From Thermococcus sp. (GTDB taxonomy: Archaea > Methanobacteriota_B > Thermococci > Thermococcales > Thermococcaceae), in contig NZ_WANV01000019.1 in assembly GCF_015521605.1 (NCBI RefSeq), positions 1 to 51,561 on the forward strand: 51,561 bases of DNA, written 5' to 3'. A program made the translations under genes and the position numbers. Numbering within the stretch: the stretch's first letter is position 1; each line of letters begins with the position of its first letter. The notes beneath the pieces are model-generated. The model saw only the letters and a list, made by a program, of their open reading frames with translations. It was not told where the DNA came from and ran no database searches. Shown here one piece after another: positions 1-51,561 of the stretch.

Positions 1-860
1 GTGAGATTCAGGTTAACGTTCCTCTCCGAAAGGAGGGTTAGATAGGCTCTGTTTTCTTCCCCGAGCTTTACCGTCTCCGACTGAAGGGAAGCCCCCACAA
101 GATTAACCCCAAACTTGACGGGGATTTCCCTGGAGTATCTGTACGTCCCGCCGTCATATTTGAGCACGTACTCCAGCCTGTACGTTCCCTCGGGCAGTTC
201 ATACCCCACGGGCACTTCAAAGCGAACCAGATTGTCTCCGGGGGCCATCTTGAGTGTTCTGTTTTCGAGGAAGTACACCTTCCCCCCCATGGAAAAGGAG
301 ACGGTGGCCTGAATGGTGACGCTTGAGTGCCCTATGTTGTTAACGTGTGAGAACACCACTATGGTTTCTCCGTTAAGGACATAGGAGGATCCGGGACGCT
401 CCTTGACATAGGCATCGGCTACCCCAAAATCCAGGGCCTTTTCGATCACGTGGAGCGGCACGGTGGCGTGAACTATGTACATGGAGTTGTCCGAGGTAAA
501 CGCAAGGAAACGAAGATAGAGCGTGTACGTCCCGCCTGAGACATTTGAAGCACAGGATATGTTGTACGACACCGAGTAGGTCTTCTGGGACGACCAGTCG
601 CTGAAAATAGTGGGTGTCAGGGTCAGGTTAAAACCATGGATAACGTTGCCGTTCTCATCTTCCACCCAGAATTTCTGATAGCTGACGATTTTAAAGCTGA
701 AGCCACCGGCGTTTGTCAGCATTATCGTCCCGGTGCTGTAGTCCCCGCGAAGCAGGGAAATTTCGTCATGTGTTGTAAAAGTGACAAACTGGGCGGAAGA
801 ACCCGGGAGAAGTACCGTGACCAGAGTTAGGAGGATCAACGTAACCACTGCCTTCCGCAT
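1..860 (-). CDS. Secreted or surface protein, C-terminus outside the window (partial)
   Basis: An open frame runs from ATG at 860 to the window edge, giving 286 visible residues with no stop. The first ~23 residues are a typical Sec signal peptide: charged MRK, a hydrophobic core and a small-residue cleavage region ending SSAQ. The rest is beta-rich and polar, with repeated phrases such as GGTYTLYLRF and EGTYRLEYVL, as in Ig-like or CARDB-like surface domains of archaea. A TATA box at 891-901 and GGTGGG before the ATG support the start. I do not recognise the family. It is likely exported and may be membrane- or S-layer-associated, with any anchor beyond the edge. Confidence 0.7.
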   Translation of the reverse strand, partial: MRKAVVTLILLTLVTVLLPGSSAQFVTFTTHDEISLLRGDYSTGTIMLTNAGGFSFKIVSYQKFWVEDENGNVIHGFNLTLTPTIFSDWSSQKTYSVSYNISCASNVSGGTYTLYLRFLAFTSDNSMYIVHATVPLHVIEKALDFGVADAYVKERPGSSYVLNGETIVVFSHVNNIGHSSVTIQATVSFSMGGKVYFLENRTLKMAPGDNLVRFEVPVGYELPEGTYRLEYVLKYDGGTYRYSREIPVKFGVNLVGASLQSETVKLGEENRAYLTLLSERNVNLNL

Positions 861-889
861 ACGTTCCCACCATGTTTAGTTGTGCATTT

Positions 890-902
890 TCCCATATAAA
901 GG
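890..902 (-). promoter_or_regulatory. TATA box for the secreted protein at 1-860
   Basis: On the minus strand CTTTATATGGG lies about 35 nt before the ATG at 860. Transcription is expected to start near 870, giving a short leader that contains GGTGGG. The box abuts the stop codon of the next gene upstream. Confidence 0.55.
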
Positions 903-1178
903 CTACTCTCCATATAACAGGAGAGCAACCCCCAGAAGCATCAAACAGGCGAAAAAGACCATCATAAGCCGATACCAGAGCACTTTAGAAAAGTGAGGGC
1001 CTATCACGAGGCCAAGAACGAAGAGCATGAGCCCGTAGAATACTGTGAATATTCCGAGGGCGGTGTTAACTTGAACCCCCATTATCAGGAGAACCCCCAG
1101 GAGGGCACCGGCGAGTACGGTAACGTGGGGAACCGTGAACATCAGGTAGTCCCGGAGAACTTTGAGGTCTTCATCCAT
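903..1178 (-). CDS. Small membrane protein, three to four TM segments
   Basis: About 91 aa, almost entirely hydrophobic after a short acidic N-terminus (MDEDLKVLRDY). I see three or four membrane spans and no catalytic motif. The start is chosen at ATG 1178 because GTGAT lies 4 nt before it; ATG 1184 is an alternative that would overlap the stop of the DUF61 gene. The two genes are therefore translationally linked. Function unknown. Confidence 0.6.
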   Translation of the reverse strand: MDEDLKVLRDYLMFTVPHVTVLAGALLGVLLIMGVQVNTALGIFTVFYGLMLFVLGLVIGPHFSKVLWYRLMMVFFACLMLLGVALLLYGE

Positions 1179-1183
1179 ATCCA

Positions 1184-1591
1184 TCACTCCGCTATAAACG
1201 CATATGTCGTTGTCGTTGGGAGGGCTTTTCTGATTTTCGGGAGGAGGTATCTCGGATAGAGCTCCTCTATCTTTTCATCCAGAATATCGTAAGTGCCGAG
1301 GATCTTCTCAATGACCTTAACTTCCGTCCTGCCCCTTACCCTGAAGTAGCCCCTGTACAGGGTGCTTATTTCAAGCACTATGGGTATCTTCAGACGTTCC
1401 TCTTCCCCCCCATCGAGGAGGGAACGGAGGTATTCCAGCTCGGAGCGCTTGAAGTGGTGATAGCTTCCATCGCGCAGCCTGACCTTCGGCTCCCTTGCCT
1501 CCAGCAGCTGTTTCAGGGTAGGCCTGTTTGCTGGAAGGTGGAGGTTTACCCGTGCTATTTCCCTGTTGAGTATGTCCTCAGCCTTTGGCAT
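1184..1591 (-). CDS. UPF0216 (DUF61) family protein
   Basis: A 135-aa soluble protein that matches my memory of the archaeal UPF0216/DUF61 family. It begins with a helical segment (EDILNREIARVNLHLP), then KQLLEAREPKVRLRDGSYH, and has a conserved middle segment (KIPIVLEISTLYRGYFRVRG) before a basic C-terminal tail. The family occurs widely in archaea and has no assigned function. It heads a two-gene unit with the small membrane protein. Its start at 1591 has only weak ribosome binding signals and may be leaderless. It is divergent from glnA across a 220-nt spacer. Confidence 0.75.
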   Translation of the reverse strand: MPKAEDILNREIARVNLHLPANRPTLKQLLEAREPKVRLRDGSYHHFKRSELEYLRSLLDGGEEERLKIPIVLEISTLYRGYFRVRGRTEVKVIEKILGTYDILDEKIEELYPRYLLPKIRKALPTTTTYAFIAE

Positions 1592-1811
1592 GTTTGTGCC
1601 TACTCACGAATCCAATAAACCTTTGCTTAGCATATATTTGTTAAAATTAGAAAAGATAGGCGGCAAAAATGACATTCTTTTGTCAACCAGCGGGAGTTCA
1701 GACAGTATCATCGTCACAATGACAAAAATTCAGTGGAAAGGCTTTTATTGGAATAATCGTTCAATAAAATGGCATTAATACTGAACATTAGGACAATAAA
1801 GGGTGATAAAT
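1592..1811. promoter_or_regulatory. Divergent promoter region between the DUF61 gene and glnA
   Basis: This is a 220-nt AT-rich spacer. TTTTATTG (1743-1750) and CATTAATAC (about 1773) are candidate TATA elements for glnA. GGGTGAT at 1801-1807 lies 4 nt before ATG 1812. TGACA-TTCTTT-TGTCA at 1670-1685 and an imperfect ATTGGAA...TTCAAT repeat at 1747-1765 could be operators, but both are short. Confidence 0.35.
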
Positions 1812-3143
1812 ATGAACAGCTTGAGCACGTCTGGAAAGGTAGAAGCCATCGAATCCAGGAGGGTGAGATTCATCCAGCTTATCTTTGTTGACATGAACGG
1901 GGTTCCAAAGGGCATGGAGATCCCCATAGGGAGATACGACGAGGCAATAGAAGACGGCATAGCCTTTGATGGCTCCTCGATTCCGGGATTTGAAGGAATA
2001 GAAGATAGCGATTTGATTTTTAAAGCGGATCCATCGACCTATGCGGAGATCCCGTGGGAAGGTATCTCAAGGGTCTACGGATACATATACAAGGGCAGAA
2101 AACCCTACCCAGCCGACCCCCGTGGTGTCTTAAGGGATGCCCTTAAAGAGCTCGAAAAGGCAGGATTCAGGGCGTATATAGGGCCAGAACCGGAGTTCTA
2201 CCTCTTCAAGAAGAACGGTTCCTGGGAGCTTCAAATACCCGACAGTGGCGGTTATTTTGACCTCGTGACCCTCGACAAGGCCAGGGGAATACGCAGGGAG
2301 ATAGCCCTCCACATGCCCTCCCTTGGACTCGTCCCAGAGGTTCTCCACCACGAGGTCGGAAAGGCACAGCACGAGATAGACTTCCGTTATGATGAGGCCC
2401 TCAGAACCGCCGACAACATACTCAGCTTCAAATACATTGTGAAGGCTGTTTCCGAGATGCACGGACTTTACGCCACGTTCATGCCAAAGCCCATCTACGG
2501 CTTTCCAGGAAACGGGATGCACCTCCACATAAGCCTCTGGAAGGACGGGGAGAACGCGTTCATTGGCGAGGAAGAACTCAGCGAGACGGCGCTTTACTTC
2601 CTTGGAGGCATACTCGACCATGCAAAGGCGCTGACGGCCGTAACCAACCCCACTGTGAACAGCTACAAGCGCTTGGTTCCGGGATACGAGGCCCCGGTAT
2701 ACATCAGCTGGGGCTACAGAAACAGGAGTGCGCTGATAAGGGTCCCGGCCTTCTGGGGCAACGGCGCCAGGATAGAGTACCGCTGTCCCGACCCAAGCGC
2801 CAACCCGTATCTGGCATTTGCGGCGATACTTATGGCCGGGCTTGACGGGATAAAGAGAAAAATCGAACCCGAAGCATACGTGGAGGAAAACGTCTATGAA
2901 ATGGATGACTCCAAGAGAGAAAGCATGGGTATAGACACACTGCCGGAAAGCCTTGGCGAGGCCCTCGAAGAGCTGAAGAGGGATAAGGTTGTCAGGGGAG
3001 CCTTAGGAGGTGCGTACAGGAACTTCCTGGCATACAAGGAGCTTGAGTGGGAGAGGTATCTCGAGTACCTGGGTGCTAAGGGTCTCCCCGAGGATACGAA
3101 AGAGGTAACTGAATGGGAGCTGGAAAGGTACTTCCATGTCTAA
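1812..3143 (+). CDS. glnA: Glutamine synthetase, type I (alpha-like)
   Basis: Catalyses ATP-dependent condensation of glutamate and ammonia to glutamine, the main route of ammonia assimilation. The 443-aa length fits GSI. Visible motifs are the N-terminal beta-grasp with DGSSIPGFEGI, the metal/substrate segment GPEPEFYLF, HHEVGKAQHEIDFRY, the ATP-site GNGMHLHISLW, NPTVNSYKRLVPGYEAP, and the active-site RIEYRCPDPSANPY. The C-terminal region around IDTLPESLGEAL lacks the tyrosine adenylylated in GSI-beta enzymes, so regulation by adenylylation is unlikely. The ATG at 1812 is preferred over GTG 1803 because GGGTGAT sits 4 nt before it. The end overlaps the convergent EamA gene by 4 nt. Confidence 0.97.
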   Translation: MNSLSTSGKVEAIESRRVRFIQLIFVDMNGVPKGMEIPIGRYDEAIEDGIAFDGSSIPGFEGIEDSDLIFKADPSTYAEIPWEGISRVYGYIYKGRKPYPADPRGVLRDALKELEKAGFRAYIGPEPEFYLFKKNGSWELQIPDSGGYFDLVTLDKARGIRREIALHMPSLGLVPEVLHHEVGKAQHEIDFRYDEALRTADNILSFKYIVKAVSEMHGLYATFMPKPIYGFPGNGMHLHISLWKDGENAFIGEEELSETALYFLGGILDHAKALTAVTNPTVNSYKRLVPGYEAPVYISWGYRNRSALIRVPAFWGNGARIEYRCPDPSANPYLAFAAILMAGLDGIKRKIEPEAYVEENVYEMDDSKRESMGIDTLPESLGEALEELKRDKVVRGALGGAYRNFLAYKELEWERYLEYLGAKGLPEDTKEVTEWELERYFHV

Positions 3144-4024
3144 TGGACCTCTTCAAGCACCTCTTCAACAATGGCCTCCCCGGGCTTTTCTTTCTCCTTT
3201 AGGTGTACCAGAGTCGAGCCCCCAATTATGAGCGCCGCCCCGACCAGCTGTTCAACGGTGAGGGTCTCACCAAATAAAAGGAACGCCAGTGTTATCGCCA
3301 CGACAGGTTCAATCGTGGCAACTATGCTGGCCCTGCTCACTTCGATCTCCCTCAGGGCGTGATTGTAGAGTATGTACCCTAGGAAGGTCGGGAAGAAGGC
3401 CAGGGCAAAGAGGTACGGAACCGCACCAGAGGGCACCGAGAAGTCCGAGAAGGGCAGAAGATAAAGCATGCCAAAGAACAGAGTGTAAAAGAGCGCTTTC
3501 TCTGGTTCGTCGTCCCTAACGGCGAACTTCGCCAGAACACCGTAAAGGGCGTAGGTCAGACCAGTCAGAAGCCCGAAGATCAGGGCTTTTGTGGAAAACT
3601 GGACATCCCCCCAGTTCACGAGGAGAACGCCAAGCATCACCATCCCAAGGGCGGCGATCTTCTCCCTCACCAACGGCTCATTGAAGACCAGTTTCCCCAG
3701 GATTATTGAATACACCGGGGCCGTGTAGAGAAGCAGAACGGCAAACGAGACCGACGATATCGTTACCGTATAGAAGTAGAGGGTGTAAAAGAGGAAGATG
3801 CTGAAGAAGCCGTAGAGCGCGTAGAACTTAAGGCGGGAGCGCTCAATGGAAAAACCCATGCCCCTCAGCCTGAGATAGACGGCCAGAAGGGCTATGGCGA
3901 AAAAAACTCTGTAGAACACCATCGTAAAGGGTGTCAATCCAAAGCCGTCGAGGTATTTGGCAAATATGCCGAGAGTGCCCCACATGGAGGCGGCTAAAAA
4001 AACGAAGATATAGCCGCGTTTCAT
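3140..4024 (-). CDS. EamA/DMT-family transporter
   Basis: A 294-aa integral membrane protein with about ten TM helices in two repeated halves. Each half has the drug/metabolite transporter (EamA) layout: YIFVFLAASMWGTLGIFAKY starts the first repeat and TKALIFGLLTGLTYALYGVL the second. The end of repeat two reads EPVVAITLAFLLFGETLTVEQLVGAALIIGG, which is diagnostic. Substrate is unknown; relatives export amino acids or metabolites. It is convergent with glnA and is followed by a charged C-terminal tail. The intergenic gap to nadE upstream is only 9 nt, so it may belong to that transcript. Confidence 0.9.
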   Translation of the reverse strand: MKRGYIFVFLAASMWGTLGIFAKYLDGFGLTPFTMVFYRVFFAIALLAVYLRLRGMGFSIERSRLKFYALYGFFSIFLFYTLYFYTVTISSVSFAVLLLYTAPVYSIILGKLVFNEPLVREKIAALGMVMLGVLLVNWGDVQFSTKALIFGLLTGLTYALYGVLAKFAVRDDEPEKALFYTLFFGMLYLLPFSDFSVPSGAVPYLFALAFFPTFLGYILYNHALREIEVSRASIVATIEPVVAITLAFLLFGETLTVEQLVGAALIIGGSTLVHLKEKEKPGEAIVEEVLEEVH

Positions 4025-4033
4025 GGACTCACC

Positions 4034-4795
4034 TCAAAAAATAGGGCCAACTGGAAGGCGTCTCTTGTGTTCGCTGCCCTTTACCAGCTTCTCAACGTAT
4101 TCGACCCTCTCCAGGGGTATTTTAAGCTCCTCCGCAATTTCAGCCTTTTCCTTCCCCAGATCAACCATGCGCCAGAGTATCTCATCGAGGAGGCGGTAGC
4201 TTATTCCGAGCTCGTTCTCGTCGGTCTGGCCTTCCCACAGCCCGGCTGTAGGCTTCTTTTTGATTATCCTCTCCGGGACTCCGAGGAGCTTTGCTATCTC
4301 CCAGACCTCGGTCTTGTAGAGGTTTATGAGCGGGGCGTAGTCGCTGGCACCGTCCCCCCACTTGGTGAAGTACCCAGTAAGGACCTCGCTCCTGTTGCTG
4401 GTTCCAAGGACGAGGCGATTCATAGCGTTGGCGTGAGCGTACAGCAGAACCATCCGGGTTCTTGCCATCACGTTGCCCCTGCTCTTAACGTCAAGCTCAC
4501 CGACTGCCCTCTCGAACTCATCCACAATGGACTTTATGCTGACCACCCTGTACTCGATCCCCAGGCTCTCGCAGACGAGCTTGGCATCTTCGAGGTCGCC
4601 GTTTTCATAGTACGGCATTATCAGGCCGAGGACCTTATCCTCCCCAAGCGCCCTCACTGCGAGGTATGCAACCGTAGCGCTGTCTATGCCCCCGCTTACC
4701 CCAACGACAACACCGCCTACACCAGCTTCCCCGACCTTCTCACGGATGAATCCGGTTATCCTATCGATGGCGGCACCGTAATCAAGCTCCCTCAT
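4034..4795 (-). CDS. nadE: NH3-dependent NAD+ synthetase
   Basis: Makes NAD+ from deamido-NAD+, ATP and ammonia. At 253 aa it is the short form without a glutaminase domain. The PP-loop SGGIDS is at residues 34-39, and the conserved [19 protein letters not shown] segment and [14 protein letters not shown] substrate loop are present. Its ATG overlaps the stop of the upstream membrane protein (ATGA), so the two are translationally coupled. The ammonia dependence fits a hyperthermophile that also carries glutamine synthetase nearby. Confidence 0.96.
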
Positions 4796-5268
4796 TTCTT
4801 ACCCTCCTTCACGTCCTTCAGGAACTGGGAGTAACCCATGAAAGCCATAACAACCCCCACCAGCATCAGCACGAAAGCGAAGACCGAGTAGACCGCGTAG
4901 GGGTAATCGACGGCAGTCGCCCTATAGGTATAATTCACGCTTCCGTTAAAAACATATATCACCGGTCTCTCCCCGGGATGGAGTGTTATCTCACGGTTAA
5001 CGAGGGTGTAGTTCGTCATCCTGGTTCCCTGGATAAGCGAGAGGTTTGCATCGGATGATGAGAGAATCAGGGTTCTGTTGTGGTAGAGATATTCGGTTTC
5101 AAACTTATCGTCTCCCAGGTAGTGCATGCCCTCGCCAAGAGTCCCGCTGGCGGAGTAGAATTTGCTAACACGATAAAAACCGGCAACTGATATCAGCAAT
5201 GCCAGAATGAGCATTACCAGACCAGCCCTCAGAAGAGGATAACCCATCGCGTCCCTGAGCGTTCCCAT
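4792..5268 (-). CDS. Small membrane protein with an extracytoplasmic domain
   Basis: About 158 aa with one TM helix near the N-terminus ([16 protein letters not shown]), a polar domain of ~85 residues, and a second TM helix near the C-terminus ([17 protein letters not shown]). The loop holds several NxS/T sites, suggesting an external, possibly N-glycosylated domain. Start at ATG 5268, which has GGTGAT exactly 4 nt before it; ATG 5274 and GTG 5277 are upstream alternatives. Family not recognised. It is coupled to nadE by a 4-nt overlap. Confidence 0.65.
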
Positions 5269-5299
5269 CTCCATCACCTAGAGAAAGAAAAGGAAGAGG

Positions 5300-6307
5300 T
5301 CAGTACTTGCCAACGAGGTGGCACTCGGCCCAGTGGTTGTGCTCGTACTCGACGAGCTGCGGGTGCTTAGTGTCGCAGAGTCCCTTCTGGGCGTAGATAC
5401 ACCTCGGGTGGAAGCGGCATCCGGGTGGTATGTCGACGGCGTTGGGCACCTCACCCCTGATGGGCAGCTCCTTGATTACGTTCCTGCGCTCCGGCTTGGG
5501 CTCCGGAACGGCCGCTAAGAGAGCCCTGGTGTACGGGTGGAGCGGGTTGTCGATGACCTTCTCGACCGGCCCCATCTCGACTATCCTTCCGAGGTACATG
5601 ACCGCCATCCAGTCGGCGAAGTACCTCGCTGTGGACATGTCGTGGGTGATGTAGAGGTAGGTGACGCCCATCTTCTCCTTGAGCTCCTTCATCAGCTCGA
5701 GAATCTCCGCACGGATTGAAACGTCGAGCATCGAAACCGGCTCGTCGGCGACAATGAAGGTCGGATTGAGTATCAGTGCACGGGCTATTGCCACACGCTG
5801 CCTCTGACCGCCAGACAGCATGTGTGGGAACCTGCCGACGTAGTCCTCGGGCGGTGTTATCTTGACCATCTCAAGCGCCTTGTAGATGAGCTCCTCACGC
5901 TCGGCCTTGGTTTCACCGATGCCGTGTATGAGGAGCGGCTCCTCCAGGATGTCGAATATCCTGAACCTCGGGTTCATCGAACTGAACGGATCCTGGAAGA
6001 TCATCTGCACGTGTCTTCTGTAGTCAAGTATCTCCTCCTTGGTCTTGACGTTGGTGACGTCCTTACCCTCTAGGTATATCCTGCCGTCCGTAGGCTCAAG
6101 GAGCTTGACGATCAGCTTTCCGGTGGTGGACTTACCACAGCCGCTCTCACCGACGAGGGCAAAGACCTGCTGCTTGTATATCTCAAAGCTAATGCCGTCC
6201 ACCGCATGAACCTTCTTCTGGGGGGCACCCTTGATCGTGTCAATGAAGCCCCTCTTGATCGGGAAGTACTTCTTGAGGTTTTCAACCTTGAGTATTGGCT
6301 CCGCCAT
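5300..6307 (-). CDS. Dipeptide/oligopeptide ABC transporter ATP-binding protein (DppF/OppF type)
   Basis: One of two ATPases that energise the peptide importer encoded upstream. The 335-aa sequence has Walker A GESGCGKST at residues 53-61, Q-loop QMIFQDPFSSMNPR, ABC signature LSGGQRQRVAIARAL, Walker B FIVADEP and the H-loop YITHD. The C-terminal oligopeptide extension contains four Cys in GCRFHPRCIY...C...C, a pattern that binds a [4Fe-4S] cluster in some Dpp/Opp ATPases. GAGGTGTGAGAG precedes the ATG. It is the last gene of the operon; the gap to the DppD-like gene is 10 nt. Confidence 0.93.
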   Translation of the reverse strand: MAEPILKVENLKKYFPIKRGFIDTIKGAPQKKVHAVDGISFEIYKQQVFALVGESGCGKSTTGKLIVKLLEPTDGRIYLEGKDVTNVKTKEEILDYRRHVQMIFQDPFSSMNPRFRIFDILEEPLLIHGIGETKAEREELIYKALEMVKITPPEDYVGRFPHMLSGGQRQRVAIARALILNPTFIVADEPVSMLDVSIRAEILELMKELKEKMGVTYLYITHDMSTARYFADWMAVMYLGRIVEMGPVEKVIDNPLHPYTRALLAAVPEPKPERRNVIKELPIRGEVPNAVDIPPGCRFHPRCIYAQKGLCDTKHPQLVEYEHNHWAECHLVGKY

Positions 6308-6317
6308 CTCTCACACC

Positions 6318-7277
6318 TCACAGCAGCCAGCATGCGGCATAGTGGTCCTTATCAACTTCCTTCAGCTCGGGTTCCTGCTCCTTACAAACCTGCATTGCGT
6401 ACGGGCACCTCGGGTGGAAGCGGCATCCCTTCGGCGGTGTAATGAGGTTCGGGGGCTGTCCCGGGATGAACTCCAGCTTCTCGACGTCCTCATGCAGCCT
6501 CGGTATTGCCGCAAGGAGCTTCTGGGTGTACGGGTGGGCCGGCTCGTAGTAGACCTTCTCGCTGTCTCCTATCTCAACGATCTTACCCGCGTACATTATG
6601 GCGACCCTGTCGCTGATCTCGGCGAGGATGCTGAGGTCGTGGGTGATGAATATCATTGAGAGGCCGAGCTCTTTCTTCAGCTTCTTCATGAGGTTGATGA
6701 TCTGAGCCTGAACAACGACGTCGAGAGCCGTTGTTGGCTCGTCGGCGATAACGACGTCGGGCTCAAGGAGGAGAGCCGTTGCTATGATGACACGCTGCTT
6801 CATACCACCTGAAAGCTCGTGTGGGTAACGGTAGACTATCTCGGGGTCGAGACCGACGAGCTCAAGGTACTTCTGGGCTCTGTCGAGGGCCTCATCCTTG
6901 CTCATGCCCTTGTGGAGTATCAGCGGTTCGGTCATCTGGGTACCGACGGTGTAGACGGGGTTCAGGGCGTTCATTGCTCCCTGGAATATCATGGATATCT
7001 TCTGCCAGCGAATCTCCTTTCTAAGGACGTCCTCCGGAAGGCCGACTATCTCTCTTCCGTCAATCTTCACACTGCCGCTGACTATCTTGCCCGGGGGAGT
7101 CGGCATTCCCATAAGGGTAAAACCAAGGGAGGACTTGCCGCATCCACTCTCACCGGCAAGTCCCAGCACTTCACCCTTCCTGAGGTTAAAGGTGATGTTG
7201 TCGACGGCCTTGACGACACCCTTGCTGGTGAAGTAATACATCTTGAGGTCTTTAACTTCGAGTACGTTCCTAGCCAT
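6318..7277 (-). CDS. Dipeptide/oligopeptide ABC transporter ATP-binding protein (DppD/OppD type)
   Basis: The second ATPase of the peptide importer, 319 aa. Visible are Walker A GESGCGKSS, ABC signature LSGGMKQRVIIATAL, Walker B VVIADEPTTALD and the H-loop FITHDLS. The C-terminal oligo/dipeptide-specific tail again has the four-Cys pattern (GCRFHPRCPY...C...C). The two ATPases probably form a heterodimer. GAGGTGGT lies just before the ATG. The gene is 10 nt downstream of the DppC-like permease. Confidence 0.93.
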   Translation of the reverse strand: MARNVLEVKDLKMYYFTSKGVVKAVDNITFNLRKGEVLGLAGESGCGKSSLGFTLMGMPTPPGKIVSGSVKIDGREIVGLPEDVLRKEIRWQKISMIFQGAMNALNPVYTVGTQMTEPLILHKGMSKDEALDRAQKYLELVGLDPEIVYRYPHELSGGMKQRVIIATALLLEPDVVIADEPTTALDVVVQAQIINLMKKLKKELGLSMIFITHDLSILAEISDRVAIMYAGKIVEIGDSEKVYYEPAHPYTQKLLAAIPRLHEDVEKLEFIPGQPPNLITPPKGCRFHPRCPYAMQVCKEQEPELKEVDKDHYAACWLL

Positions 7278-7287
7278 TTATACCACC

Positions 7288-8748
7288 TCACAGCCTCCTG
7301 AGCCTCGGGTTGAGTATCTTATCGAGGGCCGTACCTATGAGGACGAAGGTAAGGCCGACGACAGCAATTCCAAGCCCAGGCGGGAGAACCCACCACCAGT
7401 AGCCCTTGGTCGTTGCTGACTGTGCCTGAGCCGCATTGAGTATCTGACCCCACGTAACGGCGGTCGGATCACCGATACCAAGGAAGCTCAGCGAAGCCTC
7501 CGCGATAACCGCACCCGGAACGCTGAGGGCTATAACCGCGAAGGCATACGGAAGCAGCTGGGGCAGGATGTGCTTGAAGATTATCCTGCCGTTACCGGCA
7601 CCGAGGGCCCTGGCAGCCTCGATGTACGTCTGCTCCTTGATCTGGAGAGCCATACTCCTCGAAATCCTCGCTATTCCCATCCATCCGAAGATGACCAACA
7701 GCAACACTATGAACATTAGGGTTATGTGTCCCATCGTGGCTCCAATGAGGATAAGTATCGGCAGGCTCGGGATTGAGGCAAATATCTCGTTGATACGCAT
7801 CATGAACTCGTCGGCGTTTCCACCGAGGTACGCACTGGTAACTCCGTAAATGAGGCCTATCACCGTGCTGAGGACAGAGACTAGTATACCAATGGTCAAT
7901 GAAACTCTGCTACCCCAGATGATACCGGCCCAGAGGTCCCTGCCCAGGTAGTCAGTACCCATGGTTCCGTAGCTCCTTCCGAGGAACACTACCTTAATGT
8001 TGTCGTAGGTGATCTGGTTGTCATTGGGGGCAGGGTTGTCAATCTTGAGGATGAGCTTGTAGTCACCGTAAAGGGGCTGTGGGCTCTGGATAATCTGGGT
8101 TACGTTCATTCCCGGCTCAACCCTTGCAAACAGCGGGGCAACCATGTCGCTGATGAGTATCGTCTGAAGCGGCACCTCGAACATCGTTATCTTCCTGCCC
8201 TCTGTGACGTTGACGAGCCATATGTAGATGTTGGATGAGATCGTGCTGTCCCTTCCAACTGAGATGGTGGTGCTCGAACTGAGGGGCTTGTTGGTGAGGA
8301 GCGGCACGGTCTTTCCGTCTGGCCTGAGGAGGTAAACGTTTATGATCGGGGTCTGGGACGGCGAATTAAGCGTCACATTCAGGCCCCTTATTATGATGCC
8401 CTGGGGTCCGAGATAATAGCCGTCCGGGAAGGTGTAGTCCGCTTCAACTATGGTTGTGGTATCGTTCGGGTGGGTGATCTTGAGGTCGTTGAGGTAGTAA
8501 ACCTCCTGGGGAACAAGTTTCTGGGAGGTGAACATGTTGTACCAGGTCGGAGGAACGTTCTTGGGGTTGTCCTCCCAGTATGCGGAGCTCCTCCACTTCT
8601 GCGGAAGGTCTGGCATGGTGGTGTATGGTGCGGTAAGTGCGACCAGTACAAGGATGACGAGGAGAATGACACCGGCTATGCCGGTCTTCTCCCTCTTGAA
8701 TTCTTCGAGGAATTCCTTAAATCCTTCTTTGACGTCGACCCATCTCAT
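7288..8748 (-). CDS. Peptide ABC transporter permease, DppC type with a large external insert
   Basis: An inner-membrane channel subunit, 486 aa. TM1 is at residues ~20-45. A polar domain of roughly 210 residues follows before GTDYLGRDLWAGIIWGSRVSL, where the conserved BPD_transp_1 core with five TM helices begins. The EAA loop reads EAARALGAGNGRIIFKHILPQ. Ordinary bacterial DppC proteins are ~300 aa; the extra mass is the loop after TM1, which should face outside and may contact the binding protein. Ends in the usual ALDKILNPRLRRL. Gap to dppB upstream is 11 nt. Confidence 0.92.
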   Translation of the reverse strand: MRWVDVKEGFKEFLEEFKREKTGIAGVILLVILVLVALTAPYTTMPDLPQKWRSSAYWEDNPKNVPPTWYNMFTSQKLVPQEVYYLNDLKITHPNDTTTIVEADYTFPDGYYLGPQGIIIRGLNVTLNSPSQTPIINVYLLRPDGKTVPLLTNKPLSSSTTISVGRDSTISSNIYIWLVNVTEGRKITMFEVPLQTILISDMVAPLFARVEPGMNVTQIIQSPQPLYGDYKLILKIDNPAPNDNQITYDNIKVVFLGRSYGTMGTDYLGRDLWAGIIWGSRVSLTIGILVSVLSTVIGLIYGVTSAYLGGNADEFMMRINEIFASIPSLPILILIGATMGHITLMFIVLLLVIFGWMGIARISRSMALQIKEQTYIEAARALGAGNGRIIFKHILPQLLPYAFAVIALSVPGAVIAEASLSFLGIGDPTAVTWGQILNAAQAQSATTKGYWWWVLPPGLGIAVVGLTFVLIGTALDKILNPRLRRL

Positions 8749-8759
8749 CGTGAATCACC

Positions 8760-9815
8760 TCACATCTTGGCGGAAGCACCGACCTTGACACGCGGGTCGA
8801 GGAATCCGTAGATCATGTCGGCAAGGACGACTCCGCTCAGGTAGAGCACTGTGAAGAAGTACGTCAGCCCTATGAGGAGGTTGGTCTCGTTCTGCTGGAG
8901 GGCAACCCAGTAGAGCCTGCCCATTCCCGGATAGTTGAAGACGAGCTCACTGATGATTGCACCACCGAGTGATCCAAGGAGGGCGAAGATGATCATGGTA
9001 ACTATCGGCGGGGCAGCGGCACGGAGGGCGTGACCGTAGATGATCTTGTGCTCGGGGATACCCTTAGCCTTGGCGGCCATTATGAAGTCCTCCTGGAGGG
9101 TTCCTATCATGATGTTTCTGGTCGTCCACGCCCAGCCACCGAAGACGACGAAGACGTAGGTGAACACCGGGAGGGCGAGCTTCCAGAGAACGTCCTTAAC
9201 ATGCGCCCAGCCCGTGAGTTGCGGGTCAAACATTGAGCTGAGCGGGAACCAGCCGAGCTTGAATGCGAATATCAGGAGGAACATCATTCCAGTCCACCAC
9301 ATCGGCAGACTGTAGGTGAGCAGTGCGAAGATGGAGAGACCCCTGTCGAAGAGACTGCCCGCGTGCCTCGCGGCCCTAACTCCAAGGAAGATACCTAATA
9401 TAATGACTATTATCGTAGCCGTCGTGAAGAGCAGGATGCTCCTGGGAACGGCGACCTTGATGATATCGGCGACGTTGTTTGTACCGAAAATAGGCATGCT
9501 CGTCGTTCCGAAGTCCAGCCGCAATGTACGCAAAGCCTTATTGTAAACTTTCTGCCAGTAGGGAATGTTCAGTTCATATTTCTCTTCAAGAGATGCCTGC
9601 TTTGCGGCCTTGGCCTGTTCAAAGGCCTCTAAACCCTGACTCTGCTTGATTTTAGCACCCTCAGTTCTTTCCCATAGCATCAATTCCTCGTACATCTTGG
9701 ATCTGTTGCTCTGCTCGGCAACCTTAACGAACAGCGCCGAGATAATAAAGGTCACTATCAACAGGACGAGAATGGCGTTTAGAATCCTAAACACCAGGTA
9801 CTTTAGATACCCCAT
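8760..9815 (-). CDS. Peptide ABC transporter permease, DppB type
   Basis: Partner permease, 351 aa. An N-terminal TM (LVFRILNAILVLLIVTFIIS) is followed by an external segment of ~90 residues that is rich in charged helix. Then comes the BPD_transp_1 domain with the EAA motif AAKAKGIPEHKIIYGHALRAA and the C-terminal FLDPRVKVGA characteristic of DppB. GGGGGTGG lies before the ATG. Own promoter at 9876-9888 suggests the permease/ATPase genes can be transcribed separately from the abundant binding protein upstream. Confidence 0.93.
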   Translation of the reverse strand: MGYLKYLVFRILNAILVLLIVTFIISALFVKVAEQSNRSKMYEELMLWERTEGAKIKQSQGLEAFEQAKAAKQASLEEKYELNIPYWQKVYNKALRTLRLDFGTTSMPIFGTNNVADIIKVAVPRSILLFTTATIIVIILGIFLGVRAARHAGSLFDRGLSIFALLTYSLPMWWTGMMFLLIFAFKLGWFPLSSMFDPQLTGWAHVKDVLWKLALPVFTYVFVVFGGWAWTTRNIMIGTLQEDFIMAAKAKGIPEHKIIYGHALRAAAPPIVTMIIFALLGSLGGAIISELVFNYPGMGRLYWVALQQNETNLLIGLTYFFTVLYLSGVVLADMIYGFLDPRVKVGASAKM

Positions 9816-9925
9816 TTTTCCACCCCCACGTAGGTTGCTCGTGTTTAATGTATCTTTTTCAGCATTGTAAAACTGACTTTATATATCTTACTGCATAGAT
9901 GTGCACATTTTCATAGAAGTGCACC
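9816..9925 (-). promoter_or_regulatory. Promoter and putative operator of the dppBCDF-like unit
   Basis: AGATATATAAAGT (minus strand, 9876-9888) is a good TATA box, giving a start near 9855 and a ~40-nt leader with GGGGGTGG. Upstream of it are two GTGCAC palindromes at 9901-9906 and 9919-9924, spaced 18 nt. The first extends to ATGTGCACAT. Their placement upstream of the TATA box suits an activator or a repressor that blocks TBP/TFB. Confidence 0.45.
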
Positions 9926-9959
9926 GCAGAACTCCGCCAGGGATACCCGGATTTGGGAC

Positions 9960-9994
9960 AAAATTTCAAAAAAGAGGGGAAAGAACGAAACTAC
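9960..9994 (-). terminator. T-rich terminator after the binding-protein gene
   Basis: On the minus strand the stop codon is followed within ~25 nt by a pyrimidine-rich stretch containing TCTTTTTTG (9968-9975). Oligo-T tracts end transcription in Thermococcales. Together with the dppB promoter it separates the binding protein from the permease genes. Confidence 0.4.
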
Positions 9995-9995
9995 T

Positions 9996-12476
9996 TCACT
10001 TCTTCTTGGTGAAGTACCAGGCGGCCGCGGCGATGATGATTATCACCAGGCCGACAACGACGTAGGTGGTGGTGTTGGTTCCTCCAGCCGGGGTCGTGGT
10101 GGTCGTGGTCTCGGTCGGGCTCGGGCTGCTGGTTGTCTCGGTCGGGCTCGGGCTGCTGGTTGTGGGCGGCTGGGTGGTCGTGGTCTTGGTTATATCGTCC
10201 CAGGTGAGGCCTGAGATCTTGAGCATGACCTTGGCGAGGTCGTCGACGTGCTCCTTGGTGAGGAGGTCGAGCCAGAGGACACCCTCAGCACCGCTGCTGA
10301 AGGAGTAGGTCTTGTCGATGCCGTAGTCCTTGCTCCTGGCTACGAGCTCGCCCATGGCCCAGTAGAGCTCCCACGGAAGCTGCGGGTAGAACACGTAGAA
10401 TCCTGCGGTCATGTCGTCGGCAAGCGGGTGCTCGTAGGTACCGTAGACGACGTAGCCGTCGTTGGTCCACTGCCAGCCAAGGATGCTGGCGAGGGTTCCG
10501 GCGGTTCCACCGAGGCTCTCATCGTAGTACGGGTCGTCAGCGCCGTCCTTGTATGCCCAGGTGTAGAGGAACGCGACGTAGTACTTGAGGTCGTCGATGT
10601 TGCCCTTAACGCCGTTGTGCCACTCGCCGAAGTCACAGGTGACGGTAACCTTGACCTTGGCGGTCTTGCCAGCGTTCTCGGGAATCCAGCCCTGGGTCTG
10701 GTTGTAGATGACCGCATCGTCCGGAACGGTGAACTCACCGCGCTCAAGGTTCCACTTGCACCTGTACGGGGTGACGATACCGTCGAAGTTGGTGGTCGCA
10801 CCGTAGTCCCTGATGAGGTTCCAGACACGGACGCTGTAAACGTCGCTCAGACCACCGACCGGGTTGAAGGCGCTCATGAACATGGCACCGGTTGAGGCGA
10901 ACTGGGCGATCTTGAGGTGCTTGTCCGGGGTTTCAGCGGTCATGATGCTCCAGCGCTGGCCGATACCGGTGCTGGCCTCCGGGGTGATCTTAATAACCCT
11001 CTGCTTGTTGGCCGGGTAGAACTCCCAAGTCTCGATGAGGAAGACCCTCTCGCTCTCAAGGATGCCTATGAGCATGCTTATCTTCTGGAGGTCCCAGTAC
11101 TGCTCCTTGGTGGTAATCTTGATCGGCTGCTCAGGGACAAGGTCGGGGTTGAGGTGCGGGGTGTTCTGGGCCTTCTCCTTGGTAATCTCGAAGTAGGTCA
11201 GCAGGTAGGTAAGCTCCTCCTCGGTCCACTTGAGCATCGGGCCAAGGCTGTCGGCGCTCGTGTAGTACTCGGCACCTATCTTCTGGAGTCCAGCGTTGAC
11301 GTCTCCGTTGCCGATGTACTTGAGGGCCTCCTCAACGGTGACGGTGTTAACGTGCTTGGGCTCAACGGCACCCGGAACGTATCCATACCAGGCGGCGTAG
11401 AACCAGGCGGTGTAGTCGTCAATCCAGACGCTCGGAATACCGCTGGTACCCCATCCACCGGTGTAGATGTTCCACTCGTAGTTGCTCGGCGGCTTGGCGA
11501 AGACGACCTGACCGGCCTTCTGCCTGTCCCAAAGGAGCCTGTCAACCTTGAAGCCAACCTTCTTCTCAAGGAGGTCGGCGACATAGAGACCGATGTCCTT
11601 CCTCTCGTCCTCGATACGGATGATGAACTTGACGGTAACCGGCTGGCCATCGAAGTACCACATTCCGTCCTTCTTCTCAAGGGTGTGGCCGTACTTGGCA
11701 ACCTCCTGGGCAGCCTTGTCCATGGCGCTGGCTATGATCTTAAGGGCGAGCTCCTCGTTGCCAGCACCGCTGAGGCCGAGGGCCTTGTAGACCGGCTCGA
11801 AGTACTTGTCGGCCGGGTGGCTCGGCCTGATACAGCCAAGCATCGGGGCACCGCTACCCTGGTAGATGTTCTGGACGATGTAGTCCCTGCTGATGAGCCA
11901 GTTCATGGCAAACCTAACTTCCCTGATGGCGAAGGGGTTGAAGTAAACCTGGTCACCGACGGTGACGATCGGAGCGTCCTTGTCAGGGTCGTGGTAGGTG
12001 TTGAAGGTCAGCTCATTGTACGAGCTGGCACTCTTGTACAGGTTGAGGTTGGCAAGAACGTCCTCACCAAGACCCTGGTACTTTCCAGCCGGGAAGGAGA
12101 ACATACCAAGGTCGTACTCACCCTTGGCGATCTGGAGGATAACGTTCTCAGGGTTCTGGACACCCTGGTACTCAATAACATCGGCATAGCCGTCCTTCGG
12201 AAGGGTGTCGGTGTAGATGGTCCTCGGGCCGGTGAACTTCTCAAGCTTGAGATAGAGGTTCTCCGGGGAGTACATGACGAGCATGTACGGACCATTGCTG
12301 ATAACGAAGTGGCCGTACTTGAGGTACCACTGGAGGTCGGCCTTGAAGCGGGCCTTGGCCTCGTCGCTGTTCAGGGGTATGTCCTTGGGGGTGTAGTCAG
12401 CCGCGCTGACTGCATGGACGGCAAAAATACTAAACAACATCAAGCCCATAATAAACAATCCCAAAGCCTTCTTCAT
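9996..12476 (-). CDS. Membrane-anchored peptide/solute-binding protein of the Dpp-type ABC importer
   Basis: An 826-aa extracellular binding protein (SBP_bac_5 type). Residues 1-26 form a signal peptide ending VSAA. The body has family features such as VRFAMNWLISRDYIVQNIYQGSG and long aromatic-rich segments. A Thr/Ser/Pro linker of ~45 residues follows, including a duplicated TSSPSPTET unit, and then a C-terminal TM helix (YVVVGLVIIIIAAAAWYF) with a KKK stop-transfer. This is the usual archaeal arrangement with a likely O-glycosylated stalk. At 826 aa it is longer than bacterial DppA (~540). GGAGG lies 10 nt before the ATG. Codon usage is strongly G/C-ending, as in highly expressed genes. Confidence 0.93.
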   Translation of the reverse strand: MKKALGLFIMGLMLFSIFAVHAVSAADYTPKDIPLNSDEAKARFKADLQWYLKYGHFVISNGPYMLVMYSPENLYLKLEKFTGPRTIYTDTLPKDGYADVIEYQGVQNPENVILQIAKGEYDLGMFSFPAGKYQGLGEDVLANLNLYKSASSYNELTFNTYHDPDKDAPIVTVGDQVYFNPFAIREVRFAMNWLISRDYIVQNIYQGSGAPMLGCIRPSHPADKYFEPVYKALGLSGAGNEELALKIIASAMDKAAQEVAKYGHTLEKKDGMWYFDGQPVTVKFIIRIEDERKDIGLYVADLLEKKVGFKVDRLLWDRQKAGQVVFAKPPSNYEWNIYTGGWGTSGIPSVWIDDYTAWFYAAWYGYVPGAVEPKHVNTVTVEEALKYIGNGDVNAGLQKIGAEYYTSADSLGPMLKWTEEELTYLLTYFEITKEKAQNTPHLNPDLVPEQPIKITTKEQYWDLQKISMLIGILESERVFLIETWEFYPANKQRVIKITPEASTGIGQRWSIMTAETPDKHLKIAQFASTGAMFMSAFNPVGGLSDVYSVRVWNLIRDYGATTNFDGIVTPYRCKWNLERGEFTVPDDAVIYNQTQGWIPENAGKTAKVKVTVTCDFGEWHNGVKGNIDDLKYYVAFLYTWAYKDGADDPYYDESLGGTAGTLASILGWQWTNDGYVVYGTYEHPLADDMTAGFYVFYPQLPWELYWAMGELVARSKDYGIDKTYSFSSGAEGVLWLDLLTKEHVDDLAKVMLKISGLTWDDITKTTTTQPPTTSSPSPTETTSSPSPTETTTTTTPAGGTNTTTYVVVGLVIIIIAAAAWYFTKKK
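10110..10163. repeat. 27-nt perfect tandem duplication in the binding-protein stalk
   Basis: The 27-base unit at 10110-10136 is repeated exactly at 10137-10163. On the coding (minus) strand each copy encodes a nine-residue Ser/Pro/Thr unit of the stalk. Perfect identity suggests a recent slippage or duplication event. Confidence 0.9.
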
Positions 12477-12834
12477 ACTCCACTGCCTCCTTCACTTTTT
12501 GGCAATGTTGCCACATATGGTGTATAATGGCATGAAGATATACATTGAAAGCCTATTTAAGGGTTACGTTCTTGTAAAAGTAGTGGCTTTAGAAAAGCCC
12601 CCTACAGACTCCAAAAGATTTCATAACGCCTACTTATCTTCCAATAGTATCTTGCGTTGTCAACGATGCTTAAATTCAAAAAACAAACTGAAAAAAGCCA
12701 CATAATGAACTAAGAAGACAGTAGATAGTTGAGGAAAGCCGTAAAAATCGTTAGCACCCACTTTTTTGCTTCAAGTTGAGGAATTGTATGCAAAAAACTT
12801 AAAATGGAGTAGCATCCACTCCAGTGCGGGCGCT
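12477..12834. promoter_or_regulatory. Divergent promoter region between the peptide-binding protein and dihydroorotase
   Basis: This 358-nt spacer contains no convincing gene. For the binding protein, CCCTTAAATAGG (minus strand, 12552-12563) is a TATA box giving a ~50-nt leader. Inside that leader is the perfect inverted repeat TGGCAA-TG-TTGCCA at 12500-12513, a candidate operator or RNA hairpin. For dihydroorotase, the A/T-rich AAAAAACTTAAAA at about 12792-12804 is the best TATA candidate and would start transcription just before ATG 12835. A short hairpin, GGCTTT-AG-AAAAGCC, lies near 12583. The middle (about 12600-12760) is AT-rich and shows nothing else. Confidence 0.5.
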
Positions 12835-14061
12835 ATGTACGACCTTGTCCTGAAAGGGAAATTCTTAAAGGGTAGGAAACTGATAGACGGGAGCATAGCG
12901 GTTCTTGACGGCAAAATTTCCCGAATATCTATTGGAGAATTAAAGGGAGAAGAAACGATTAAGATTGAAAGCGGAGGGGTCATTCTTCCGGGTCTCATAG
13001 ATGTTCACGTCCATCTCAGGGATTTTCGGCAGCGTTCCAAAGAAACCATCCGAACCGGCACCATGGCGGCGCTCCACGGAGGCATAACCACGGTTTTTGA
13101 CATGCCAAACACCGATCCGCCGGTACTCGACTCACAGACATTCAGGAGGAGGGAAGAAGCGTTCCGGGGCATGGCATATACGGACTATGCGCTAAGTTTT
13201 CTCCTGAGCGGCAACTGCGACGAAGCCAAAAAAGCCCAGGCGGACTTTTACAAAATATTCATGGGCGCCTCAACCAGCGGGATTTTTTCCAGGGACTTTG
13301 AAAGCGATTACTCCTGTGCCCCAAAGACCGTCAGCGTTCACGCCGAGGACTCCGAAGTGATATTAAAAAACCCGGAGAGGCCTCCCGAAGCCGAGGTTCG
13401 CGCAGTCCAGAGGGCCCTACGGGCGGCAGAAAGAATCGGGAAACCTCTCAACGTCTGCCACGTCTCAACGGCCGAAGGGACAAAGGCGATACTTGAAGCC
13501 GGCCTGCCGTGGGTGAGCTTTGAGGTAACGCCCCACCACCTCTTCCTCACACAGAGGGACTACGCGAGAAATCCCCTCCTCAAAGTTTATCCGCCGCTGA
13601 GAGGCGAGGGCGATAGGAGGGCGCTCTGGGAGAACTTTTCACGGATCCCGATAATTGCGAGCGACCACGCGCCCCACACGCTTGAGGACAAGGAAAAAGG
13701 CTCAGCTGGAATACCCGGTCTTGAGACAGAGGTGGCACTCCTTCTCGATGCCGTAAACAGGGGCATGCTGGAGCTCCGGGACATAGTGGAAAAGATGCAC
13801 TGGAATCCAATTAGAATATTTGGAATAAGGAACAAAGGGCTGGAGGTCGGGAAGGACGCGGACTTTACCATTGTCGACATCAAGAGGGAGTGGGCAGTCA
13901 AACCAGAGGAATTCTACACGAAGGCCAAGTGGAGCCCGTGGGAAGGGCGAAAACTCAGGGGAAAGGTCGTGATGACGGTTCTGCACGGCGAAATAGTTAT
14001 GGAGGAGGACGAGATAATCGGAAAGCCCCGGGGGGTTAGGATAAATGCTGGAAAGGGTTGA
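12835..14061 (+). CDS. pyrC: Dihydroorotase
   Basis: Third step of UMP synthesis: cyclises carbamoyl aspartate to dihydroorotate. 408 aa, amidohydrolase fold. The metal-binding HxH is in LIDVHVHLRDF, and later ligands and substrate residues are in NVCHVST, EVTPHHLFL and IIASDHAPHTLEDKEKG. The frame is open upstream to a TTG at 12766, but that extension overlaps the promoter-like AT-rich stretch and has no family-like residues, so ATG 12835 is preferred. The 3' end overlaps pyrK by 17 nt, so the two are co-transcribed and probably coupled. Confidence 0.94.
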   Translation: MYDLVLKGKFLKGRKLIDGSIAVLDGKISRISIGELKGEETIKIESGGVILPGLIDVHVHLRDFRQRSKETIRTGTMAALHGGITTVFDMPNTDPPVLDSQTFRRREEAFRGMAYTDYALSFLLSGNCDEAKKAQADFYKIFMGASTSGIFSRDFESDYSCAPKTVSVHAEDSEVILKNPERPPEAEVRAVQRALRAAERIGKPLNVCHVSTAEGTKAILEAGLPWVSFEVTPHHLFLTQRDYARNPLLKVYPPLRGEGDRRALWENFSRIPIIASDHAPHTLEDKEKGSAGIPGLETEVALLLDAVNRGMLELRDIVEKMHWNPIRIFGIRNKGLEVGKDADFTIVDIKREWAVKPEEFYTKAKWSPWEGRKLRGKVVMTVLHGEIVMEEDEIIGKPRGVRINAGKG

Positions 14062-14746
14062 GCTCAGGGAAGGTTGGGATGTTGCAAAGGACGTTAAAGC
14101 CTTCCGCTTCGATAGGAGGCTAAAATTCACCGCAGGCCAGTTCATCATGGCCTGGCTTCCCGGCGTTGGGGAAAAGCCCTTCAGCCTGGCCTGGAAAGAC
14201 CTCATAGTGGTCAAGCGCGTTGGCCCCTTTACGTCGAGGCTCTTCGAGCTTGAGGAGGGGGACCACATCTGGATTCGCGGCCCCTACGGGAGGGGCTTCG
14301 AGCCGAAGGGGGAGAGTGTAGCCCTTGTAGGTGGGGGAATAGGGATACCTCCGCTCTACGCCTTCGCGAGGCAGAACAAAGATAGGTTTGAGAACGTAAC
14401 TCTGATCTACGGCGCCCGCTCAGAGGACGAGCTCGCACTGATGGACATCGAGAACTACGTGGACGAAGTGGTTATCACGACCGATGACGGCTCGGCCGGA
14501 AGAAAGGGCTTTCCCACGGAGGTTCTCGCCGAAAGAAAGGGCGAATTTGACGGGGTGTATGCCTGCGGCCCGGAGCCGATGCTGAAGGCAGTCCTTCGGG
14601 TGATGGACTATGAGAAAGTTCAGGTCTCAGCGGAGCGCTACATGAAGTGCGGTATAGGTGTCTGTGGCTCCTGCAACCTCGGGAAGTACCTCGTCTGCAG
14701 GGACGGCCCGGTTTTCAATGGTCTCCAGATGAGGGGACTGCTCTGA
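14045..14746 (+). CDS. pyrK: Dihydroorotate dehydrogenase electron transfer subunit
   Basis: Carries FAD and a [2Fe-2S] cluster that pass electrons from dihydroorotate dehydrogenase to NAD+. 233 aa with a ferredoxin-reductase-like layout. The N-terminal barrel has GEKPFSLAW and GPYGRGF, and the NAD domain begins with VALVGGGIGIPPLYAFA and has YACGPEPMLKAV. The C-terminal cluster motif is CGIGVCGSCNLGKYLVC (C-x4-C-x2-C...C). It overlaps pyrC. The catalytic subunit gene (pyrD) is not in the window. Confidence 0.92.
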   Translation: MLERVELREGWDVAKDVKAFRFDRRLKFTAGQFIMAWLPGVGEKPFSLAWKDLIVVKRVGPFTSRLFELEEGDHIWIRGPYGRGFEPKGESVALVGGGIGIPPLYAFARQNKDRFENVTLIYGARSEDELALMDIENYVDEVVITTDDGSAGRKGFPTEVLAERKGEFDGVYACGPEPMLKAVLRVMDYEKVQVSAERYMKCGIGVCGSCNLGKYLVCRDGPVFNGLQMRGLL

Positions 14747-14753
14747 CCAGTGA

Positions 14754-14790
14754 GCTTTTTAAACCCCTTTTCTCCGTTTCGGCCGGTGAG
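14754..14790 (+). promoter_or_regulatory. Promoter and ribosome binding site of the radical SAM gene
   Basis: CTTTTTAAACC at 14755-14765 is a TATA box just after the pyrK stop. It predicts a start near 14785 and a leader of about nine bases carrying GGTGAG before ATG 14794. The gene is therefore probably not dependent on the pyr transcript. Confidence 0.55.
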
Positions 14791-14793
14791 ATA

Positions 14794-15936
14794 ATGAAGA
14801 GGATGAGCTGGGAGGAGTTCGCGAGGAGCATGGGGGTCGAGCCCCAGATCCTTGAGAACAGAGAGGCGAGACTGTTAAAGAAGTTCGTGATGGATTTAAA
14901 GTTCCCCACTCACTGTCAGGGCTGTCAGGGGCTGGATTTGGGCAACCCGAATCCCGTCCACCACCCGAGCTACGAGCTGACTCCGGCATGCAACCACGAC
15001 TGCGTATTCTGCTACTCGAACGTTGCGGTCAAGCTCGGGAAGGCCCCGAAGCCCGGCTACTACGGCTGGGACAGGCCTTACGCGATAACTGTGTCACAGT
15101 ACGGAGAGCCGCTGCTCAGCCCGCGCATAGTCGAGGTCAACAGGATGCTCAGGGAGAGGTTCCCGGGGGCAAGGCTCGACCTGCAGACCAACGGCTCGCT
15201 TCTGACCGAGGAGCTGTGGGGCAAGCTGGACTTTGACCTGGTGATGATAAGCCTCGACGCGGCAAGCAGGGAGAAGCATCTGATGATAACCAACGCCGAC
15301 ACCTTTGAAAACGTAGTGAACGCGCTTAGAATAGTCGGTTCAGACAAAAGCGTCCGCTCGATCGTCAGGACGATATTCATGCCCGGCATAAACGACGAAG
15401 ATATACCCAAGATAGCCGAGCTGGCCGCCTCGCTTGGTGTGGACGAGATGATGCTCCAGCCCCTCACAATACACGAACTCAACGTCGAGAGGCTTAAGAA
15501 AGCTGGGCTGGATTTCGAGAGGGCCGAGAGCATAAGGGAGTACCTGAAGACGGCGATGGAGGCAGGGCAATACATCGACGTCCGCATAAGCGGCTGTCAG
15601 CTGGCGATATACAGGACGATGGACCCGCTGACGCTCTTCAGCGCGAGGCGCGTTGCCAGGGACGTCGCACCAATAGTAAAGAGGAAGCGGGCGGAGATAG
15701 AGGAAACCTGCGACGGAGCGTTCAGGGCCAGCGTCGAAGGGCTAAACATGGAAGAGCTAGCGTCAGAGCTGAGCGCCCTGGGGGTTGAATACACGATGAA
15801 AAAAGGCACCCTCAGGTTCAGGGACGGAAACGCGGAGGTTATGGTCTTTAAAAGCGGGAAGGTGCTGATAAAGGGCGTTGGGGAAGAGAAAGCGAGGGAG
15901 ATTTACAGCAGATATTTCAAGAGCAACCTGGATTAA
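14794..15936 (+). CDS. Radical SAM protein of unknown function
   Basis: 380 aa. The radical SAM cluster motif is C66-N-H-D-C70-V-F-C73, and the core continues with YAITVSQYGEPLLS, a G-E-P type segment that contacts SAM, and LDLQTNGSLL. A second Cys pair precedes it (H40-C41-Q-G-C44) and further Cys lie at the end of the core (ISGCQL) and beyond (EETCDGAF), which could hold an extra metal or cluster. The C-terminal ~80 residues form a separate small domain. The reading frame is open upstream inside pyrK, but the TATA box and GGTGAG fix ATG 14794. I cannot assign a substrate. Confidence 0.85.
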   Translation: MKRMSWEEFARSMGVEPQILENREARLLKKFVMDLKFPTHCQGCQGLDLGNPNPVHHPSYELTPACNHDCVFCYSNVAVKLGKAPKPGYYGWDRPYAITVSQYGEPLLSPRIVEVNRMLRERFPGARLDLQTNGSLLTEELWGKLDFDLVMISLDAASREKHLMITNADTFENVVNALRIVGSDKSVRSIVRTIFMPGINDEDIPKIAELAASLGVDEMMLQPLTIHELNVERLKKAGLDFERAESIREYLKTAMEAGQYIDVRISGCQLAIYRTMDPLTLFSARRVARDVAPIVKRKRAEIEETCDGAFRASVEGLNMEELASELSALGVEYTMKKGTLRFRDGNAEVMVFKSGKVLIKGVGEEKAREIYSRYFKSNLD

Positions 15937-16028
15937 CCCATAGTCCTAACTGCACAGCTCCACGGCCTCTTTGGAACGCTGGGAAGAGAAGCGTTAAATA
16001 CTCCCTCCCCCAATTTTTATAGCTGGGG

Positions 16029-16727
16029 ATGGTTATGATACGCGAGATACTGGCCCTCGTGTTTCTGACGGCCTTTCTCTTCATCAACCTATCCCTGATG
16101 CTTATGCGGGTTTTCGGCAGCCTGGCCGGAATGACCTGGAGGAAGGTTCTCCGTCTTGACATCCCGAAGAACGAGAAGAAGGGCTGGGAAAGAGCCTTTA
16201 CCCTTATCTGGCTAGCCATTGGCACATGGGCCGTTCTGAAACTCTGGGACTGGAGCCTAACCGGCCTGGTGGCGTCTCTCTTCGGCTTCCTCGCCTTCAG
16301 GAGCGGGGCGAATATAGCGAGAACCCTCGTCTACGGTCTCCATGATCAGAGGATAATCGAAGAGTATACCGAAGACAGCAGGCTTCTGGGAATAGTGGGA
16401 ACGGCCACCAAGCTGTCGATACTTCTGGAGACCGTTTTCGTGGTGGCCTTCACCCTCGCGTACAAGGCGCTCTCGGTGACGCTGAGTCCGGGCGGCATGA
16501 GCGCTAACACATTCATCCTCTCCCTGTGGCTCGCAGGCCTTGCCTTCGGCGCACTCTTCGGCTGGTTCATAGCTAGGAACAACCGGGGAATACTCCTCCA
16601 GAATGCCATAGCAGTCGTCGGATTCTTTGCAACCAGAAAGGGCAAGAAAAAGACGGACGAGACGATAGGCAGGGCCAGAAACACGACCAAAAAATTGAAG
16701 TCAGGGTTACCAAGGCTGAGAAAATAA
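16029..16727 (+). CDS. Multispanning membrane protein of unknown function
   Basis: 232 aa, with about five TM segments: residues ~1-27, a pair near 55-95, one near 120-145 and one or two near 158-210. A basic C-terminal tail follows (KGKKKTDETIG... KKLKSG). No family recognised. Start is ATG 16029 or 16035 (both in frame, two residues apart). TTAAATAC at about 15993 is the TATA box best placed for this start; TTTTTATA at 16014-16021 lies too close unless translation starts later. Confidence 0.65.
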   Translation: MVMIREILALVFLTAFLFINLSLMLMRVFGSLAGMTWRKVLRLDIPKNEKKGWERAFTLIWLAIGTWAVLKLWDWSLTGLVASLFGFLAFRSGANIARTLVYGLHDQRIIEEYTEDSRLLGIVGTATKLSILLETVFVVAFTLAYKALSVTLSPGGMSANTFILSLWLAGLAFGALFGWFIARNNRGILLQNAIAVVGFFATRKGKKKTDETIGRARNTTKKLKSGLPRLRK

Positions 16728-16758
16728 CCTTTTTAAAATCCGCCTCTTTTCTCCCACC
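16728..16758 (+). promoter_or_regulatory. Promoter of the TtuA-like gene; leaderless transcript likely
   Basis: CTTTTTAAAATC at 16729-16739 is a strong TATA box, about 25 nt before the ATG at 16759. No ribosome binding site is visible, so the mRNA probably begins at or next to the start codon. Confidence 0.6.
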
Positions 16759-17574
16759 ATGCTCAAGTGCTCACTCTGCACCCACGACGAGAGAACCGCG
16801 AAGATAGACATAATCGACGGCAGGCCAATCTGCAGGGAGTGCCAGGTTTATCTGAAGCATCCCATCGATAGGGAAAAAATCCGCGCCGAACTTGAGGAGC
16901 TTATGAAGAACGTTGACAGGGCAATCGTCGCATACTCCGGCGGCAAGGACAGCACTGTTGCGCTGTATCTGGCAAAAGAGGTCTACAAAGTGCCGGAACT
17001 GGAGGCGGTGATGGTCGACCACGGGCTTATGGCGAAGGAGGCCATAGAAAACGCGGAGAGGATTGCCAGGGCACTTGACGTTCAATTCACGGTTCTGCGC
17101 TACGATTACTCTGACATTTTCCGGGAAGCCCTTCTCAAGGGGGACTCCCCCTGCAGGCGCTGTTCCAGGAGAACCCTGAAAAGGCTGCATAAATACGCCC
17201 TCAGAAACGGCTACCGCTACATAATCACCGGCCACGAGCTCCCCTTCGGCCACCACCCATACAGACCCATGAAAGGGGGGATCACTCAGATAAGGCTTCT
17301 CTCCATGATGCCCGAGAAGGAGAGGCTTGAGCTTCTCAAAGGCCTTCCCTTCGAATTCCCGGAGTTGCCGGGCTATACCACCAACTGCCTCGTCCTCGGG
17401 CCAGCACTTGAGAGATACTGGGAAAAACACGGCCACAGCTTCGAGCACAGGAGGATAGCGGCGCTCGTCAGATACGGCCTCATGGACAGGGAGAAGGCGG
17501 AGAAGGAGCTGTCAAAACCCAGTGTCCCGGAGCTCCAGAGGAAGATTGTTATGCAACGTTTAGGTCTTGGATGA
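16759..17574 (+). CDS. PP-loop ATPase related to TtuA/TtcA tRNA thiolases
   Basis: 271 aa. An N-terminal zinc ribbon uses C4-x2-C7 and C25-x2-C28. The PP-loop SGGKDST at residues 60-66 adenylates a substrate base. C132-x2-C135 together with C210 reproduce the three-Cys arrangement that holds a [4Fe-4S] cluster in TtuA/TtcA enzymes. TGHEL near 157-161 is the conserved site after the P-loop fold. TtuA proteins are ~310 aa and carry a second, C-terminal zinc finger; here the C-terminus is helical and has none, so this is a shorter relative. A tRNA 2-thiolation role is inferred, not proved. Confidence 0.8.
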   Translation: MLKCSLCTHDERTAKIDIIDGRPICRECQVYLKHPIDREKIRAELEELMKNVDRAIVAYSGGKDSTVALYLAKEVYKVPELEAVMVDHGLMAKEAIENAERIARALDVQFTVLRYDYSDIFREALLKGDSPCRRCSRRTLKRLHKYALRNGYRYIITGHELPFGHHPYRPMKGGITQIRLLSMMPEKERLELLKGLPFEFPELPGYTTNCLVLGPALERYWEKHGHSFEHRRIAALVRYGLMDREKAEKELSKPSVPELQRKIVMQRLGLG

Positions 17575-17620
17575 ATCCTCAGCTACATTCACATTAGACC
17601 TGAGCACGGAAAAAGAGTTC

Positions 17621-18808
17621 CTAACGTAGTGAATCGTCCGAAAGAAGCGTCAGTCCTATGCTCACCAGAACTATTGCAACCGAGGGCGAGAGCGGCCACC
17701 ACCAGAGGGTGTAGATGGCGTTCTGGGTAAACGCTTCCGCCACAAAGGAGCCCCAGTTGACTCCTGGAATTATTCCAAACAGGCCGAGTATGGAGACAAC
17801 GGCTATAATCTGGGCGAAGAGGAGCGTGGAGTACGAAAGGACGTACGGAATCACAGCCTTCATAATATGTCTGAGGATTATAGCCATATCCCCTGCCCCC
17901 AGCGCCCTGGCAGACTCTATGTACTCCTGAACTTTCTCGTGCATGACTATGCCCCTAACGGCACTCGCAAATCTGCCGACGAGAAGCAGGGACAGTATGA
18001 CCGCCAGTTCAGCCGTCCCCATCTCACGCTTTCCATAAAAGCCCGTTGAAGACAGCACGAATATAATCACTATCGCCAGAGGGAGGTAGGGGATAGAGTT
18101 CAGGGCCTCAAGCAGAACGGAGAGGGCATCCCCAAACCGGCTCTCATAATAGCCGGAACCTATACCCAGGAGAACACCGATCAGTATAACTAGAACCGTC
18201 GTCAAAAACGCCAGAACCAACGTGTTGACGGTCGAACCGACGAAGCCGACCCAGAGGTCTCTGCCCTTGTAGTCGGTACCGAGAACTCCGTAGGTGTCCC
18301 CTATCAGCTGCACCTCGACGCTGGCAGGGTAAACCTGAATGGTGTAGTTTCCGGGGAGGGGGTTGCGGTTTTCATCCATAAAAAGCGCCTGGGTGGGTGT
18401 GATGAACGCAAGGTCCTCCCGTCTAAGGCCAAGCACCCGGAGGGCAAAGCGCCTCGCCTGGAGGACGAGGTCTATGTTTGAGTTCATGCTGGTTGTTCCG
18501 TTTATCTCGCCACTCAGCCGGACGACCTTACCATCTGGACGGAATATCGTGACCGAAACCTCTCCGTTTCCCCAGAAAATCATGTTGACGGGAGCCTTTC
18601 CTGTTACAATGTACTCAGTCTGCCCCCTGAACTGAACCGACTTCGAAGAGTCACCCAGCCACAGGGGTTTGGCGCCCCGCGGGTAGTCGACCCAGAACAG
18701 ATAGTTATCCCAGTTTCTGAGCTTGGTCTTATCGAGTGTGGCGTAGGAAACGGCCGTGAACAGGAAGAACGCCGCCAGCAGCAGTGCACCCACTTTTCTC
18801 CTCCTCAT
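17621..18808 (-). CDS. DppC-type ABC permease, orphan pair, with an external domain
   Basis: 395 aa. TM1 (ALLLAAFFLFTAVSYA) is followed by about 150 polar residues, then GTDYKGRDLWVGFVGSTVNTL, which opens the BPD_transp_1 core, with EAA loop ESARALGAGDMAIILRHIMKA. The C-terminus stops at GLTLLSDDSLR, where family members usually continue with ALDPRLR, so the tail is slightly shortened. The ATG overlaps the stop of the DppB-type gene (ATGA). No binding protein or ATPase gene adjoins the pair. Confidence 0.88.
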   Translation of the reverse strand: MRRRKVGALLLAAFFLFTAVSYATLDKTKLRNWDNYLFWVDYPRGAKPLWLGDSSKSVQFRGQTEYIVTGKAPVNMIFWGNGEVSVTIFRPDGKVVRLSGEINGTTSMNSNIDLVLQARRFALRVLGLRREDLAFITPTQALFMDENRNPLPGNYTIQVYPASVEVQLIGDTYGVLGTDYKGRDLWVGFVGSTVNTLVLAFLTTVLVILIGVLLGIGSGYYESRFGDALSVLLEALNSIPYLPLAIVIIFVLSSTGFYGKREMGTAELAVILSLLLVGRFASAVRGIVMHEKVQEYIESARALGAGDMAIILRHIMKAVIPYVLSYSTLLFAQIIAVVSILGLFGIIPGVNWGSFVAEAFTQNAIYTLWWWPLSPSVAIVLVSIGLTLLSDDSLR

Positions 18809-19830
18809 CCCATCCCCCTCGGCTCAAGTATTATGGAGAGCACCTCAACCGCAATTGAGACCACAAAGTTCAGGAGAACGAGCAGTGTGACGATGAAGGA
18901 AAATGTCATCGCATAGAAAAACACGTTGTCGGGGGTTATGATGAGCGTCGAGGCCAGCAGTGTCCCAAGGCCGTTGAGCCTGAAGAGGTAGTCAACGACG
19001 AGAACCAGCGTTTGAATTTCAATGAAGTTCTGAAGCCAGATGTGCATGACCGGCACTATCGATGCCCTGATAACGTGCCTCTTAACGCGGCGTTCGGGCA
19101 GTCCCATGGCCCTCTTTGCTTCAACGTACGGCTGTCCGAACTCTTCCCTCATAACAACGGTTATGCCCTCCGCGAGTCCCCACGATGCCACTAGGAGCAC
19201 CGAGAGAACGGGAAAGATAAAGTAAGTGAGCATCTCCCAACCGGAGCCTTTGAGGCCGTTGGCAAGCTCCGAGGGTATCGGGGAGTATATTATGAGCAGG
19301 AAGAAGAGGACAACGAAGAACCATACGGGGATTCCGTTGAAAGTTCTGGCCGCCATCTGAAGGGACGTGTAGAATCTCTCGCTTTTCACTGCCTTAAACG
19401 ACAGGAGGAGCGCAAGGAGAACGACAGAGACATCCGCGAGAACGAGAAACAGGAGAGTCCGGTACACATGCCCCCATGTGGGGCGCACCATGCCGTAGAG
19501 AAAGCTCCGCGAGCCCTGTGATCCGGAGAGCCCAAGGATGTCCCGTACAGTTGCGGCCATGTACTCCAAACCCACCTGCATGGAAGACTTGGCAAGCTCG
19601 GGATAGGTATTCGGGGCAATGTACCTGACGTAGTACTCAACTGGGTCCATGCCCAGTCTTTCTGCCGCGGCTATTACCTTCCCCGCGTTGGGATTGTACT
19701 GGAAGAAACTAACCGCCTCGTAGTACGCCCTCTTCTCCACAACGCCTTTTATGGCATACCCGAGCACAACGGCTACCAGCAGGGTTACTATCGCGTATCT
19801 GAGTACCATCCTCCCCAGGGACAAGGACAC
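18805..19830 (-). CDS. DppB-type ABC permease, orphan pair
   Basis: 341 aa. N-terminal TM (YAIVTLLVAVVLGYAIKG), an external segment of ~85 residues, then the permease core with EAA motif EAKRAMGLPERRVKRHVIRAS and the C-terminal VLSIILEPRGMG. The start is uncertain. The frame opens at GTG 19830, but GAGGGGGTG ends right there, so TTG 19824 (5 nt spacing) or ATG 19809 could be used. It is the first gene of a two-gene unit with its own promoter. Confidence 0.88.
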   Translation of the reverse strand: MSLSLGRMVLRYAIVTLLVAVVLGYAIKGVVEKRAYYEAVSFFQYNPNAGKVIAAAERLGMDPVEYYVRYIAPNTYPELAKSSMQVGLEYMAATVRDILGLSGSQGSRSFLYGMVRPTWGHVYRTLLFLVLADVSVVLLALLLSFKAVKSERFYTSLQMAARTFNGIPVWFFVVLFFLLIIYSPIPSELANGLKGSGWEMLTYFIFPVLSVLLVASWGLAEGITVVMREEFGQPYVEAKRAMGLPERRVKRHVIRASIVPVMHIWLQNFIEIQTLVLVVDYLFRLNGLGTLLASTLIITPDNVFFYAMTFSFIVTLLVLLNFVVSIAVEVLSIILEPRGMG

Positions 19831-19884
19831 ACCCCCTCAAGGAGGCGCACGCGGTTCTAACTCACAACGGTAAAAATAACCGAC

Positions 19885-19900
19885 AACCTTTAAAAAGTTT
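19885..19900 (-). promoter_or_regulatory. TATA box of the orphan permease pair
   Basis: ACTTTTTAAAGG on the minus strand (19887-19898) predicts a start near 19866 and a leader of about 35 nt. Confidence 0.5.
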
Positions 19901-19960
19901 TACTTTTAATTAAACCCCCAGCAACAAGTCCCAAAAGGAGAGACTGCCAAAAGAAAAACG

Positions 19961-21184
19961 TCACTCAAGGTAAGCGCGCAGAGCCCTGCGGGCGGCCTTT
20001 AGGACATCCTTGGGTGCTACCTTGAACCCCCCTCCCCTCGCAAGGGTCTCACTGCCGCCGCCACCGCCACCGACCTCTGACAGGACAGTTCTCAGAAGGT
20101 CGTTCATTGAGAGACCCTCAACTTCCCTGTTCTTGGCGAATATCACGTAGTTCTCGCCGGCCGCCATAACCACAGTGCCGGGGTTCTTGTCAACGAGGTA
20201 AACAGCAAAAGCCTGGGCGTCCTTCATCGGAGCATCCTCTATGTACGATACAAGCTTTATCCCGCTGATTTCCTCTGCGTTGTCCAAGAGTGCCCTGGCC
20301 TTCCACCTCCAGAGCTCCCTCCTGAGGCCGTCCTTTTCCCCCTCAAGCCTTTCGATTTCCGCCTTGAGCTCCCCCACCCGCTCGATGAGGGGGCGGTTCT
20401 TGTTCGGCATCTCATCGAGACTCCGCCAGTAGTCTGCTATAAGCTCATCCAAGTACCTCAAAGCCCTGTTTCCGCAGACGAACTCTACCCGCCAGAGCTT
20501 CCTGCTCTTTCTATAAAAGCGGACGACCTTTATGATGCCAACCTCTCCGGTACTTCTCACATGCGTTCCGCCGCAGGGGATGACGTCAACTCCCGGAATG
20601 GAGACTATCCTTATGGGCGGCTTCACCTTGTCGGAGAGCTCCTTCCTGAGCTTCTCTTTCAGCTCCTCAGGGAGCTCCTCGTAGACCTCCACCTGAACCG
20701 GGAGGTTCCTCCAGACCACCTCGTTCGCCTTCCTCTCGACCTCCAGAATCATGTCCCAGTCCAGCTCGCCCGGGTAGTCTATCTCTATTTTATTGTACCC
20801 TTTGAATATCTGAAAGCCGGTCGTGTTAGCGTCGTACAGCTCCTTGAAGACCGCCGAGAGGATGTGCTGGCCGGTGTGCTGGCGCATGTTCTCGTAGCGC
20901 CACTCTGCATCGAGGATTAGCCTCACAGGTTCTCCCGGCTCGGGGAGGCGTCCTTCAAGCTTCCCCTCGTGCCATATCTCCTCCTTTCCCCCGACCTTTT
21001 CGACGGTTATCCTGAAGCCCTCGCCGGCGATTATCCCCCTGTCGGAAGGCTGGCCACCGCCTTCGGGGTAGAAGATAGTCCTGTCGAGCAGGATTCTCAC
21101 CTTCTTGTCCCTCTTCTCAACCTTCTCAACCCTCGCGCCGGCCTCCCAGAGGTAGGCATTTTGATAGAACAGCCTTTCCGTCAT
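19961..21184 (-). CDS. alaX: Alanyl-tRNA editing protein, long AlaX form with DHHA1-like tail
   Basis: Hydrolyses mischarged Ser- or Gly-tRNA(Ala) in trans. 407 aa. Zinc ligands are seen in RQHTGQHILSAVF (HxxxH) and CGGTHVRSTGEVG (CxxxH), the AlaX/ThrRS second additional domain. A coiled-coil segment (ERVGELKAEIERLEGEKDGL) leads to a C-terminal domain ending in the glycine-rich SEVGGGGGGSETLARGGGF, similar to the tail of AlaRS. The length and tail mark it as AlaX-L. It lies 48 nt downstream of atpD on the same strand; a short T-run at about 21198-21202 may separate them. Confidence 0.92.
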   Translation of the reverse strand: MTERLFYQNAYLWEAGARVEKVEKRDKKVRILLDRTIFYPEGGGQPSDRGIIAGEGFRITVEKVGGKEEIWHEGKLEGRLPEPGEPVRLILDAEWRYENMRQHTGQHILSAVFKELYDANTTGFQIFKGYNKIEIDYPGELDWDMILEVERKANEVVWRNLPVQVEVYEELPEELKEKLRKELSDKVKPPIRIVSIPGVDVIPCGGTHVRSTGEVGIIKVVRFYRKSRKLWRVEFVCGNRALRYLDELIADYWRSLDEMPNKNRPLIERVGELKAEIERLEGEKDGLRRELWRWKARALLDNAEEISGIKLVSYIEDAPMKDAQAFAVYLVDKNPGTVVMAAGENYVIFAKNREVEGLSMNDLLRTVLSEVGGGGGGSETLARGGGFKVAPKDVLKAARRALRAYLE

Positions 21185-21232
21185 GTCACCACCGGAAGAA
21201 AAAGGGAGGCTGGAAATAAAAGGGTTGTTGCT

Positions 21233-21886
21233 TCACGAACCCTCCGCCTGGGTTCTGGCCTCGATGAGGGCCTTGACCCTCTTCAGCCGGAAGAAGTTCT
21301 CGCGCTCCATCTCGTCGAGGCGCTGCTTGATGAATTTCACCGTCGCCTCCATGCGCGGGATTATGATGTACTCAAGGGCATTAACGCGCCTCTTGGTGAC
21401 CTCTATTTCCTTCGCGAGCCTCTTGAGGGTCTCCTCCACCTCAGCCAGGCGAACCGCCAGGTCGAGAACCTCCTCGAACTTTTCCGCCGCCAGATCCACC
21501 TTTGCCGAGCTGGAAACGAAGGCGTAGCCACGCTCGTTCGTGCTCCTCCTGAAGGACTTCGCCTCGATGAGCGGAACTGGAACGCCCATTACGTTCCTCC
21601 TTCTTATCTCGACCTCCCTGTTGGGCTTCACTGAGAGGCCTATCTCCTTGAGGCGCAGGGTTCCGACGTCTATCTCCGCCGCCTGGAGGCTCGCAAAGGC
21701 CTCCGCCATCTTCCTGCCCAGCTCCTCACGGAGGCTCAGAGCCTCATCGTATATCGTGAAAAACTCCATGACCAGTGCATCTTGCTTGTCCTTCAGGAGC
21801 TTGTGGCCCTTCTTGGCTAACTTAATGCGCCTCTTGAGGTTCAGGAGCTCCATACGGGTGGGCTTGACGTTGAGCAGCTCTGCCAT
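21233..21886 (-). CDS. atpD: A-type ATP synthase subunit D
   Basis: Central rotor stalk subunit that transmits rotation between the A3B3 head and the membrane ring. 217 aa, mostly two long helices: N-terminal [20 protein letters not shown] and C-terminal [20 protein letters not shown], the family signature. Start at ATG 21886 because AGGTGGT lies 4 nt before it; GTG 21895 is upstream in frame. Last gene of the atp operon. Confidence 0.96.
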
Positions 21887-21913
21887 CTCGACCACCTAAG
21901 GGTTGAAGGGAGG

Positions 21914-23305
21914 TCAGTCCTCCCTCTTCCTGTACTTGGGGTGGTACTTGAGGATGTACTCCTTCCTGACACGCTTGAGCTCGCTTTCCGGAAGCTCTGC
22001 CAGAAGCTCCCAGCCAAGGTCGAGGGTCTCGAAGATGCTCCTGTCCTCGTCATACCTCTGGGCGACGAACTCCCTCTCAAAGCGGTCCGCGAACTTGAGG
22101 TACTTCCTGTCAGTCTCGCTGAGGGCTTCCTCACCGACGACCGCCACGAGGTCTCTCAGGGAGCGTCCCTCGGCGTAGGCGGCGTAGAGCTGCTGGCTGA
22201 GCTGCGGGTGGTCCTCCCTGGTCATTCCCTTACCGATACCGTCCTTCATCAGACGGCTGAGGGAGGGGAGGACGTCGATTGGCGGGTAGATGCCCTTCCT
22301 GTGGAGCTCCCTGCTGAGGACTATCTGGCCCTCGGTAATGTAGCCGGTAAGGTCGGGAATCGGGTGGGTGATGTCGTCGTCGGGCATCGTCAGGATGGGC
22401 ACCTGCGTGATGGAACCCTTCCTGCCCCTGACCCTTCCGGCGCGCTCGTAGATGGTAGCCAGGTCGGTGTACATGTAACCCGGATAACCGCGCCTTCCGG
22501 GAACCTCCTCACGAGCGGCTGAAATCTCACGTAAAGCTTCGGCATAGTTGGTCATGTCGGTGAGGATAACCAGAACCTGCATGTCGTAGTCGTAGGCGAG
22601 GTATTCAGCCACGGTGAGGGCCATACGCGGGGTGATGATGCGCTCGATGGCCGGGTCGTCTGCAAGGTTCAGGAAGAGAACCGCCCTCTCTATTGCACCG
22701 GTTTCCTCGAAGCTCTTCTTGAAGAAGTTGGCCTCTTCGTAGGTGATACCCATCGCCGCAAAGACGACGGCGAACTGCTCCTCCTCGCCAAGGACCTTCG
22801 CCTGCCTGGCTATCTGGGCCGCGAGCATGTTGTGCGGGAGACCTGAACCGCTGAATATGGGCAGCTTCTGACCGCGGATGAGGGTGTTCATTCCGTCTAT
22901 CGCGCTCACACCGGTCTGGATGAAGTCCCTCGGGTAGGCCCTCGCGACCGGGTTTAGAGGGGCACCGTGGACATCGCGCCTGTCCTCAGGGATTATATCC
23001 GGGCCTCCGTCGATCGGCTTCCCGATACCGTTGAAGACCCTGCCGAGCATGTCCATGCTGACGGGCACCTTGAGGGTCTCACCGGTGAAGCGAACGCGGG
23101 TGGTCTTTATGTCGAGATCCCTCGTGCCCTCGAAGACCTGGACGATCGCCATGTCCTGCCTGGCCTCAAGAACCTGCCCCTTTCTCTTCTCGCCGCTCTC
23201 GGTCTCAATCTCGACGACCTCACCGTATGCCACACCCTTGACGCCCTGGACGATCATGAGCGGCCCGTAAATCTTGCTAACGGTTGAGTACTCCATTCCC
23301 GGCAT
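21914..23305 (-). CDS. atpB: A-type ATP synthase subunit B
   Basis: Non-catalytic nucleotide-binding subunit of the A3B3 hexamer, ~463 aa. It has the degenerate phosphate loop region [19 protein letters not shown] instead of a true Walker A, together with [43 protein letters not shown] and the C-terminal YHPKYRK. Start at ATG 23305 ([11 protein letters not shown]) with GTGAT 4 nt before it; ATG 23311, overlapping the atpA stop, is an alternative. Confidence 0.97.
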
Positions 23306-23310
23306 CGACA

Positions 23311-25068
23311 TCACGCTCCGTACTTCTTAAAGAGCTCCTCAAACTGCTCGTTCGTCTCATCGATGAGCGCCGCGACCTTCTCTATCTCGGGCTCGAACTT
23401 CATACGGCCTATCTTCTCCCTGACAGGGAGCTTGGCTATCTCGTCAACGGGGACTCCCCTGTCAACGGCCTCCATGGTCTTCTCGTAGAAGTTGAGGATT
23501 ACGCGCATCATCGTTACCTGCTTCTTCGGCGGGCAGTAGGTGTCGACCTCGTCGAAGGCATCCTGCTGGAGGTAGTCCTCACGGAGCATCCTCGTAACGA
23601 TGAGCACCGCCTTCTCCCTGTCCGGCAGGGCGTCCGGACCAACGATCCTGACTATCTCCTGGAGCTCGGCCTCCTTCTGAAGGAGTGCCATTGCCTGGTC
23701 GCGCATCTTCCTCCAATCCGGGTCAACGTTCTGCTCCCACCAGCCCTGGATGGCATCGATGTAGAGTGAGTAGCTCCTGAGCCAGTTGATTGCCGGGAAG
23801 TGCCTCCTCCTCGCGAGGTCGGCATCGAGCGCCCAGAACACCTTGACGACACGGAGGGTGTTCTGGACGACGGGCTCGCTGAAGTCACCGCCGGGCGGTG
23901 AAACGGCACCGATAACAGAGACGCTACCAATCCTCTCGTCGCTTCCGAGGGTAACGACACGGCCGGCACGCTCGTAGAACTCGGCTATCTTGCTCGCGAG
24001 GTAGGCCGGGTAACCCTCCTCACCGGGCATCTCCTCAAGACGGCCAGAAATCTCACGGAGCGCCTCGGCCCACCTGGAGGTTGAGTCGGCCATCAGAGCC
24101 ACGTCGTAGCCCATGTCCCTGAAGTACTCGGCGATGGTGATTCCGGTGTAGATTGACGCCTCACGGGCAGCAACAGGCATGTTCGAGGTGTTTGCTATGA
24201 GCACCGTCCTCTCCATGAGCGGCTTCCCTGTTTTCGGGTCCTTGAGCTTGGGGAACTCCTCAAGCACATCCGTCATCTCGTTTCCGCGCTCACCGCAGCC
24301 GATGTAGACGACGACCTGTGCGTCGCTCCACTTGGCGAGCTGGTGCTGGGTGACGGTCTTACCCGAACCGAAGGGTCCCGGGATGGCGGCCGTTCCACCC
24401 TTGGCCTGGCTGAAGAAGGTGTCTATCGTCCTCTGGCCGGTGATGAGCGGAACCTCGGGCGGAAGCTTCCTCTTGTAGGGCCTCTTGACACGGACGGGCC
24501 AGCGGTGGTACATCTTGAGCTCCTCGATGGTTCCGTCGGGCTTCTTGACCTTGGCTATGACCTCTTCGATGGTGTAGTCGCCCTCTTCGACAATCTCGAT
24601 TACCTCACCCTCGACCCACGGGGGGACGAGAACCCTGTGCTCAATGATGCTGGTCTCGGGGACGACACCGAGGATGTCGCCGCCAGTGACCTTATCTCCA
24701 ACCTTGACCTTCGGGGTGAAGTGCCACTTCTTGTCCCTCGGCAGGGCGGGGGCGGTGAGACCCCTCGCTATGAAGTCGCCGCTCAGTTCCCTGAGAACCT
24801 CAAGCGGCCTCTGAATACCGTCGTACATAGCGGTGAGCAGTCCGGGACCGAGCTCGACGCTCAGTGAAGCGCCGGTTCCTTCAACCGGCTCACCCGGTCT
24901 TATGCCTGCGGTCTCCTCATAGACCTGGATAACGGCCTTATCACCCTCAAGGCGGATGATTTCTCCTATGAGTCCCATTTCGCCGACGCGGACGACCTCG
25001 TACATCTTCGAGCCCTTCATTCCGTCGGCAACGACGAGCGGACCGGTAACACGAATTATCCTTCCCAT
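23311..25068 (-). CDS. atpA: A-type ATP synthase catalytic subunit A
   Basis: Catalytic subunit of the head, 585 aa. Walker [14 protein letters not shown], catalytic segment [48 protein letters not shown] and the non-homologous insert region of V/A-type A subunits (residues ~110-200) are all present. The sequence is continuous, with no intein at the P-loop. The gap to atpF is 6 nt. Confidence 0.98.
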
Positions 25069-25074
25069 TTCCCT

Positions 25075-25383
25075 TCACCTCTTCAGCTCAACACCAATTG
25101 CCCTTCTAACTATCTCCTTGATCGCCTCTTCACCAAGCTTGGAGCCGGACTTGTCCGGCACCTGAAGGATGATTGGAAGGGTAACCTCCGGAAGTTCAAC
25201 TTTCTGAACGAATCTCTCGGTTATCAGGATTATTCCTATGTCGTCCCTCTCGACGAGCTCCTTCAGCTTGTTCCGGAGCCTCTCCATATCAAGCGGGGTG
25301 TCGTCGAAGGAATAAACCTCATGGGCACCGGCCAGCCTGAAGCCGAGCGCGGTGTCCTTATCGCCAAGCACGGCTATCTTCAT
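25075..25383 (-). CDS. atpF: A-type ATP synthase subunit F
   Basis: Small rotor-associated regulatory subunit, 102 aa, with a CheY-like fold. The N-terminal [19 protein letters not shown] and [12 protein letters not shown] are typical. The ATG overlaps the stop of atpC (ATGA). Confidence 0.95.
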
Positions 25384-26480
25384 GCAACATCACCCGCGAG
25401 TTGCTTTATCCTCTCGGGGTGAACCCCGTCCTCGATGAGCTTCGCTATGGCCCTGAGCTTCCGCACTTCCCTCTCCTTCTGGAGGATGTAGCTGAGCGGT
25501 GCAGCGACGCTGAGCGGGCAGAACCTGTTGAGCTCGTTCATCCTCTCAAGGATGTGCCTCTCAAGGGCCTTTTCAAGGACACTGAGATCCCTTTCGACGT
25601 CCTCCCTGACGTCCCTGATGACCTTTCCGTACTTGGTGGAATCAAGCTCAGCTAAAGCCATGCTCAGGTCGTCGACGTGGAGGAGCGGGTCGAGTTTTAT
25701 GCTTCCCCCAGGAATTATCAGCGGTCTTATCTCCTCCGCGGTCATTCCGGCCGACTTCGCCCTGAGGACTGTAAGTATGTTGGTCTTATCGATCTTAAGC
25801 CTGATGAACTCCTCAAGAATGACGCGCTCATCGTCCTTCTTTGAGAGGGCATAGCGAAGGAGCTTTCCGTAGTGCATCCTGTAGAGCTCGGTTTCGAACT
25901 CCTGAAGTGATATCTCCCCGAGGAGCAGCCTCTGGTAGGGTTCCTCGTAGGGGGTGCCCTCAAGGATAACAAGTATCTCCTCCATGGTCTTTGCCTCTGC
26001 CATGGCCTTGACCTTGGGGAGCATGGGGCCTATTTCCATGACGTAGTCGCCGGCAACTTCGCCCGAGAACTTGGCCTTGACCACGCTGGCTATGTTTCTG
26101 ACGTCCCACTCCTCAAGCATAAGCCTGAAGAACGGGTTAACCCTCTTCGGGAGGATCTTAATCATCAGCTCGTAGGTTCCGGCAAGGGCCTTTTCCAGGG
26201 CCCTCTCTATCTCCTCGATGGTGTAGGTCGAAACGTTGGTGAGGTAGTCCTTGTAGTCGGTGTCCTCCAGGCTGACGACGAAGTTCTGCAACGTTCTGCT
26301 CTCGGCCAGCTCGTTGAAGCGCTGCTCGGTGAGGAGCTTCGCCTCCATGGCCTTTATCCTTGCGTTGGGGTATGAATAGGGGGTGTACTTCCACACTATC
26401 CTGGCCGTCTTGTATCCCACCCACACAAACACTACAGCCAGCGTCGTGTTGAGGATCCCGCTTACGGCTCCTGCTTCCAT
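25380..26480 (-). CDS. atpC: A-type ATP synthase subunit C
   Basis: Socket subunit that links the central stalk to the c-ring (V-ATPase d homologue), about 366 aa, mainly helical. Characteristic parts are [15 protein letters not shown] near the N-terminus and [19 protein letters not shown] hydrophobic first ~20 residues may touch the membrane. Start at ATG 26480, 5 nt after GGTGA; the GTG at 26489 overlaps the end of atpE. Confidence 0.95.
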
Positions 26481-26485
26481 TAACC

Positions 26486-27097
26486 TCACCCGAAGAGAGC
26501 CTTGGCTATCTCTGCCCTCAGTTCACTCTCAAACCTCTCTATCCTGGCCTCGAAGGTGTTGTCGACCCTAACAGAGCCGTCGGGGGTCTCAACGATGACG
26601 CCGCCTATGGTCGATATCGGCTCACCGAGGCTTATCTCAACGTCCCTTCCGAGCCTTGCCGTGACAGACTTCCTGAACTCCTCCAGCCTGCTCTCAAGCA
26701 GCTTCAAGGTCTTCTCGTTGGAGCGGACAAGGCAGGCCTCCCCGCCGAGCTCCTCAAGGGCCTTAACGGTGAGGTCGATGAGCATCGGGAAGTACTCCTC
26801 CTCGGAAAGCTCCGCGAGCCTTTCCCTGAGGGCGGTTATTACCTCCTGGATGAGCTCTTCCTGAACCTCAAGGCGCTTCTTTCTGACCTCAAGCCTCGCG
26901 TTAGCTATTATGCGCTGCTTTTCCGTTTCCGCCTGGGTCTGGGCCTTCCTGAGTATCCACTCGGCCCTCGCTTCGGCCCTCTTTCTCGCCTCTTCCTTAA
27001 TCCTCTCCGCCTCCTTCTGGGCCTCGCTGAGTATGTACTGTATCTTCTGCTCCGCTTCCCTGTTTATCTCCTGAATGATCAGCTCTGCTCCATCCAT
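26486..27097 (-). CDS. atpE: A-type ATP synthase subunit E
   Basis: Peripheral stalk subunit, 203 aa. The N-terminal half is a continuous coiled coil (INREAEQKIQYILSEAQKEA and following, rich in Ala/Glu/Arg), and the C-terminal half is the globular head-binding domain ending ESELRAEIAKALFG. It pairs with AtpH to form a stator. Confidence 0.95.
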   Translation of the reverse strand: MDGAELIIQEINREAEQKIQYILSEAQKEAERIKEEARKRAEARAEWILRKAQTQAETEKQRIIANARLEVRKKRLEVQEELIQEVITALRERLAELSEEEYFPMLIDLTVKALEELGGEACLVRSNEKTLKLLESRLEEFRKSVTARLGRDVEISLGEPISTIGGVIVETPDGSVRVDNTFEARIERFESELRAEIAKALFG

Positions 27098-27137
27098 CTT
27101 CCTTCCTCCCCGTTGCCATAAAGAAAGTTTGTGGGAG

Positions 27138-27629
<492 letters not shown>

Positions 27630-27641
27630 TCATGCACCTCC

Positions 27642-29618
27642 TTAAGCTTCAAACTCCAACTCAGATACTTCTCTTTTTGCCCTGAAGGGCTGGAAGGGTT
27701 TACCTTCACCTGAGTAAAACGTGCCGAAAAATTCAACGTACTGAAGACGGAGCGAGTGAACGAACGCTCCGAGGGCGTTGATGGCGACCGAAAACAGCTG
27801 GCCGCCGGCAAACAGTATGATTCCAATGACTATGCCTATGGGAACGGGGCCGATGCTTACGCCCCAGACCATCTGGGTAAGTATGTTCACAACCATCGCG
27901 ATTCCCGCGGTCGCCAAAGCGAGTGCCATGAGCCTTGCGTAGCTGAGCCAGCTGCCCACGAAGCCGAAGAAGTCGGAGATGACCAGGAGAGCCGCCAGTG
28001 CACCGTTCTTGAGCTCGCTGAGTATGAACAGCACCAGACCAGCGCCGAAGAGCACCTTGCCTGGCATGCTCAGCCCCGGATCCCTGCTCGCCAGGAACAG
28101 GAAGGTTAGTCCGAGTATTATGAGCATCCACGAGAGCTGGTCGAGTACAGCATCCTTTATCTCGCCGTTCCTGAGCTTGACTATGAAGCCGACGGTGTAG
28201 CCGGTGAAGAGGTGGGCTATGCCTATGGCCAGAGCCAACTGGAGCACCACGAGGGCATCCTGGAAGGTGTCCCAGACGCGCGGGACAGTGAGCCCTGCGA
28301 GGTCAAGGGCGTTGCCGAAGTAGCTGCCGAAGATAACGCCCATCGCCATGGTGAAGAAGGAGCTTATCAGCAGGGTGTAGGCGAACTTGTAGGTGCCGTC
28401 GTTGAACTTCCTGTGTCCCTTGACGAGGAGCGCGGCTATTATCGCTATTATGAGGCCATACATAAAGTCGGTGAGCATGAAGCCGAAGAAGAAGGAATAG
28501 GTGAACGTTATTATCGGGGTGGGGTCTATCTCGTTGTACTTTGGAACGCCGTACATCTCGGTGAGCATCTCGAAGGGCCTGGCCCAGCCGGGGTTCTTGA
28601 GCTTTATTGGAATCTCATCAAGCTCCTCCTCGGTTGGCTCCCTGATGTTGATGTAGGCCGTACCGTTGGTCACCCTCTTGATGCCGTCCAGAACCCCCGG
28701 AACGTCGCTCCTGGGAAGCCAGCCGGTCAAGGCGAAGGTCATGTTCGTTCTGGCGAGCATCGGCAGTACAGTTGACTTGTCGCGCTCGTTCTCCATAAGC
28801 TCTTGGTAGAAGACAACGTCCTCGTAGTACCTCTCAGCCAGCATCTCCGCGTCCTTCTTGGCGCTCTCAAGCTCCTCCTCCTTGGCGCGGAGCTTCTCCT
28901 CATAGACGGCTATGAGCTCCCTCGGCGTTCCCTCCCCCTCGGGAACCTCAAGCCTCTCAAGGGAGTACTTGGCCAGGATTGGGTTTGCCCTGTCGTAATC
29001 GGCCTTGAGGAAGACGAATACCGCCAAAACCTTGTCCTTCAGTTCCTTTGAAACTATAACTGCCCTCTTCTCCGTGGCCTCTGTGACCTCATCAATGAGG
29101 GGCTTAAACCTGTTCCTGTCAACGGTTCCAACGACGATTTCGAGCATATCGGTTGATTTGAGGTATGACACGTCGATGTTGAGAACCGAGAGAAGCTCCA
29201 GTATCGCTATGTCGCCCTTTATCCTCTCTATCTCCGTCTGGGTGGCGGTTATCTTGCCCTCAACGGCCTTTATCTCAGGCTCAACCGTGGACAGAAAGCG
29301 CTCAACGTCCTTTATGAGCCTCTCTATCCCCTCGTACCTGTACCTCTTTCTCTCCTTCTCCTTCGGGAATATGAACTCCTTGATGCCTCCTGCCGTGGAC
29401 TTTCTGTAGGCCTTAAGAAAGTCAGCGAGCCTCGAAATGGTTATGCTGTACGAAGCGGCCTTTCTGTGGTACTCGTTTGGGGAGTCCTTCTGTGCAATCT
29501 TGACGTCGAGCTCCCTTATCTCCACCACGCCGTTCTCGTGGAGGTACGTCAGGAGACTGTCCTTGTACCGGTTAAGGGTGATGACCTCTATCTTGACCAT
29601 CTCTTCAGGCTTGAACAT
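27642..29618 (-). CDS. atpI: A-type ATP synthase subunit I (a-subunit homologue)
   Basis: Stator membrane subunit that carries the ion half-channels, 658 aa. The N-terminal ~330 residues are a soluble coiled-coil/globular part that contacts the peripheral stalks. The rest has about eight TM helices, including FFGFMLTDFMYGLIIAIIAA, SDFFGFVGSWLSYARLMALA with the conserved Arg needed for ion transfer, and QYVEFFGTFYSGEGKPFQPF near the end. AtpH ends 1 nt before its ATG. Confidence 0.95.
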   Translation of the reverse strand: MFKPEEMVKIEVITLNRYKDSLLTYLHENGVVEIRELDVKIAQKDSPNEYHRKAASYSITISRLADFLKAYRKSTAGGIKEFIFPKEKERKRYRYEGIERLIKDVERFLSTVEPEIKAVEGKITATQTEIERIKGDIAILELLSVLNIDVSYLKSTDMLEIVVGTVDRNRFKPLIDEVTEATEKRAVIVSKELKDKVLAVFVFLKADYDRANPILAKYSLERLEVPEGEGTPRELIAVYEEKLRAKEEELESAKKDAEMLAERYYEDVVFYQELMENERDKSTVLPMLARTNMTFALTGWLPRSDVPGVLDGIKRVTNGTAYINIREPTEEELDEIPIKLKNPGWARPFEMLTEMYGVPKYNEIDPTPIITFTYSFFFGFMLTDFMYGLIIAIIAALLVKGHRKFNDGTYKFAYTLLISSFFTMAMGVIFGSYFGNALDLAGLTVPRVWDTFQDALVVLQLALAIGIAHLFTGYTVGFIVKLRNGEIKDAVLDQLSWMLIILGLTFLFLASRDPGLSMPGKVLFGAGLVLFILSELKNGALAALLVISDFFGFVGSWLSYARLMALALATAGIAMVVNILTQMVWGVSIGPVPIGIVIGIILFAGGQLFSVAINALGAFVHSLRLQYVEFFGTFYSGEGKPFQPFRAKREVSELEFEA

Positions 29619-29619
29619 C

Positions 29620-29931
29620 TCAGCTCCCTCTCACGAGCGCTATTCCCGCGGAGATGGCCTTCTCGAAGTTGTTGGTGGCTTTTACCTTGAGCTCCTCAAT
29701 TTCGGAATCTCCCGCCTCCAGTATCTTCCTCGCTTCCTGCTCCCCCTCAAGGCGGGCTTTTTCAATGAGGGATTCTGCGTTCTTCTCGGCCTCCTCAACT
29801 ATGCTCCTTTCGAGAAGTTTGGCCTCCTCACGGGCCTTGAGGACTATCTCCTTGGCTTCCTCCTTGGCCCTCTCGATCCTCTCTTCAGCCTGTTTCTCTG
29901 CGTCAACAATCTGCTTGATGACGTCCTCCAT
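29620..29931 (-). CDS. atpH: A-type ATP synthase subunit H
   Basis: Peripheral stalk coiled-coil subunit, 103 aa, dimerising with subunit E. Nearly the whole protein is Ala/Glu/Lys-rich helix (IVDAEKQAEERIERAKEEAK). First gene of the operon. GGGGGG lies a few bases before the ATG. Confidence 0.92.
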   Translation of the reverse strand: MEDVIKQIVDAEKQAEERIERAKEEAKEIVLKAREEAKLLERSIVEEAEKNAESLIEKARLEGEQEARKILEAGDSEIEELKVKATNNFEKAISAGIALVRGS

Positions 29932-29989
29932 GATTAGCCCCCCAATGACACCGAAAACAGGTGATCCTCACGCCACCTTTGGCTTCCCT

Positions 29990-30008
29990 AATCGGTTTAA
30001 ATAGTTTT
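29990..30008 (-). promoter_or_regulatory. TATA box of the ATP synthase operon
   Basis: CTATTTAAACC on the minus strand (29994-30004) predicts a start near 29973 and a leader of about 42 nt ending in GGGGGGCTAATC before the atpH ATG. Confidence 0.55.
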
Positions 30009-30059
30009 TGGCCTGTGAACAGTGGATATGACGAGGAAGGAACAAAAATGAACATGAAA

Positions 30060-30077
30060 GTTGAAAAAAATGTCATA
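30060..30077 (-). terminator. Oligo-T terminator after the TrkA-like gene
   Basis: On the minus strand, seven T (30064-30070) follow the stop codon by about 8 nt. TGAAAGTT/AACTTTCA arms (30055-30062 and 30080-30087) flank the tract and could form a weak stem. Confidence 0.45.
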
Positions 30078-30770
30078 TTAACTTTCATTGTTGGGTTTTT
30101 TCTTCTCCAAAAGCCTCTTCACGTCGTCGAGAACACTATTCTTGGCGAAGATTATGACCTGTCCCCTCTCCGGAAGCTTGGTATCGCCCGATGGGATTAG
30201 CAGGTTGCCCTTGTCGTCGTAAACCGCCACCATTAGCGCGTCCCTCGGCAGCTTCAGATCCTTGACCAGCTTGCCCGCTATCTCACTGTCCCCGTTGATG
30301 TTGAAGCGAACTATCTCAGCGCCTTCCTTCGGGAACAAAACGCGGTCGAAGCCCGGCGTGACTATGTTCCTGCTGATGTACTCGGCGGCTATTTCCTCCG
30401 GCGAGATCACGAAGTCGAAGTACCGCTTGAGGTCGGTGACCTCCTCGAATATGCGCCTGTTTTGAGGGTTGCTTATTCTGAGCGACGTCTTTATCTTTGG
30501 GTTGAGGTGCTTCGCCAGTATGCAGGCAAGCAGATTGGCGTCGTCCTTGCCCGTCAAGGCTGCAAAGGCATCCGCCTGCTTTATGTTGGCCTCTTCCAGC
30601 GTTTTCGGATCGGTCGCATCGCCCTCGATGACCAGACCATTGATGAGGAGGGAGAGCTCCTTGGCGCGCTCCTTGTTCATCTCTATTATCGTTACGTCGT
30701 GTCCCTCCTCCTCAAGCATCTTGGCGACCAGGAAGCCGACCCTTCCGGCACCCATTATCACGACGAACAT
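30078..30770 (-). CDS. TrkA-type potassium channel/transport regulatory protein (RCK domains)
   Basis: 230 aa. An N-terminal NAD-binding Rossmann domain has the glycine motif GAGRVG at residues 8-13 and the acidic IIEMNKER that binds the ribose. The TrkA_C domain is at ~150-220 (RFNINGDSEIAGKLVKDL). Such proteins gate Trk/Ktr-type K+ transporters in response to nucleotides; the membrane partner is not here. Its ATG shares bases with the secD stop (TGATG), so it is co-transcribed with secF-secD. Confidence 0.88.
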   Translation of the reverse strand: MFVVIMGAGRVGFLVAKMLEEEGHDVTIIEMNKERAKELSLLINGLVIEGDATDPKTLEEANIKQADAFAALTGKDDANLLACILAKHLNPKIKTSLRISNPQNRRIFEEVTDLKRYFDFVISPEEIAAEYISRNIVTPGFDRVLFPKEGAEIVRFNINGDSEIAGKLVKDLKLPRDALMVAVYDDKGNLLIPSGDTKLPERGQVIIFAKNSVLDDVKRLLEKKKPNNES

Positions 30771-32293
30771 CAGTCCTCACCGAGGAGGTATTTGGCTATT
30801 TCAGCGTAGGCCGGTCTGGTTATCAGGATTCCGATGAGCACTCCGAGTATCGTCGTGAAGGCGAAGCCCTTGAGCGTTCCGACGAAGTAGACCAGCAGGA
30901 AGCTCATGGCCGCTATCGTCGTTGCCGCCGAGGCGAAGATGACGAAGAACGCCCTCCCCATTCTCTTGAGCATGCTTGAGCGCCTGCTTATCCTCGTGGC
31001 CTTCTCCCCTCCGAGGAGTTCATCGGTTATGACTATCTGCTGGTCGACACCAGTACCTATGGCCGCGATGATACCGGCGATACTGGGCAGGTCGAGGTTC
31101 CACTTGATCAGAGCCGCGAAGCCCAGGATGATTATCGCCTCAAAGAGGCTGGTCGAGGCGACCGGTATGGCTATCTTCCACTTCCTGTAGTGGAAGTAGA
31201 CGATGAGCAGGACGGTTATGAGCGCACCTATGCCCGCGTAGAGGGCCTGGGTCCTGAAGCCCTCACCGAGCCTCGGAGATATGAACTCCATTCCCACGAC
31301 GCTGAGCTTGACGGGAAGCGAACCGCTCTTAAGAACGGTGTATATGGTGCTCGCCTCCTGCTCGGCCGTGAGCCTGTCGGGGGCGCTTCCGGTTATCTGA
31401 ACGTCCTGCTGTGGCTGTCCAACGGTCAAGCCCTCGCCGAGGGAGTACGGGCCGTAAAGGCCAAGAACCCTGACTATGAGCGCGTGGTCGCTCTCGCCCT
31501 GGGCCCTCGGAACGTACCTTACCGTGAGGTTCATTCCCTCAAGCTGGGTCTGAAGCTCCTGCGGGACGTCAACGAGAACGATCTTGTCCTTGCCCTGGGC
31601 AAGCTTGGCTATCTCGTCGGCGCTCTGGTTGGCGTAGGCGACGACGCTTATGTTGAAGGCCTTGGTGACCCTCTCCAGAAGCGTCGGTGCCTCCGGGGCC
31701 TCGGCGTTGAACTCCGAGCTGTTCATAGCCTTGTAAACGCTCTCGGGAACGACCATCAGGGAGTTGACCGGTGGGTCAAGGAACATGTCAACCGGCCAGC
31801 CGGCCTTACCCTTGGCAAGCTCGGCGAACTTCTCGGCGGCGGCCTTGGAGATCCTGAAGGGAACACTCCAGCTGTTGTCGGGATTTATCTTGTAGATGCC
31901 AACGTACTCAACGTCGTTGCCAGTTCCAAAGATTGTGCCCGCAAACTCCATGTAGAAGACACCCTGGCTTTCGATGACGCTCTTTATCTGATTCGCCTCC
32001 TCCGGGGAGGTAACGTTGGCAACTTTAATGAGGACTATCTGGTCTCCCTGGGCCTCAACGGTTATGTCCCTAAGGCCGAGGGTGTTAAGCCTCTTCTGCA
32101 GTGAATCAACGACGAGCTGCATGGTCTTTGTGTCGACGGGGTGTTCTGTCTGGGCAACGAGCGCAACACCGCCGCTTATGTCAATACCAAAGGTGAGAGG
32201 CCTGAGGGCAAGGGTCGCTATCGAGCCTATGAGGAAGAGCGTGAGCAGGATTATCCTCCAGTTTAGAAGGAGCTTTTTGGTTCTTCTCTTCAT
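30770..32293 (-). CDS. secD: Protein translocation subunit SecD
   Basis: RND-type membrane protein that assists late steps of protein export with SecF. 507 aa. TM1 is followed by the LTFGIDISGGVALVAQ motif, a large external domain of ~300 residues, and then five TM helices. Conserved IIAAIGTGVDQQIVITDELL is present, with an Asp in TM4. ATGA overlap with secF. Confidence 0.95.
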   Translation of the reverse strand: MKRRTKKLLLNWRIILLTLFLIGSIATLALRPLTFGIDISGGVALVAQTEHPVDTKTMQLVVDSLQKRLNTLGLRDITVEAQGDQIVLIKVANVTSPEEANQIKSVIESQGVFYMEFAGTIFGTGNDVEYVGIYKINPDNSWSVPFRISKAAAEKFAELAKGKAGWPVDMFLDPPVNSLMVVPESVYKAMNSSEFNAEAPEAPTLLERVTKAFNISVVAYANQSADEIAKLAQGKDKIVLVDVPQELQTQLEGMNLTVRYVPRAQGESDHALIVRVLGLYGPYSLGEGLTVGQPQQDVQITGSAPDRLTAEQEASTIYTVLKSGSLPVKLSVVGMEFISPRLGEGFRTQALYAGIGALITVLLIVYFHYRKWKIAIPVASTSLFEAIIILGFAALIKWNLDLPSIAGIIAAIGTGVDQQIVITDELLGGEKATRISRRSSMLKRMGRAFFVIFASAATTIAAMSFLLVYFVGTLKGFAFTTILGVLIGILITRPAYAEIAKYLLGED

Positions 32294-33207
32294 GCCTTAC
32301 CACCCCTGGTAGCTTCCCTGGTGAGGTACCACCTGAGCACGCCCGCGTTGAGAACCCACGTGTTCATGAAGTCGGCGAGCAGACCGAAGATGAGGACTAT
32401 GGCGATGTTGTCTATGGTCTGTGAGGTCGAGATTATCCAGAGGATCAGCAGGGCACCGAGCGTCGTGGTGCTCATGGTGAAGCCCGTCGAAACGGCCGAG
32501 AGGTAGGCTTTGTCTATTGAGTCCTCCTTTCTCCTGAGGAGCTTGGTCGTCAGGAGTATGTTGCTGTCGACGGTGTAACCTATGAGCATTAGCAGGGCCG
32601 CTATCGTGGCGGTGGTGAGCTCGATTCCGAAGATGCCCATCAGGGCAACGGCTATCGTCATGTCAGAGAGTGCGGAGAATATTATCGTGAGGGACGGCAC
32701 CAGGTTCCTGAAGAACAGGAAGACCACGACAGCCATGGCGAGGAATGCAAACACCAGCGCCCTTATCCCCTGCTGCTGGGCTATCTCTCCAAAGGTCGGC
32801 TGCACCTCACTGTGAGTGTATTCAGCGTCCGGATATCTCTCCTTCATGACGTCGATTATTTTGAGCGGGTCGGTGCCTATGGGAGCGTACACCCTGACAC
32901 CGCTGGTTTCGACACCGGTGAAGCTCTCGACCCTAACCTCCACGCCGATTTTATCGCTTATGTACTTGGCCAGTTCATCGGGATTCGCGTTAACCCCGTA
33001 GGCGGTAACCACGACACCGCCCCGGAGGTCTATCCCCAGCGTTGGAAAGTTGACCGCGAGAAGTATCAGGGCTATCACGAAGACCGCGAGCGGGTACATT
33101 ATCATCTTCCTGTATTCCATCCTTGCGAGGAAGCTCAGCTTTTCCTGTTTCTTCGCCCTCACGGCATCCCCTGCCGTGGGCTTTGCCTTTGATTTAGGCT
33201 TCGACAT
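32290..33207 (-). CDS. secF: Protein translocation subunit SecF
   Basis: Partner of SecD, 305 aa. A basic N-terminal tail precedes TM1. The family motif FPTLGIDLRGGVVVTAYG, a periplasmic-type domain of ~90 residues, and TM2-6 with IGYTVDSNILLTTKLLRRKEDS follow. GGGGTGAAGG lies before the ATG. First gene of the secF-secD-trkA-like unit. Confidence 0.95.
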   Translation of the reverse strand: MSKPKSKAKPTAGDAVRAKKQEKLSFLARMEYRKMIMYPLAVFVIALILLAVNFPTLGIDLRGGVVVTAYGVNANPDELAKYISDKIGVEVRVESFTGVETSGVRVYAPIGTDPLKIIDVMKERYPDAEYTHSEVQPTFGEIAQQQGIRALVFAFLAMAVVVFLFFRNLVPSLTIIFSALSDMTIAVALMGIFGIELTTATIAALLMLIGYTVDSNILLTTKLLRRKEDSIDKAYLSAVSTGFTMSTTTLGALLILWIISTSQTIDNIAIVLIFGLLADFMNTWVLNAGVLRWYLTREATRGGKA

Positions 33208-33538
33208 ACCTTCACCCCTTCGTGAGTTTTAGTAAACTTGTCGTTAGTTGGAGGTACGAGTTTTAAAATTAGTGGTTCACGCCTAAAAAAGGTCACCGGT
33301 GAGCAGGATTAAACTGGGCGCAGAAGGGGCTTAACCCATGAAAGAGCCTTCAAATCGGAATTGTGGAGAATCCTCCACGAGCTTTTGGAAAATTTTCATA
33401 ACGGGAAGGACACCACCGCTCAATAAATTCCAGACCAATTCAGAGCAGTTCAACACCAAAACGGCCCGTTCACAGTTCCCCGCTTTGGGGCTTAACTTTA
33501 AAAAGGGTTCGTAATAGGAGCAACAAGAGGTGAGAGCC
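33208..33538. promoter_or_regulatory. Divergent promoter region of secF and speH with several stem-loops
   Basis: 331 nt with no ORF. The secF TATA box is ATTTTAAAAC (minus strand, around 33259-33270). The speH TATA box is TTTAAAAA (33497-33504), followed by GAGGTGAG before the ATG. Between them are the palindrome TCACCGGTGA (33293-33302), a perfect hairpin GTGGAG-AATC-CTCCAC (33363-33378) and CCCC-GCTTT-GGGG (33478-33490). The hairpins may be operators or part of an unannotated RNA. Confidence 0.45.
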
Positions 33539-33970
33539 ATGGCTGAGATAGAGACGATCGGGTTCCATTACGTTGTTGAGGCCGCCGGTTGCGATCCCGA
33601 AATCCTCGGTAACGCTGACAGGATAAGAGAAATATTCCTGGAAGCAGCCAAGGTCGGTAAAATGGAGGTCAAAGCGAGCTATTTCTTCAAGTTCTCCCCC
33701 ACCGGCGTCAGCGGAATGGTCATCGTCGCCGAGAGCCACATCTCGATACACACCTGGCCGGAGAAGGGCTACGCGGCTTTGGACGTCTACACCTGCGGAA
33801 CCACCGCAGATCCTGAGAAGGCTGTCGACTACATCCTCGACAAGCTCCGCGCCCAGTACGCCCACGTTTCCGAGATAAAGCGCGGGATAGAGGAGGAAGA
33901 CGAGACATTCACCCACATGATACTCACGTGGGAGGAGAAACTCGAAAGGAAGAACAACGAGAATGACTGA
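33539..33970 (+). CDS. speH: S-adenosylmethionine decarboxylase proenzyme
   Basis: Supplies decarboxylated AdoMet for polyamine synthesis. 143 aa, the short prokaryotic form. Self-cleavage is expected between E65 and S66 in AESHISIHTWPE, with S66 becoming the pyruvoyl cofactor. H71 and C86 (YTCGTT) complete the processing/catalytic set with the +5 and +20 spacing seen in the Thermotoga enzyme. The frame begins at GTG 33530, but GAGGTGAG lies just before ATG 33539. Archaeal relatives can decarboxylate arginine instead; the sequence here reads as AdoMet decarboxylase. Confidence 0.93.
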   Translation: MAEIETIGFHYVVEAAGCDPEILGNADRIREIFLEAAKVGKMEVKASYFFKFSPTGVSGMVIVAESHISIHTWPEKGYAALDVYTCGTTADPEKAVDYILDKLRAQYAHVSEIKRGIEEEDETFTHMILTWEEKLERKNNEND

Positions 33971-34005
33971 AGCAGGATTCTTTCTCTTATACCTCCTTTG
34001 CCCGA

Positions 34006-34512
34006 TTAGCGTTTTCTCCTTATGAACTCTCCAACATCGGTAACGTTCAGAATGAACTTCCTCTTGCTCTCCGGGTTTATCCTGCCTATGCCAAGGATAA
34101 CACCGTTTTCGTCGTAGACCACCAGCTTCTTCGTACCCTGCCAGATGTATCTCCTCACACCGCTCCTCGGGACATCCTTTCCCGTCGTGAAGAGGAATCC
34201 CGCCTTTGGACTGAGAACAGCGTAGTTCCTCTCAACCCTCACGAAGTAGAAGAACTCCACGTTGGGATAGAACTTCTCCACGAGGTTTTTATCGACCTTT
34301 ATCGTGCCGATGAAGGTTCCGTAGGCGTAGGGCTTAACCTTCATTCGCTCAATCTCCCGCCACAGACTCTCGTTCACGGCGTAAACGTCGCGGAACTTTC
34401 CCTCGACGACGGCAAAAAAATGATGCCTGAGCTCGCCGTACTTCTCGGCCTCGCGGAGGATTAAATCGTACTCCCACGATGAAGCACGGCGATACCTGAG
34501 TTCCCCCACCAT
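34006..34512 (-). CDS. Nip7-like protein with C-terminal PUA domain
   Basis: About 168 aa. The N-terminal alpha/beta domain ([20 protein letters not shown]) is joined to a C-terminal PUA RNA-binding domain ([22 protein letters not shown]...GIGRINPE) and ends basic. The layout fits archaeal Nip7, a ribosome biogenesis factor. The frame opens at GTG 34536, but CTTTTAAGCC at 34542-34552 is a TATA box that would start transcription near 34520, so ATG 34512 is preferred. Confidence 0.72.
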
Positions 34513-34551
34513 TTCACGCACCGTCACTAGTTTCACGGCGGGCTTAAAAGG

Positions 34552-35133
34552 TTAGCCCGTTGCGTTGGTGGCGTTGGGGGGCACTTCAACAGGATGACCC
34601 GCGATCACCGTGGCGTTCTCGGGCATGCCCCCGACCATGCGAGTGTGGACGTAGTAATCCACCGCGACCCATTCGGAAAGGAGGATGCTTATCAGGGCGG
34701 AGACGCCAAGAAGAGCCATTACCACCGCGGCGGCCGCCTCGGGAATCCTTTCCTCCACCAGCCAGAGGGCTATGATTCCACAGAGAGATGCGGCAAACCA
34801 CACACCGAAGGCAACGAATAACAGGGGCGTCTCCGCATCTGAGAGGAACCTCACAATGACCAATGCCGCACCGACCATGCCGACTGTGAAGTAAACCGTC
34901 CCGAAGAGCCTGCCCCGTTCCGGCCTGGGTGAGATTCCAAGGTAGTAAAGGGAGATAAAGGCCGTTAAAAAGTAGCAGAGGATGAAAAGCTTGAGGCTCC
35001 ACGCCAGCTCAGGGTAAAAGAACTCGGGAAGCATTTTGGAGAGCATTATGGCAGGAATCCCGTAGAACACAAGGTTGAGCACTGCCTGTACGAGGAAAGA
35101 GCCGAGGAGCAGTATGAGCCTCCAGTCCTTCAT
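34552..35133 (-). CDS. Multispanning membrane protein of unknown function
   Basis: 193 aa with about five TM helices (LILLGSFLVQAVLNLVFYGI, KLFILCYFLTAFISLYYLGI and three more) and a short external C-terminal tail containing NATV, NATNATG. No family recognised and no catalytic motif. Same strand as its neighbours on both sides; the next gene upstream (YkgJ-type) ends 27 nt before its start. Confidence 0.65.
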   Translation of the reverse strand: MKDWRLILLLGSFLVQAVLNLVFYGIPAIMLSKMLPEFFYPELAWSLKLFILCYFLTAFISLYYLGISPRPERGRLFGTVYFTVGMVGAALVIVRFLSDAETPLLFVAFGVWFAASLCGIIALWLVEERIPEAAAAVVMALLGVSALISILLSEWVAVDYYVHTRMVGGMPENATVIAGHPVEVPPNATNATG

Positions 35134-35160
35134 GTTTCAAGGTAGTCACTGGGTACATAT

Positions 35161-35676
35161 TTACCTTTCGAGTCTGTCCATGAGCTCTGCGAGACCCTCC
35201 ATGTCAGTTTTCTCAAACTCCCTCTCGAATTCAAGACCGAGCCGCGCAATCTCCTCAGGGGTTATGCGGATCTCGGGTTCCTCCGGGTTTATACCCGGAC
35301 AGGAGGCATCGTAGTACAGCCAGAGCTCTTCCCCCTCATACTCGAAGGGCCTCTCGCCCTCAATCCCAAGAGGTTTACGCGACACCATGAAAGGGTAGAT
35401 CCGGCAGATTATCGGATTGACTCTGTGAATTCTGCATTTTCCGGTTTCCGGGTCATGGAAGACGCAGCCCAGATCCCACTCCCTGACCGCGAGAACGAAG
35501 CGGATTTTATCCCCCTCTATTGAGAAGGTGATGAACTCCTGTGGGTCGTGGCCGGCCTTTGCTATTCCCTCTATGTCCCTCAGCGTCAGATACACGTGCC
35601 TCCCCCTGCAGCAGTCGAGGCAATAGAGGCACCTGAAGGACACCGGCTCAATGAAGGGTCTCGGTTCGAACCTCAT
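35161..35676 (-). CDS. YkgJ-family cysteine cluster protein
   Basis: 171 aa. The cysteine set CLYCLDCCRGRHVYL near residue 15, then CVFHDPETGKCRIHRVNPIICRIYPF, is the family signature and likely binds zinc or an Fe-S cluster. Function is not settled in the family. GTTTTTAACC at 35697-35708 (minus strand) is a TATA box about 25 nt before the ATG, so the transcript is probably leaderless. Confidence 0.82.
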   Translation of the reverse strand: MRFEPRPFIEPVSFRCLYCLDCCRGRHVYLTLRDIEGIAKAGHDPQEFITFSIEGDKIRFVLAVREWDLGCVFHDPETGKCRIHRVNPIICRIYPFMVSRKPLGIEGERPFEYEGEELWLYYDASCPGINPEEPEIRITPEEIARLGLEFEREFEKTDMEGLAELMDRLER

Positions 35677-35959
35677 GGAATCTCATCTATGGGACCGGTT
35701 AAAAACGCATCGGAATATTTTCGAAAACCATGCCACGGAGGTTTCTGAGGTTCAGAACGGCGGGCTGGTCATATTCTCCGGCGTCATAGACTTCTTCATC
35801 GACGCTATGATACTGGCCAACTGGCCTGAGTGGAGTCCGCGGGTCAGAGGAATCTTTGTAGCCGTTGAGCTTATAGCCGCGGGCGCCAGTTTCATCGTTA
35901 TGTCGCTCGGCGCAGGGTCAATGAAAAAGAGGCAGAGGCCGGGCTTTAATGCCCTCTAA
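35675..35959 (+). CDS. Possible small membrane protein, two TM segments
   Basis: About 94 aa if ATG 35675 is used. Two hydrophobic stretches, LVIFSGVIDFFIDAMILANW and IFVAVELIAAGASFIVMSLG, are followed by a basic tail. The only usable starts are ATG 35675 and a longer one at 35651; both overlap the 5' end of the divergent YkgJ gene, and I see no ribosome binding site. The two TM segments look like real protein. The end overlaps the convergent gene by 4 nt. Confidence 0.4.
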   Translation: MESHLWDRLKTHRNIFENHATEVSEVQNGGLVIFSGVIDFFIDAMILANWPEWSPRVRGIFVAVELIAAGASFIVMSLGAGSMKKRQRPGFNAL

Positions 35960-36483
35960 CTTTTTCCGTAGGCGACTTTGAAGGCCCCCCAGTCGGTTTC
36001 TCCACCGTAGGTCACCGTGAAGTTGACCAGCTCGTACTTCTCAGGCTTTCCATCGGGCTTGTAGAAGATCAGGTGATAACCGGGCTCCACGTACCAGTAG
36101 AAGGCCGAAGTTACCACGAAGAAGTACTTGGAGATCGACAGCTTCCTTACGCACTTCTCGCTCACGATGAACTTCTGCCCGTCCCAGAAGGCAACGTCCG
36201 CACACCATCCCGGCGTCTGAATCTCCAGGAACACTGAGTCCCCGTAGTCCTCGCTGCCCTTCAGTATGAGGTGATTCTGCATGTCCACAGCGTTCTCCCA
36301 GGTGTAGTTGCCCAGTGTTATGTTATCAAGCAGAAGAATCTGTCCCTTCGGGGCGGCAACGCCGTAGGGCACGGTTTTGTGTGTGAGGAGCGGGTAGTAG
36401 ACTATCCTGAAGATGAGGATACCAAAAATGAGGACTATGAAGAGAACCTTGAGCCGAAACGCCGTCTCATAAGAAATCCGCAT
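35956..36483 (-). CDS. Membrane-anchored protein, tandem paralogue B
   Basis: 175 aa. A basic N-terminus and one TM helix (KVLFIVLIFGILIFRIVYYPLL) are followed by an external domain. Shared with the neighbour at 36493-37068 are the segments YPLLTHK...GVAAPKGQI, LKGSEDYGDS, TPGWCADV and the C-terminal YELVNFTVTYGGETDWGAFKV, so the two arose by duplication. One Cys in TPGWC and one Cys near residue 111 (VSEKCVRK) are conserved in both and could form a disulphide. GAGGTGATTCC precedes the ATG. Family not recognised. Confidence 0.75.
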   Translation of the reverse strand: MRISYETAFRLKVLFIVLIFGILIFRIVYYPLLTHKTVPYGVAAPKGQILLLDNITLGNYTWENAVDMQNHLILKGSEDYGDSVFLEIQTPGWCADVAFWDGQKFIVSEKCVRKLSISKYFFVVTSAFYWYVEPGYHLIFYKPDGKPEKYELVNFTVTYGGETDWGAFKVAYGKS

Positions 36484-36492
36484 GGAATCACC

Positions 36493-37068
36493 TCACGACC
36501 TTTCAAGGGAGACTTTGAAGGCCCCCCAGTCGGTTTCCCCACCGTAGGTCACCGTGAAGTTGACCAGCTCGTAGTTCTGAACCGAACCCTCCTTGTGGAA
36601 GACTATAACGTAGCCGGTTTCAAGATACCAGTAGAGTATCTCATTTGCCTCGTGGGTGGGAATCCTCTTGAAGGCATACTGGCTCAGCTGAACCTCCCTG
36701 GCGCAGTCGTACTTCTGCCCCCAGCCTTTCGATGAGCCTCCCCACACCCAGACGTCGATGCACCATCCGGGAGTTGTCATCCTCATTGTCAGTGTGTCCC
36801 CGGCGTCGTCGTTGCCCTTGAGCACGAGTATGTTGTTCTGGGACGTTACCGGGACGGCGTTGGTGTAGTTCACGGAACCGATGGTGAAGTTCTGGGCAAG
36901 AACGATCTGCCCCTTGGGCGCCGCAACCCCCCAGGGGTTGATCTGATGGCTCAGCAGGGGGTAATAAACTATCATGAAGATGGCGATGCCAAATATGAGA
37001 GCCAGGATGAGAACCTTGGCCCGGAAGCTTGTCTCGTAGGATATTCGCGGCTTACGGCTTTTGCCCAT
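36493..37068 (-). CDS. Membrane-anchored protein, tandem paralogue A
   Basis: 191 aa, first of the pair. A basic start (GKSRKPRISYETSFRAK), one TM helix, then an external domain with NxT/S sites and the same GVAAPKGQI, TPGWCIDV and VNFTVTYGGETDWGAFKV segments as its neighbour 9 nt downstream. It is longer than paralogue B mainly by a GGSSKGWGQKYDC insertion. A TATA box at 37101-37111 (CTTTTAAACAC, minus strand) drives the pair. Confidence 0.75.
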   Translation of the reverse strand: MGKSRKPRISYETSFRAKVLILALIFGIAIFMIVYYPLLSHQINPWGVAAPKGQIVLAQNFTIGSVNYTNAVPVTSQNNILVLKGNDDAGDTLTMRMTTPGWCIDVWVWGGSSKGWGQKYDCAREVQLSQYAFKRIPTHEANEILYWYLETGYVIVFHKEGSVQNYELVNFTVTYGGETDWGAFKVSLERS

Positions 37069-37187
37069 TCAGGCCACCTCAGCCCATAGTTGTTCATCAG
37101 TGTTTAAAAGTTTTACTGACGAGAAAAGGTTTTTCCAACGAACCGGGTGGGGAAATAAACCAAAGCCGAGGAAGAATAAAATACCCC

Positions 37188-38963
37188 TCACGTGTTTAAG
37201 TGGCCGTCGAAGTGCCCGCGGATTTCGAAGTCAGCGTAGCCCCTGTCGAGCCTCTTCGCCACGTACGGCCCGTTCTTCTGGTAGCCGAACTTCCGGTAGT
37301 AGTTCCTAACGCCGACGCCGCTGATGACCAGCATCTTCTTCACGTCGAACTCCTCCCTCGCTATCCTCTCGGCCTCGGCAAGCAGTTCCCTTCCGTAGCC
37401 CCTGTGCTGCCACTCGTAGCGGGGCTTTCCGCCGATGGGAACGAGCGGGCCGTAAATGTGGAGCTCCCTGACTATGGCCGAAGGGCAGCAGTTTATCTCC
37501 TTCCTGTGGGCCTTCTCGCTCGGAATCCTGAGGCGGAGGAAGCCGATCAGGATGTCGTTCCGGGTATCTTCAAAGCTCAGGAATATTTCTCTGCCGCCGG
37601 CGGCCTCGTAGTCCTCGCGGAGGAGCTTTATGTGCTCGGTCTCCGGCTCTATCCCGAACTTCTCCATCATGTGCCCGACTTCCCTAAACCTTATCTCCCT
37701 GGGCCTTATCCCGCGCTTCACGAGTTCGTTGAAGACGAGCTGGCCCAGATTGGAGTGCCTGACGCCGTCAACGATGAGCTGAACGGGTATGTCGCGCTGG
37801 ATTCTCATCACGCGAACCCACTTCGGGAAGAGCCTGTAGGCCTCGACGAGGAGCTCCACCGCTTCCTCCGTACGGTAGGGGCGGTACCTGCCCTCCTTCC
37901 ACTGACGATAGAGCGGCGCGTCTGCCGTAACAAGCGTTGGATATATCTTCAGCATGTCCGGCCTGAAGCGGGAGTCCTCGAAGATCGCCCGGAAGGTATA
38001 CAGATCCCTCTCAAAGTTGCTCCCGGGAAGGCCTGGCATTATGTGGTAGTTGATTTTGAGACCGGCATCGCGGAGGAGCTGGGTCGCCCTGACTATCTCC
38101 TCGACGCCGTGCCCGCGCTTGGTTCTCTCGTGGATGAAGTTGAATATGGTCTGCACTCCAAGCTCGACCCTCGTGGTCCCGAGCTTCAGCATCCTGTCTA
38201 TGTGCCTCTCAAAGGCCCAGTCCGGGCGAGTCTCAATCGTCAAGCCGACCATCCGGACCCTGGCCCTCTCGTTCTTCCTCTGCTCGTCTTCAAGGTAGTA
38301 GTAGGGCCTTGAGTGGGTCTTCTCCCAGGCCTCCCTGAACTCCGGATCCTCATCAAAGACGGACTCATCTCTGTGGAGTATCAGCCGTACGAGCTTCTCC
38401 TCAAGGTTTTCGATGTCTTTGAAGTGCGGGAAGTCGTTCATGGCCTTGAAGGCACACTTGACGAACCACTCCTGGTAGTCCAGGTCAACCGCCGGAAAGG
38501 TGCCGCCCTGGATTATGACCTCCACCTTGTCCACGTCGTGCCCTATGTCCGTGAGCTGTTTGAGGCGGCGCATCATGATTATGTAGGGGTGGTAGGCGCT
38601 CTGGACGGCACGAAGGGCGGAAGGTTCTTTCCCCGTGTAGCTCTGAGGGGAGCCGACGCTCGGGCCCCCTGGACAGTAGATGCAGCGGCCGTGCGGGCAC
38701 GGGAAGGGCTTTGTCATCATGGCGACCACAGCGACGCCGCTTATCGTTCTCGTCGGCTTTCTCCTGAGCAGATCCCTGAACTCATCCCGCCTGTCCTCCG
38801 GGATGGCCTTGAGGATGTCCGAGTTACCGGGAATCCTTGAGAGATGATACTTCCTGGATACGGCTATCTTGTACCTGTTGAGCTCCTCACGGCTCTTTAT
38901 CTCGCCGTTCATGACGGCCCTCGCGAGTTCTTCAACGGCCTTCCTAAACTCACCATCACCCAT
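37188..38963 (-). CDS. elp3: tRNA uridine(34) acetyltransferase Elp3
   Basis: Installs carboxymethyl-type groups at C5 of wobble uridine. 591 aa. The radical SAM cluster motif is CPHGRCIYCPGG (C-x4-C-x2-C), followed by GGTFPAVDLDYQEWFVKCAF and ELGVQTIFNFIHERTKRGH. The C-terminal GNAT acetyltransferase domain has HRGYGRELLAEAERIAREE, the acetyl-CoA loop, and ends GVRNYYRKFGYQKNGPYVAK. Archaea use this single protein where eukaryotes have the Elongator complex. Promoter TTTTAAAA at about 38996-39006. Confidence 0.95.
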   Translation of the reverse strand: MGDGEFRKAVEELARAVMNGEIKSREELNRYKIAVSRKYHLSRIPGNSDILKAIPEDRRDEFRDLLRRKPTRTISGVAVVAMMTKPFPCPHGRCIYCPGGPSVGSPQSYTGKEPSALRAVQSAYHPYIIMMRRLKQLTDIGHDVDKVEVIIQGGTFPAVDLDYQEWFVKCAFKAMNDFPHFKDIENLEEKLVRLILHRDESVFDEDPEFREAWEKTHSRPYYYLEDEQRKNERARVRMVGLTIETRPDWAFERHIDRMLKLGTTRVELGVQTIFNFIHERTKRGHGVEEIVRATQLLRDAGLKINYHIMPGLPGSNFERDLYTFRAIFEDSRFRPDMLKIYPTLVTADAPLYRQWKEGRYRPYRTEEAVELLVEAYRLFPKWVRVMRIQRDIPVQLIVDGVRHSNLGQLVFNELVKRGIRPREIRFREVGHMMEKFGIEPETEHIKLLREDYEAAGGREIFLSFEDTRNDILIGFLRLRIPSEKAHRKEINCCPSAIVRELHIYGPLVPIGGKPRYEWQHRGYGRELLAEAERIAREEFDVKKMLVISGVGVRNYYRKFGYQKNGPYVAKRLDRGYADFEIRGHFDGHLNT

Positions 38964-39061
38964 CCCAACACCTCTCGGCTGGAGTTGAGGCTCGGTTTTA
39001 AAAGGGTTTGCCGGAGATATTCAGTCAGTGAATAGTTCAACAGGTGAGTATGGTGATGCCA

Positions 39062-39814
39062 ATGAACCGCGACGAGCTGGTGGCCTTCCTTGACGAATAC
39101 CTCAACGTTCAGGCTTACCCCGACAAGTCGAGCAACGGCCTCCAGGTGGAGGGGAAGGCGGAAGTCGAGAGGGTCGCCTTTGCGGTTGACGCTACTCTGA
39201 GGACCATAGAACGTGCCGCCGGGGGACGGGCGGACATGCTCATCGTCCACCACGGCATAATATGGGGCGGGCTGAGCCACGTCACCGGAATCCATTACAG
39301 GCGCCTGAAGGCGCTCTTCGATGCGGGCATGAACCTCTACGCGGCACACATTCCCCTGGACGCCCATCCCGAGGTCGGAAACAACGTCCAGCTTTTGGAA
39401 CTTCTTGGCCTTGAGCCAAAGGAGGCCTTTGGGGAATACAGGGGAGCAACCATCGGCTTCCTCGGGAAGTTTGAGGAGCCGCAGCCCATAGAAAAGGTCG
39501 TCCAGATTCTGGCCGAGAGGCTCGGCACGACCGTCAGAACCTACGAGTTCGGGGAGAGGGAGATAGGAGTAGTTGGGGCAATAACCGGCGCCGGAGCCTT
39601 TGCACTCGAGGAGGGCAAGAGGAAGGGTGTTGACCTCTTCGTAACCGGCGAGTTCGGACACGCGGATTACCTAACCGCACTCGACTTGGGAATAAGCGTT
39701 GCCGTCGCCGGACACTACAAGACCGAGACGCTCGGGGTTAAGGCCCTGATGGAGGTCATAAAAGAAAAGTTTGGAATTGATGTTTTCTTCATAGACGAGC
39801 CTACTGGGCTCTGA
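39062..39814 (+). CDS. Nif3-like dinuclear metal-centre protein
   Basis: About 250 aa, Nif3/YbgI family, which form hexameric toroids with a two-metal site; biochemical role unclear. The N-terminal NRDELVAFLDEYLN and YPDKSSNGLQVEG, metal-binding LIVHHGIIWGG, and C-terminal DLFVTGEFGHADYLTALDLG and VAGHYKTETLGVKAL are family features. The frame opens at GTG 39044, but GGTGAT at 39052-39057 is 4 nt before ATG 39062, making that the best start. The 3' end overlaps the convergent gene by 14 nt. Confidence 0.9.
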   Translation: MNRDELVAFLDEYLNVQAYPDKSSNGLQVEGKAEVERVAFAVDATLRTIERAAGGRADMLIVHHGIIWGGLSHVTGIHYRRLKALFDAGMNLYAAHIPLDAHPEVGNNVQLLELLGLEPKEAFGEYRGATIGFLGKFEEPQPIEKVVQILAERLGTTVRTYEFGEREIGVVGAITGAGAFALEEGKRKGVDLFVTGEFGHADYLTALDLGISVAVAGHYKTETLGVKALMEVIKEKFGIDVFFIDEPTGL

Positions 39815-40166
39815 CGCTTCTTATCTTTTCCCTGAACTCCTCCGGCTCAAGGATCTTCAGCTCCACGCCCAGCTCCAGGGCGTATTCGTTTATCCAGCCG
39901 AGGGGTGGCACCTGAAACGGGTACACCACCCAGAGCTCCGAGAAACCGGCCCTGGAAGCCTTGACGATGTTGTAAAGAAGCCTCTGACGGATCCACTTGT
40001 AGGAGTTCTCGAACTCGATTGCGAGCAGCTTCTTCCCATCGCTCAGTATCGCCAGGTCAATCCTGGTGCCGTCGGCCGTTCGATACTCGGGAACCGCCAT
40101 CAACCCCATTCCCCGGGCTATTTCAGCCGCTTCCTTGGTCAGAGCCTTCACCCTGATTTCAACCAC
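39801..40166 (-). CDS. Small protein with a possible PD-(D/E)xK nuclease-like fold
   Basis: 121 aa, GTG start at 40166 (GTG 40151 is possible, with GGGGTGG further upstream). The order helix, strand with GTRIDLAIL, strand with KLLAIEFENSYKW, then helix RQRLLYNIVKASRAGF and strand ELWVVYPF resembles the PD-(D/E)xK core, with D after I in the first strand and E in AIEFE. The usual lysine is not clear; the second motif is E-F-E. It sits just downstream of alaS on the same strand (15-nt gap). Family not firmly recognised. Confidence 0.6.
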   Translation of the reverse strand: MVEIRVKALTKEAAEIARGMGLMAVPEYRTADGTRIDLAILSDGKKLLAIEFENSYKWIRQRLLYNIVKASRAGFSELWVVYPFQVPPLGWINEYALELGVELKILEPEEFREKIRSVRAQ

Positions 40167-40181
40167 CCCAAAGATTTTGAA

Positions 40182-42911
40182 TCAGCCGAGGCGCTTTTTC
40201 ACCTCGGCTATAGCTTCCTCCGCCTTGAGCGGGTTCTTTATCCTGCCCTGGGCGAGCTCCTTCCGTCCGCCGCCACCACCGCCGGCGACGGAGGTCACCA
40301 CCTTTGCGAGCTCCCCGGCCTTGAGGTCGAGGCCGTCCCCAACAGCAACGACGAAATGTCCCTCCCTGCTGATAAGGACGATGACCCTGTTGTCCTTCCT
40401 GAGCTTGTTGGCGGCCTCGCGGAGGTCATCCATAGTCCCCTCCACCACGGCTCCGATGAACTCGACGTCGCCGACCTTCTCGGCCTCACTCTCAAGCTCG
40501 TAAACGAGGAGCTTTGCGAGTTCTTTTCTCAGCTTCTCCACCTCTTTTCTGGCCTGCTTCCACTCGTTGAAGAACCTCTCCGCCGTCTCGGGAACCTTCT
40601 CCGGCGGCACGCGGAAGACCTCGCTCGTCCTCTTGAGTATCCTCTCCGTCTCCTGCATCCAGCTGACCGCTGCCTCACCAGCGGCGAAGATTATACGCTC
40701 GACTCCGTCCTGTATGCGCTCCGTCCTTAGAATCTTAATAGGACCTATAAGTCCGGTGTTCGGCAGGTGGGTTCCACCGCAGGCCTGGACATCCCAGTCC
40801 TCGATGTTGAGTATCCTGATCACCCTGCCGGGAACAACGCCACCCTGGTACAGGCGGAAGCCGTACTTCATCTCGGCCTCGGTCCTCGGCAGCCACTCCC
40901 ACCTGACCGGCCTGTTCTCCATGACGATGCGGTTTGCAAGGCGCTCTATCTCCCTGAGTTCCTCCTCGGTTATGCGCTTGTAGTGGGAAATGTCCAGCCT
41001 CGCCCAGTCGGTGTGGAGCTGGCTCCCGGCCTGCCAGATGTGCTTGCCGAGAACCCTCACAAGGGCGCCCATGAGGACGTGGGTTCCTGTGTGGTGACGC
41101 ATGTGCTGTATTCTCCTCTCCCAGTCAATCCTTCCGTGAACCTTAGCCCCCTCCTTGAAGGCCTCGGGCCTCTCCACCCTGTGGAGGATTACCTTTCCGA
41201 CCTTCTGGACGTCCAGGACCTTCACTCCGTTCAGCTCTCCGAGGTCACAGGGCTGACCGCCGCCCTCTGGGTAGAAGGCGGTCTGGTTGAGAACGACCCA
41301 GTCGTCTATGACCCTGAGAACCTCTGCGTCGAACTCCTTCATGAACGGGTCTTCGTAGTAGAGCGTCCTCGTGTCGGGCAGGTCCTTGACGAGCTCGAAG
41401 TCAACGACGTATTTGGCGGCCTCCTCCCTGGCGGTCTTCTCGGCGTCCTTGGCGACGAGGGTGTAGAAGTTGTCCGGTATGTGAACCCTAATCCCCTCCT
41501 CCTCAGCAACTTCCGCGACTATCTCAGGGGTTAGGCCGTGGCTCTCGTAGAACAGGATGAGCTTTTCGAGGGGTATCTCCTCCCTGCCCGACTTCTTGAG
41601 CTTGGCTATCTCCCTCCTCACGAGGTCGCTTCCGCGCTTGAGGGTCTCGTGATAGCGCTTCTCCTCGACGTCGACTATATCGAGGATTACCTCCTCCATC
41701 TCCTTGAACTCCGGGAACGTCGGGGAGAGTGCCTTGATGTGCATCGCCATTATCTCGCTCAGCGGCATTTCCAGTCCAAGCTCGCGGAGGTGTCTTATGC
41801 TCTTCCTTATGAGGAGCCTCGCCAGGTAGCCGGCTTTAAGGTTGGAGGGGATAACACCATCGGCCAGCATGAAGGTCAGCGCCTTTGTGTGGTCCGCTAT
41901 CGCGTAGATGAGCTCGTAGGGCCTGACGGCTCTCTCAAGCTCCTCGACGCTTATGCCGACGCGCCTGGCCACCTCCCGACGGAGAACCTTGAGGTCTCCC
42001 ATGTCCTCGATGTCAAACATTCCCGCCAGGCGGGAGTTCTCCATGAGGATGCGCTCGTCTATCTTCTCTATCCCCGCGGCCTTCTTCAGCGGCTCGACGA
42101 CGTAGCCGAGGACGGCATCGTAGGCCGTCGGAGTCCCCTGGCTCATCCAGACGAGCCTCTCAAGGCCGTAGCCGGTGTCAACTACTCTCGTCTCCATCGG
42201 CACGTAGCGGTCGCCCTTTATCTCAATGACCTGGCTGGGGTCGGCGTTCTCGGGGGCCTTCTTGTACTGCATGAAAACGAGGGTTGCAACCTCCAGACCG
42301 CGGTAGAGTACCTCGAAGGCAGGCCCCGCGTTTCCCCCACCGGCCCACGGGTTCTCCTTGAAGGTGATGTCCTCGCCCTTCATCCCAAGGTCTTTTGTAA
42401 AGAACTCGAAGGCCAGCTCAACCGTCTCGTCCATCCAGTAGATCGGCTTTCCAGGGTAGTTGAAGGCGTGGTGGGCCATCATTTCAAATATCGTGAAGTG
42501 CCTGCCGGTTATTCCGACGTTGTCTATGTCGGTGAACCTTATTGAGGGCTGGCTTATTGTGAGGGGGTTCGCGGGCGGGTCGGCTTCGCCGCTGATTACC
42601 CACGGCTGAAAGTCCATTATGCTCGCCCCAACGAGGAGCACATCGTCTCTCCAGCGCGGCAGAACTGGGTAGCGCTTCACCCTGCCGTGGCCGTGCCTCT
42701 CAAAGAAGCTCAGGAACTTCTCGCGCATCTCCTCCAAGGTGTACTTCTTAGGTATTCCCGGCTTTCCTATGAAGGCGTACTCGTCACAGGGCGGGTCGCC
42801 GCAGGTCTCCCTGTCTGGATCGAGCGTCCAGAAGGGCTTACCGCACACTTTACACGTTTTTCGTATCCATCCTTCCTCTTCAAACATTTTAGTGGTCATG
42901 TCCATGCTCAT
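40182..42911 (-). CDS. alaS: Alanyl-tRNA synthetase (archaeal type)
   Basis: Charges tRNA(Ala). About 909 aa. An archaeal N-terminal zinc-binding segment ([12 protein letters not shown]...C...C) precedes the catalytic core with [17 protein letters not shown] and ERLVWMSQG. The editing domain has [12 protein letters not shown] and [11 protein letters not shown] coiled coil and a C-terminal DHHA1 domain with [16 protein letters not shown] end the protein. GGTGA lies 5 nt before ATG 42911. ATG 42905 and 42899 are in frame but less well placed, and the GTG at 42920 overlaps the ribosome binding site. Confidence 0.97.
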
Positions 42912-42949
42912 GATCCTCACCTTCTTACTCCTAAGCCTATGCTACGGTG

Positions 42950-42964
42950 ATGCTAAAAAAGACT
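42950..42964 (-). promoter_or_regulatory. TATA box of alaS, also a T-run after the DUF5305 gene
   Basis: CTTTTTTAGC on the minus strand (42953-42963) can serve both as TATA element for alaS and as oligo-T terminator of the upstream fibre operon, whose last stop codon ends at 42977. Confidence 0.4.
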
Positions 42965-42976
42965 TTCGTTTGAACT

Positions 42977-44011
42977 TCATTTCTTCCCTTCAGCACCCTT
43001 TTCCTGGAAGTAGTAGAGCACCCCCTCGTTCAGGAAGAAGTAGATGCTTTCGTCGGGGTCGTGGATCACGCGTTTGTTCATATCTATGGCGGCTTCAACA
43101 AGATCGGTAAGAGAAGCCAGCTTCACCCTCTCGGCGGGCAGGCGCTTAGGGAGGCTTCCCGAGCTTATCCACTTGGCAAGCTTTTTCTTTTCCCGCTCAA
43201 GTTTCATCTCCTCGACGTTGTATGCCGTTGGGTCGAACTTCCAGCCTGCAACCACCACAATTCCCGAAAGAACACCAAAGAGCACTGAGAGTGCCAGGAA
43301 CAAGGCACGTCTTCTTTGATTTACGACCCGGGTTTCGGTAATAGTCTCGGTAAACGTCTGGGTGCCGTTTTTCAGGTCACCCGTGATGCTGTAAAACCCC
43401 TCATAAGGGAAGCTTATACTACCCCTGAACTCCTGAGTGCCCTCCACTGGTCTGCCGTTAACGGTGCCGGAGTACCTGATCCTCCCGATGAGCTCAACCC
43501 CGACGTTCTCCCTGGGAAGCCTCAGGATGTTCCTGGTGAGCTCTATCCTGTTAAAGACATCACTGACGTTGAGAAGCAGCCTATCCACGAAGGAGCTCCC
43601 CGTTGAGGAGTTAGAAATCGCCCGGTACGTCTCCTCCACAACCCTCTCCTTGTCGTAGGAGAGATAGTAAACAACCCTCAGCTCCCTCTCGAATCTGACG
43701 TTGACGTTCTCCCCGCTTATGTTAAAGTGAAGCTCCACCTCGGCCGCAGGCATTATGGACACGGGGTATATCGGCAGTCCAACTCTTCTTCCAACGTCCC
43801 ATATTGGGTTGGGCTGAACTACAACGCCCTTTCCTTCAATCCCACCCGACCAGAGGTACAGGGTTCTGGTGACCGTATCCTTCGTGGCAACCGCTGTCGG
43901 AGTCGTGATGTACGCGTACCCAAAAGCCACCGCCAGAAGCAGAAAGATCACGGTTAGAGGCACCCAACGCCGTTTTATCCGAGAGAGCAGGTTATATTCC
44001 CAGAGTTCCAT
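42977..44011 (-). CDS. DUF5305-type membrane protein, last gene of the fibre operon
   Basis: 344 aa. TM1 (LTVIFLLLAVAFGYAYI) is followed by an external domain of ~210 residues with many NxS/T sites and paired phrases such as ELHFNISGENVNVRFE and EFRGSISFPYEGFYSI. TM2 (ALFLALSVLFGVLSGIVVVAG) and a cytoplasmic tail of ~75 residues, with KLASLTDLVEAAIDMNKRVIHD, follow. This matches my memory of Pfam DUF5305, found in archaea beside signal peptidases. GGAGGCGG precedes the ATG, which lies 20 nt inside the signal peptidase gene. A role in processing or anchoring the fibre subunits is inferred from location only. Confidence 0.72.
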   Translation of the reverse strand: MELWEYNLLSRIKRRWVPLTVIFLLLAVAFGYAYITTPTAVATKDTVTRTLYLWSGGIEGKGVVVQPNPIWDVGRRVGLPIYPVSIMPAAEVELHFNISGENVNVRFERELRVVYYLSYDKERVVEETYRAISNSSTGSSFVDRLLLNVSDVFNRIELTRNILRLPRENVGVELIGRIRYSGTVNGRPVEGTQEFRGSISFPYEGFYSITGDLKNGTQTFTETITETRVVNQRRRALFLALSVLFGVLSGIVVVAGWKFDPTAYNVEEMKLEREKKKLAKWISSGSLPKRLPAERVKLASLTDLVEAAIDMNKRVIHDPDESIYFFLNEGVLYYFQEKGAEGKK

Positions 44012-44921
44012 GGTGCCGCCTCCTTACCCGGCTTTTTATATCCGGGAACTCCCTCACCCACAGGGGAAACGTTACGAGCGTCAGCAGGAGGGATATTATA
44101 ACGTTCAGCGATTCAAGTATAAAAGGATTGACCTCGTACGCCCTGACCAGCCACATCACGGGGAGGACTGAGTTAACGGCAAGTTCGTAGTCTCCGGCGT
44201 ACGTTTCACCCGGAGGGAGGTAGACGTAGTCGGGCACGTCTTTTCTAAGCAGGAGAACTGGGAACGTGCCCGTATTAGTGACCCCCCGGGTTGTTGTCTC
44301 CAGCAGTGGATGGAGCATTATGGTAAGCACGGCGAGGGAGATAACGAATATTCCAACAGCCCGCAGGGGAAGCACTTCCTCCACGGTCCTCGACCTCCAG
44401 CGTTTCAGCTTCTCTTCCTGTCTTTCAGTCTTTGGAGAGTATCTCATAAGGTACGAGAGCTCGCTGTACAGAACTACGAGACCTGGAACAACTACGAGAA
44501 GGAAATACACAGCGAGTTTGACAGTCCTGTCAGGATTGTGCCTTGTGAGATATCCGAGGTAGGGAACCGAGAATACAGCCTTCCCAACGACGTTCTCTGA
44601 AGGAACCAAAAAGGGGTCAAGATCGTCGTTGTTGTCGCCCTTGGTCTGAAAGTACCTGCGGCTCCCGTTGGTGATCACATCAACGACCCTGTGGGTGACC
44701 AGTGTTTTCCTGTCTTTAGCATCGGGGGGGTGAAACGCTATGACGTCCCCAACTCCCACCGTGCTGTGATCAACCCTCTCAACGACCACCATGTCTCCCG
44801 GGTTGAAGAGGGGCTGCATGCTCCCGCTGAGAACCACGAGGAGGTCAAGATTCCCCAAGTGGGGAAGGAGAATAAAGGCTGGTGCAAGGAAAACGAGGAG
44901 TACGAGGTATTTTACCCTCAT
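43992..44921 (-). CDS. Signal peptidase I, archaeal/ER (SipW-like) type
   Basis: 309 aa. TM1 (YLVLLVFLAPAFILLPHL) leads to the catalytic serine in VVLSGSMQPLFNPGDMVVVE. The general base is His in TLVTHRVVD rather than Lys, as in SipW/ER-type enzymes. The third box reads QTKGDNNDDLDP, with acidic residues for the Ser-His dyad. The C-terminal region adds about three TM helices, making it longer than the usual ~180 aa. Start at ATG 44921, 4 nt after the upstream stop, with GGGTG before it; the longer frame to 44972 has no support. It probably processes the signal peptides of the three neighbours. Confidence 0.9.
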   Translation of the reverse strand: MRVKYLVLLVFLAPAFILLPHLGNLDLLVVLSGSMQPLFNPGDMVVVERVDHSTVGVGDVIAFHPPDAKDRKTLVTHRVVDVITNGSRRYFQTKGDNNDDLDPFLVPSENVVGKAVFSVPYLGYLTRHNPDRTVKLAVYFLLVVVPGLVVLYSELSYLMRYSPKTERQEEKLKRWRSRTVEEVLPLRAVGIFVISLAVLTIMLHPLLETTTRGVTNTGTFPVLLLRKDVPDYVYLPPGETYAGDYELAVNSVLPVMWLVRAYEVNPFILESLNVIISLLLTLVTFPLWVREFPDIKSRVRRRHHGTLGI

Positions 44922-44925
44922 CGGG

Positions 44926-45528
44926 CTACACCCACTTAAACTTGATGCACGGGATGAGGTAGATTTCCTCAACGTGGTCGTCGAAGACGAAGGTTATTTC
45001 AAAGGCGGCCGAAACTACAGACCCGAACCCAAGCTCAAGGGGATGAGGCCCGCCCCCCAGCGCCACCCCAATTTCAACCTCCGCAGGGGAGGTGGAGTTG
45101 ACATTAAACGTCCTATTGTCTATCTTCAGGTAGTTAAGCCTTCCGCCACCCCACCATTTCACGACAACCCCCTTAAGAACGACGTCCCTGCCCATGTTGT
45201 CAACATATACGCCGCTGAGAACCGCCTCACTGCATATTCTTCTGAAGCACTCGGGGGAGTGTTCCAGACTATCAGGGTCGTTTTTTGCGGTGGATATTAT
45301 CCCTTCAACCTCGGAGACATCCGAACTGCCGCCATGATCACAGCAGGGGACGTGGCAGAGAAAAGTGAGCGTCGCGTTTTCATAAAGAATGGTGACGCTG
45401 GAGGGCGGGATCGCGGCGGTCAGTTCAGCAGTTATGGTCTCGGTGTCGGAGAAGTAGGAAAAAGAAGCCTGATTGATGTAGAGAGAAAAGAGCACCACAA
45501 CGAGGGGAATGAGCAGGAGCTTTCTCAT
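44926..45528 (-). CDS. SipW-type signal peptide protein with six cysteines
   Basis: 200 aa. Signal peptide of ~24 residues with the SipW-class junction SFSYFSDTET. The mature part contains C58, C62, C63 and H65 (CHVPCCDHGG), C94, C99 and C194, which could make three disulphides or bind metal, and several beta strands. Asn-x-Ser/Thr sites are present. It has no AGTLDL segment, unlike the two TasA-like proteins of the operon, so it may be a minor tip, base or accessory subunit. It ends 4 nt before the signal peptidase start. Confidence 0.75.
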   Translation of the reverse strand: MRKLLLIPLVVVLFSLYINQASFSYFSDTETITAELTAAIPPSSVTILYENATLTFLCHVPCCDHGGSSDVSEVEGIISTAKNDPDSLEHSPECFRRICSEAVLSGVYVDNMGRDVVLKGVVVKWWGGGRLNYLKIDNRTFNVNSTSPAEVEIGVALGGGPHPLELGFGSVVSAAFEITFVFDDHVEEIYLIPCIKFKWV

Positions 45529-45529
45529 T

Positions 45530-45883
45530 TTACCTCACCACCAGTGCCGAGAGTAGCGAGAGTGACACCGCAAGGGCGATCACAACGAGTGCCATCTTAC
45601 TAACCACTTCGATTCCCCTGAGAATCTGCGAGTAGGATACCTGGGCAGAGGCCAGGCGATCCACCAGGACGTTCGCGTAGTTCACCAGCGAGTTGTTTGA
45701 GACATCGATCAGCGGTATGTCGATGGAAGCCGTGCTGGTGTTCGAAGGTTTGGGCGTTTCGGTCCTCCCTTCCATGAGGAGGATTGGATTGGAGCCAGAG
45801 GCCTGACTAGTCCCATAAATCATTGTGGTGTACACCAGAAAGCCCATAACAACAAAAAGAAAGATTATGGAAAGCGACCTCAT
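45530..45883 (-). CDS. Small protein with N- and C-terminal TM helices, in the fibre operon
   Basis: 117 aa. An N-terminal hydrophobic segment (SLSIIFLFVVMGFLVYTTMI) is followed by a polar region of ~70 residues rich in Ser/Thr/Asn, with no Cys. A C-terminal TM helix (MALVVIALAVSLSLLSALVV) ends the protein. It lies between the second fibre-like gene (11-nt gap) and the six-Cys protein (1-nt gap). No family recognised. An anchor or assembly factor is possible. Confidence 0.65.
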   Translation of the reverse strand: MRSLSIIFLFVVMGFLVYTTMIYGTSQASGSNPILLMEGRTETPKPSNTSTASIDIPLIDVSNNSLVNYANVLVDRLASAQVSYSQILRGIEVVSKMALVVIALAVSLSLLSALVVR

Positions 45884-45894
45884 CGGCCCGACCC

Positions 45895-46599
45895 TCAGGT
45901 CTCCTGTTCAAGCTTGACGTGTACGGTCATAATGCAATAGTCGCCTTGCCAGTAGTTCTGGGGCTTCCCTGTGTCAATAATCTGGAATTCAAGCTCAAAC
46001 GCGGTGTATCCCGAAATCAAACTGGGATTTCCCTCTGTTTGTGGTGGGTAAAGGCCCGTGATCTCCTGTTGGGATAGGTCATAGAGGGTTATATTTCCAT
46101 CGTTATCCACATCCTGAATGTAAGTGTTATCCCAGTCGTTACCCGAGTTCCAGACTATGAGGATGTTAGGATTGTTGCCGGTGCCATCACTATACTTTAT
46201 CTGAGTAACTTTGATTTCCTTGAGCCAGCTCCCTACTCCCGTCAGATCCGTATCAGACTCGGGACCGGGGTTGTCCCCGTCAGCTGGATTTCCATTGTCG
46301 TCCTCGTGACAGTCAAAGGTGAACCAGACCTTCACGTTACCTGCATCAACGTCCCCTATGTTATATATCTTTATTTCTCCGTCACCTGTTGTTAACCCTG
46401 GCTGACCTGGGTATCCGTTGCTTATTATCCACTGACCGTTTGGGTCAAGGATAGTGTTTGTAATAAGGAGGTCAAGCGTTCCGAGCTCTATGTAGTTGCC
46501 GCTGCTGGTCTCCGTATCCTGATAGACCGCCCATGTGCCGTAGCCCATCACTGCAACCAGCAGGCCGATGAGGAGGAAAGTTACTGCAATGCTCCGCAT
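45895..46599 (-). CDS. TasA-like fibre protein with SipW-type signal peptide (subunit 2)
   Basis: 234 aa. Signal peptide SIAVTFLLIGLLVAVMGYGTWA is followed by VYQDTETSSGNYIELGTLDL, the same junction and first strand as subunit 1. The mature domain is beta-rich and acidic. It has calcium-site-like D-rich loops, VDNDGNITLYDLS and DDNGNPADGDNPGPESDTD. TasA/camelysin-type proteins form extracellular fibres by donor-strand exchange. GGGGTGACC lies before the ATG. Confidence 0.82.
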   Translation of the reverse strand: MRSIAVTFLLIGLLVAVMGYGTWAVYQDTETSSGNYIELGTLDLLITNTILDPNGQWIISNGYPGQPGLTTGDGEIKIYNIGDVDAGNVKVWFTFDCHEDDNGNPADGDNPGPESDTDLTGVGSWLKEIKVTQIKYSDGTGNNPNILIVWNSGNDWDNTYIQDVDNDGNITLYDLSQQEITGLYPPQTEGNPSLISGYTAFELEFQIIDTGKPQNYWQGDYCIMTVHVKLEQET

Positions 46600-46631
46600 T
46601 GCTGGTCACCCCTGTAAAGAACTAAAGGGGA

Positions 46632-47171
46632 TCAGCTCTGCTCAAGCAGGAAGTCCATATCAAAGGTAACGCTATCGCCCTGTATTCCGTTGTCGGCGTT
46701 TGAGTCAATTTCCCAATCGACCTGTATGTTCACACTCTGTCCGGCGGTAAGTGAACCGAGATCCAGCTGCTGTCCCTCCAAGTTTGCCAGAGTGTCAGTT
46801 ATAACTGGGTTCCCGCTGGTGTCATAGATGGTGAGAATAACTGCATTTTCAATACTCCAAGTGCCTGAATCAACTGAGTTTGGAGTATTCTCTGCAGGAT
46901 TGACATTTGAGATTGTCACGTAGAGATGTCCATCAACGGTACCATCGTTAGACACTGCGATTGTCCAGCTCCCTGAGTCACCGGGTGCAACACCATCACC
47001 GTCAACACTCTGGGTAACACTGCCAGCTCCGTTGACGCTCAAGTCGAGGGTTCCCGCCATAATGTAGTTGCCGCTGCTGGTCTCGGTGTCGCTGAAGTAC
47101 GCCCAGGTTCCTGCGCCAAGCCCCATCACTACCATACCTACCAAAACCAAACTCAGCAGTGCACCTTTCAT
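46632..47171 (-). CDS. TasA-like fibre protein with SipW-type signal peptide (subunit 1, likely major)
   Basis: 179 aa. Signal peptide with core SLVLVGMVVMGLGAGTWA, then YFSDTETSSGNYIMAGTLDLSV, the defining SipW-cognate motif with the AGTLDL first strand of TasA-like proteins. The rest is Gly/Asn/Thr-rich beta structure without Cys. First gene of the operon, with the best ribosome binding site (GGAGGTG 8 nt before ATG 47171) and its own strong promoter, so it is probably the main subunit. The frame is open to 47201, but that would place the hairpin and RBS inside the ORF. Confidence 0.85.
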   Translation of the reverse strand: MKGALLSLVLVGMVVMGLGAGTWAYFSDTETSSGNYIMAGTLDLSVNGAGSVTQSVDGDGVAPGDSGSWTIAVSNDGTVDGHLYVTISNVNPAENTPNSVDSGTWSIENAVILTIYDTSGNPVITDTLANLEGQQLDLGSLTAGQSVNIQVDWEIDSNADNGIQGDSVTFDMDFLLEQS

Positions 47172-47187
47172 TTTCGAACACCTCCGA

Positions 47188-47213
47188 AAGGGCCCCTTCA
47201 TACCAGGGCCCTT
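47188..47213 (-). promoter_or_regulatory. 8-bp perfect hairpin at the 5' end of the fibre mRNA
   Basis: AAGGGCCC (47188-47195) and GGGCCCTT (47206-47213) are exact inverted repeats around a 10-nt loop. The TATA box predicts a transcript start near 47212, so the stem would sit at the extreme 5' end of the mRNA, just before the RBS at 47180-47186. Confidence 0.6.
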
Positions 47214-47228
47214 AGTAAATATCCAATT

Positions 47229-47243
47229 TCACATATTTAAGGA
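47229..47243 (-). promoter_or_regulatory. TATA box of the fibre operon
   Basis: CCTTAAATATGT on the minus strand (47231-47242), in an AT-rich context, predicts a transcription start near 47212. Confidence 0.6.
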
Positions 47244-47269
47244 AGAAGAAACGCTCTTTCTTAGTTGGA

Positions 47270-47300
47270 TTACGGAACAATGTTACGGAACAGTGTTCAG
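47270..47300 (-). promoter_or_regulatory. Tandem putative operator upstream of the fibre promoter
   Basis: TTACGGAACAATG (47270-47282) and TTACGGAACAGTG (47283-47295) are direct repeats of period 13. Each contains an inverted repeat of the form GAACA-N-TGTT(C/A): GAACA-A-TGTTA, then GAACA-G-TGTTC. They lie about 35-65 nt upstream of the TATA box, as for an activator or for cooperative binding by a small dimeric regulator. The regulator gene next door ends at 47325. Confidence 0.55.
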
Positions 47301-47324
47301 TTGATTTGAGGCCTTATTTTAGTC

Positions 47325-47600
47325 TTAGAGCAAACTTTCCATACTGAACAGATCATCCAATTCCCTGATTATTGTAAAAAACTCCCTCAGAAAGGCCTGC
47401 CCCTTATCGGTTGCCCTGTAAATTTTCCTGTTGTTCTCGACGATCTCCACAAGGTAGCCCTTCCTGAGGAGGTACTTTATGTAGCCGCTTGCCAGCTTAA
47501 AGTTCAGGTTTGCCCTGTAAACTATCTGGGTTTTGGTTGCACCGGTGCCGTTGGTAGAGCGCAGTATATCTGCTATTATCTCAACCTTCGACCTTCTCAC
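47325..47600 (-). CDS. Small winged-helix transcriptional regulator
   Basis: About 91 aa. The winged-helix pattern is plain: EIIADILRSTNG, helix-turn-helix GATKTQIVYRANLNFKLASGYIKYLLRKGYL, wing VEIVENNRKIYRATDKGQAFL, and a C-terminal dimerisation helix REFFTIIRELDDLF. It fits small archaeal HTH_45-type regulators. GTG 47600 is chosen because GGTGAT lies 4 nt before it (47610-47605); the frame to 47672 has no RBS. Adjacent to and co-directional with the fibre operon, which it probably controls. Confidence 0.82.
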   Translation of the reverse strand: MRRSKVEIIADILRSTNGTGATKTQIVYRANLNFKLASGYIKYLLRKGYLVEIVENNRKIYRATDKGQAFLREFFTIIRELDDLFSMESLL

Positions 47601-47957
47601 AGCAATCACCCCAGTACCGATGTAATCGGAGACATTTGAGTCAAGTGGATTACACAAAACAGATTGTATCAATCATGGTTGAACCGTTTAGATTAAATTG
47701 TCATGTTATTTAAGCTTTGCGTATATTATAACGATTTGGATGTTTTTTCAGCCAAGTACATTCCAAAGAAAGATGTGTATTGCAAAAAATATAACAATAA
47801 CCTCCAGATGTAGCCCAAGTTACATCCAGTGTTACAAAAACGGCAACACCGTAACCATATTACTGAACAATATTCCCTTAAATCCGACAAAACTTTGTAG
47901 TTATTCCAACGAATTATAGTGGTGTTATCATAGGGCAAAATTGGATAACGTTAACCA
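47601..47957. promoter_or_regulatory. AT-rich gene-free region upstream of the regulator
   Basis: 357 nt with no credible gene. Candidate TATA for the regulator: GCTTAAATAAC (minus strand, about 47707-47717). CCGAT-GTA-ATCGG at 47617-47629 is a perfect inverted repeat beside the RBS, a likely autoregulatory site. GAACA-A-TATTC at 47865-47875 resembles the fibre operator. TGGATAACGTTAACCA (47942-47957) is a near-palindrome abutting the coiled-coil gene's stop. The remainder is AT-rich and shows nothing else. Confidence 0.4.
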
Positions 47958-48221
47958 TCACTCCTCAAGGTCATCCTCATCCAGGAGTATTATCGGGAAC
48001 TTGACCTTCTTCAGCAGTTCGACCATCTTCTTGTAGGTTCTCTTTTGAACTTCAAGCTTATGCCTCAGGCTGGCGTTCTCTATGGCGAGTCGATTGGCCT
48101 CATCGACCTTCAGGTTGAGCTGCATACGGAGTTCGATTATCTCCTCCTCAAGCTCTCGAATTGAACGCTCAAGACGTTCAATCTCCTCCAGATACTCACG
48201 GCAGATGCGCTTTCGTATCAT
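47958..48221 (-). CDS. Small coiled-coil protein
   Basis: 87 aa. Residues ~8-70 form a continuous heptad-rich helix (YLEEIERLERSIRELEEEII, then LRMQLNLKVDEANRLAIENA), followed by FPIILLDEDDLEE. No family recognised; such small coiled coils can be DNA-bound or scaffold proteins. No clear ribosome binding site precedes the ATG. Its 5' end lies only 5 nt after the D box of the sRNA, so the two may share a promoter. Confidence 0.6.
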   Translation of the reverse strand: MIRKRICREYLEEIERLERSIRELEEEIIELRMQLNLKVDEANRLAIENASLRHKLEVQKRTYKKMVELLKKVKFPIILLDEDDLEE

Positions 48222-48223
48222 TG

Positions 48224-48279
48224 TGGTCAGCCCCGCGAAACCTCATCACCACTCAGGGGGCTCCAGACTCATCATCCCG
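48224..48279 (-). ncRNA. Box C/D small RNA guiding 2'-O-methylation
   Basis: Reading the minus strand 5' to 3': C box ATGATGA (48275-48269), 12-nt D' guide (48268-48257), D' box CTGA (48256-48253), 3-nt spacer, C' box GTGATGA (48249-48243), 12-nt D guide (48242-48231), D box CTGA (48230-48227), then CC. GGG before the C box can pair with CC after the D box. All four boxes match the archaeal consensus and both guides have the canonical length. By the fifth-nucleotide rule the D guide should methylate the G in CCCCGCGAAACC and the D' guide the second-last-half C, position 5, in GGGGCUCCAGAC. The target RNA cannot be identified without a search. The predicted start from the TATA box at 48299-48310 is about 48279. 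Confidence 0.88.
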
Positions 48280-48298
48280 GCGGTAGTTGGTCTCGGGA

Positions 48299-48310
48299 GT
48301 TAATAATGTT
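48299..48310 (-). promoter_or_regulatory. TATA box of the box C/D sRNA
   Basis: AACATTATTAAC on the minus strand, centred about 25 nt upstream of the expected 5' end of the sRNA at 48279. Confidence 0.5.
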
Positions 48311-48532
48311 ATCCAGGTCAAGGGCTCCACCGGGTGCCCCCGCAGCGGTTATATCAACTTTTACAAACACAATTGAAAGCATGCCAAATATATGATATTA
48401 TATCCATATTATGCTTCACAAACCTTAAAACCTATGAGGTTCATAACCATTAACGTTAAAGTACACTGACGTCAGTAAACGTGGCACAAGGCATCTATAT
48501 GCACTAGAATGAACTTATATGGGGGTGCCTCA
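48311..48532 (+). promoter_or_regulatory. Promoter region of the alanine symporter with three palindromes
   Basis: Gene-free. Three palindromes stand in a row: AACCT-ATG-AGGTT (48429-48441), TTAACGTTAA (48450-48459) and ACTGACGTCAGT (48465-48476). They lie directly upstream of a TATA-like ATCTATAT (48493-48500). Transcription should start near 48520, and GGGGGTG (48521-48527) lies 5 nt before ATG 48533. 48340-48420 is AT-rich and otherwise featureless. Confidence 0.5.
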
Positions 48533-50086
48533 ATGGGTATGTTGGTGGACTTTATCAACTGGCTGGATGGGGAAGTCTGGGGCCTGCCAATGATAGTGCT
48601 GCTGGTGGGCACAGGACTTTTCCTGACAATAATACTGAGGGCAATTCAGTTCCGGCGTCTGGGGTGGTCAATAAGGTTCACCCTCTTCGAGGGCAGGAAG
48701 AAAGGCGGCGAGGGTGACATCACCCCGTTCCAGGCGCTGATGGCAACGATATCTGGAACCGTCGGTATCGGAAACATCGCCGGTGTCGCAACTGCAATCC
48801 ACTACGGTGGTCCCGGAGCCCTTTTCTGGATGTGGGTCACTGCCCTGGTCGGCATGGCCACCAGGTACTCCGAGGGCCTTCTCGGTGTCGCGTTCAGGGA
48901 CAAACTGCCCGACGGCACGATGATAGGAGGAACCTTCAACTTCCTTGAGAAGGGCTTCGCCATGGAGAATATCCCCAAGACCGGCAAGTACATAGCCTCG
49001 ATATTCACGCTCCTCTTTGCAGTGTTCATAGGATACTCAGCTACGGGCTTCAGCGGTGCGCTTCAGATCGGTGCAATAATCGTGGCAATTCTCTTTGCGA
49101 TACTCGGGCTGTTCCTGCTCAAGGACGACGCATATCCAACGCTTGGAAAGGTTCTCGCGGTGCTGTTTGCAATATTTGCAGCCATAGCGGCCTTCGGTAT
49201 AGGTAACATGACCCAGTCCAACTCGGTCGCGGATGCAGTAAACACCGCATTCAACGTCCCACCATGGGTATCCGGCGCCATACTGGCAATACTGACTTTC
49301 ATAGTCGTCATAGGAGGTATCAAGAGGATCGGTGAAGTCGCCGAGATGCTCGTGCCATTCATGGCAATAGTCTACTTCCTCTTCGCCATAGGCGTCTGGA
49401 TCAAGTTTGCAGGAAAGCTGCCGTCAGCGTTCGCGTTGATATTCCAGGACGCGTTCACAGGAAAGGCCGTCGCCGGTGGGGCAATAGGCCAGGTAATCCT
49501 CTGGGGTGTCAAGAGGGGACTGTTCTCCAACGAAGCTGGTCTCGGTACGGCAACCCTCGCCCACGCCGCGGCCAAGACTGACCACCCATCAAGGCAGGCC
49601 CACGTCGCAATGCTCGGCCCGTTCATCGACACCCTGATAATCTGTACCCTAACCGGTGTCTCCATAGTTGTTACGGAGGCCTACAGCATGTACCCCGACC
49701 TCAACGGTGCACCGCTGACCCAGGCAGCCTTCGCCGCCGCCTTTGGACACGCGGGAGAGATAATGGTCGCCATAGGCATCATACTCTTCGCCTACTCGAC
49801 AATACTCGCCTGGTCGTTCTACGGCAGGCAGAACGTCATGTACCTCGCCAAGTGGCTTGAGCAGGATCCTGAGAAGTTCGCAAGGCTCTATCCGAAGCTG
49901 CACCTCGTTTACAACCTGCTCTTCGTCGTCTTCATCTACGTCGGTGCCGTAACGAAGCTGGAGACCGTCTGGACGTTCTCAGACATGATGAACGGACTGA
50001 TGGCGATACCGAACCTCATAGGCCTGCTCGTGCTGTTCTGGTTCGTCAGAGAAAAGACGGACGAGTTCGTCGCGGCCAACCCGTGA
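48533..50086 (+). CDS. Alanine:cation symporter, AGCS family
   Basis: Imports alanine (or glycine) with Na+ in this family. 517 aa, about eleven TM helices. Conserved stretches are MATISGTVGIGNIAGVATAI, MATRYSEGLLGVAFRDKLPD, KRGLFSNEAGLGTATLAHAA (the family signature) and AYSTILAWSFYGRQNVMYL. Start at ATG 48533 with GGGGGTG 5 nt upstream; the ATG at 48509 is in frame but lies upstream of the RBS. The next gene, a class III PLP enzyme, begins 40 nt later. Confidence 0.94.
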   Translation: MGMLVDFINWLDGEVWGLPMIVLLVGTGLFLTIILRAIQFRRLGWSIRFTLFEGRKKGGEGDITPFQALMATISGTVGIGNIAGVATAIHYGGPGALFWMWVTALVGMATRYSEGLLGVAFRDKLPDGTMIGGTFNFLEKGFAMENIPKTGKYIASIFTLLFAVFIGYSATGFSGALQIGAIIVAILFAILGLFLLKDDAYPTLGKVLAVLFAIFAAIAAFGIGNMTQSNSVADAVNTAFNVPPWVSGAILAILTFIVVIGGIKRIGEVAEMLVPFMAIVYFLFAIGVWIKFAGKLPSAFALIFQDAFTGKAVAGGAIGQVILWGVKRGLFSNEAGLGTATLAHAAAKTDHPSRQAHVAMLGPFIDTLIICTLTGVSIVVTEAYSMYPDLNGAPLTQAAFAAAFGHAGEIMVAIGIILFAYSTILAWSFYGRQNVMYLAKWLEQDPEKFARLYPKLHLVYNLLFVVFIYVGAVTKLETVWTFSDMMNGLMAIPNLIGLLVLFWFVREKTDEFVAANP

Positions 50087-50108
50087 CCTTTTCGTTTTTT
50101 CTCTTTAG
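50087..50108 (+). terminator. Possible T-rich terminator after the symporter
   Basis: CCTTTTCGTTTTTTCTCTTT immediately follows the stop codon; TTTTTT at 50095-50100. The next gene starts at 50127, so termination is probably partial. Confidence 0.35.
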
Positions 50109-50126
50109 CATCCCGGGGCGATAGCT

Positions 50127-51509
50127 ATGTCTTCTGAGTATCCGCGAATAGTTGTCACTTCACCCGGCCCAAAGGCCAGAGAACTGATAGAGAGGGAAAA
50201 AGGGGTCATCTCGCCGGGTCTCGGCGTCAAGCTCTTCCCCGTTGTCCCTGAAAGGGGCTACGGGGCACTGATAGAGGATGTCGATGGCAACGTCTTCATA
50301 GACTTCCTTGCCGGAGCGGCGGCGGCTTCAACCGGCTACGCCCACCCAAAACTCGTAAAGGAAGTCCAGGAGCAGGTCGCGAGGATACAGCACTCGATGA
50401 TAGGCTACACGTACAGCAAAAGGGCGATCGAAGTGGCAGAGATACTTGCGAAGAGGGCCCCAATCGAAGACCCCCTGATCCTGTTCGGACTGAGCGGGAG
50501 CGACGCGATGGATTTGACCATGCAGACCGCAAGGTTTGCCACGAAAAAACCGTGGATGATAGCGTTTATCGGAGCCTACCACGGACAGACCTACGGTGCC
50601 ACCTCGATAGCGGCATTCCAGAGCTCTCAGAAGAGGGGGCTCTCCCCGCTCGTCCCAAACGTCGTGTGGGTGCCCTACCCGAACCCCTACCGGAACGTCT
50701 GGGGAATAAACGGCTACGAAGAGCCAGACGAGCTGATAAACCGCTTCCTAGACTATCTTGAGAGCTACATCTTTGCCCACGTCCTCCCCCCGGAGGAAAC
50801 TGCAGTTCTAATAGCCGAGCCAATACAGGGCGATGCGGGGATAGTGGTGCCCCCAGATGACTTCTTCATTGAGCTCAAAAAACTCCTCGATGAGCACGGA
50901 ATACTTCTGGCTATGGATGAGGTGCAGACCGGAATCGGAAGAACCGGGAAGTGGTTCGCGAGCGAGTGGTTTGGAGTCGAGCCGGACCTGCTGGCGTTTG
51001 GCAAGGGGGTGGCCAGTGGGATGGGCCTCAGCGGTGTCATCGGGAGAAGGGAACTGATGGAAGGGCTTACAAGCGGGTCGGCGCTCCTCACGCCTGCTGC
51101 AAACCCCGTGGTTTCTGCGGCCGCCTACGCCACGCTGAAGATAATCGAAGAGGAGAACCTGCTAGAAAACGCCCTGCGCGTCGGTTCCCTCATCCGGAAG
51201 CGCCTGAGGGAGATGCAGGAGGAGTACAGGATAATTGGAGACGTCCGCGGCAGGGGTCTAATGATAGGAGCGGAGATAGTCAAGCCGGACGGAAAGCCTG
51301 ACCCCGAGCTGACGGGTAAAATCTGCTGGCGCGCCTTCGAGCTGGGCCTCATCCTGCCGAGCTACGGAATGTTCGGGAACGTTATCAGGATAACGCCGCC
51401 GCTCGTGATAACCGAGGAGCTGGCAGAGAGGGGCTTAGAGATAATGGAGACCGCACTGAAGGACGCGCTGGCTGGCAGGGTGACCCACAGGGTCGTGACG
51501 TGGCATTGA
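50127..51509 (+). CDS. Class III PLP-dependent aminotransferase or amino-acid racemase
   Basis: 460 aa, type I PLP fold, class III. Visible are the glycine-rich FIDFLAGAAAASTGYAHPKL, the cofactor segment GAYHGQTYGATSIA, LLAMDEVQTGIGRTGKWFA (Asp for the pyridine nitrogen) and the Schiff-base Lys in DLLAFGKGVASGMG. It is usually annotated as 4-aminobutyrate aminotransferase, but some Thermococcales members of this group are alanine/serine or broad amino-acid racemases. The sequence alone does not separate the two. The alanine symporter next door (40 nt) favours an alanine-type substrate. GGGGCGAT precedes the ATG. Confidence 0.85.
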   Translation: MSSEYPRIVVTSPGPKARELIEREKGVISPGLGVKLFPVVPERGYGALIEDVDGNVFIDFLAGAAAASTGYAHPKLVKEVQEQVARIQHSMIGYTYSKRAIEVAEILAKRAPIEDPLILFGLSGSDAMDLTMQTARFATKKPWMIAFIGAYHGQTYGATSIAAFQSSQKRGLSPLVPNVVWVPYPNPYRNVWGINGYEEPDELINRFLDYLESYIFAHVLPPEETAVLIAEPIQGDAGIVVPPDDFFIELKKLLDEHGILLAMDEVQTGIGRTGKWFASEWFGVEPDLLAFGKGVASGMGLSGVIGRRELMEGLTSGSALLTPAANPVVSAAAYATLKIIEEENLLENALRVGSLIRKRLREMQEEYRIIGDVRGRGLMIGAEIVKPDGKPDPELTGKICWRAFELGLILPSYGMFGNVIRITPPLVITEELAERGLEIMETALKDALAGRVTHRVVTWH

Positions 51510-51561
51510 GTACCTCGGGATTCTTTTCAATATTTCTTCATCCGCTAACCATTTAAGCTAA

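Follow-up and report, generated by a model that had tools for sequence, protein, structure and literature searches.

In Bacillus subtilis, the TasA fiber (PDB 8aur) is encoded by the tapA-sipW-tasA operon (PMC9674648, PMC10151520), in which the accessory protein TapA combines an unstructured N-terminus nearly identical to that of TasA with a complete Ig fold (PMC10151520). A single SipW is accompanied by two camelysins in the Bacillus cereus operon sipW-calY1-bc_1280-calY2 (PMC10151520). Archaeal TasA-like donor-strand fibers are represented by the bundling pili AbpA (Pyrobaculum calidifontis) and AbpX (PDB 9sj2, 9rhp), and ABPx fibers of Pyrodictium abyssi are cited in PMC11952670. The threads of Sulfolobus (Saci_0406, PDB 7pnb) are also donor-strand filaments, for which a neighboring candidate for the cap, and neither a definite chaperone nor a definite usher, is reported (PMC9715654). 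Within the Thermococcaceae themselves, a core DUF1102-SipW-DUF5305 operon (locus L076) encodes a SipW-like peptidase, a DUF5305 protein, and exported small proteins.

Here we describe a cassette in Thermococcus sp., contained in a window of 51,561 nucleotides (the whole stretch of DNA analyzed), where seven genes on the minus strand (42977–47672) form a tight operon followed by alaS (40182–42920, minus strand). A first-pass annotation had proposed a self-contained operon for a TasA-like fiber, complete with a dedicated peptidase, an accessory protein, and a regulator; all seven open reading frames were confirmed at the positions claimed, and profiles, predicted fold, and gene order support this description. 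Two outcomes named there as refuting it, folds unrelated to TasA and absence of the arrangement from related genomes, did not occur. The cassette resembles the B. subtilis operon in having a TasA-fold subunit with a GTLDL strand, a dedicated SipW-like peptidase, and an accessory protein that joins the same N-terminal strand to its own beta-sandwich, all in a single operon. It differs from that operon in having two subunits, an archaeal-type peptidase that is longer by approximately 150 residues, a DUF5305 and a two-TM protein as partners, and a winged-helix (wHTH) protein with a tandem candidate operator, while its accessory protein is, as far as tested, unrelated to TapA in sequence. The B. 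cereus operon shares the two subunits but is bacterial, has another gene order, and has no DUF5305 named (PMC10151520), whereas the core Thermococcaceae operon differs in its substrates, which are DUF1102 proteins and not TasA-like. Computed homology, fold match, synteny, discordant gene histories, and a promoter motif characterize the cassette, and we consider it likely that it makes a thin TasA-type surface fiber.

The first subunit, S1 (46632–47171, minus strand), belongs to the camelysin/TasA family Peptidase_M73 of Pfam (PF12389; 46.4 bits, cut-off 22.5, E 5e-12). Its family profile, searched against all PDB sequences, retrieves TasA (5of1/8aur, E 5e-5) and AbpX (E 1e-3) and gave no sequence match to AbpA. 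S1 is a relative of TasA and not TasA itself, scoring 21 bits against a threshold of 450 for the TasA equivalog NF046066. When the S1 model was compared with 350,542 chains using Foldseek, the Sulfolobus thread 7pnb ranked first (10% identity) and the TasA fiber 8aur second (E 2e-4), both of them donor-strand filaments, with CS20, FimG, and other fimbrial subunits lower in the list; the TM-scores are modest, at 0.35 and 0.48, respectively. The modeled N-terminus has low confidence and would be consistent with a donor strand. The motif GGAGGTG stands before the start at 47171; a longer reading frame starting at 47201 is a mechanical extension only. The second subunit, S2 (45895–46599, minus strand), is a full-length homolog of S1 (hhalign with the S1 family, 99.7%), through which alone the TasA-like fold predicted for the S1 model extends to it; its PF12389 match (25.1 bits, cut-off 22.5) covers only residues 13–51, the signal and first strand. 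S2 carries conserved cysteines at positions 97 and 222 and, in some lineages, an EF-hand-like loop (DVDNDGNITLYD).

Across genomes, the S1 donor segment is 65% identical vs. 35% for the body. The donor segments of S1 and S2 also match each other better within a genome (57.7%) than between genomes (49.3%; permutation p 0.0003, becoming 0.003 once near-identical genomes are collapsed and 0.03 when one genome is removed), a similarity for which shared ancestry or gene conversion may be a partial cause.

A SipW-type signal had been assigned to three proteins of the operon. For S1 and S2 this agrees with the NCBIfam model TIGR04088 (41.7 and 19.4 bits, cut-off 19), while the Cys-containing accessory protein (44926–45528, minus strand) falls below the cut-off at 16.1 bits, its YFSDTET motif being nonetheless plain. 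What this protein has in common with S1 and S2 is confined to the first 40 residues, comprising signal and donor segment, and the remainder is a beta-sandwich of its own. The AF2 model predicts this sandwich confidently (pLDDT 83), with residues 24–39 of low confidence. No sequence match was found in the PDB, and structure searches returned generic beta-sandwich matches only. Comparison with TapA gave neither a sequence match nor a specific structural match; the likeness is one of anatomy. The protein does have the six cysteines counted in the first-pass annotation. Across its family, however, no more than three of them come close to being invariant, and "six-Cys" was rejected as a defining trait. 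This protein is a candidate TapA-like initiator.

The remaining identities proposed earlier, i.e., a signal peptidase I, a DUF5305 protein, a two-TM protein, and a winged-helix regulator, were borne out by profiles and hydropathy. The peptidase (43992–44921, minus strand) is of the Ser-His-Asp type, with an invariant catalytic S/H/D (SGSM/THR/GDNN). It scores 99.8 bits against the archaeal signal peptidase model TIGR02228 (cut-off 51.85) and matches eukaryotic SEC11 structures (E 3e-15) over its first half only; the approximately 150 additional C-terminal residues include two TM segments. With 101 bits against a threshold of 190 for the SipW equivalog NF046067, it is SipW-like rather than SipW. 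The DUF5305 protein (42977–44011, minus strand; PF17231, 125 bits, E 4.5e-36) consists of a TM segment, an ectodomain, a second TM segment, and a cytosolic tail; sequence searches found no PDB relative of the family, and no paper on it was found in the literature searched. A SipW-like peptidase adjoins DUF5305 in 27 of 36 sampled loci, mostly from Halobacteriota, and some DUF5305 protein is present in 67 of 84 good genomes, mostly in operons of the DUF1102-SipW-DUF5305 type. The small protein between S2 and the accessory gene (45530–45883, minus strand) has a TM segment at each end and is syntenic in relatives; Pfam and NCBIfam profile searches assigned it to no family.

The wHTH gene (47325–47672, minus strand) encodes a protein of the HTH_45/Sso10a family (Pfam HTH_45, E 1e-22; NCBIfam Sso10a, 82.5 bits) whose true start is probably at or near RRSKVEI, giving approximately 90 amino acids. 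Among 94 Thermococcaceae it is present in exactly the ten genomes that have a complete cassette. Two GTTnCGnAAC palindromes, 13 bp apart, lie directly upstream of the TATA-like element that serves S1 (CTTAAATA) and constitute a candidate operator (47269–47291). The tandem precedes the S1 promoter in all ten cassette copies and was reproduced by 0–3 of 1000 shuffles per locus, the motif having been derived from these same S1 promoters. Single sites are not enriched in the window (15 observed vs. 16.9 expected), and only the promoter tandem stands out. As a general archaeal signature the motif was rejected, since it was not found in the copies of methanogens, ANME, and others.

A mechanism can be proposed in which the long SipW-like peptidase would cut S1 and S2, and likewise the Cys protein, behind the TWA/FSY junction, freeing an N-terminal strand (YFSDTET...GTLDL) on each of the three. 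S1 and S2 would then polymerize, probably together, as the strand of one subunit enters the incomplete beta-sandwich of the next. Because the same strand sits on a different, apparently complete sandwich in the Cys protein, this protein would, like TapA, serve as the starting point or the anchor of the chain. At the membrane, the DUF5305 and two-TM proteins may keep the assembling fiber in place or direct it, the former as a candidate assembly or anchor partner, and the wHTH protein may control the S1 promoter via the tandem palindromes. Such a fiber might serve in adhesion or biofilm formation. Fold and signal peptide are insufficient by themselves to prove polymerization, and S1 and S2 could instead be TasA-fold surface proteins that stay monomeric, such as adhesins or S-layer-associated proteins, secreted by a dedicated peptidase. 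We regard this as rather improbable, given that the closest matches in structure come from donor-strand filaments, that the N-terminal segment of S1 is far more conserved than its body, and that an N-terminal segment common to two subunits and an accessory protein suits strand exchange better than free monomers. The Pfam name of PF12389, Camelysin metallo-endopeptidase, would make S1 a metallopeptidase, which is extremely improbable and was rejected: neither S1 nor S2 nor the Cys protein contains HExxH, S1 has a single histidine, and homologs of TasA go by the name "camelysins" in the TasA literature (PMC10151520).

The histories of S1 and S2 differ from those of the machinery genes. S2 pairs G000 with G031 (73%) and G071 with G013 (80%), across the grouping of the peptidase. 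Approximately unbiased (AU) tests rejected G000+G071 and G031+G013 for S2, G000+G071 for S1, and G000+G031, G071+G013, and G000+G030 for the peptidase. Between G071 and G013, S2 is more alike than the neighboring S1 and two-TM genes. Instead of horizontal exchange, lineage sorting could produce such discordance, if old alleles or duplicates were lost in different ways among lineages, and the very deep divergence of S1 (32–65% for most pairs) fits old allelic classes. This explanation seems doubtful to us in view of the S2 pairs that cross the peptidase grouping, the mutually conflicting AU rejections, and the locally higher S2 likeness of G071 and G013; moreover, two copies of the cassette peptidase occur in no genome. 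Under exchange, the reading we favor, the outward-facing parts of S1 and S2 would diversify and be swapped among lineages while the machinery genes are kept in place. Only tentatively, long SipW and DUF5305 may form a conserved archaeal membrane platform, equivalent to the chaperone-usher machine, on which signal-peptide cleavage is coupled to assembly by donor strands. Co-polymerizing S1 and S2 would then be a pair of exchangeable surface antigens that recombination diversifies, perhaps because the fiber is recognized by viruses or competitors. A viral origin of the cassette gained no support from a single scan of viral contigs, in which the S2 family, the only one used, found no relative.

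The cassette would extend TasA-type fibers to an operon of hyperthermophilic Thermococcaceae in which a protein of TapA-like anatomy is included, give DUF5305 a testable role, and offer an archaeal case of fiber subunits exchanged while the machinery stayed, opening the question of which selective forces drive variation of surface fibers in organisms other than bacteria. These claims could be tested directly if the cassette can be hosted by a Thermococcus amenable to genetics.

The cassette is complete in about one in nine Thermococcaceae (10/94) and decayed in three genomes. Gene order is identical in the ten complete copies, as expected from the arrangement proposed at the outset, and the cassette is therefore not a chance assembly. 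The first-pass annotation went too far in calling it a system distinct to Thermococcales: the module recurs, with S1, a counterpart of the Cys protein, long SipW, DUF5305, and mostly also S2, in Methanosarcinaceae (Methanosarcina, Methanococcoides) and another euryarchaeote, and in ANME-1 it is reduced and accompanied by a related wHTH. Pairs of TasA-like S1 and SipW are widespread among bacteria. The term "self-contained" holds in that peptidase, accessory protein, and regulator are the cassette's own, with the caution that, elsewhere in the source genome, there are further SipW-like peptidases as well as a TasA-like gene standing alone. Outside the cassette, the flanking conserved coiled-coil gene (47958–48221, minus strand) precedes alaS in cassette-free genomes. 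A single fixed insertion site was rejected, as the decayed copy in G007 lies upstream of the coiled-coil gene and not between it and alaS; the position of the cassette has therefore differed at least once.

Seven minus-strand genes make up a predicted TasA-type fibre cassette, a variant of known fibre systems in which fibre formation and each mechanistic step are predictions. A winged-helix regulator (wHTH; 47325-47672, Sso10a/HTH_45 family match) precedes two TasA-like subunits, S1 (46632-47171; camelysin/TasA family match, 5e-12) and S2 (45895-46599; weak match to the same family), a two-transmembrane (TM) protein (45530-45883), an accessory Cys protein sharing the SipW-type signal junction (44926-45528), a signal peptidase (43992-44921; archaeal signal peptidase family match) and a DUF5305 protein (42977-44011; DUF5305 family match), followed on the same strand by alaS (40182-42920). 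The intergenic distances from S1 onward are 32, 11, 1 and 4 bases, then a 20-base overlap, and because the gaps are tiny and the last genes overlap, S1 to DUF5305 are likely carried on one transcript. The genome (G000), of 2.03 Mb, belongs to the Thermococcaceae and shares its genus group with G062.

When a profile built from eleven relatives of S1 was run against every PDB sequence, four matched: TasA twice (5of1 and 8aur, E between about 5e-5 and 9e-5) and AbpX twice (E 1e-3). The alignment with TasA takes in its GTLDL strand, close to where the mature protein begins. For the AlphaFold2 model of S1 (mean pLDDT 77; body mostly >90, residues 12-37 <50), the top structural matches were the Sulfolobus thread filament and the TasA fibre, with modest TM-scores and no others below 1e-3; CS20 ranked third and other fimbrial subunits lower. 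S2 can be aligned with S1 from end to end (hhalign 99.7%) and has an invariant cysteine pair. An EF-hand-like loop in S2, DVDNDGNITLYD (residues 163-174; 46078-46113), occurs in five of ten lineages, and calcium dependence of the fibre is possible.

The Cys protein resembles S1 and S2 only over about its first 40 residues (signal peptide and YFSDTET segment); its body is a confidently predicted beta-sandwich of its own (pLDDT 83) behind a low-confidence N-terminus, and structure searches returned generic sandwich matches only. Bacillus TapA has the same anatomy: an unstructured N-terminus, nearly identical to that of TasA, is joined to a complete Ig domain, and TapA initiates the TasA fibre by donating its N-terminal strand (PMC10151520). 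No sequence kinship to TapA was found; by anatomical analogy, the Cys protein is a candidate fibre initiator.

The peptidase matches SEC11 in its first half only, with SEC11-type catalytic residues invariant in eleven relatives, and extends for ~150 more residues containing two TM segments. The DUF5305 gene follows directly. SipW-like peptidases lie near DUF5305 in 27 of 36 loci, mostly from Halobacteriota, probably an undercount since only 1.5 kb of flank was fetched. Because of this linkage we propose DUF5305, for which a literature search found no paper naming it, as a putative assembly or anchoring partner. Elsewhere in G000, a second SipW-like peptidase and DUF5305 operon (L076, C1:22000-38000; 7248-12198) encodes three DUF1102 proteins and one further exported protein; its DUF5305 type is present in most Thermococcaceae. 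A further SipW-like peptidase (190 aa; L045, C36, 14328-15305) adjoins a 128 aa exported protein, and similar peptidases occur in most Thermococcus genomes.

All ten copies of the cassette carry, ahead of the S1 start, a pair of GTTnCGnAAC-like palindromes (spacing 13 bp) followed by a TATA-like CTTAAATA element, and the observed pair score was reached by 0-3 of 1000 dinucleotide shuffles per promoter. The motif was read from these same promoters, four of which come from close relatives, so it is the six more distantly related copies that count most. The natural candidate for binding the tandem palindromes is the wHTH, a predicted interaction.

The long peptidase occurs in 11 of 94 Thermococcaceae genomes and the wHTH in 10, exactly those with a complete cassette. 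In the eleventh genome, G076, wHTH, S1 and S2 are gone, the flanking coiled-coil gene is fused to the two-TM gene, and transposase-like ORFs lie between the Cys protein and the peptidase. As remnants beside alaS, G028 keeps just the DUF5305 end and G007 keeps fragments of wHTH, S1, S2, peptidase and DUF5305, and in all 14 cassette-free genomes sampled the coiled-coil gene precedes alaS, once with an intervening gene. The cassette is therefore a discrete, often lost unit. The coiled-coil gene (47958-48221 in the window) is small, conserved before alaS across Thermococcaceae and weakly similar to YabA. In G005 (C1:446264-446575), the alaS match sits within an open reading frame given as 11262 aa, where the sequence is probably masked or faulty.

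For the peptidase, DUF5305, the Cys protein and the wHTH, identities within the cassette place G000 beside G071 and G031 beside G013, the latter pair being less clearly supported in the peptidase tree. S2 pairs G000 with G031 (73%) and G071 with G013 (80%), and S1 pairs G000 with G030 (65%), whose peptidases are 42% identical. AU tests rejected the machinery (non-subunit) grouping for S2 (p 2e-10, 6e-59) and S1 (p 5e-6), and the subunit groupings for the peptidase (p 2e-4, 4e-4, 6e-11), p-values that are somewhat optimistic because the clades were picked after the identities were seen. DNA identity between G000 and G071 is mostly 76-96% in the machinery, about 48-66% within S1 and 57-69% within S2, rising again where S1 meets S2 and in the signal-peptide region; between G031 and G013 it is 55-61% across most of S2 and about 72-95% in the machinery. 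These patterns fit diversification of the exported parts or their exchange piece by piece. S1 and S2 have N-terminal donor segments that resemble each other more within genomes than between them, a hint of possible co-polymerisation, although the comparison is confounded by relatedness.

The first-pass annotation had envisaged a distinct Thermococcales system, a view that the wider distribution does not support. S1-like genes occur in Methanosarcina spelaei (L101), Methanococcoides (L100) and another euryarchaeote (L113), with short SipW, a Cys-protein counterpart, long SipW and DUF5305, and S2-like genes in L101 and L113. An ANME-1 MAG carries a related wHTH, S1, two SipW-like peptidases and DUF5305, and many contigs of Patescibacteria, Chloroflexi and Bacillota hold S1-like genes with short SipW. 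The module is therefore not Thermococcales-specific. Camelysin-like genes were found in 63 of 74 good Thermococcaceae genomes, so most have a TasA-like protein besides the cassette; G000 has a lone camelysin/TasA-like gene (L044, C33, 5446-6087). A one-subunit version in another genus (L077, G073:C1:447000-460000; 6855-10578) comprises an HTH regulator, a TasA-like protein, a SipW-like peptidase and DUF5305.
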